Below, one piece after another: positions 1 through 26,499 of a stretch of DNA of 26,499 bases. Both the position numbers and the translations under genes were made by a program. The notes beneath the pieces were generated by a model. It had not been told where the DNA came from and made no database searches. It saw nothing but the letters and a program-made list of their open reading frames with translations. The DNA is taken from positions 1 to 26,499 of IMG/VR virus record IMGVR_UViG_3300027522_000028; one strand, given 5' to 3'. Within the stretch, counting starts at the first letter, position 1. Each line of letters begins with the position of its first letter. The stretch is from a virus.

Positions 1-516
1 TGGGAATGCCAAACAGGGTCCAAGCTTCGACTGGTCCCAACGTCACCATGTTTTGAATGCTATGCCCTGAAGGGAAACTATACACGTTATCCAGCTATCA
101 AAGCAGCTCAGTACAGGCGGCTTGACTCATTGTCTAACCCGTTATGGGTTCCAGCAATGGTTGCACAAATTAAAAAGATGAAGGTCTTCAGGTGGCACGA
201 TGCTGGCGACGTACAATCACACGAACACATGGCGAAAATTTTAGAAGTTGCAAGGTTAACGCCTGACACTAAGCACTGGATGCCAACACAAGAGCGGCCA
301 TACCTGCCGGACCCTGAAGCAGTACCAGCTAACATGATTATAAGACTATCAGGTGCCAAGGTTGACGGCGCAGCGCCTAAGGCGTGGGCCCATACTTCAA
401 CAGTCGTAACCGATGGATCCGAGACCTGCCCCTCAGGCAGCCAAGGCGGAAAATGTCTTGATTGCCGCGCTTGCTGGAATAAAGAGATTCCAAACATTAG
501 TTATGGTAAACACTAG
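1..516 (+). CDS. Gp88-like phage protein (5' end outside window)
   Basis: Frame 1 is open from the first base to a TAG at 514-516, so the gene starts left of the window and at least 171 codons are present. It has a CxxCYA-type cluster (PCFECYALKG, in-window residues 16-25), a central RWHDAGDVQS motif, and a C-terminal cluster ending in CPSGSQGGKCLDCRACW and then ISYGKH. This arrangement matches what I know of the 'gene product 88' family found in many phages; its biochemical role is not established. The Cys clusters suggest a bound metal or Fe-S centre, which is inference. An internal ATG at 226-228 would remove the first Cys cluster, so the gene is better read as 5'-truncated by the window. 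It is one of only three confident + strand genes here. Confidence 0.7.
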   Translation, partial: WECQTGSKLRLVPTSPCFECYALKGNYTRYPAIKAAQYRRLDSLSNPLWVPAMVAQIKKMKVFRWHDAGDVQSHEHMAKILEVARLTPDTKHWMPTQERPYLPDPEAVPANMIIRLSGAKVDGAAPKAWAHTSTVVTDGSETCPSGSQGGKCLDCRACWNKEIPNISYGKH

Positions 517-517
517 C

Positions 518-700
518 ATGGATTTTTTTAAAAACGGCGTTGGCTGGTGCGTACGACATAGAAATTCAAAGGACCCACAACCAGTTAGAAAATCTCAAGC
601 CCCGATATTCAGGAAAAAAAAAGCTATAAGCGACAAGCGCCAAGCTGCAGTAGTTCCAAGTTCCAAGCGTCAGGCTCCAAGCTTGGCAAGTTCCAGGTAG
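518..700 (+). CDS. Possible small basic protein after the Gp88-like gene
   Basis: A 60-codon frame begins with an ATG two bases after the Gp88-like stop (MDFFKNGVGWCVRHRNSKDP...) and ends at TAG 698-700. The first 35 residues look like ordinary protein. The rest is Lys/Arg/Ser-rich and is encoded by the 7-bp repeat array at 634-756, so that half may be incidental. No Shine-Dalgarno sequence is visible, and the last 31 bases overlap the opposing nuclease gene. The tight spacing is the only argument for translational coupling. It may equally be a chance frame. Confidence 0.25.
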   Translation: MDFFKNGVGWCVRHRNSKDPQPVRKSQAPIFRKKKAISDKRQAAVVPSSKRQAPSLASSR

Positions 701-756
701 CAGGCTTCAAGCCCCAGGCACCAGGCTTCAAGCTCCAAGCCGCAAGCATCAAGCTC
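634..756 (+). repeat. Degenerate 7-bp tandem repeat array, consensus CARGCNN
   Basis: Seventeen units start at 634, 641, 648, 657, 664, 671, 678, 687, 694, 701, 708, 715, 722, 729, 736, 743 and 750. Spacing is exactly 7 bp except for two 9-bp steps (648 to 657 and 678 to 687). Most units read CAAGC or CAGGC plus two variable bases; 648 is degenerate. The array is far more GC-rich than its surroundings. Seven is not a multiple of three, so the pattern is at the DNA level rather than a protein repeat, although its right two thirds encode the C-terminus of the opposing nuclease gene. Confidence 0.85.
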
Positions 757-1047
757 CATGATCTGTGATCCTTTGTACATTGAATAAGTATTCAAGGCTC
801 TCGGACCAAGGGCCTCTACTATGATAAAAGTATTTGTTGGATGCTTATAATGGAAGGCTATTTGGTGTGGACTGAATCGAACTTTCTTACCCTTTGTAAC
901 TTTTAATTCTATAGTGAAAAAGTGCCGATTATTATTGTAGACCAATACATCAGGAGTACCAAGTAAGCTGGAATTCTCCAGTCTATTAAACGAAAATTGA
1001 TTCCAATTCTTCTTAAGTTTTTGATATAATTTAGCTTCTGGACCCAT
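670..1047 (-). CDS. VRR-NUC / Holliday-junction-resolvase-like nuclease
   Basis: This 125-residue protein carries a compact PD-(D/E)XK nuclease core: GTPDVLVY near residues 31-38 (metal-binding Asp), FTIELKVTKG near 44-53 (ExK) and a following SPHQIAFH near 59-66 (the Q/H helix). That order is typical of VRR-NUC domains and small phage resolvase-like nucleases. The likely role is processing branched or single-stranded DNA during replication or recombination, in line with the nearby exonuclease and endonuclease VII. The last ~30 residues (from about MELDACG onward) are encoded by the 7-bp repeat array, giving a Leu/Glu/Ala/Cys-rich tail with a seven-residue period, so the natural core probably ends near residue 95. 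The next gene upstream ends 28 bp away. Confidence 0.65.
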   Translation of the reverse strand: MGPEAKLYQKLKKNWNQFSFNRLENSSLLGTPDVLVYNNNRHFFTIELKVTKGKKVRFSPHQIAFHYKHPTNTFIIVEALGPRALNTYSMYKGSQIMELDACGLELEAWCLGLEACYLELAKLGA

Positions 1048-1075
1048 AGGTTTTTAAGGGTAACCCACGCATGCA

Positions 1076-1318
1076 TTATGAGCCCATTTTAAGACTATCA
1101 GCAATGGTAAATTTTTTCTCTTGTTGAGTTTTTAAGACTAATCTGTGACCAGGTTGACCTATAATATTACTCTCATGTACTTCCATTTTTTTTATCTCTT
1201 CTAAAAAACCGTCTCGTTCAACAAAGATTTTTGCATGAGATAAAACATTACCTTGAGTGCCTTTTTTGGCTCCTTCAGTAAACTTAGACAAGAAATTTTG
1301 AAGATCGTGAACTAGCAT
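1076..1318 (-). CDS. Small conserved-type phage protein, unknown function
   Basis: I do not recognise this 80-residue protein. It starts MLVHDLQNFLSKFTEG and is rich in Lys, Glu and Gly, with no Cys pair, membrane segment or clear motif. Its ATG shares one base with the TAA of the upstream coiled-coil gene (TAATG at 1320-1316), so the two are almost certainly co-translated and both transcribed from the divergent promoter at 1621-1656. Its composition and junction support a real gene. Confidence 0.6.
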   Translation of the reverse strand: MLVHDLQNFLSKFTEGAKKGTQGNVLSHAKIFVERDGFLEEIKKMEVHESNIIGQPGHRLVLKTQQEKKFTIADSLKMGS

Positions 1319-1620
1319 TACTTATTTTTCTTTTGCAATTCTAATATCTGAACATACTCATTAAGTCTATCTATTTCTTTAGCTTGAGACAATTCAAAGT
1401 TTTTTAATTCTTTAATTGCCTTTGCAAAGTCTTCAATAATAGCCTTGCAACCTTTAAGTTGATTTTCTAATTGGATACATTTAGATTTATACTGCTGCAT
1501 TTCATAGAGTTGTTTTCTATAATCATCTATAACAAAAGATAAGTCAGCTGGGCCTCTATCTTCTACTGGTTCATTCATATATTTTCTTTCATTTTCAAAT
1601 GTTTTATCTTCATCTTTCAT
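1318..1620 (-). CDS. Coiled-coil protein transcribed divergently from terS
   Basis: This protein is 100 residues from the first ATG (86 from the ATG at 1578). From about residue 35 onward it has a long hydrophilic helix with regularly spaced Leu/Ile, typical of a coiled coil, and no enzymatic motif. The start is uncertain in an interesting way. The ATG at 1620 lies only 6 bp after a TATAAA -10 box, so a message from that promoter would be leaderless. The ATG at 1578 (MNEPVED...) has a GAAAG sequence 7 bp upstream and would allow a normal leader. It lies directly opposite the small terminase gene across a 36-bp palindromic promoter. Confidence 0.6.
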   Translation of the reverse strand: MKDEDKTFENERKYMNEPVEDRGPADLSFVIDDYRKQLYEMQQYKSKCIQLENQLKGCKAIIEDFAKAIKELKNFELSQAKEIDRLNEYVQILELQKKNK

Positions 1621-1656
1621 ATTGACTTTATAGGATAGTTACCTTAAAATGTCAAT
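1621..1656. promoter_or_regulatory. Palindromic divergent promoter, both messages near-leaderless
   Basis: Plus strand: TTGACT at 1622-1627, 17 bp, TAAAAT at 1645-1650, then GTCAAT and the terS ATG at 1657. Minus strand: TTGACA at 1655-1650, 17 bp, TATAAA at 1632-1627, then GTCAAT and an ATG at 1620. The ends form an inverted repeat (ATTGAC / GTCAAT), so each -35 box overlaps the discriminator of the opposite promoter. Transcription would normally start about 7 bp after the -10 box, at the start codons themselves. Confidence 0.75.
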
Positions 1657-2166
1657 ATGGGAGTTCCAAAAAGATTAACTGAGATGCAGAAAAGGTTTGC
1701 AGAGTTCATAGTATTTGGTGGGCCTGATGGCCCGGTCTCTCAATCAGAAGCAGCTGAACTAGCTGGATATAGCAAAAATAGATGTAGACAAGAAGGATCA
1801 GAATTATTGAATCCTAGACTATCACCGTTGGTAGTACAATATGTAGGTGGACTCAAAGAAGAACGAATGAAGAAATTTGAAGTGACTTATGAAAACCACA
1901 TATCAGAATTAGATAGAATTAAAAAGTTGGCTTTGAAGAAAGGAAGTTTTTCAAGTGCTGTAAATGCTGAAACGAACCGAGGCAAAGCAGCAGGGTTATA
2001 TATAGACAGAAAAATAATAAAACATGGAAAACTAGAAGAATTATCAGAGGACCAGTTAGAAGCCAAAATGAAACAAATACTAGAAGATTACGCACCTCTT
2101 TTAAATGCTGACGTTGTGGAAGGTCAAGTGGAAGAGATAACTGATGAGCCATCTAGTGAAGTTTAG
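1657..2166 (+). CDS. terS: Terminase small subunit
   Basis: This 169-residue protein has the N-terminal helix-turn-helix pattern of small terminases. RLTEMQKRFAEF (residues 6-17) is followed by SEAAELAGYSKNRCRQEGSEL near 30-50 and by LLNPRLSPLVV, which fits the Terminase_2 family (LT.kQ..F ... AA..AGYs ... g..LL.np.v). The C-terminal half is predicted helical and ends in an acidic tail. The family recognises packaging sites and stimulates the large terminase, which is not in this window. It is alone on the + strand between minus-strand genes. It lacks a Shine-Dalgarno sequence and starts 6 bp after a -10 box, so it is probably translated from a leaderless message. Its last 14 bases overlap the convergent gene at 2153-2473. 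The iteron region 330 bp downstream is a candidate binding site. Confidence 0.8.
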   Translation: MGVPKRLTEMQKRFAEFIVFGGPDGPVSQSEAAELAGYSKNRCRQEGSELLNPRLSPLVVQYVGGLKEERMKKFEVTYENHISELDRIKKLALKKGSFSSAVNAETNRGKAAGLYIDRKIIKHGKLEELSEDQLEAKMKQILEDYAPLLNADVVEGQVEEITDEPSSEV

Positions 2167-2473
2167 TCATTTTTAATACACAAGAAGTAGGGAACACAGA
2201 TCTTTCAGAGAAAGTAATAGTTCCATCATCATCAATATCATAACCTGCAAATATTTTAACAGTGTCTTTGTCTTTACTAAAAAGATAGCCTTCACTTACA
2301 GGTGTTGCCAGCTTCATGTTGTTAAATTCTTTTTCGCTACCCCAACCTCCTTCCGTAACAATATCACACCAATCTATTTTATATCTACTATATGGAAACT
2401 TAACTTGTTGTTTTACAAGTTTAGGTTTAGCATAGGTGTTTAACTGTCTAGATTTCTTTTTAGGTTTGGTCAT
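2153..2473 (-). CDS. Hypothetical phage protein with acidic EF-hand-like stretch
   Basis: This 106-residue protein has a basic N-terminus (MTKPKKKSRQ...), a central Trp/Tyr-rich section and an acidic DIDDDGTITF stretch near residues 80-89 that resembles a single EF-hand loop. I do not assign a function and a real Ca2+ site is only a possibility. No Shine-Dalgarno sequence precedes the ATG; a TATATA sequence lies at 2481-2486, eight bases upstream, with one copy of the 11-bp iteron (2494-2503) just behind it. The gene converges on terS with a 14-bp overlap. Confidence 0.6.
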   Translation of the reverse strand: MTKPKKKSRQLNTYAKPKLVKQQVKFPYSRYKIDWCDIVTEGGWGSEKEFNNMKLATPVSEGYLFSKDKDTVKIFAGYDIDDDGTITFSERSVFPTSCVLKMTKLH

Positions 2474-2564
2474 GGGTTCTGTATATATTAATCTTGCGAC
2501 ACCTAACAGTGGTATTTATTTTTATTTTTTTTAAATGGCGCTAAAAAATGACAGGGTGTCGAAA

Positions 2565-2586
2565 TTAGTAAACAAATGATTACTAT
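2565..2586. repeat. Palindromic site AGTAA-n8-TTACT, copy 1
   Basis: Follows the iteron at 2554 directly. The 16 bases GTGTCGAAATTAGTAA at 2556-2571 recur at 2685-2700, and both are followed by a short core and TTACTATC. In this copy the core contains CAAATG. Confidence 0.6.
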
Positions 2587-2693
2587 CACTCTATAAATCC
2601 CGTCATTACTCATTAATTTTCTTAAAATCTTCCAAAAAGGGGGTGTCGAAAGGGTGTCGAAAGGGTGTCGCAAGGGTGTCGCAAGTGTCGAAA

Positions 2694-2715
2694 TTAGTAA
2701 CCATTTGTTTACTAT
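2694..2715. repeat. Palindromic site AGTAA-n8-TTACT, copy 2 with inverted core
   Basis: Same flanks as the copy at 2565-2586, but the core reads CATTTG, the reverse complement of CAAATG. It sits at the right end of the direct iteron array. A dyad of this kind suggests a dimeric DNA-binding protein. Confidence 0.6.
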
Positions 2716-2859
2716 CTTGTACATATGTGTCGCAGTTTTGTGATAATTATTTAGAATTGTTCTAATGTACATATTTTTCGACACCCTTTCGACACCTTTT
2801 CGACACCCTTTTACGCCATTTCGACACCCTTGCGACACCCTAATTTTTACTTTCTTGCC

Positions 2860-3597
2860 TTAATCTTGCCTTGTTTTAAACTCATTTGCCTTAATTGTAA
2901 CGTTTGCTTTTTCTTTCTCGTCAAATTTTAATTCATTGTACATATCTAATCTTTTTAAAAAAGCATGTTTCCATTTTCTTAATTGTAATCCCTCAACCTT
3001 AAACTCTTGATAGTATAGGTCCGGTGTACAAACCATAATGACACCTTGTTTGATGTGGCTACCATAGACATAGTCGTGGGCCATGGCGTATGCTGCAATT
3101 TGCATGTAATAATCTTCAATCCATTCTTCCCTCTTTGGACGGTTAGATTGCTTGAAGTCGACAACAGTTTCCATGCCATTGTGATTACAGATAAGGTCCG
3201 TGGCCCCTGCGTACAGGCCCGGATAGTGCAACATAACTTCACTACCGTAATATTCATCCACTGGTGCAAGACCCATCTCTATAATTTTATCAGCCATGGG
3301 CCGTGCTTCTTGACCTATGGGTGTTAAATCAATGATATTAGTTCCAAGAACATAGTGCTCTAGATACTTGTGCATGCAAGTCCCTCGACTTGACGCGTGG
3401 TCCTTGATCCGTGTTGCTTCCACCTCGCCTACTTTAGCCTTCCACTTTTTTATAAAATCTTGGTTCTTTGTAGCACCTAGTACAGTAGTCACTGAAGGTA
3501 ATTTATATTGACCAATCTCATACATCCGGGTCCCTGATCCGGGGTCCGTGAGTTGTTTGCCTTGTATGTAGGTATAACGTTTACTGTGTTTGATCAT
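2860..3597 (-). CDS. PD-(D/E)XK exonuclease (RecB/Cas4-like)
   Basis: This 245-residue nuclease has the order of motifs seen in phage RecB-like exonucleases and the MGME1 group: LPSVTTVL near residues 33-40, SRGTCMHKYLE near 70-80 (His76), LYAGATDLI near 128-136 (Asp134), VVDFKQS near 145-151 (Asp147, Lys149) and QIAAYA near 166-171. These build a two-metal active site for DNA degradation, so it likely supplies resection for recombination or degrades host DNA. It ends next to the iteron region and overlaps the endonuclease VII gene by 17 bp, indicating one operon. The residues TDPGSG (17-22) are encoded by a GC-rich sequence that recurs almost unchanged in the 360-aa virion gene. Confidence 0.8.
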   Translation of the reverse strand: MIKHSKRYTYIQGKQLTDPGSGTRMYEIGQYKLPSVTTVLGATKNQDFIKKWKAKVGEVEATRIKDHASSRGTCMHKYLEHYVLGTNIIDLTPIGQEARPMADKIIEMGLAPVDEYYGSEVMLHYPGLYAGATDLICNHNGMETVVDFKQSNRPKREEWIEDYYMQIAAYAMAHDYVYGSHIKQGVIMVCTPDLYYQEFKVEGLQLRKWKHAFLKRLDMYNELKFDEKEKANVTIKANEFKTRQD

Positions 3598-4069
3598 CTG
3601 ATTCTCTTTCTGTTATATTATTTAATTCTTCTATAATTTTTTTCGGATCTTTTTCCAAGTACAATGCACCTATAAGCAATCCTCTTAAATTATCGTTAAA
3701 GAGCCCTAGGCCCGTGTTACAGCCCTTACAAGTCCATCCTCTAAAGATAAGTGTTCCATGAATATGATCACGTTCTAGTTTATCAGTAGTCTTAAAACAA
3801 CACTCACAAAAAAAAGGTTTAGGACCCGCAATTTTTTCTATTTGTTTGTGTTCTTTAACAAGTATGTTAGTGCATATTTTACAAACGCTTTGTAAATAAT
3901 AAGCATTTATAGCATTTTGAGTACCTTTCTTTGAAAAAAACTCAGGTAATAACTTTTGTTTACAACTTGTACATTGTTTTAAATCGTCTTCTTTACCTAC
4001 AATTTTAACATTGTCTCGGTAGTGAAAGGGTTTCAGTTCTCCGTTAAGGTGTGTTTGTCTTAATGACAT
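3581..4069 (-). CDS. Recombination endonuclease VII (Holliday junction resolvase)
   Basis: This 162-residue protein fits endonuclease VII (T4 gp49-like, HNH/ββα-metal fold). The diagnostic stretch is LERDHIHGTLIFRGWTCKGC (residues 98-117), with catalytic DH at 101-102 and zinc ligands CxxC at 114-117 and CECC at 88-91, followed by CNTGLGLFND. A second zinc-finger-like pair, CTSC (33-36) and CKIC (63-66), precedes it. The family cuts four-way junctions and other branched DNA, resolving concatemers before packaging. The start is well set: AGGAGA lies 5 bp before the ATG. Upstream is an unusual 155-bp structured leader (4091-4175). Downstream it overlaps the exonuclease gene. Confidence 0.85.
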   Translation of the reverse strand: MSLRQTHLNGELKPFHYRDNVKIVGKEDDLKQCTSCKQKLLPEFFSKKGTQNAINAYYLQSVCKICTNILVKEHKQIEKIAGPKPFFCECCFKTTDKLERDHIHGTLIFRGWTCKGCNTGLGLFNDNLRGLLIGALYLEKDPKKIIEELNNITERESDDQTQ

Positions 4070-4090
4070 AATTCTCCTTTTGATTTATAT

Positions 4091-4175
4091 GTGGTAGCTG
4101 TTGGTTTAACGGTATAATGAAATAAGGAGCAAGAGATCCGAACCAACGTCGACATTGCTGTCGGGAACCTACCAC
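4091..4175 (-). ncRNA. Predicted three-way-junction RNA structure in the endonuclease VII leader
   Basis: The 155-bp gap before the endonuclease VII gene contains three nested perfect pairings. Stem 1 is 4091-4097 with 4169-4175 (GTGGTAG/CTACCAC). Stem 2 is 4100-4106 with 4141-4147 (GTTGGTT/AACCAAC), continued after a 3-nt bulge by 4110-4112 with 4138-4140. Stem 3 is 4150-4154 with 4159-4163, whose loop reads GCAA (a GNRA tetraloop) on the minus strand, the strand transcribed into the downstream gene. Together they form a three-way junction. It could be a cis-regulatory leader or a small RNA. It matches no riboswitch or ribozyme class I can name. Confidence 0.55.
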
Positions 4176-4224
4176 CATCCCCTGAAATACTTCTCCGTCC
4201 TATTTTGTAATTATTTATTTTCAT

Positions 4225-4389
4225 TTAATCTTGTGTTGCAGATTTTAATAATTTTTCTTGCAGTATTTCTTTCTGCTTACGTAAGTTATCTAATTCCTGG
4301 CTTAACCTTAGAATAGATTTACTTTGCAATAAACTGTTTTCCCTCCATTGTTTACGCTCTTTTTTTAATAGTTCTATATCAATCTTCAT
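4225..4389 (-). CDS. Small coiled-coil protein
   Basis: A 54-residue protein from the ATG at 4389: MKIDIELLKKERKQW..., almost entirely a charged helix with heptad-spaced Leu (LLQSKSILRLSQELDNL). A longer open frame reaches to 4536 but its N-terminal part is out-of-frame reading of the neighbouring gene, and AGGA lies 9-10 bp before the ATG at 4389. It overlaps the end of the upstream gene by 11 bp. Function unknown; a small oligomerising or scaffold-like protein is possible. Confidence 0.55.
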   Translation of the reverse strand: MKIDIELLKKERKQWRENSLLQSKSILRLSQELDNLRKQKEILQEKLLKSATQD

Positions 4390-4570
4390 GTGGTTTTTTC
4401 CTATCATATATTTTTTTATTTGGTACGACTTGTGACTTAAATTTAGGTGTTCTAACTTGCTTAGCCACAGGATTAGAGCCAAAGATTCTATTCCAACCTT
4501 CATCATAAGCCTTGTTACTTGGCCTGGATTTACCATCCCAATTATCTGCCTTTACGTTTTTTGTTCCCAT
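4379..4570 (-). CDS. Small hypothetical phage protein (SNKAYDEGWNRIFG motif)
   Basis: A 63-residue protein from the ATG at 4570 (MGTKNVKADNWDGKSRPSNK...). I choose this start over the in-frame ATG at 4597 because GAGGGG lies 4-5 bp before it. The N-terminal NWDGKSRPSNKAYDEGWNRI stretch resembles a short conserved protein I associate with small T7-like and marine phages, but its function is unknown. The C-terminal half is basic (KFKSQVVPNKK). It overlaps the following coiled-coil gene by 11 bp. Confidence 0.55.
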   Translation of the reverse strand: MGTKNVKADNWDGKSRPSNKAYDEGWNRIFGSNPVAKQVRTPKFKSQVVPNKKIYDRKKPHED

Positions 4571-4669
4571 ATTCCCCTCTTTTAGATCTGTCACCATATA
4601 ACTTTTGCCATGACCAACTTGTTAAGTATGTAGAATAATGATATATTCTTTCGAGTAAATATTTTTTCA

Positions 4670-5050
4670 TTATTTTTCTTTTCCAAACCATATGTTATCT
4701 CTAAATCTATCAAGTTCAATTACATTGTCATCTAAATCTTGTATATGAGGATCATAGTGATCAATAATTTGTTCTATTTTATGTAATTTAATAACTACAT
4801 GAGGCCATAATGTTTTAGCCACAAACAAACAATCTTGATTACGACATCTCCAACGCCATTGGTTTTTAATTTTACGTAACTCACCGCACTCTAAAGTTTC
4901 ATGAATTAATTCCATAACATTTCTATCTGCCATAGATATTTCCATTCTCCAAACTTTACCTACAATTACGGACTTGCTAGTTTTAATAGTGCCTTTAGCA
5001 TCAAATATTCCTGCAATGTAAGTTATATCTAATTTAGTATTACTGTTCAT
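4670..5050 (-). CDS. LAGLIDADG-like protein, catalytic Asp replaced by Lys
   Basis: This 126-residue protein starts with TYIAGIFDAKGTI (residues 10-22), a recognisable single LAGLIDADG helix, followed by the β-strand patterns expected of the fold (WRMEISMADRNVMELIHETL, then GELRKIKNQWRWRCRN). In homing endonucleases of this family the penultimate residue of the motif is the metal-binding Asp/Glu (LAGLIDADG); here it is Lys19. The protein can probably still fold and bind DNA but should not cut. It is free-standing rather than inside an intron or intein as far as the sequence shows. AAAGGAAAAA precedes the ATG. Confidence 0.65.
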   Translation of the reverse strand: MNSNTKLDITYIAGIFDAKGTIKTSKSVIVGKVWRMEISMADRNVMELIHETLECGELRKIKNQWRWRCRNQDCLFVAKTLWPHVVIKLHKIEQIIDHYDPHIQDLDDNVIELDRFRDNIWFGKEK

Positions 5051-5073
5051 TTTTTCCTTTCATTAAATGTTTT

Positions 5074-5102
5074 ATTACCGTCGTATAAGGATTAGGAGTC
5101 AA
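5074..5102 (-). promoter_or_regulatory. Weak candidate promoter upstream of the LAGLIDADG-like gene
   Basis: On the minus strand TTGACT (5102-5097) is followed after 18-19 bp by a TAATA/TAATAA-type sequence. The spacing is longer than ideal. It lies in the 56-bp gap before the gene, so a promoter is plausible but not secure. Confidence 0.25.
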
Positions 5103-5106
5103 ATCC

Positions 5107-5349
5107 TTAGTGCAACTTACCAACATCACTTGCAGCAATATCATCATCAACATAAACGTCAACAATTTGGGACTCATCCACATAGATCTCTCCTTCCGAA
5201 TCGCATGTATCACACTGCAAAATTATATGTTCTCTGCTAGTTTTATTTTCGTTCAGCTTTCCATTTTTTTGTATTTGGAATTTTTTGTAACCATTTCCAT
5301 TACACTCAGAACAGATTGCTTTATGCCTACGCTTTTTTGAATTTGCCAT
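5107..5349 (-). CDS. DnaJ-type zinc-finger-like small protein
   Basis: An 80-residue protein with a basic N-terminus and two half-motifs, CSECNGNGY (residues 13-21) and CDTCDSEGE (46-54). They resemble the CxxCxGxG units of the DnaJ zinc-binding domain and would supply four Cys for one zinc ion. The C-terminus is acidic (VDVYVDDDIAASD). Small proteins of this kind are common in phages, where their role is unknown. Its start lies 23 bp inside the end of the ribbon-helix-helix gene, so they are probably co-transcribed from the promoter at 5534-5561. Confidence 0.6.
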   Translation of the reverse strand: MANSKKRRHKAICSECNGNGYKKFQIQKNGKLNENKTSREHIILQCDTCDSEGEIYVDESQIVDVYVDDDIAASDVGKLH

Positions 5350-5500
5350 TTAATTTTTTCGCTTTCTCATTTGCAATTGATTCTATGGTTTTACTAATTG
5401 ATAATTTAGCATCCGGTAATAATATTTTGGATAGCGTTATCAATTTTTTATAAGTGTCATGTGTCAACGACACATTCCTATACTTAGTTATATCAGTCAT
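5327..5500 (-). CDS. Ribbon-helix-helix-like DNA-binding protein
   Basis: This 57-residue protein runs from the ATG at 5500 to TAG at 5327. The sequence fits the Arc/CopG plan: a short strand (KYRNVSLTHDTY, residues 6-17), a first helix (KKLITLSKILL), a turn and a second helix (SISKTIESIANEKAKKL). Such proteins bind DNA as dimers and usually repress promoters, often their own. It is the first gene after a strong sigma-70-like promoter and has AAAGG about 11 bp upstream of the ATG, so it is a good candidate for a phage transcription regulator. Confidence 0.6.
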   Translation of the reverse strand: MTDITKYRNVSLTHDTYKKLITLSKILLPDAKLSISKTIESIANEKAKKLNGKFKKA

Positions 5501-5533
5501 GTTTTGTTTTACCTTTCATTTGTTTATAATGAC

Positions 5534-5561
5534 TATATAGGATATTTTGTAGATATGTCAA
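5534..5561 (-). promoter_or_regulatory. Sigma-70-like promoter for the ribbon-helix-helix operon
   Basis: TTGACA at 5561-5556, a 16-bp spacer ending in TATCC, and TATATA at 5539-5534, followed by GTCATT. A start near 5527 would leave a leader of about 27 nt containing AAAGG before the ATG at 5500. Confidence 0.7.
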
Positions 5562-5767
5562 CAAATAAATCCTTGTATAGTCCCTCTTCCGTCATTTAAA
5601 TACCACCCTTGAACATTAATGTTACTGTTATACGTAGAAACAGCCTCTCTGTACTTCTCTGAGAAAGAGAAACACTCATGTACGTTCATTTCAATTGGCA
5701 GTACCAATTTTTCTTTCACTAACTCACCATTAAATAATAATATTAATATTATTATTGTTTTAGTCAC
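5558..5767 (-). CDS. Small exported-type protein (ECF...QGWYLNDGRGT), GTG start
   Basis: A 69-residue protein from a GTG at 5767, preceded by AGAGGA at a proper distance. The GTG overlaps the end of the upstream gene (GTGACTAA), supporting coupling. It begins with a hydrophobic stretch (TKTIIILILLFNG) that could be a short signal or anchor, then carries VHECFSFSEKYREAVSTYN and ends QGWYLNDGRGTIQGFIC. I associate this pattern with a recurrent small protein of marine phages, with no known function. The two Cys could form a disulfide outside the cytoplasm. Its stop overlaps the -35 box of the promoter at 5534-5561. Confidence 0.6.
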   Translation of the reverse strand: MTKTIIILILLFNGELVKEKLVLPIEMNVHECFSFSEKYREAVSTYNSNINVQGWYLNDGRGTIQGFIC

Positions 5768-5948
5768 TTTTGTCCTCTGATGGGTCGTATGTTTTAGTTC
5801 CAAAGGCTAGTATTTTTTCTAAACCTCTCCCTGAAATATCTAATGTTGCATACTGTTTCCACTGCTTTTTAACTAAATTTAATTCTAACATTAAATTAGT
5901 CCACTGTTTTGCGCTTATGTTTTTACTTGTGATTGTTACTTTTTTCAT
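5760..5948 (-). CDS. Small hypothetical protein
   Basis: A 62-residue basic protein (MKKVTITSKNISAKQWTNLM...), with mixed strand and helix pattern and no motif I recognise. The region QWTNLMLELNLVKKQWKQYA looks like an amphipathic helix with three Trp/Tyr positions. The start overlaps the TAG/TAA region of the upstream gene by 4 bp and GAAAG lies about 9 bp before the ATG. Transcribed with its neighbours from the promoter at 6202-6230. Confidence 0.5.
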   Translation of the reverse strand: MKKVTITSKNISAKQWTNLMLELNLVKKQWKQYATLDISGRGLEKILAFGTKTYDPSEDKSD

Positions 5949-6166
5949 TGTTTTTCTTTCTTTTTTTTATTTGCAACTTTTCTTGCTTTGTCTAAAGTTT
6001 TTGCTTTGTCTGGTATTTGGGATATAAATTTACAAACCATTCTTGCTTCTTTGTAATCAGCTGCAGCTATATATCTACCTTTAATTATCTCATGGTTTAA
6101 AAAACTAGCCATTTCTTTATTTGTAAAACTTTTTACTAAGTTTTTTTTATAGTCTATTATATACAT
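5945..6166 (-). CDS. Small Lys-rich hypothetical protein
   Basis: A 73-residue protein (MYIIDYKKNLVKSFTNKEMASFLNHEII...). The middle has the look of a compact helical domain and the C-terminus is a Lys-rich tail (ARKVANKKKKEKQ), which suggests nucleic acid or membrane-surface contact. Function unknown. AAGGA lies 5 bp before the ATG, and the promoter at 6202-6230 leaves a leader of about 29 nt, so this is the first gene of that transcript. Confidence 0.55.
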   Translation of the reverse strand: MYIIDYKKNLVKSFTNKEMASFLNHEIIKGRYIAAADYKEARMVCKFISQIPDKAKTLDKARKVANKKKKEKQ

Positions 6167-6201
6167 TATTTCCTTCTTTCTATGTTAGTTGTTATGTATC
6201 T

Positions 6202-6230
6202 TATATAGGATATTAATGGATATTTGTCAA
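6202..6230 (-). promoter_or_regulatory. Sigma-70-like promoter whose -35 box contains a stop codon
   Basis: TTGACA at 6230-6225, a 17-bp spacer ending in TATCC, and TATATA at 6207-6202. The TGA stop of the upstream 45-residue gene lies inside the -35 box (6229-6227). The TATCC just before the -10 box recurs in the promoters at 5534-5561 and 1621-1656. Confidence 0.7.
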
Positions 6231-6364
6231 CCCTTTCCTTGACCTTTATATTTTTTATTTTTGTTGTTTCTTTTCTCAGATTTTGATAGGGATTTTTTAT
6301 GTTTTCCAGGCCTTTTCTTAGGTTTGTCACGGGGTGCGTGTTCGCCACCTGTTTTTTTAGCCAT
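6227..6364 (-). CDS. Very basic 45-residue protein
   Basis: The ATG at 6364 shares a base with the TAA of the upstream gene (TAATG), and the frame ends TGA at 6227. The product starts MAKKTGGEHAPRDKPKKRPG and then is almost all Lys, Arg, Asn, Gly and Ser. It is too short for usual ORF cut-offs but the junction and position within the -35 box of the next promoter argue that it is real. It probably is disordered and binds nucleic acid or acidic surfaces. Function unknown. Confidence 0.6.
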   Translation of the reverse strand: MAKKTGGEHAPRDKPKKRPGKHKKSLSKSEKRNNKNKKYKGQGKG

Positions 6365-6579
6365 TATTTCCACTCCTTAACGTAAGGTGTACCACCATCG
6401 GTACGAGATTGCATGACAGGTAAGTAACTTATTTTACCATTAACATGTTGCTCTAGGTCTGCGCCACAACTCATACATCTATAAAAATCATGAGTAAGTC
6501 CAACTAACATTGTAATTTCTGTACACGTAGGGCATTCTCCTTTTACAACTTCAGGATGAAATTTTATATTTTTATTCAT
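6364..6579 (-). CDS. Small zinc-ribbon-like protein
   Basis: A 71-residue protein with two Cys pairs, CPTC (residues 16-19) and CMSC (35-38), spaced as in a zinc ribbon. The C-terminus (GKISYLPVMQSRTDGGTPYVKEW) is not metal-binding in appearance. Such ribbons mediate nucleic acid or protein contacts; no specific function can be given. Both ends share a base with neighbouring genes through TAATG junctions (6366-6362 and 6581-6577), showing tight coupling. Confidence 0.6.
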   Translation of the reverse strand: MNKNIKFHPEVVKGECPTCTEITMLVGLTHDFYRCMSCGADLEQHVNGKISYLPVMQSRTDGGTPYVKEWK

Positions 6580-6719
6580 TATTTACCTATTTTTTTAAGA
6601 GCTTTAACATGAGCTTTTTTAAAACTATTACCTTTTTTCATATCTTTTTTCATTTGTTTCATATGTTTAGCACTATGGTGTTGGCTATGTTTTTCTAAAG
6701 TTTTTTTATTTGTTGTCAT
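6579..6719 (-). CDS. Lys/His-rich 46-residue protein
   Basis: The ATG at 6719 opens 46 codons ending in TAA, whose last two bases begin the ATG-containing TAATG junction with the next gene. The product is MTTNKKTLEKHSQHHSAKHM and then Lys/Met-rich, with six His and about seventeen Lys, probably one long basic helix. The AAAGGT sequence 6 bp upstream of the ATG is a usable ribosome binding site. A role in binding nucleic acid is possible; nothing more can be said. Confidence 0.55.
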   Translation of the reverse strand: MTTNKKTLEKHSQHHSAKHMKQMKKDMKKGNSFKKAHVKALKKIGK

Positions 6720-6731
6720 TTTTACCTTTTA

Positions 6732-6941
6732 TTATTTTAATATTAATTTAACAATTGATTTCTCGCCCATATAAATTTCTGTTTCAGCCATCGATTTTAG
6801 GCAGTGATATTCTACATTAGAACTTGCTGAACGCATAGCAATTCTTTTACCTTTTAAACATTTAGACATAGATTCTTGTATTCTGTGCTCCTTAATTTCT
6901 CCTGCGACAATCATTAAAAGTGCTACAACAATCTCTGTCAT
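6732..6941 (-). CDS. Small membrane-anchored or exported protein
   Basis: A 69-residue protein starting MTEIVVALLMIVAGEIKEHR: a short hydrophobic N-terminus followed by a charged domain with two Cys (SKCLKGKR and EYHCLKS) that may pair. This pattern recurs in small proteins of marine phages, without known function. Its ATG directly abuts the TAA of the upstream gene at 6944-6942 and it lies in the series of small exported-type genes. Confidence 0.55.
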   Translation of the reverse strand: MTEIVVALLMIVAGEIKEHRIQESMSKCLKGKRIAMRSASSNVEYHCLKSMAETEIYMGEKSIVKLILK

Positions 6942-7307
6942 TTAGTGGTCTCCATTACCATTGGCTCTAACCTTATCTTTTAATCTTTCTATATCTAATA
7001 TTGCTTTTTCTAGTTGCTTATTAAGAAATTGTATATTAACCTTGTTCGTCATATTTTGTTCTTGAGTTATCTCTAATTTTTCAGTTGCTTTGTACAAACC
7101 TTCTATCAACATAAATTGTTCCTGATCGGTTGGTAACTGCTCACTTTTTTTAAGTAAATCTGCATTAAATAACTGTCTTGAAGTTTCTAAGCTAGTTAAT
7201 CTAGCAGTAAGCTCAAAATATCCGTACACGCCCACAGCCACGGCCGCCATAATACTAACCATATTTTTGAGCGGCATGCCTATTGTAGTTTTATCTGATA
7301 TTTTCAT
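6942..7307 (-). CDS. Membrane-anchored coiled-coil protein
   Basis: A 121-residue protein with one hydrophobic helix near residues 13-33 (KNMVSIMAAVAVGVYGYFEL) followed by a long coiled coil rich in Leu, Glu, Gln and Lys to about residue 110. The layout matches a single-pass membrane protein with its coiled coil on one side. It resembles the other membrane/coiled-coil protein at 7720-8073. A lysis-related role (spanin-like or holin accessory) is conceivable but the predicted endolysin and holin are 10 kb away. Confidence 0.55.
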   Translation of the reverse strand: MKISDKTTIGMPLKNMVSIMAAVAVGVYGYFELTARLTSLETSRQLFNADLLKKSEQLPTDQEQFMLIEGLYKATEKLEITQEQNMTNKVNIQFLNKQLEKAILDIERLKDKVRANGNGDH

Positions 7308-7407
7308 TTTTTCTTTTTTTCTTAGGTTTAGGCATAAATATACTATTCATCCAGTCAATATAGTGGTCTAGTATATCACATAATTTATATATAAATCTAT
7401 CGATCAT
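7291..7407 (-). CDS. Small amphipathic 38-residue peptide
   Basis: The ATG at 7407 directly follows the TAA of the upstream gene and the frame ends TAA at 7291, inside the next gene by 17 bp. The product is MIDRFIYKLCDILDHYIDWM, then NSIFMPKPKKKRKNENIR: an amphipathic aromatic helix with a strongly basic tail. This favours a membrane-surface peptide. It is short, so the call rests on the exact junctions and the pattern of its neighbours. Confidence 0.5.
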   Translation of the reverse strand: MIDRFIYKLCDILDHYIDWMNSIFMPKPKKKRKNENIR

Positions 7408-7620
7408 TTAAGTCTCATTTACCTCTGTACATGTAAATTTAGTAGATAATTTATTTTCATTAATTAACTTTTCTTCTTGTGAAAATATTAGTTTTTTAGA
7501 TAATTCGTATGCAGCAATAGTACATTCTTTCCATGAATTATAGGATTGTTTAACCTCTGCTGGAGGTAAACATTGATTATCAATAAAAGAACATAAAAAT
7601 ATTACTAAAGTAAATTTCAT
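7408..7620 (-). CDS. Small secreted-type protein with signal-like N-terminus
   Basis: A 70-residue protein from the ATG at 7620, which has GGAGG nine bases upstream; the in-frame start further out (7713) is rejected because its first 31 residues are the neighbouring gene read out of frame. The N-terminus MKFTLVIFLCSFIDNQC looks like a short signal or lipoprotein-like segment. The rest carries Cys residues (WKECTIAAYELS, KFTCTEVNET) that could form disulfides. I associate this pattern with recurrent small marine-phage proteins. Function unknown. Confidence 0.6.
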   Translation of the reverse strand: MKFTLVIFLCSFIDNQCLPPAEVKQSYNSWKECTIAAYELSKKLIFSQEEKLINENKLSTKFTCTEVNET

Positions 7621-7703
7621 CTTGGTGGGCCTCCAAATAAAGCTAGGATACAGATAGCCACGATTAATACAGCAGTAAATTTGTAATCCATATTTGGTTC
7701 CAT
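7617..7703 (-). CDS. 28-residue single-pass membrane peptide
   Basis: From the ATG at 7703 (GGAG nine bases upstream) to TGA at 7617, the last bases of which overlap the next start (ATGA). The product has a short N-terminus MEPNMDYKF, a hydrophobic helix TAVLIVAICILALF and an end GGPPR. The stop-start overlap and the ribosome binding site for the next gene lying inside its last codons support translation. It could act at the membrane, for example in lysis control or superinfection effects; this is inference. Confidence 0.5.
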   Translation of the reverse strand: MEPNMDYKFTAVLIVAICILALFGGPPR

Positions 7704-7719
7704 AAAGGCACACTCCATA

Positions 7720-8073
7720 TTAATTATTGTCTCCTGTTAATGTACTACGCATAATTAAAAAACTTTTAAAATCGTTTTCCATTTGTTTTATTTTTTCTTC
7801 CATTGTTTTAAGTTTATCGTTTGTAACAATTGTATTACCTTTGTTTTTTTCTATATTTAATAGTAAATGGCTTTGATTTTCTTGTATTCTAGCTATGTAT
7901 CCAATTTGATTTTTTAAATGAGTATCATTTATGATAGTAATTTGATCTTTATTTTTATTAATAGTCTCTGTTAGACTTACAATATACTTAACGCCCGTAA
8001 ACGTTCCAACTAAAATTGAGGCTATCACTGGCACGAGTACAAAGTTTTTCTTCAATAATTCTGCTATTGACAT
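7720..8073 (-). CDS. Membrane-anchored coiled-coil protein
   Basis: A 117-residue protein from the ATG at 8073 (GAAGAG nine bases upstream). It begins MSIAELLKKNFVLVPVIASI with a hydrophobic helix to about residue 32 and then a long, polar coiled coil rich in Asn, Lys, Ile and Glu. Same plan as the protein at 6942-7307, perhaps an ancient duplicate or functional partner. Function unknown. Confidence 0.55.
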   Translation of the reverse strand: MSIAELLKKNFVLVPVIASILVGTFTGVKYIVSLTETINKNKDQITIINDTHLKNQIGYIARIQENQSHLLLNIEKNKGNTIVTNDKLKTMEEKIKQMENDFKSFLIMRSTLTGDNN

Positions 8074-8219
8074 GACAAACACTCTTCCCCTTGATTTTTA
8101 GGATCATTACACTCACAAGGATCACAAGAACAAAGACCGTAAACGTCTGAGTGGAAGTCATCCAAGCAATGACATTCATGACCGCATTTTTTACATTCAT
8201 TTTTAATCTTTTTTTCCAT
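8064..8219 (-). CDS. Cys-rich 51-residue metal-binding-type protein
   Basis: The ATG at 8219 opens 51 codons with ten Cys and three His: CxxC (9,12), CHC (16-18), CSCDPCEC (30-37) and CLSC (47-50), ending TAG at 8064. It overlaps the upstream gene by 17 bp and the downstream one by 10 bp. The Cys density is enough for two or three zinc sites or a small metal cluster, as in metallothionein-like or zinc-finger peptides. A competing frame at 7988-8200 lacks the Cys pattern and is rejected. Confidence 0.6.
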   Translation of the reverse strand: MEKKIKNECKKCGHECHCLDDFHSDVYGLCSCDPCECNDPKNQGEECLSCQ

Positions 8220-8862
8220 GTGTTTTTTCCTGAATTTCGTAAAAGAAGTTATCTGTGTCTTCTGTTTTCCATGCTCCGGTATCCTCTACATTCCATTCGT
8301 TAGTTTGAACTTTCCAGTCAGGAATATTATCCTTAACTGTAAATGAAGGCAGGTCCCATATACATCTGTTGTTTGGCTGAGCCGCATAGTTGCCATTATC
8401 TAACGCAATTATGTGAGCGCACTTATGTTCGTGCGGAATTTCTGAATGATCAGAATTTAGTATATTAGCATCTGGGTGTCCCCAGTCAACTGTAAATAAA
8501 TATTTACCGTGATACCATTTCTTGTCTTTACCAATGTATTTGCCGGATGCGGCTGTTAAAATATCCCAACTAGTAATAGCAGGGTAATAAGAAAAACTAT
8601 TCCACAATTGTAGTTCATCAAGTCTCTGTAATGGAACAGCTTCCGGTTGAAAACCACGTTGAATAAAAGCCGATATGGGTAAACGATAAAAGACTGCACC
8701 GTTTTCCATGATGGCATGGAATAAGATCGAACGACCTGTAAGTGATGTAATACCGAAGATGATACAGTCTTCAACTTCGCCATGATGTTTTTTAAGATCA
8801 TATAAATACTCCCTTTTTATTTGTGAGTATTGTACAGGAATATTTGCATTTAAGTAAGCCAT
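8203..8862 (-). CDS. Conserved-type phage protein of unknown function, 219 aa
   Basis: A 219-residue soluble protein with no membrane segment. It is rich in aromatic residues and His, with stretches such as TSLTGRSILFHAIMENGAVF, WYHGKYLFTVDWGHPDANIL and HEHKCAHIIALDNGNYAAQP. I think it is a protein recurrent in marine phages next to DNA polymerase, but it has no assigned role. The HEHKCAH segment could bind metal. It starts 24 bp after the polymerase gene's upstream neighbourhood ends, separated from the polymerase stop by a short non-coding gap. Confidence 0.6.
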   Translation of the reverse strand: MAYLNANIPVQYSQIKREYLYDLKKHHGEVEDCIIFGITSLTGRSILFHAIMENGAVFYRLPISAFIQRGFQPEAVPLQRLDELQLWNSFSYYPAITSWDILTAASGKYIGKDKKWYHGKYLFTVDWGHPDANILNSDHSEIPHEHKCAHIIALDNGNYAAQPNNRCIWDLPSFTVKDNIPDWKVQTNEWNVEDTGAWKTEDTDNFFYEIQEKTHGKKD

Positions 8863-8886
8863 AATTTAAGCTACTATAACATAAAT

Positions 8887-10851
8887 TTACTTTATTGAAC
8901 CCCAATTTTTACCATGTTTGTAATTAACTTTATTGTTAACCTCTAAAGTAATAGCGTTTTCCATAGTTTCTTTTACAATTGTAGCTTGTTCCTCATTTTT
9001 TATAGATAAACAAAGCTCATCATGTATCTGTATCTGTGGTAAAATCCCTTGTTCATATAGATTTACCATAGCTTTTTTAGTCATGTCGGCTGCGGAACCT
9101 TGAATTAATCTATTTAAAGCTTTGTAAGTAAATGCAGGCTTATAGAAATCTGTAAAATGTTCATAAGTAGGATCAGCTACATAACCTTTGTTTAATCTAT
9201 CATCTGTATAATATTTTTGTGCTACTTCTTTATCTAAAATATCTACTGAGTCATACCTATTAATACTATTGTTCCATTTCCTATCTCTAGTTTCCCATTT
9301 ATTAAACCTACAGAACCTATCTTCCAAAGTATATAAAAGTTTATTTTCTTCAGCAAAATTTATTAAATCTATAGATAATTGTTTTACAAAAGGAACTTTA
9401 GCATGGTAATCAGCAAACAATTTATTTGCTTTAGGTCTATCTAAACCAAGTTCACTAGCTAATTTTATTTTACCCATACCATAAAAAAGTCCTAAGTTAA
9501 TTGTCTTGGCCATGGTCCGTGATATGTGAGCCATGTCCGCAACGATCTGGTGAAAATCTGCATCCTCTTTATTAAATTCTTCTAGCAAGGTATCTGTTCC
9601 AGGCATCCCTAAGGCTAAGGCGTAGTGTACCACGATCCGTGGTTCCTGTTGACTGTAATCGAATGATCCCCATTCACAATCATCTTCAGGTAAAAATAGT
9701 TCTCTCATTTTTTTACCAATGAATCCTCTTGAAGGTATCTGTTGTAAGTTAGGATTACTCATTGAAAATCTACCAGTCACCGTTCCACCTTGGTCCGATC
9801 TAATTTGATTAATATCTGCATGTATTCTACCTTCATGTACAAACTCTAACAGTCCTTCGATAAAAGTATTCTGAGTCTTATCAAAGTTTCTTGCTTTAGC
9901 TATTAATCTTAAATATTTATTTTTATGACTTGATAAATAATCTTTAGGGAGTTGAGGTAAGCCTGCTTTAGTTTTTTTATAATCTGTAATCTTTTGATGA
10001 TCTAACAAAGCTTTAATAGAAGATGCTGCCCACATTTCTATTTTTATACCTGTTCGTCTTTCAATGTAATTGATAATATTAGTTTTTGTCTCTCCTAAAC
10101 GTTTACCAAATGCTCTAGCTTTTTCGACATCAATCTTAACGCCTTTAAACTTCATGTCAACTAAACAAGGAAATAATTTAGTTTCTAATTCAAATATTTT
10201 TCTACAAGTTTTTTCTTCTACTCTTCCATCGTCATGAGTTTTAGTGTATAGTACTTCATCCAATTTCTTATCAAATATGTTCCATAACTTTAAAGTTAAG
10301 TTTACATCTTGCTCTGCATAATCTTTTACTAAACTATAAGGTAATTTTTCCATATTAGTCATAGGGTCTTGTATAACTCCATCGGACCATGCCTTAACTT
10401 TATCTGTTAAATCATATTTATATTTAGTTTCATTTAAATAAACTTTACTAATTGCATCTAAAGAATATCTCATTCTTGTTTCATCAATTACAGATGCTGC
10501 AATCATAGTATCTAATAATTCACCTTGAGGCATCTCGCCGGTTGAGGATCTAATCCAACATACATCGTATATTGCATTATGGAATACTTTGCGTATGTCC
10601 TTGTTTTTAAAGAGTTTTTCGTTCAAGTAATCCCATGTTTCTTTAACAGGTAAGTTATCTGTCATGGCATGAGCTAAGGGAAAATAAAAAGTTTGTTTCT
10701 TAGTAGCGATTGCAATACCGGTTACAAAACCATCTTTTCTAACTGCACCTAAACCTTTTGTTTTTAAATTTGGATCAGAAGTTTCTAAATCAATAGCAAC
10801 AATATCTATATCTGTTAAATCTAATTCCGATACTTGTGGAACAGTACACAT
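8887..10851 (-). CDS. polA: DNA polymerase I family (family A) with 3'-5' exonuclease
   Basis: A 654-residue replicative polymerase. The proofreading domain is intact: Exo I IDLETSD (Asp21, Glu23), Exo II HNAIYD (Asn92, Asp96) and Exo III YAEQD (Tyr178, Asp182). Polymerase motif A is FDYSQQEPR (Asp398), motif B is RTMAKTINLGLFYG (Arg445, Lys449, Tyr457) and motif C is IHDE (610-612). There is no 5' nuclease domain, as in T7 DNA polymerase. The residue equivalent to E. coli Phe762 is Leu453. Its start shares a base with the DUF3310 stop (TAATG), and AAAGGG lies upstream. It is the last gene of the replication operon. Confidence 0.92.
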   Translation of the reverse strand: MCTVPQVSELDLTDIDIVAIDLETSDPNLKTKGLGAVRKDGFVTGIAIATKKQTFYFPLAHAMTDNLPVKETWDYLNEKLFKNKDIRKVFHNAIYDVCWIRSSTGEMPQGELLDTMIAASVIDETRMRYSLDAISKVYLNETKYKYDLTDKVKAWSDGVIQDPMTNMEKLPYSLVKDYAEQDVNLTLKLWNIFDKKLDEVLYTKTHDDGRVEEKTCRKIFELETKLFPCLVDMKFKGVKIDVEKARAFGKRLGETKTNIINYIERRTGIKIEMWAASSIKALLDHQKITDYKKTKAGLPQLPKDYLSSHKNKYLRLIAKARNFDKTQNTFIEGLLEFVHEGRIHADINQIRSDQGGTVTGRFSMSNPNLQQIPSRGFIGKKMRELFLPEDDCEWGSFDYSQQEPRIVVHYALALGMPGTDTLLEEFNKEDADFHQIVADMAHISRTMAKTINLGLFYGMGKIKLASELGLDRPKANKLFADYHAKVPFVKQLSIDLINFAEENKLLYTLEDRFCRFNKWETRDRKWNNSINRYDSVDILDKEVAQKYYTDDRLNKGYVADPTYEHFTDFYKPAFTYKALNRLIQGSAADMTKKAMVNLYEQGILPQIQIHDELCLSIKNEEQATIVKETMENAITLEVNNKVNYKHGKNWGSIK

Positions 10852-11057
10852 TATTTATAATCCCTTTCTATTATCATTTCTAAGTAGTGAATTGCTTTTT
10901 CTACATCTTGTAACTTTCCTTTTGCTTTATGTCTACAAATATATTTAATTGCATTTCCTTCTGCAAAAAGTAATTTGTTTTTATTTATAAAGTCTGCTGG
11001 TTGAATCTCCATGTCTTTGTAATGGGATCCCCCTATTTGCTTTTGGTATACAGCCAT
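10851..11057 (-). CDS. DUF3310 protein
   Basis: This 68-residue protein matches DUF3310, a domain also found in phage T7 gp1.7: GGSHYKDMEIQPADFI (residues 9-24), FAEGNAIKYICRHKAKG (31-47) and a final helix KAIHYLEMIIER. Gp1.7 is a nucleotide kinase in T7, but whether this short stand-alone domain is catalytic is unclear. It sits between helicase and polymerase, consistent with a nucleotide or replication role. Its first 77 bases overlap the end of the helicase gene in another frame, which is long for this genome; it ends in a TAATG junction with the polymerase. Confidence 0.75.
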   Translation of the reverse strand: MAVYQKQIGGSHYKDMEIQPADFINKNKLLFAEGNAIKYICRHKAKGKLQDVEKAIHYLEMIIERDYK

Positions 11058-12723
11058 ATTTACCTAGTTCCTTTCCTGTTTCTTCGGTTGCTAATACCCA
11101 GATGTCAAAGATTGCTCTACTAAACATAGTATACTTCAATCTATATTGTACGTTCTCTGGCTCGGGTTTGTGTCGTGTCAATGTTAAATCTCCAATAACA
11201 TTATCATAAGTCATTCCCTTTACTTTATGAATATTTCCAAGTTCAATTCTAATTTTAGAATCATAATCAAATCCGTTTCTTATTACATTTTTAATATATA
11301 TCATTCTATCGTCATGTTGTTTCTCATCTTTGCCTTTACTTCTTTTTCTAATCAAATCAAAACTTGAATGTAAATGTTGTTTATCTTTTAATAAACCTTC
11401 TTTAATTAATTCATCAATAGTATAATCTTTGTTAATTTTAAAATTTCCCTCATCAAATGCAAATGTTCCTTTACCTCTAGGTATAGCTTTACTACCTAAA
11501 TACTTCCAAAATTGTTTTATCTGCAATTTACTTTTAGGAAAGCCTTCATAAAATGATGCCCATTCATTATGACATCTTAATTCTTCTTTAGATACATGAC
11601 CTGAATTTCCTACGTATGCAAATTCAAAACCATTTCGTTTTAAAAAATTTACTATTCTTAAATCAGTAGGTTTACCACGGTAACAGAATAAAAAGTTCTG
11701 ATTAGTATTTTTCATTTTATCTAATAAAATAGATAAACTTTTAGAAGGTCTTAAATCATTGAGAGCATATTTATTTCCTTCAATTAAATCTCCGTGTTTA
11801 CAACCTTCTGGTATTAAATTTCTTTTCCCATGATAGTCATCATCGTATGTTGCTGGATGCCATTTTCTTGTGTACTCGTATTCTATCCATATTGGGGCTA
11901 TAATTTCTTTACAATAATCATTGACGGCTTTACTACATCTTTTACCTTGACCTAATTCTCTGTAGGGTTTAGCTGAAATTAGGTGAAAATAATGTGCGTC
12001 TGAACCTGCAAATTCAAATATAGTTTGATCAGGGTCTCCTACCATATAAAAATGTTCGTCCTTAACATTCTGTGCCATTTTGTTTATAGCTTCTAATTGA
12101 GGTTTATTACAATCTTGAGCTTCATCTACAATTAACATTTCTATGTCAAAAACATTATCTAATGAATTAAATTCATTAAGCATATCTGCAAAGTCATGTT
12201 GACGAGTATCTTTTTTATATTTAGTATAAACTTTGTTTAATTTGTCTAATTGCTTAAACTTATAAGGATTGTATTCACTTTTATCTGCACAAGTATCCCA
12301 ATGATATTCTAATTTGTCAGATAAATTCTTACCATGTGCATGATTTATAAATTTAAAAAAAGGATGTTTACTGTAAGGATCCCCCTTAAATTTTGCTAAT
12401 CTAAAACTCGATTCTTTTGCACATAATTTATTATAATCATCATTTTCTTTGTCATCAAAAACTTCTTTTCTCATAATTTTATTTCTACAAAAATGATGAA
12501 TTGTACATATTCTATCTTCAAAATAATCTTTCTTTAAACCTTGTTCTTTAATTTCTTTCATTTGTAAAATTGCTTTAATAATTTGATTAGCAGCAGTATT
12601 GGTGTGAGATAGTAATATAATTTTATCTGTACCATATTTTAAAAATCCTTCTCTATATTTTTCTACTAAAAATTCATGTGTTTTTCCAGTTCCTGGAGGT
12701 CCCGCTACAAATCTAGGTGTCAT
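10981..12723 (-). CDS. UvrD/Rep-like superfamily 1 DNA helicase
   Basis: A 580-residue helicase from the ATG at 12723 (a TTG at 12738 is an alternative start overlapping the primase gene). Walker A is AGPPGTGKT (7-15), Walker B VDEAQD (199-204), followed by VGDPDQTIFEFAG (228-240), a UvrD-type motif III. Further on are NIHKVKGMTYDNVIGD (motif V) and LKYTMFSRAIFDIWVLAT (motif VI). These show ATP-driven ssDNA translocation, most likely unwinding the fork together with the family A polymerase. The last 25 residues (after EELGKYG) are encoded in an overlap with DUF3310 and look unlike conserved helicase sequence. Confidence 0.88.
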   Translation of the reverse strand: MTPRFVAGPPGTGKTHEFLVEKYREGFLKYGTDKIILLSHTNTAANQIIKAILQMKEIKEQGLKKDYFEDRICTIHHFCRNKIMRKEVFDDKENDDYNKLCAKESSFRLAKFKGDPYSKHPFFKFINHAHGKNLSDKLEYHWDTCADKSEYNPYKFKQLDKLNKVYTKYKKDTRQHDFADMLNEFNSLDNVFDIEMLIVDEAQDCNKPQLEAINKMAQNVKDEHFYMVGDPDQTIFEFAGSDAHYFHLISAKPYRELGQGKRCSKAVNDYCKEIIAPIWIEYEYTRKWHPATYDDDYHGKRNLIPEGCKHGDLIEGNKYALNDLRPSKSLSILLDKMKNTNQNFLFCYRGKPTDLRIVNFLKRNGFEFAYVGNSGHVSKEELRCHNEWASFYEGFPKSKLQIKQFWKYLGSKAIPRGKGTFAFDEGNFKINKDYTIDELIKEGLLKDKQHLHSSFDLIRKRSKGKDEKQHDDRMIYIKNVIRNGFDYDSKIRIELGNIHKVKGMTYDNVIGDLTLTRHKPEPENVQYRLKYTMFSRAIFDIWVLATEETGKELGKYGCIPKANRGIPLQRHGDSTSRLYK

Positions 12724-12727
12724 AATT

Positions 12728-14227
12728 TTATTGTTCAAAATCTATACTCTCTATATTTTCTTTTTTAATTACTTCTTTATATTCCCCATCAATGATTAAG
12801 TCTTCCATATCTATTTCATAGTCATCAATCTTCCAAGACACACAAGATTTATATTGATCATCTTTTATTTTAACTTTACCTCTATTTTTTTTGGCTTTTA
12901 AAATTCTTTGAACCTGCATAACTAAATCTACTCTAGCAATTTTAATTCTTTTATCCGTTAAAAAATCTTCAAATGCATCTAAGTTAAACTCTAAACTTTT
13001 ACTAATCATATCAAAGAAAGGTCTTTTATACTCAAGTAAATTAATCTTTTGATCGTAAGCATTCTCTTGTTTGATATAGTGTTTAAAGTATTTTTTAAAT
13101 ACCAAATCTTTATTAGCTTCCTCAACATAATATTTTGATTTAGTTCTACTTTCAAATTTTTGCAGCATAATTGTTTCAAACTCTACAACTGGCATTTTAG
13201 GAATCCAAACAGAACCTTGTGACATAACTGCGTCATAAAATAATTTTTGGTTCATTAAAGTTGGCCCAGGAATTATAATATTTTTTTCAATAACTTTACC
13301 TTCTAATTTACCTGTTACTTTAATTATGTATCTGTCTTGTCCATACTCTATAATGTCTCCTATGCACTGTTGTGCAATTTCTTTTCTATCAGAAGAACCA
13401 CTATCTTTTGCGCCAACCCAATCAAACAAGTGTGCTATTGCTGGAGGTGTACACCCTATTAGTTCAGATAATTTAGGTATTCCAAATTTTCGTTTTGATT
13501 TTTTACCCGTAGTACCTTTAGATTTTCTTTCTTCACATTCATCATCATTAGAAGCCACTGCAATATTGTAAACAAACTCATCAATATCACTTACACTCCA
13601 TTTAGTATGGCTTAATAATACTCCGGCAATAGCTGTACAATACTCATCCCTTGATCCTTTAGAGGCATACAAAATACAAAGCGCCGTAGACAATGCTATT
13701 TTTCTTAAATCTAAATCTAAGTCTCCAGGGTATTCTTTTATACCTTCATACTTTTCCCATCTTACATGTTCATGTACTTTACTATGTAAAGATCCGGGAA
13801 CAATTGTATAGAAATTACTGCCACTTCTTATCTCACACAGTGTTGCACCATGTGGAAAATTTTTATAATATTTTTCTAATTCTTTTGGTAAAGAAAAAAC
13901 AGTTTTATTTAACTGACCTTTAAACCAATAATGACTTGTTGGATTACTGGGTCTACCAGATATGGCTCCACAATATTTTATATACTTATTTACAAATCTT
14001 TTTGCTATAGAGTTATCTATATCTAAATCAACATCGTGATCTAATCTTAAAGCTATTTCACAACCCTTGTAAGAATTTTTCCATTCTTCTTTTGTTATTG
14101 AAAGGTCTTTACTACTCCACTTACTTATTTCAGGTAAACCTTTTTTACAAGGTATAATAATCCTATCTAGATCTAACCAGTTTTCATATGTGGACGGACC
14201 ACTATTAAGTATTTCTTTATCAATCAT
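12728..14227 (-). CDS. AEP-type primase (PrimPol-like)
   Basis: A 499-residue protein with an archaeo-eukaryotic primase core in its first ~170 residues: DVDLDIDN (65-72) gives the hhhDhD metal site, GRPSNPTSHYWFKG (91-104) gives the SxH nucleotide-binding site, and GATLCEIRSGSNFYTIVPGS carries the third acidic/Gly region. After residue 180 comes a helical section and a C-terminal α/β part with no Walker A, so no fused helicase ATPase is present. It would make primers, and perhaps extend them, for the family A polymerase. The neighbouring UvrD-like helicase overlaps its 3' end. This replaces the TOPRIM primase-helicase used by T7. Confidence 0.75.
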   Translation of the reverse strand: MIDKEILNSGPSTYENWLDLDRIIIPCKKGLPEISKWSSKDLSITKEEWKNSYKGCEIALRLDHDVDLDIDNSIAKRFVNKYIKYCGAISGRPSNPTSHYWFKGQLNKTVFSLPKELEKYYKNFPHGATLCEIRSGSNFYTIVPGSLHSKVHEHVRWEKYEGIKEYPGDLDLDLRKIALSTALCILYASKGSRDEYCTAIAGVLLSHTKWSVSDIDEFVYNIAVASNDDECEERKSKGTTGKKSKRKFGIPKLSELIGCTPPAIAHLFDWVGAKDSGSSDRKEIAQQCIGDIIEYGQDRYIIKVTGKLEGKVIEKNIIIPGPTLMNQKLFYDAVMSQGSVWIPKMPVVEFETIMLQKFESRTKSKYYVEEANKDLVFKKYFKHYIKQENAYDQKINLLEYKRPFFDMISKSLEFNLDAFEDFLTDKRIKIARVDLVMQVQRILKAKKNRGKVKIKDDQYKSCVSWKIDDYEIDMEDLIIDGEYKEVIKKENIESIDFEQ

Positions 14228-14237
14228 ATTTTTTTAT

Positions 14238-14265
14238 GGGCGGGTTCACTCTCGCTTCGCCGCCC
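14238..14265. other. GC-rich hairpin between ssDNA-binding-like and primase genes
   Basis: GGGCGG (14238-14243) can pair with CCGCCC (14260-14265) around a 16-nt loop. It is the only GC-rich patch nearby. On the minus strand it is followed by an A-tract, not a T-tract, so it is not a classical terminator; it may attenuate or protect RNA at the upstream boundary of the primase gene. Confidence 0.4.
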
Positions 14266-14277
14266 AATCCCTAGGAA

Positions 14278-15042
14278 CTATAAATTGATTGTCTTTTTAG
14301 TTGCTTCTTGAGTTTCAGGTTTTGCTTGTACAGCACCTTTGCTAACTTTTTCAGCAAAGTTTTTTGCACTTTCATAAACCGATTTATCTTCAATAGGTCC
14401 AACTTTAGACACATCCCAACCAAACCATGTTCCTTTGTCATTTGACATCTGAGTGGTTTTTAGTTTGTAAATGTGGCTATATGTTGGCGGCGTAAACATA
14501 CCATTTTTACCTTGAAGTTTAATACCCATCATCATTGAGTTCCATTTTCTACTAATTTTTAATTGAGTAGATTTCATAGAAATCAAAGCTGATTGAGGTG
14601 ATTTACCCAAAACAACTACAAAATGATTTGCAGTGTTCTCTAAGTAGTTACCATTTGGAAGTCTATCTTTATAAGATTTATCCCTTGTTGTAGTACTTAC
14701 GATATCACTTTCCGCATTATGGATTGCGACTGGTGCACCTTTACTGTCACCTCTATCTTGCCATTCTACATATTTTCTTTCGTAGAATACTGGCAACACA
14801 TCGATCCCTTTAGCACCATCAAAAATTTCATTTGTGACAGTGTTTAAGATCATTCCAGGTTCTGCACCTTCGACATACTTACCATCTCTCTTATTAATTT
14901 CAGGAGATAGTTGTCCTAATACTTTCAGAAACGGTAATGCAAGATCATCTTGCATCATATTCTGAGAGCCTTTATCAGCATCAGCTTCAAACATGTTTGT
15001 TGCTAATGCGCCTGCTTCTTCTTTGTTTGCTACTTGGTTCAT
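14278..15042 (-). CDS. Probable ssDNA-binding protein
   Basis: A 254-residue protein with a mostly β-rich central part: ALPFLKVLGQLSPEINKRDG near residues 35-54, EPGMILNTVTNEIFDG near 61-76, VLPVFYERKYVEW near 82-94, HFVVVLGKSPQSALISM near 140-155. The ends are low in complexity and probably disordered. This layout is typical of phage proteins annotated as single-strand DNA-binding, and the gene is immediately upstream of primase, helicase and polymerase. It lacks an obvious acidic C-terminal tail like that of T7 gp2.5, so the call is inference from layout and context. AAGGAAA lies upstream of the ATG. Confidence 0.5.
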   Translation of the reverse strand: MNQVANKEEAGALATNMFEADADKGSQNMMQDDLALPFLKVLGQLSPEINKRDGKYVEGAEPGMILNTVTNEIFDGAKGIDVLPVFYERKYVEWQDRGDSKGAPVAIHNAESDIVSTTTRDKSYKDRLPNGNYLENTANHFVVVLGKSPQSALISMKSTQLKISRKWNSMMMGIKLQGKNGMFTPPTYSHIYKLKTTQMSNDKGTWFGWDVSKVGPIEDKSVYESAKNFAEKVSKGAVQAKPETQEATKKTINL

Positions 15043-15044
15043 GG

Positions 15045-15599
15045 TTATTGTTTCCTTTTTATTGTTGTTTTATTTCCAACGAATACGTTGAAAAGTTCGG
15101 TAGGCAGTTCCTTACCCGCCTCAATACGCTCCCGAACTAGCGCTTTGAGAGTCATGGGCTCAACCTTCAACTTTTGTGTTGGTTGATACCCACGCTCTGA
15201 TGCAAGGCTAGCATAATCCGCAGCCTTGTTATCTTCGTTACGCCCAAATGATACGGATATCTCATTTTTGATTATATCACCTAGGTTATTGTCTCGAAGC
15301 CATTGAAACGCAGCATCTTTATTTGCTATAGTTATGCTTGCGCTATAATTTGGTTTAACATCTACTGAAGAACCATCCATAAGTTTAAGATGAGATAAAC
15401 CCATCTCAGCCATCATAGTTGGAATTACTTCCGCTGATAAATGTTCAAAATCTTTTTTCTTTTGTTTGAGAGCTTCTTCTTGTGTTTCTATTTCTTTTTG
15501 AAATGTATTTAATCGCTCTACTTGGTCAGCTAACGACTGAATGTTTTCAGTCTTACCCAACATTTTTGTTTGGTCGTCTTCAAAGTTAATATTACTCAT
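15045..15599 (-). CDS. Widespread tailed-phage protein of unknown role, coiled coil plus conserved core
   Basis: A 184-residue protein. Residues 20-55 form a coiled coil (SLADQVERLNTFQKEIETQE...). The following part has a recurring phage pattern: VIPTMMAEMGLSHLKLMDGS near 58-77, AFQWLRDNNLGDIIKNEISV near 97-116, FGRNED, and finally LKALVRERIEAGKELPTELF with VFVGN. I recognise this general pattern from many tailed phages but know no proven function. Position next to the ssDNA-binding-like gene suggests a replication or recombination accessory. The ATG lies within the end of the upstream gene (ATGAGTAA) with AGAGGAAAG before it. Confidence 0.6.
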   Translation of the reverse strand: MSNINFEDDQTKMLGKTENIQSLADQVERLNTFQKEIETQEEALKQKKKDFEHLSAEVIPTMMAEMGLSHLKLMDGSSVDVKPNYSASITIANKDAAFQWLRDNNLGDIIKNEISVSFGRNEDNKAADYASLASERGYQPTQKLKVEPMTLKALVRERIEAGKELPTELFNVFVGNKTTIKRKQ

Positions 15600-15948
15600 C
15601 TATCTTTCCTCTTTCATATAAGTTAATCTCAATAGGATAATATTGTCTTTCTTGTTTATCCCATTTTAGTAAATTGTATTTACCATTTGTTGTGTCAGAA
15701 ACTATAGAACACGCTACACCAATAATTGCAGGATCTCCAGTTAATAATAAATAATCTTCTGTTGTAAAATCTTTTAAAGCTTTTCTAAGTTTAAAAATTA
15801 ATGGACCAGGAGAAAATATTATTTGTGAAAGTTCCGGTAATAAAAAAACAAACTCACCATATTTTGATGCGCCCATAATATTTATTTTAGGTCTACCCTC
15901 GGCAGTACCAGCAATCATTTGAATTACGTAAACTTTATTTTCTTTCAT
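15592..15948 (-). CDS. Hypothetical protein, first gene of the replication operon, probably leaderless
   Basis: A 118-residue protein from the ATG at 15948. An upstream in-frame TTG (15957) is rejected because it lies inside the promoter. The sequence is soluble with mixed strands and helices (KVYVIQMIAGTAEGRPKINI, then YGEFVFLLPELSQIIF) and no motif I recognise. The ATG starts 7 bp after a TATATT -10 box, so the message should have almost no leader and no Shine-Dalgarno site. It overlaps the next gene by 8 bp. Confidence 0.55.
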   Translation of the reverse strand: MKENKVYVIQMIAGTAEGRPKINIMGASKYGEFVFLLPELSQIIFSPGPLIFKLRKALKDFTTEDYLLLTGDPAIIGVACSIVSDTTNGKYNLLKWDKQERQYYPIEINLYERGKIDE

Positions 15949-15983
15949 GATTGACAATATAGTTATCCATGATAAATTGTCAA
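15949..15983. promoter_or_regulatory. Second palindromic divergent promoter
   Basis: TTGACAAT at 15951-15958 and ATTGTCAA at 15976-15983 are perfect inverted repeats. Minus strand: TTGACA 15983-15978, 16 bp, TATATT 15961-15956, then GTCAATC and an ATG at 15948. Plus strand: TTGACA 15951-15956, 16 bp, TAAATT 15973-15978, then GTCAAG and a short leader with GAAAGAAG before the ATG at 16002. The architecture copies the promoter at 1621-1656. Confidence 0.75.
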
Positions 15984-16001
15984 GTAGAAAGAAGAAAAAT
16001 T

Positions 16002-17432
16002 ATGAACTATAAATTTAAAACAAAGCCTTACGATCATCAATTGACTGCATTAGAAAAGTCATGGAATAAAGAAACGTATGCCTACTTCATGGAAATGGGG
16101 ACAGGTAAAACAAAAGTATTAATCGACAATTTAGCTATGCTTTACGACAAAGGTAAAGTTAATGGTGCTTTAATTATTGCACCTAAAGGAGTTGTAGGTA
16201 CTTGGTATAGTAATGAGTTACCAACACATTTACCTGATCACATAGAAAATGTGACCGTATTATGGCAAGCAAATATAAATAAAAAACAACAAGATTCTTT
16301 AGACACTTTGTTTTCTGAAGGAGAAGGTCTTCATATTATAATAATGAATGTTGAAGCTTTCAGTACAGATAAAGGTAAAGAATTTGCATCTAAATTTTTA
16401 TCTTGTCATGAAACTTTAATGGTTATTGATGAGTCTACAACTATTAAAAATCCTAGTGCTAAAAGAACTAAAAGTATTCTTTCTCTTGCTAAAGAAGCTA
16501 AGTACAGAAGAATAATGACCGGTTCTCCAGTTACTAAAAATCCATTAGATTTATTTAGTCAATGTTATTTTTTAGACCCGTTTCATTTAGACTTTAGTTC
16601 TTATTATGCTTTTAGAAATAGATATGCAGAAATGAAAACATTGCATATGCATGGAAGATCTATTCAAGTCGTTGATAGTTATAAAAATTTAGATGAGTTA
16701 GCTGTTCAGTTAAAAACATTTTCTTACAGAGTATTAAAAGACGATTGTTTAGATTTACCAGATAAAATATTTATTAAACGTCAAATATCTTTAACTCCAG
16801 ATCAACGTAAACTTTATGATCAAATGAAAAAACAAGCTTTAGCTATTCTTGAAGGTAAAGTGTCTAGTACACAGAATGCACTAACTCAATTAATGAGATT
16901 ACAACAAATAACTTGTGGTCATTTTACTGACGATAATGGTAGCACTCAACCTGTAGCTAATAATAGAATTACTGAACTTATGGACATTTTAGAAGATGTT
17001 GATGGTAAAGCAATTATATGGGCTCATTATCAATATGATATTAAAAACATAATTAAAGAAGTAGAAAAGGTCTATGGTCCGGGATCCGTGGTTGACTATT
17101 ATGGATTAACGCCAAAAGAAGTAAGGCAAGACCATATTAAATCTTTTCAAGGCGACCCTAAGTGTCGATTTTTTATCGGAACCCCTGCTACGGGCGGATA
17201 TGGGATAACTTTAACAGCTGCAAATACAGTTATCTACTATTCTAACGGATATGATCTCGAAAAAAGATTACAATCAGAAGACAGAGCACACAGGCTCGGG
17301 CAGAAAAAACCAGTACTTTACATTGACATAAATGCTGAGGACACGGTTGATGAAAAAATCGTGAAAGCTCTACGGAAAAAAATAAACATAGCATCAGAAG
17401 TTTTAGGTGAAGAACTGAGATCATGGATATAG
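16002..17432 (+). CDS. SNF2-like superfamily 2 helicase
   Basis: A 476-residue ATPase from the ATG at 16002, which has GAAAGAAG upstream; an in-frame ATG at 15969 lies between the -35 and -10 boxes and is rejected. The motifs run in SNF2/SF2 order: DHQLTAL (Q-motif region, 11-17), Walker A EMGTGKT (31-37), motif Ia IIAPKGVVGTW (58-68), Walker B VIDEST (141-146), TGSPVTKNP (173-181), a RecA2 domain with IIWAHYQYD, GTPATGGYGITL (motif V) and QSEDRAHRLGQ (about 424-434, motif VI). Phage SNF2-like proteins are thought to act on forks or displace bound proteins. It is transcribed opposite to the rest of the replication genes. Confidence 0.9.
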   Translation: MNYKFKTKPYDHQLTALEKSWNKETYAYFMEMGTGKTKVLIDNLAMLYDKGKVNGALIIAPKGVVGTWYSNELPTHLPDHIENVTVLWQANINKKQQDSLDTLFSEGEGLHIIIMNVEAFSTDKGKEFASKFLSCHETLMVIDESTTIKNPSAKRTKSILSLAKEAKYRRIMTGSPVTKNPLDLFSQCYFLDPFHLDFSSYYAFRNRYAEMKTLHMHGRSIQVVDSYKNLDELAVQLKTFSYRVLKDDCLDLPDKIFIKRQISLTPDQRKLYDQMKKQALAILEGKVSSTQNALTQLMRLQQITCGHFTDDNGSTQPVANNRITELMDILEDVDGKAIIWAHYQYDIKNIIKEVEKVYGPGSVVDYYGLTPKEVRQDHIKSFQGDPKCRFFIGTPATGGYGITLTAANTVIYYSNGYDLEKRLQSEDRAHRLGQKKPVLYIDINAEDTVDEKIVKALRKKINIASEVLGEELRSWI

Positions 17433-17437
17433 TAGGA

Positions 17438-17468
17438 TATACGCGTGAAGCGCGCTGTAATTTTGTTT
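17438..17468. terminator. Possible terminator between convergent genes
   Basis: The 35-bp gap between the SNF2-like stop and the speD stop holds a small GC-rich dyad (CGCG-TGAAG-CGCG at 17442-17454, overlapping AGCGCGCT) followed on the + strand by TAATTTTGTTTT. The stem is only 4 bp, so the call is weak, but a terminator is expected between convergent genes. Confidence 0.4.
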
Positions 17469-17848
17469 TAGGAAATGTCTTGGAGTCCTGTTTCTCGATT
17501 TAAAAACTTGTATTCTATTTTTGTAATTTCGAAATCTTCTTTAATTTTGTTACATATGTTTTCTACATCTAGTTCCCCACAACTGTAAACATCAAACTGC
17601 ATTAATGCAGGATTAACTTCGTCCCATATGTGCATAGCGATGTGTGAGGTTTCAATGATTGCAACTGCTGTGATTCCACGGTTGCCGGGCATCTCACAAT
17701 ACTTAACATAAGGGCCCATAAATATTTTCATATTAATTGATTTTATAAATTCTTCAAACCATTCTTTTAATTTTTTTTCATCTGTGGGAGCGCGCATTGC
17801 TTCTGCACGAATAATAAGATGTTTATGTACTAATAAATTATTTAACAT
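17468..17848 (-). CDS. speD: S-adenosylmethionine decarboxylase homologue (SpeD)
   Basis: A 126-residue protein of the prokaryotic class 1B length. The self-processing region is ETSHIAMHIWDE (residues 66-77) with Ser68 as the likely pyruvoyl-forming residue, His73 as proton donor, and Cys90 in FDVYSCGEL, matching Ser63, His68 and Cys83 of the Thermotoga enzyme. Its role would be making decarboxylated AdoMet for polyamine synthesis, an auxiliary metabolic gene in infected cells. The residue before the cleavage Ser is Thr rather than the usual Glu, which appears one place earlier, so substrate or cleavage may differ. It overlaps the M15 peptidase gene by 11 bp, within the lysis cluster. Confidence 0.85.
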   Translation of the reverse strand: MLNNLLVHKHLIIRAEAMRAPTDEKKLKEWFEEFIKSINMKIFMGPYVKYCEMPGNRGITAVAIIETSHIAMHIWDEVNPALMQFDVYSCGELDVENICNKIKEDFEITKIEYKFLNRETGLQDIS

Positions 17849-18332
17849 AACGGTCAGTTGATAGACCTAGGATCTGTTTGTATTCCGTTTTTCCTAAAGC
17901 GTTTTTAGTCGCCATTAGATATTCCTTACGGTTAGAGTTAATTTCTTTTGTGTAGGATACATGGACCCAGCCACTGTTGGGTTCGCCGGGAGTGTGGTAC
18001 TCGAGGATTAATTGATCAAACATTAGGTTTTCTTTGATCCAATCCGCTAATTCATTGTTGGCAACACCAAATATTTCTAGGTCGGCCGCCTCACCTTTGC
18101 AGTGTTGACTGTTGATTGAGCTACCTATCTTTTGTGACAAGATTGGGTCTCTAAATCCGCTGGAAATGCTAACTACCTGGTTGAAATGGTCTCTAACGGG
18201 CTGTAGGACCCTCTCACAGAGCAATCGTAGATTTTCGGTCTGATCGTCCGTAGGGTTGTTGTTAAGGCCCATCCTGGTAGCTGTCTGTGACTTACAAAGT
18301 TCAGCTTTGCTGAAATTCTTACTCAGTTTCAT
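17838..18332 (-). CDS. M15-type peptidase endolysin
   Basis: A 164-residue zinc peptidase of the M15 (VanY/peptidase_M15_3) type. SQHCKGEAADLEI (residues 75-87) gives His77 and Asp84 as zinc ligands, Glu111 in ILEYH is the likely catalytic base, and GWVHVSY (121-127) gives His124. The N-terminal FSKAELCKS and LLCERVLQPVRDHF stretches are also family features. It cuts peptide cross-links of peptidoglycan and is the probable lysis enzyme. There is no signal peptide, so it would need the adjacent holin-like protein. It lies between holin and speD in one operon. Confidence 0.85.
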   Translation of the reverse strand: MKLSKNFSKAELCKSQTATRMGLNNNPTDDQTENLRLLCERVLQPVRDHFNQVVSISSGFRDPILSQKIGSSINSQHCKGEAADLEIFGVANNELADWIKENLMFDQLILEYHTPGEPNSGWVHVSYTKEINSNRKEYLMATKNALGKTEYKQILGLSTDRYVK

Positions 18333-18339
18333 GACTCTC

Positions 18340-18531
18340 CTATTTTATGATTAACATGTAGATCATACCAGCCATACCGGTGATCAAGGCTCCAACAGAT
18401 GTGAGTAAAATCGTTTCGATTCTATCGATCTGTTTCTCTATTGATTTAATCTTGTCATGAGTTTGTTTCTGCATAATTCTACATAACTTCTCATGTGATT
18501 CTATTTTTGTTAGTGCAATATTTTTAGCCAT
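18340..18531 (-). CDS. Holin-like protein (coiled coil plus one membrane helix)
   Basis: A 63-residue protein with an N-terminal charged helix (residues 1-40, heptad-like KIKSIEKQIDRIETIL) and one hydrophobic segment TSVGALITGMAGMIYMLIIK at the C-terminus. This plan matches small XhlA-type holin/accessory proteins. It is directly upstream of the M15 endolysin in the transcript and shares a base with the stop of the 1509-aa gene (TAATG), which supports a lysis function. Confidence 0.65.
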   Translation of the reverse strand: MAKNIALTKIESHEKLCRIMQKQTHDKIKSIEKQIDRIETILLTSVGALITGMAGMIYMLIIK

Positions 18532-21500
18532 TAACTTCTTCCTGCAATTACTTTTTCAGTGGGTGATAATAACGCCGTCTCTGTCCCTGTCAAGTTAGTT
18601 TGTGGGTTTTTTTGTTGGTTATTTTGTGACATTTTAGCAGGTTGTGGTGTAGGATCCAAAGGTTTAGTTTGTATTTTACTTTCAAATTGTCTACCCGGTA
18701 ATGCCTTATCGATTAAGTTTTTACCACGTTGAATTATACCTGGTCCTTCTGAAAAAGGTTGACCTGGAACCAGTTTATCTAAAATAGAAGCACCAAAGAA
18801 ACCTTTTGTATTAGGGTTTTCTTTAGCATCATTAGCTTTAGTGTCTGTTTTACCTTCAGGATCTAAAAGTTTATTTTTGTAAGCTCTTTGTAAAGATTTT
18901 AATTCTGACTTAGGATATAAGTAATCCTCATTAACAAAGTAATTTAATTTTTTATTCTCAAAACTTTGCTCTTCCGTCATTCTCTCCACAGCTTTAATTT
19001 TCTTTTCAAATCGTGGTTCAGAGAAAGTAACAGGAGTAAACTCACCCTTCATTAAATTTCTAACCATCTGTCTTCCCATTCTTTGGTCTTTTAATTTCTT
19101 TTTAATGTCTGAATCATCTAGTCCAATGGTCCTTGCATCTTGTATCATTTGATAGAAACCTTGTTGAAGTATTAAAGCTTCTTGTTGCATCTGATCAAAC
19201 TCCCCTAAAATAACTTTAGGTCCTCTAGTTTGGTAACCTTCAGGAGAATATATTTTTTCTGTATCATCTACAGCTCTCATTCCCCTGTTAAAAGCTCCAG
19301 TTTTAAATTCCATAGATTTTAAAATATCAATGTTAATAATTCTAACTCCCGACATCAATGCTGTTAGTTCCTGTTTTAAATTAACTCTTTGTCCACCCCT
19401 AGTTAAATCACCTGAGATTCCTTTATAAAGTTTTTGTCCTGTAGACACTGCACCAGGTTCGACTGCATTCATTAGATGCATAAATGATTTCTGCATCTTG
19501 TCTCCAATGTCATCAGACTCTGAATAAATCCTAACTCCTTCAGCTGTTCTTCCACCTCTACCTCCAAGTAAAATTCCACCAGGTTGTACATCAAGCAATG
19601 CCTCTAGTCCTAATTGTTCTGACATAAATGGTGATAACATTTCCATTAGAGGTCCGTCTTTAGCTAACATCATTTCCATTATAAAAGTTTCTGTATCTTG
19701 AGGACTTAAATTTTGTTCTTGTGCTTTCTGCATTACTGCAGTGAAAGGTTTTTGTAAAAAATCATAAGGACTAAAGTAAGAGAAGTTAAATGCTTTTGCT
19801 TTACCATCTTTAAATGCAGTGAAGGCTACTAAATTTGCATTCCTATCCCAGTCCGCACCAAATGATCTTTTGTAAGCATCCCATTGAGCTTCTGATGTAC
19901 CTGTTAAAGCTTGACTTAATGCAGTTACACCGGCTCCTGTACCATAAAAAGCCATTGTAGTTCCAAGCATTGCTTTCATTCCTACTGCTCTAATTCTAGG
20001 ATCAGGATGAGACATTTGTTTTAAATTGAAATCCATGATCCGTGTTGCAGTACGCACGATCTCTGCTGGAAAGGCTACGAAGTTAGCGATTGGTAACTTT
20101 CTAATTGATTGAATAATTGGAGGTACTTTACTGTATGTAGGGTAAACGTTTCTAATTTCATGAGCTGATATTTGATCTAGGACATCATCTAAAGTTCTTT
20201 TAGCTCCTGTTAATGGATCAATTGCTTTCAATCCTTTAAGCCCCATGTAATCAGCGTAAGCTAAAGCCTTTTCTATTGTAGGTAAGATAGGTGTCATTTG
20301 TGACTTAACATATTGTCTACCGTATATTTTCCATCCACTATCTCCACCCGCATAAAGTTTTGTTGCATTTTTAACTAATGCTTTTTTTGTGAATGCTTCA
20401 AACAATTCATCTAATGTATTAACCGCTCCACCTTTGATATCATTTAATACTGCACCTAGTTCAGATGAGATAATGTTTTCATCCATAGTCCCTAATTCAA
20501 TTTCTTTTTCTATAAATCTAAATAAATCTTTTTGATTTATTTTACCTTTAGGAAATATATCTTCTAGTACTATTCTAAATGAATCTGTAACACTAGAATT
20601 GCCACCAATGTGTCCTCTAGCAAAAGGAAAAAACCCAGCTGAATAAACATTACGTACTTGTGTATTAGGTGAGAATACTGTCTTACCCATTTGAGTTAAT
20701 ACTTTAAATTGTAATAAGTGTCTGTACATCGAAGCTTTAATTAACTTATCTAGTACTCCCCCTGTATTAGCTAAGCCTTCTACTAATTCTTTTGAACCAT
20801 ATTTACCTTGTATAGTGCTACTCATAACACCTAGTCCAGGTATCTTAGTTATTCTTTGAGCTCCTGGACCTATCTTAGATATAGCTAGAGCTTCATTATC
20901 TACTATCTGTCCTGATTGTTTAAGAATTTTATATAATTCATCAAAAGATCTTTTAGTATAAACTTGTCCCATCATTTCAGCATTGGTTGTCAACACTGAA
21001 CTTCTTAAACTATTAGTTTCTCCTAGTAATTTTTTAATAGCATCAGGTAAATCTTCTCCTCGTTTTAAAAATTTGTAATCATCATTTCTTAAAAATCTAG
21101 TTCCTATTTTTCTTAACGCATCAATAGGATCCATCTTCTCTGTTCTCCCTGTATATAAAATATCATCAACTATAGTTCTAGCATATTCTTTTTGACCATT
21201 AGCAACAGACATATTAGGGTAAGTTTCTTTAGCAGCTATTCTAAAATCTTTGTTCCCTGGGATTACTTTTTTTAAAATATAATCTATAGCATCATTTTTT
21301 TCTTTAACTAAAGGTTGATACATAGGATTTTCAAAAATAGAGAAAGAAGCTCTCATATATTTGTTTCCTTTATTTAATAAATCTTTTCTAAAGTCTGCAA
21401 ACTTTTCACTCTTAGGCAGCATCTCTCCATAAACTTTTCTTAACTCATCTAAATTGTCATTAATTTGTTTAGCTGAAAAATGATATTCTTTTGGAAGAGT

Positions 21501-23060
21501 AGATAGTTCTCTCTGACCTTTTAAATATTCAAGTACTCTATCTAGTTCATAAGTTTTTCCCACTGGAGAAGTTATTCCTTTATTATAATTGGTTTGAAAA
21601 CCTTGAGCTAATTTATAATAACTTTTCTCTAAACTTTCTAAAGCACCATTCATTGTTCTAGCTTTACTTTTAATTTTATTTTTTAAACTTTCTCCTAATA
21701 AACCCATTTCAACAGTGTTGTCTGTAAAGGATCTAAAAGTAGATAAAAAATCATCAAAACCTTTAGCACCTGCTAATGTTTTATTTGGATTAGTTTTAGT
21801 TAACATTCTCCACTCACTGAATGGAGGTAGTTGTCTTTGTACTTTCAAAGGATTTTGTCTTGTTGCTATACCAATTACTAAAGGAGCTATTACATCTTTA
21901 CCTAAAAATACTGGAGTTTTTCTTATGACTTCGGCAAGAGGTTTAGCTAGATAGCTTACTGGAGGTTTAGAACTAACCCAAGCTATACCTTCCATTCCTT
22001 TACCTACTCCTTTAAGGCCAAATTTAGCAGTTGGTTTAACTCCAAATTTATAAGCTTGTTGTAATACTTTAGCTCCTAATGGGAATCCTCCACCAAGTAG
22101 TGTACCTTCTTTGGCAAATTTAAATTTGTTTCTAAATGTTGCTAAAGCTAATTCTTTACCTGTCAAACCTTCAGTAGACTCAGGTTTATTAATTCTACCT
22201 GATTCAATATCTGTAAAAGGAATTTTATAATTTATTCCATAATCCATATCTGGTTGAGACCCGGATTTAACCATTGTTTCTGCTACGGCAAATGTCAAAG
22301 CACCTCCACCCATTCTTTGTGCAATTTTAGATGCTTTACTAGTACCCATAAACCGTTGTAAGTTTTGTATTTGTTTAAAAGACTTAGCTCCTTTAAGAAC
22401 TTTAGTTGAAATACCTATAGGTACTGCATACTCTGTCATCAATTCTGCAATTCCACCAGGTAAAGTTTCTGCTTCACCTAAAGGATCTGTCATTTCATTC
22501 ATCTTCTTATTAAATTTAGTTTGAAAATCTGTATCGAAAACGTAATCGATAGGAGTTAGAACAAATTCACTAGCTGCCTGTACAAAATTAGGACCTCCTC
22601 GTAGTATAGCTTTAGCTATGTCACTATAACCTTCTACATACTTTCTTTTTTTGCCCTTAATTATTTTTTCGTTTCTAGGTCCTTCTCTTCTATCTTTTAA
22701 AGAAGCTACTTCATCCATATAACTTTTAATCATTGCAGGTGTTTGAGTTGCATCCCCTGATAAAGTCATTGCTAATTTAGCTAAACCTTCTTTAGTATAT
22801 TTTGTAGGAAGTCTTTGTTCCTCATAAGTTTTACTGATTGCTAGATTAAAAGCTTCTTCGAAATCGTTTTCAGTTTCTAATTTATTAGAAGGGACTCTTT
22901 TAGGTACAACGATAACGGGTTCTTTTTCTAAATATTTATCGTTAAGTATTTTATCTACTTCATAACGAGTCTCATCACCTTTAGTGATGTCTTCTTGACC
23001 TATTTTATCAAAGATATTTTTTTTAAGATCTCCTAAGAGAGTTCTTTTTTCGTCGGCCAT
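18531..23060 (-). CDS. Very large internal-virion/ejection-type protein, 1509 aa
   Basis: The longest gene here. The protein is mostly helical with charged sections and several Gly/Ala-rich amphipathic or hydrophobic segments, for example LPGGIAELMTEYAVPIGIST near residue 200 and AVGMKAMLGTTMAFYGTGAG near 1025. It ends in a Pro/Gln/Thr-rich tail. I see no confident enzyme motif. Length, composition and position at the end of the virion gene cluster, just before lysis genes, parallel the T7 gp16 class of internal core proteins that are ejected into the cell with the DNA. That parallel is inference. AGGAG precedes the ATG. It carries a GC-rich GATCCGTGTTGC sequence at 20037-20048 also found in the exonuclease gene. 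Confidence 0.7.
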   Translation of the reverse strand: MADEKRTLLGDLKKNIFDKIGQEDITKGDETRYEVDKILNDKYLEKEPVIVVPKRVPSNKLETENDFEEAFNLAISKTYEEQRLPTKYTKEGLAKLAMTLSGDATQTPAMIKSYMDEVASLKDRREGPRNEKIIKGKKRKYVEGYSDIAKAILRGGPNFVQAASEFVLTPIDYVFDTDFQTKFNKKMNEMTDPLGEAETLPGGIAELMTEYAVPIGISTKVLKGAKSFKQIQNLQRFMGTSKASKIAQRMGGGALTFAVAETMVKSGSQPDMDYGINYKIPFTDIESGRINKPESTEGLTGKELALATFRNKFKFAKEGTLLGGGFPLGAKVLQQAYKFGVKPTAKFGLKGVGKGMEGIAWVSSKPPVSYLAKPLAEVIRKTPVFLGKDVIAPLVIGIATRQNPLKVQRQLPPFSEWRMLTKTNPNKTLAGAKGFDDFLSTFRSFTDNTVEMGLLGESLKNKIKSKARTMNGALESLEKSYYKLAQGFQTNYNKGITSPVGKTYELDRVLEYLKGQRELSTLPKEYHFSAKQINDNLDELRKVYGEMLPKSEKFADFRKDLLNKGNKYMRASFSIFENPMYQPLVKEKNDAIDYILKKVIPGNKDFRIAAKETYPNMSVANGQKEYARTIVDDILYTGRTEKMDPIDALRKIGTRFLRNDDYKFLKRGEDLPDAIKKLLGETNSLRSSVLTTNAEMMGQVYTKRSFDELYKILKQSGQIVDNEALAISKIGPGAQRITKIPGLGVMSSTIQGKYGSKELVEGLANTGGVLDKLIKASMYRHLLQFKVLTQMGKTVFSPNTQVRNVYSAGFFPFARGHIGGNSSVTDSFRIVLEDIFPKGKINQKDLFRFIEKEIELGTMDENIISSELGAVLNDIKGGAVNTLDELFEAFTKKALVKNATKLYAGGDSGWKIYGRQYVKSQMTPILPTIEKALAYADYMGLKGLKAIDPLTGAKRTLDDVLDQISAHEIRNVYPTYSKVPPIIQSIRKLPIANFVAFPAEIVRTATRIMDFNLKQMSHPDPRIRAVGMKAMLGTTMAFYGTGAGVTALSQALTGTSEAQWDAYKRSFGADWDRNANLVAFTAFKDGKAKAFNFSYFSPYDFLQKPFTAVMQKAQEQNLSPQDTETFIMEMMLAKDGPLMEMLSPFMSEQLGLEALLDVQPGGILLGGRGGRTAEGVRIYSESDDIGDKMQKSFMHLMNAVEPGAVSTGQKLYKGISGDLTRGGQRVNLKQELTALMSGVRIINIDILKSMEFKTGAFNRGMRAVDDTEKIYSPEGYQTRGPKVILGEFDQMQQEALILQQGFYQMIQDARTIGLDDSDIKKKLKDQRMGRQMVRNLMKGEFTPVTFSEPRFEKKIKAVERMTEEQSFENKKLNYFVNEDYLYPKSELKSLQRAYKNKLLDPEGKTDTKANDAKENPNTKGFFGASILDKLVPGQPFSEGPGIIQRGKNLIDKALPGRQFESKIQTKPLDPTPQPAKMSQNNQQKNPQTNLTGTETALLSPTEKVIAGRS

Positions 23061-23061
23061 G

Positions 23062-24144
23062 TTATGCTCCTGACGGTAATGCTAGATTTACTCCGTACTT
23101 CATATTGAATTGATCAACATCCGTTTGTGTTTGAATTTCTGCAAAGTCTACTAAGGCTGCAGTACTCTCAGCTAAAATAACTATAATATCATCTGTAATT
23201 TCTGCAGGTAATCTTTGTCTTAGCTCTTCATAACTAAGCCCTGATCCGGGTTCCGTGATGGGTTCTTCCATAGTCTCTGATGCCATAGCCATGCCTCCTG
23301 GACCTGCTACTTCTTCAGTCATTGTTTCTTCCATCATTCCACCTTCAGCTCTACCTAAACGTTTATTAATTTTATCTTGTTTAAGCATTTCAAAATATCT
23401 TCTTTTAGTTTCTTGTGCTAAGTAGCCTTTGTTTTCCATAGCATACTCACCTTCAATAACAATTTCTTCTTGACCTTGTTCATTAGTAATAGTTATTTCT
23501 TTAGGACTCAGTTTTACTTCTTTAGCTAGTAAAGAAAACGTATCTTCTAAACGCTCTTTGTTTTCATAAATGTTTTTTATATCTTCATCTGGACCAGAGT
23601 ATGAGTCTAAAGCTAACATAATTTTTGCAATTTCTAAGTCGTATACATTTTGCCCTTGTTCTTTTATAATTGTATCTTTGTCTGCTACTGCTTTAAATAA
23701 TTGATCCAATGCTTTTTGACCTGCTTGAGTATACTGTGTTCTAGCTAAAGCACTTGAACCCCCTTCTGAACTTAACATATCAGATTTAGCAGTCATGATT
23801 GCTTTATACATATCATTGTACTCATCACGTTCAGTACCTTCTTGTGCATATCTTGCTGCTTGCATTGTTTTAAAAGGTTCTTTAGCTGATGTAGCTGCTG
23901 TTTGGAAAATGTTTCCTGTTGGTGATCTTGATATTAAATCTAAACCAAAGTTAATTAAAAAATCACTAGTAGATCTATCGGGAGCTGCTTCCGGTTGGTT
24001 AGCTCTATAGTCTTCAATGTCTTGTGCTGTAGGTATTACATCTTGTAAACCTGCGTAGCTTCCTGGTCCATCTACTAATCCTCTTTTAGGAGTTGAGACT
24101 TCTCCACCTCTTCTAAACATAGGTCTATTTAAAGTTCTTCTCAT
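23062..24144 (-). CDS. Virion-associated protein, 360 aa
   Basis: The N-terminus MRRTLNRPMFRRGGEVSTP is a pattern I associate with structural gene clusters of marine phages. The middle (residues 60-200) is helical, with QGTERDEYNDMYKAIM-like heptads, and the C-terminal third is rich in Glu and Met (EGGMMEETMTEEVAGPGGMA). No enzymatic motif. Probably a component of the internal core or tail. Its stop is 1 bp from the 1509-aa gene's upstream AGGAG, so the two are coupled. The segment TEPGSG is encoded by CCCTGATCCGGGTTCCGTG on the + strand, a near copy of a sequence in the exonuclease gene. Confidence 0.6.
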   Translation of the reverse strand: MRRTLNRPMFRRGGEVSTPKRGLVDGPGSYAGLQDVIPTAQDIEDYRANQPEAAPDRSTSDFLINFGLDLISRSPTGNIFQTAATSAKEPFKTMQAARYAQEGTERDEYNDMYKAIMTAKSDMLSSEGGSSALARTQYTQAGQKALDQLFKAVADKDTIIKEQGQNVYDLEIAKIMLALDSYSGPDEDIKNIYENKERLEDTFSLLAKEVKLSPKEITITNEQGQEEIVIEGEYAMENKGYLAQETKRRYFEMLKQDKINKRLGRAEGGMMEETMTEEVAGPGGMAMASETMEEPITEPGSGLSYEELRQRLPAEITDDIIVILAESTAALVDFAEIQTQTDVDQFNMKYGVNLALPSGA

Positions 24145-24146
24145 GA

Positions 24147-24944
24147 TTACGGATTTTTTCTTGGATTAAATATACCACCAAGTACAGAAGCTGTACCCAA
24201 CGCTGTCTGCAACGGAGTTGGATTAGGTGTAACTTGTGATTGATATTGATTACCCATTCCAGAAATAAGACCCATGACTCCTGAACCATATTGACCCATT
24301 CTTTCGTAAGGTTCCATAGCTCTTAATCTATTTCCTTCTTGAGTCGCTGTAAGTCCTGCTTGAGTTTGTGCTTGTTGTAGCCCGCCCAATAGACCCAACT
24401 GATTTACGTCTGCAGTTTGTTGTTGCTGAATTTGTTGTCCTAAATTTCTTTGTTGACCAAAAGCTGTGTTAGCTTGAGTTTGAGCTTGCCCAAATCCTTG
24501 TTGTAACATACCCGATTGTAGTAAGGCTCTGTTCATATCTGAATCTTGTTGGTATTCTGCTCTTTGTACTCCTTCTCTACCGCCCCCTAAGTTACCAGAC
24601 ATCGCAGCTTGTTGTCCTATGTTAGCCATACCTTTAGCTGCTTGCTTATCGAATTGAGATAGAGATGCATCAATTACATCTTGTTGATAAGGTGACATAA
24701 AACTTTGATAACCTTGTGGCCCTGAATAAGCATCAGCTTGTGTTGTGTAAGGTTGGTAAGATCCGATACCTGATGAAGTTAAATTGTAAGCTTGTTGTTG
24801 CATTGCATCTTGTGCTGCAACTTGTGGAGCGTACATGTCCGTGTTCAGTGGTACAGATGTTAAACCTGCTAATTGTGTTCCATAATCTTTACCTAAATCT
24901 TGTATGTATTGTGCTGGTAAATTTGTTATTGTTGACTGTGCCAT
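24147..24944 (-). CDS. Gln-rich virion protein, 265 aa
   Basis: A 265-residue protein with an Ala/Gln/Gly-rich helical composition, including the central FGQQRNLGQQIQQQQTADVN and GNLGGGREGVQRAEYQQDSD stretches. It ends in a Gly/Pro-rich region with a short hydrophobic part (ALGTASVLGGIFNPRKNP). The composition resembles T7-type internal core or tail-needle/ejection proteins. It sits between two other presumed virion genes with 2-3 bp gaps. Function is inferred from context only. Confidence 0.6.
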   Translation of the reverse strand: MAQSTITNLPAQYIQDLGKDYGTQLAGLTSVPLNTDMYAPQVAAQDAMQQQAYNLTSSGIGSYQPYTTQADAYSGPQGYQSFMSPYQQDVIDASLSQFDKQAAKGMANIGQQAAMSGNLGGGREGVQRAEYQQDSDMNRALLQSGMLQQGFGQAQTQANTAFGQQRNLGQQIQQQQTADVNQLGLLGGLQQAQTQAGLTATQEGNRLRAMEPYERMGQYGSGVMGLISGMGNQYQSQVTPNPTPLQTALGTASVLGGIFNPRKNP

Positions 24945-24947
24945 AAT

Positions 24948-25235
24948 TTAATCCTTAGTTAATCCCATTCGTTGATGTGCTCGGTGATATTTTGTTACAT
25001 CACTTTTATAAGTTTTCTTACCTAAACTACCTTTTACAGGAGCAGTCTTACGTTTCTCATAAACAACTCCACTTCTTGTCTTCCCTTTTTCTGTTGCTGG
25101 GTTACTACTTTTAAAATTTTTATCAGGTGTTTTTTGAATTCTTTTTAATGTATTTTTTAATTTAAAATCTGATTTTTTTTTAGGAACTTTTTTTCCCAAT
25201 AAACCAAGTCCTCTTTTAGCTATTCCAACTACCAT
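24948..25235 (-). CDS. Small basic virion-cluster protein
   Basis: A 95-residue protein with about one third Lys/Arg, starting MVVGIAKRGLGLLGKKVPKK. It shares a base with the stop of the upstream virion gene (TAATG at 25237-25233) and AGGTAG lies before the ATG. The charge suggests contact with packaged DNA or with acidic virion proteins. No homology is claimed. Confidence 0.55.
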   Translation of the reverse strand: MVVGIAKRGLGLLGKKVPKKKSDFKLKNTLKRIQKTPDKNFKSSNPATEKGKTRSGVVYEKRKTAPVKGSLGKKTYKSDVTKYHRAHQRMGLTKD

Positions 25236-26499
25236 TATACTACCTCGCTTAATCGTTCAGACACATCAAGCATTTCCATACCTTCAGGTCTTCCCTGTTG
25301 TTCTAATTGTTTCATGATACCTTGCAATCTTTCAGCACCTTTGTCAACGTCTCCATCGCCTGCACCTCTTACAGCATCAGCTGTGAATACAAATTCATTA
25401 ACACTTAGTCTTGCTGGTACGTCATCTTTTTTTTCGTACTCTCCGATAGGTACAAACCCACCTTCTTCTCTGTAATCTTTTTCCATACCATTCATGTCAA
25501 GCATCTCTTCGCCTTCTTCCATAACAGTACCCATCTCGCCTGAAGATCCACCTTCAGCATAACCCATAGACATATCTGCACTCATATTTGGAACTTGCAT
25601 TTTTACTGCTTGTTCCATTTCTTCTTTACCCATTCCTTGAGCTTGCATACCTTCAACCATCATTCTAATTTGCTCCATCATATTTGGATCCATCATTTGT
25701 TTTCCGTAGTCGGGTATACCCATTTGAGAAATACCACCGCTCGCTAAGTTAGCTGTTGCGATTGGTGTTGTTTCTGTATTACCATAAACTTGAGCCATTT
25801 CTAATGGTGACTTTTCTCTTGTTTCAACTTTAGGTAAAAATCTTAAACCTGCAGCCATACCTTGTTCTTGATTTAATAAATTAGAAGCCTTAGCTATATT
25901 TTGAATTCCTATACCTGATCCGTAATCTATATTACCTTCTGCGTCAGGTGGATTTAATTGGTCAGAAAATAATCCTGCAACTGCACCACCGATTACAGGT
26001 AAACCTTTTTTAAGCATATCATCACTCAACATAAAATCACCTATATTTCCAAATATTGATTTATCTTTTGAAATAGTTTTAGAATTACTTGTGCTTTCAG
26101 GTTTTGTGGGATCATAATTTGGATTATTTGTATTTTTGCTAGTTAAAAAATCAAAAGCTTTTCCTATGTATCCTGTACTATCATATTTTTTTGTTGGAAT
26201 AATATCAATATAGTTAGCAGCAATTGCAGCTGTTGCTGCGGCCAATGCTTTATTATCTTTAATAGGATCCATAATTTTTTCCTGGAACCATGAACCGATT
26301 CCATATTGTTTTCTACCATCAAGACCCATGATACCACCGTAGGCTGCAGGCATTCTACCTGGAAGTTGACCCATCTGTGGTTGCATCATACCTTGAGGCA
26401 TTTGAGGTTGTCCCATCTGTGGTTGAGGCATTTGAGGTTGTCCCATCTGTGGTTGCATCATACCTTGTTGCTGTTGCTGTTGCATCATAGCTTGTTGTT
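25235..26499 (-). CDS. Met/Gln-rich virion protein (5' end outside window)
   Basis: The frame is open through the right edge (codons CAA CAA GCT precede the first in-window ATG at 26488), so the true start may lie outside. At least 420 codons are present. The N-terminal part is a Met/Gln/Pro repeat (MGQPQMPQ-type units, about residues 1-45), then an Ala-rich helical section (ALAAATAAIAANYIDI), a Met/Glu-rich middle and a conserved-looking end: KKDDVPARLSVNEFVFTADA, then VRGAGDGDVDKGAERLQG. I associate that C-terminus with structural clusters of marine phages. Function unknown. Confidence 0.65.
   Translation of the reverse strand, partial: QQAMMQQQQQQGMMQPQMGQPQMPQPQMGQPQMPQGMMQPQMGQLPGRMPAAYGGIMGLDGRKQYGIGSWFQEKIMDPIKDNKALAAATAAIAANYIDIIPTKKYDSTGYIGKAFDFLTSKNTNNPNYDPTKPESTSNSKTISKDKSIFGNIGDFMLSDDMLKKGLPVIGGAVAGLFSDQLNPPDAEGNIDYGSGIGIQNIAKASNLLNQEQGMAAGLRFLPKVETREKSPLEMAQVYGNTETTPIATANLASGGISQMGIPDYGKQMMDPNMMEQIRMMVEGMQAQGMGKEEMEQAVKMQVPNMSADMSMGYAEGGSSGEMGTVMEEGEEMLDMNGMEKDYREEGGFVPIGEYEKKDDVPARLSVNEFVFTADAVRGAGDGDVDKGAERLQGIMKQLEQQGRPEGMEMLDVSERLSEVV
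26340..26480. repeat. Imperfect tandem repeats encoding Met/Gln/Pro units
   Basis: Direct repeats of units such as CCCATCTGTGGTTG and AGGCATTTGAGGTTGT (starting near 26370, 26396, 26413, 26428 and 26443) encode the MGQPQMPQ-type repeats of the virion protein. Unit length is a multiple of three, so here the selection is on protein. Confidence 0.6.

Follow-up and report, generated by a model that had tools for sequence, protein, structure and literature searches.

The alpha protein of phage P4 is a primase with a winged-helix origin-binding domain that acts at the origin repeats, and ORF904 of plasmid pRN1, an archaeo-eukaryotic primase, has a winged-helix domain at its C terminus (PMC4234260). 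In the PLE satellites of Vibrio cholerae, the origin iterons and the DNA-binding domain of RepA covary and are swapped as a module, and an origin-directed phage nuclease has been proposed as the driver of this change (PMC8263062). Phages of the HTVC023P type occur widely in the sea according to PMC9599517, which describes about 80 of their genomes; the literature that we searched yielded no description of a pelagiphage origin. Here we analyze facing iteron arrays in one such phage, for which the best-supported reading is that they are a replication origin, whichever protein reads the iterons; from sequence comparisons, we consider this likely.

The locus can be compared with each of these systems. 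As with P4 alpha, a winged-helix primase would act at origin repeats, a role that we infer for the phage primase; P4 alpha, however, is a single protein in which a bacterial-type (Toprim) primase is fused to a helicase and to the binding domain, whereas primases related to the pelagiphage protein have an archaeo-eukaryotic primase domain and the UvrD-like helicase is separate. Covarying iterons and initiator domains are also a property of PLE RepA/ori, but there the reader is of the RepA_N type and the repeats are three semi-palindromic units of ~30 bp, in contrast to the up to 13 short sites at 11-bp steps, in facing rows and in the phage itself, that we describe. ORF904 of pRN1 differs in that it includes a helicase, and the pRN1 origin has no iterons but a stem-loop. 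Plasmid iteron (theta) origins likewise consist of direct repeats of one site beside AT-rich DNA, whereas the repeats analyzed here are only 11 bp apart and face each other around a dyad, their word changes fast, and the candidate initiator gene is ~10 kb away.

The window (the whole stretch of DNA analyzed, a 26,499-bp linear IMG/VR virus record) is, judging by its genes, part of the genome of an HTVC023P-type pelagiphage, a marine virus that infects SAR11-type bacteria. For the exonuclease and the SF2 helicase encoded there, the best matches are in the Pelagibacter phages HTVC027P, 023Pt_psg01, and HTVC023P, and the gene order of HTVC027P (replication genes, exonuclease, TerS, and helicase, all homologous) is the same in the window. 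The genes that bear on the arrays are these:

1657 to 2166, plus strand: terminase small subunit gene (terS), Terminase_2-like, convergent with the 106-aa gene
2153 to 2473, minus strand: conserved 106-aa gene, across the array from the exonuclease; PHROG 25889, function unknown
2860 to 3597, minus strand: exonuclease gene flanking the array
8887 to 10851, minus strand: DNA polymerase A (PolA)
10981 to 12738, minus strand: UvrD-like SF1 helicase, candidate partner of the primase, with which it diverges together
12728 to 14227, minus strand: primase-position protein of 499 aa, type A, candidate iteron reader; C-terminal domain at about residues 283 to 467

The last of these adjoins three genes (14278-15957, minus strand) that match the Pam3 phage gp34-, gp33-, and gp32-like Pfam families. 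An S-adenosylmethionine decarboxylase-like gene (PHROG 3125; 17468-17848, minus strand) may be an auxiliary metabolic gene. Near the candidate origin lie an endonuclease VII gene (3581-4069, minus strand) and, as recognized by eye, a LAGLIDADG homing endonuclease-like ORF (4670-5050, minus strand). An Rfam search of the window returned zero matches.

The initial annotation had described about twelve copies of an 11-bp word, several of them abutted at 11 bp, in two opposed arrays around a TTAGAA-TTG-TTCTAA dyad, and had proposed either a replication origin or a packaging site. The description of the arrays was borne out, and the elements of the region are as follows:

2497 to 2838, no strand assigned: entire candidate origin, facing arrays with 13 GTGTCG iterons
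2495 to 2504, minus strand: outlying lone reverse iteron TTGCGACACC, retained in most large-array relatives
2520 to 2549, no strand assigned: AT-rich stretch with GGCGCTAAAAAA, counterpart of an AGCGC element conserved in relatives
2554 to 2564, plus strand: outlying lone forward iteron GGGTGTCGAAA
2566 to 2585, no strand assigned: accessory dyad TAGTAA-N8-TTACTA, 20 bp
2641 to 2693, plus strand: forward array, four GGGTGTCGMAA at exact 11-bp steps plus AAGTGTCGAAA (steps of 11, 11, 11, and 9 bp)
2695 to 2714, no strand assigned: second 20-bp copy of the accessory dyad TAGTAA-N8-TTACTA
2725 to 2735, plus strand: lone iteron ATGTGTCGCAG between the arrays
2751 to 2765, no strand assigned: central dyad TTAGAA-TTG-TTCTAA, TTAGAATTGTTCTAA, between the forward and reverse arrays
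2776 to 2840, minus strand: reverse array, five copies (steps of 11, 11, 21, and 11 bp)

The exact word GGGTGTCGMAA occurs nine times in the window, always at 2554-2840 (5 forward and 4 reverse). Its GTGTCG core occurs 16 times, and 13 of these copies fall within 2497-2838 (full sites 2495-2840, ~350 bases), with forward copies at 2556, 2643, 2654, 2665, 2676, 2685, and 2727 and reverse copies at 2497, 2779, 2790, 2801, 2822, and 2833. Around the central dyad, five copies in forward orientation face five in reverse, with steps that are mostly 11 bp; no other TAGAANNNTTCTA occurs in the window. The two TAGTAA-N8-TTACTA dyads and the outlying single copies at 2497 and 2556 add to the earlier description. 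In 200 random sequences generated from the dinucleotide frequencies of the window, GTGTCG averaged 2.4 copies in total and never exceeded two within 450 bp; for any 6-mer with at least two G or C residues, the maximum reached in 100 random sequences was 7, compared to the 13 copies per 350 bp observed. One short site in register, confined to one region of the replicon, is the mark of iterons, and 13 of the 16 copies are arranged in this way.

The centre had also been called AT-rich. An enrichment is present, but it is only modest, since A+T content is 74% at the array centre (2696-2775) and 71% in the left part, against 66% for the whole window. Across the array, a single ORF is listed (2503-2838, 111 aa); it had no PHROG match and was rejected as a gene. 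A GC/AT skew check, suggested at the same time, gave no support for an origin at this place: the cumulative skew of four long relatives follows the direction of the genes, with no switch at the array. Repeat arrays serve partition, recombination, and superinfection-exclusion roles in other elements, and a site of this kind would be unrelated to replication start; however, neither partition genes nor an integrase was found among the window genes searched, and such a role appears very improbable.

Absence of the arrays from close relatives had been named as the observation that would count against the proposal; they are present. For the exonuclease and for the 106-aa gene, ~80 viral loci each were found, with the order exonuclease, gap, 106-aa gene, and convergent terS, and most of these gaps contain an array, the word of which varies by lineage. 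A de novo motif scored above 8 shuffles each in 44 of 54 non-redundant region clusters, and in the other 10 the arrays were not significant; this control is coarse, and the weaker array calls are therefore suggestive only. The lineage words include GTGTCGAA, GTGTCGCG, GTATCGCA, GGGTCGCA, GTGGCACA, GTTACAATG, and others, with the orientation order and the dyad largely retained while the change of word extends over the copies of an array; GTGTCGCG is the word of G005-type arrays and GTTACAATG that of HTVC027P-type arrays. In HTVC027P itself, the corresponding interval is at about 14.74-14.95 kb. The large-array class has the order 5F-4R-F-R-F, or one close to it, with the first, second, third, or fourth of these words, and of 35 GTGTCG-array regions, 26 contain the perfect dyad, which nearly always separates the F array from the R array. 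Each of the 48- and 64-kb relatives has it only once, in that same position, and every exact GTGTCGCG copy in them is within the array region (11 of 11 in the 63.6-kb relative, G010). By eye, a loose pattern, ~GTGTYRCA, fits many words (GTGTCGCA, GTGTTACA, and GTGTCACA), and GTGGCACA is one base off.

Some relatives differ in detail. The two rows of a large array can differ in the tail variants of the word, as in the array regions of L051 and L055; the forward row of L051 has GTGTCGCAA and its reverse row GTGTCGGCA, which gives the impression of rows evolving semi-independently. Four relatives with the type-B primase (L072, L046, G045 [L410], and G051 [L411]) contain a TTTAGAAC-N2-TTCTAAA-like dyad within the beginning of a small gene located upstream of the array, not between arrays. 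In some relatives, the gap between exonuclease and 106-aa gene itself contains inserted ORFs.

When viral contigs were scanned for GTGTCG triplets with an 11-bp period, at least 112 loci were detected. Genes of the HTVC023P-type phage group are carried by 65 of those listed, and, among the matches listed, every facing-array locus belongs to this group. Some SAR11 chromosomes also contain three GTGTCG at exact 11-bp steps, identical in word and period to the phage iterons, shortly downstream of tRNA-Thr(TGT) (L604:2375-2402, L625:1051-1078, L633:5664-5691, L645:7760-7787, and L670:4050-4077, the first five loci, in which the tRNA context was read; also L722-L724); of 397 family genomes, 4 contain the exact pattern. 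The tRNA copy beside the repeat in L633 and L645 is a 3' fragment only, resembling an integrated-element junction.

Two types of protein occupy the primase position. An AEP-TOTE domain is detected in type-B proteins, which match a PHROG primase family. The type-A protein of the window has no significant family match, Pfam included, but we call it a primase because of its position, its AEP-like motifs (invariant D67, D69, and D71 together with S98-H99), and the C-terminal domain that it shares with type B. In a comparison of the two profiles, only this C-terminal part aligned (residues 283-460 of type A with 324-502 of type B; 97.3%), with the qualification that the twelve rows of the type-B profile include G008, itself part type A in the C-terminal part. 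AlphaFold models (pLDDT 83), built from alignment rows consisting of the window and fetched contigs only, place an HHEEHHEE succession at 373-467, a winged-helix-like layout. A PDB sequence search with the primase alignment gave zero matches up to an E value of 1. With Foldseek, the full model matched an AEP-type primase-polymerase best, at a level that is not usable (E value of 0.003, probability of 0.54, and TM of 0.16), and the C-terminal model alone had none below an E value of 0.13, hence no significant match to a solved structure. No helicase family was matched by the primase protein, and the UvrD-like helicase is a separate gene; primase, helicase, and winged-helix binding domain are thus not combined in one polypeptide as in P4 alpha.

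We compared the divergence of these genes with that of the word. Relative to the window, G002 and G003 share 56% identity in the primase and 43% in the helicase, compared to 71% in PolA and 78 to 95% in genes on the other side. G001, whose upstream genes are 81 to 94% identical to those of the window, has no detectable homologue of the window primase; it has a type-B primase and lacks a GTGTCG array. Between G003 and G005, the primases are 80% identical, with identity falling to its lowest over the final 100 residues, and the other replication genes, the exonuclease, and TerS are 88 to 97% identical. Judged by such identities, the primase and the SF1 helicase are the fastest-diverging, swapped replication genes. 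A broader proposal, that variability across type A is highest in the winged-helix part, was not borne out and held only in close pairs.

Type-A primase was present in 10 of 10 GTGTCG-array contigs and in 2 of 18 contigs with other words (Fisher, 5e-6), a count that excludes the chimeric G008 and includes many close relatives; with one contig per lineage in our own grouping, the proportions were 5/5 and 2/10 (p = 0.007). When contigs were chosen by the GTGTCG triplet alone, all three that reach the primase gene had type A and none had the other type. G008 has GTGTCG words and a primase with a type-B front and a C-terminal part nearest to type A (26%, E value of 3e-11). The correspondence is not exact. 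G029 combines AGTTCC words with a type-A primase, and L484 combines GGGGTCGCA words with a type-B primase; a strict rule equating type A with GTGTCG was rejected, with G029 and G034 as exceptions. A 97.7%-identical block shared by G003 and G004 covers the array, and their primases are clearly different, with ~62 to 75% identity over the last 100 residues; the words of G003, G004, and G005 share GGTGTCGC, and tolerance is therefore possible.

In partial Mantel tests of word similarity with the exonuclease controlled, performed on a small and related set of 17 contigs, the values were 0.51 for the primase, 0.47 for the helicase, and 0.33 for PolA, compared to 0.06 for TerS, -0.01 for the 106-aa protein (orf106), and 0.03 for ORF219; without near-duplicates, the primase value drops to 0.33. 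The exonuclease itself correlates with the word as strongly as the primase does, which is expected from its adjacency to the array, although this does not prove adjacency to be the explanation. Across these comparisons, the word appears to track the primase/SF1-helicase pair and not TerS.

The last point bears on the packaging half of the initial proposal, in which TerS would bind the array as a pac/cosB-like site where packaging starts. In headful phages, the pac site is often found within terS or close to it, and the distance, given earlier as 330 bp, is indeed 328 bp (terS ends at 2166), a closeness that is kept in relatives; the conserved 106-aa gene (2153-2473), however, intervenes. TerS is rejected as the reader because identical DNA-binding regions pair with different words and because of the near-zero partial correlation. 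The same N-terminal 65 residues of TerS are found with GTGTCGGC, with GTGTCGAC/AA, and with non-GTGTCG regions (L094, L096, L072, and L131), as well as with GTGTCGCA in one phage versus GTGTCGCG in another (L110 and L032). A packaging role is therefore not supported by these sequences, and we regard it as unlikely.

The array could instead serve as an operator at which a transcription regulator acts on the 106-aa gene, on the exonuclease, or on a regional switch, since it is intergenic, has inverted repeats and other dyads, and in some relatives is accompanied by a TGTGA-N6-TCACA palindrome. Thirteen sites would then serve a single small downstream gene, and that gene, as noted, does not covary with the word. 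Promoter-like matches in the array region number 1, against a shuffle mean of 3.4, and among the genes compared, none was identified as a repressor gene with variability to match. An operator is thus improbable.

The facing arrays, unique in the window, the conserved position and orientation order, and the words that track primase and helicase all support the origin half of the proposal. An origin read by the SF1 helicase, an uncharacterized phage protein, or a host factor is rather doubtful, though the covariation of the helicase comes near that of the primase and the GTGTCG triple in SAR11 chromosomes could suggest a host reader. The contribution of the helicase is small once the primase is controlled (0.12, p = 0.08), compared to 0.19 (p = 0.013) for the primase with the helicase controlled; UvrD-like helicases are not known to act as site-specific readers, and a single host factor is argued against by the different words among phages of related hosts.

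We therefore favor, with some reserve, the joint reading of an iteron-type replication origin with the primase as its putative reader. The covariation suggests that the iterons are probably bound by the C-terminal winged-helix-like domain of the primase. This domain would bind along one helix face, and the two facing rows of protein would melt the AT-rich centre, and the helicase would be loaded; the N-terminal part of the primase would then synthesize the first primers, and the phage PolA would extend them. If word and reader change together, origin specificity would become lineage specific. A more far-reaching possibility, which we put forward tentatively and hold to be less probable, is that widespread marine phages possess a hypervariable origin of up to 13 iterons, with position and orientation fixed and the words rewritten together with a free-standing primase C-terminal domain.

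Were this so, the primase itself would be the origin-recognition protein, and its specificity would be diversifying under conflict with satellites, origin-targeting nucleases, or co-infecting phages. If our reading is right, a cultured relative such as HTVC027P would allow a direct test of the origin, and the words would allow initiator specificity to be read from metagenomes. These phages would then provide a natural series of matched words and readers, in which the evolution of DNA-binding specificity could be followed while an essential origin remained unbroken.

Follow-up and report, generated by a model that had tools for sequence, protein, structure and literature searches.

In the gap between two divergent genes of a phage genome, 33 bp of DNA very probably accommodate two complete sigma70-type promoters that are reciprocally nested, as judged from their sequence and from comparison with related phages. 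The window (the whole stretch of DNA analysed here, a 26.5-kb phage record of 26,499 nucleotides) derives from a marine phage that is a relative of the HTVC023P-type pelagiphages, of which HTVC027P and HTVC023P are cultured members (PMC9599517). Among named relatives, its SNF2 protein is closest to those of phage 023Pt_psg01 (63%) and Pelagibacter phage HTVC027P (61%). The element, termed site 2 here, lies between a leftward gp32-like gene and a rightward SNF2 gene and consists of two perfect 8-bp arms around a 17-bp centre, TTGACAAT ATAGTTATCCATGATAA ATTGTCAA (15951-15983); its uninterrupted sequence is TTGACAATATAGTTATCCATGATAAATTGTCAA.

The first-pass annotation had described a mirrored element at this position, one of two about 14 kb apart, whose arms act as the -35 boxes of divergent transcripts for a replication operon and an SNF2-like helicase. 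We recovered both elements, the other dyad (site 1) being located at 1622-1655, and domain matches identified the helicase and the head of the replication operon (Table 1). The assignment of the arms as -35 boxes is supported by the conservation of the boxes in relatives and by loci in which the neighbouring genes have been rearranged. The striking symmetry is thus accounted for by promoter geometry, through an argument from natural mutagenesis that can be reused elsewhere: if a mirror consists of nothing more than a promoter pair, relocation of a gene should be followed by decay of its arm. As a side observation, the phage encodes an S-adenosylmethionine decarboxylase (PF02675) at 17468-17848, adjoining an endolysin-like gene.

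Table 1. Coordinates of the promoter elements and flanking genes in the window
Feature	Position	Strand	Remarks
-35 box TTGACA, rightward (SNF2) promoter; left arm of the dyad	15951..15956	+	TTGAC invariant in relatives
-10 box TATATT, leftward promoter, 16-bp spacer	15956..15961	-	TATATT in 89/106 elements of 33-34 bp; shares one base with the rightward -35 box
Extended -10, rightward promoter, TGA + TAAATT, 16-bp spacer	15970..15978	+	TG/-10 hexamer exchange, 106 distinct elements
-35 box TTGACA (plus-strand TGTCAA), leftward promoter	15978..15983	-	GTCAA invariant in relatives
AGAAAGAAG, ribosome-binding leader of the SNF2 gene	15986..15994	+	
gp32-like gene, Pam3 gp32-like (PF23992)	15592..15948	-	Heads the replication operon
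SNF2-type helicase gene (PF00176, 1.9e-24)	16002..17432	+	
Site 1 mirrored promoter pair, 34 bp, TTGACTTTATAGGATAGTTACCTTAAAATGTCAA	1622..1655	.	Flanked by the terminase small subunit gene (+) and ORF 1318-1620 (-)
Additional conserved core within site 1, GTTACC	1638-1643		

Promoter geometry and conservation at site 2

Three features expected of overlapping divergent sigma70 promoters were found at site 2. The first is a short gap between divergent genes (15949-16001). The second is a full -35/-10 pair in each direction with a spacer of about 16-18 bp: TTGACA-N16-TATATT leftward, followed after 7 nt by the ATG at 15948, and TTGACA-N16-TAAATT rightward, with an extended -10 TG upstream, a AGAAAGAAG leader and an ATG at 16002. 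The third is mutual overlap, as the -35 box of each promoter shares one base with the -10 box of the opposite promoter (at 15956 and 15978). Because of these one-base overlaps TTGACAAT and ATTGTCAA mirror each other, and nothing further is needed to explain the symmetry. The leftward start codon lies so close to the -10 box that there is no space for a ribosome-binding leader; thus the gp32-like gene mRNA is probably leaderless, as had been proposed from the sequence earlier. The boxes were scored against the E. coli consensus, which may differ from that of the host.

It could be argued that the symmetry is a compositional accident of AT-rich DNA containing at most one real promoter. The genome is indeed AT-rich, and shuffled sequence yields about as many sigma70-like matches as the window does. 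Nevertheless, the exact 8+17+8 dyad did not occur once in 400 dinucleotide shuffles of the window, and the looser pattern TTGAC-N21..28-GTCAA was seen twice against 0.22 expected from such shuffles. The comparative data described below, namely conservation at 160/162 divergent junctions and decay when a promoter is unpartnered, contradict this explanation, which we regard as having a negligible chance of being correct.

To compare the dyads across relatives, as the first-pass annotation had suggested, we collected 80 loci via SNF2, 80 via the terminase small subunit and 80 via the gp32-like protein, with more added through pattern searches. The comparison upheld the -35 and -10 boxes of the dyad but not the centre of site 2. 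For the 34-bp elements, of which 79 are distinct, information content is about 2 bits per position in the -35 arms and -10 boxes, except for one freer position in the rightward -10, and about 0.02-1.0 bit in the centre. The 144 distinct site 2 elements found in relatives measure 33, 34, 36 (one only), 37 or 38 bp, although the spacer within each promoter mostly remains at 16-18 bp; in some 37-bp elements the best-scoring spacer is 19 bp. Since the boxes are kept and the total length varies at steady spacers, the element behaves geometrically as two promoters and not as a single dyad. Elements of 35 bp are absent and those of 36 bp nearly so, a gap that two lineages of descent would explain. 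All of these conservation counts come from related, non-independent sequences and overstate the number of events. The dyad at the SNF2 site is missing from HTVC023P and HTVC027P, and 023Pt_psg01 carries a 37-bp version. We also noted 31-bp versions of the frame (L296:6899-6929, L309:6885-6915 and L346:6168-6198) between ORFs of about 73-90 aa, in which the implied -35 and -10 boxes would be 14 bp apart, less than an ordinary sigma70 promoter needs.

A second line of evidence concerns the rightward promoter. Within the 106 elements of 33-34 bp, the extended -10 TG is found in 0/65 of those whose rightward -10 is TATATT and in 30/41 of those with other, weak hexamers (Fisher p 1.4e-17, a value that ignores relatedness). 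Most of the remaining 11 elements without TG show one-base shifts, with the -10 likely lying one base upstream. The promoter of the window is of the TG-bearing type (TGA-TAAATT). Such an exchange between TG and hexamer is what selection on -10 recognition by sigma70 predicts, and it therefore supports the function of the rightward promoter independently of the dyad.

Natural dissection of the mirrored element

Rearrangements in relatives separate the two promoters from each other. Of 162 distinct regions in which the gp32-like gene directly adjoins a divergent SNF2 gene, 160 carry an intact dyad; the two that do not are a split duplicate (L006, as in L005) and the outgroup phage DSL-LC04. In the seven loci with rearrangements, it goes with whichever genes are divergent. 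Extra sequence separates the gp32-like and SNF2 genes in six of them (L032, L047, L048, L061, L333 and L348), and the SNF2 gene retains the full dyad; in the three that were checked (L032, L048 and L061), the inserted gene points leftward and now shares the dyad with SNF2. Four of the six still have the TTGACA and -10 of the gp32-like promoter, with the far TTGAC turned into TCAAT, TTGAT, TTCAT or TTAAA, and at L333 and L348 the region upstream of the gp32-like gene has been wholly replaced. At L041/L325 a rightward gene has been inserted: the dyad lies between the gp32-like gene and this newcomer, and SNF2 has none. The same division is visible at L005, where the element is doubled in tandem. 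The left copy retains the leftward boxes and has TTAGC in place of TTGAC; the right copy retains the rightward boxes and has CTTAA in place of GTCAA. This tandem duplicate of the mirrored element spans L005:3880-4000 and is also present in L004 and L006.

Candidate promoters behave similarly. GTCAA follows the -10 in 133/135 of those with a divergent gene and in 10/30 of those for which no divergent gene was found, several of these 10 being known sites that a contig end truncates or that have a short neighbour. The sequences of these loci indicate that the arm belonging to the opposite promoter decays once its gene moves off, while a promoter's own boxes stay.

These data bear directly on the proposal that a dimeric phage protein uses the TTGAC/GTCAA dyad as its operator and competes with sigma factor, a role for which a 57-aa protein encoded at 5327-5500 had been put forward. 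The perfect 8-bp symmetry and the presence of the frame twice in the genome would suit such an operator, as would the occurrence of this small conserved protein, a possible DNA binder, in 12/24 records searched (window included). However, a dimer calls for half-sites at a fixed or helically phased spacing, and the arm spacing shifts, giving total lengths of 33, 34, 37 and 38 bp and one of 36 bp. It also calls for both half-sites to be kept regardless of the neighbour, and unpartnered promoters drop one arm; likewise, candidate unidirectional promoters of these phages mostly have no second arm. The centre is free to vary, and the candidate protein occurs in HTVC027P, which is without the dyad. 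Moreover, the protein acquired no confirmed fold: its label as a ribbon-helix-helix protein found no match to an RHH family in Pfam, a structure model built with five sequences was of low confidence (pLDDT 63) and contained helices only, with no strand, and a sequence search of the PDB returned no credible relative. The protein itself is strongly conserved in the records that have it (55-100%; HTVC027P, 49%). Operator function of the dyad for a dimer is not supported by these results, and we consider it very improbable.

Predicted mechanism and the dyad at the terminase gene

If site 2 is a pair of nested promoters, its reader would be the host RNA polymerase, presumably with host sigma70; HTVC027P has no RNA polymerase of its own and needs that of its host (PMC12753301). 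Both orientations occupy the same DNA, so that a polymerase bound in one should keep a second from binding in the other, and the transcript ratio would depend on how strong the two sets of boxes, near consensus both ways, are relative to each other. This would place the replication operon in competition with the helicase gene; the left-hand transcript is predicted to undergo leaderless translation. In E. coli, competition at bidirectional promoters has been measured under strong transcription (PMC12825309).

Site 1 shares the frame but not the free centre. Both of its ATGs lie 6 nt past a -10-like box, and it contains a conserved, asymmetric core, TTACC + TAAA, that is invariant in 25 distinct elements; this count comes from the protein-fetched loci only, as the pattern search for site 1 required the core. 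The element adjoins the terminase small subunit gene in 115/116 pattern hits, and in the remaining hit the contig stops just past the start of that gene. It stays with the terminase gene while its other neighbour varies, and does so even across an interposed small gene or long leader. In named pelagiphage genomes, GTTACC gave scattered matches only, with no mirrored promoter around them. The TTACC-TAAA core may be a regulatory site, and a fair guess is that the regulator could be the terminase small subunit itself.

Site 2, which lacks this core, might nevertheless pair its nested promoters with a distinct regulator sitting at the centre, a situation possible in TetR/target junctions of the same geometry. 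The invariant TTACC...TAAA core of the other dyad, the TetR-type genes adjoining bacterial 34-bp frames (see below) and a 13-bp palindrome, TTATC-CAT-GATAA, inside site 2 of the window can all be cited in its favour. Yet the palindrome sits 2 bp off the dyad centre, and as the centre of site 2 is unconserved such a regulator would have to be strain-specific; we judge this reading improbable. Nested promoters remain the preferred account of site 2, and the ordinary site at the SNF2 gene can now be set apart from the one at the terminase small subunit gene, which possibly has an extra regulator.

A broader and rather unlikely scheme would join the two sites. In it, the near-symmetric nested promoters would form a regulator-free switch at site 2, where self-exclusion of polymerase ties the replication operon to the level of the SNF2 helicase, and a regulator binding the GTTACC core at the terminase copy would let the same frame switch between packaging and other genes in a timed manner. 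More generally, the elements provide leads on promoter boxes, leaderless starts and use of the extended -10 in HTVC023P-type pelagiphages, which are abundant and poorly tractable.

Relation to known systems

The closest described counterpart is the Pc/Pr pair of plasmid pLS20. In the reading favoured by the authors, each of these divergent promoters has its -10 box coinciding with the -35 box of its partner, and vice versa, and polymerase uses only one promoter at a time (PMC4207663). The coinciding-box geometry is the same as that of site 2. Nevertheless, there are two differences. The first is that pLS20 employs a regulator, RcoLS20, together with DNA looping, whereas no regulator is evident at site 2. 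The second is that the pLS20 promoters are very unequal in strength, unlike the boxes of the phage, which approach consensus whichever way they are read.

Bidirectional promoters of E. coli and Salmonella also present a single stretch of DNA that binds RNA polymerase in two orientations, as is predicted for the phage. They share one near-symmetric -10, with starts 7-25 bp apart, usually 18 (PMC10268837, PMC12825309). In contrast, site 2 has full -35 boxes and a -10 box of its own for each direction (15956-15961 and 15973-15978, with 11 bp between them), and its starts would lie about 36 bp apart; a common bidirectional promoter with a shared -10 was rejected on this basis.

Finally, a search of 84,980 bacterial and archaeal genomes found the near-consensus frame at 72 distinct places, 41 of them between divergent ORFs. 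Although the pattern allowed 32-36 bp, 48/72 measured exactly 34 bp. Intergenic regions between TetR-type regulators and their targets in Paenibacillus, Ruminococcus and Lachnospiraceae resemble site 2 in showing TTGACA-n-TATA...TATA-n-TGTCAA, mostly over 34 bp, between divergent genes; they differ in that a TetR-type regulator gene adjoins, whereas site 2 has neither a conserved centre nor an adjoining regulator gene. TetR-type identity was confirmed for two genes next to bacterial frames, and other neighbours resemble them. Examples of the 34-bp nested frame by TetR-type genes are L390, L395, L403, L410 and L430, from Paenibacillus and Lachnospiraceae/Ruminococcus relatives, with DsbA-like or other partner genes across the frame. 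The idea of a phage-specific device thus does not hold: as its occurrence in bacteria implies, neither the frame nor its use is specific to phages. The arrangement is conserved in these phages, and its geometry is one already known from bacteria and plasmids.
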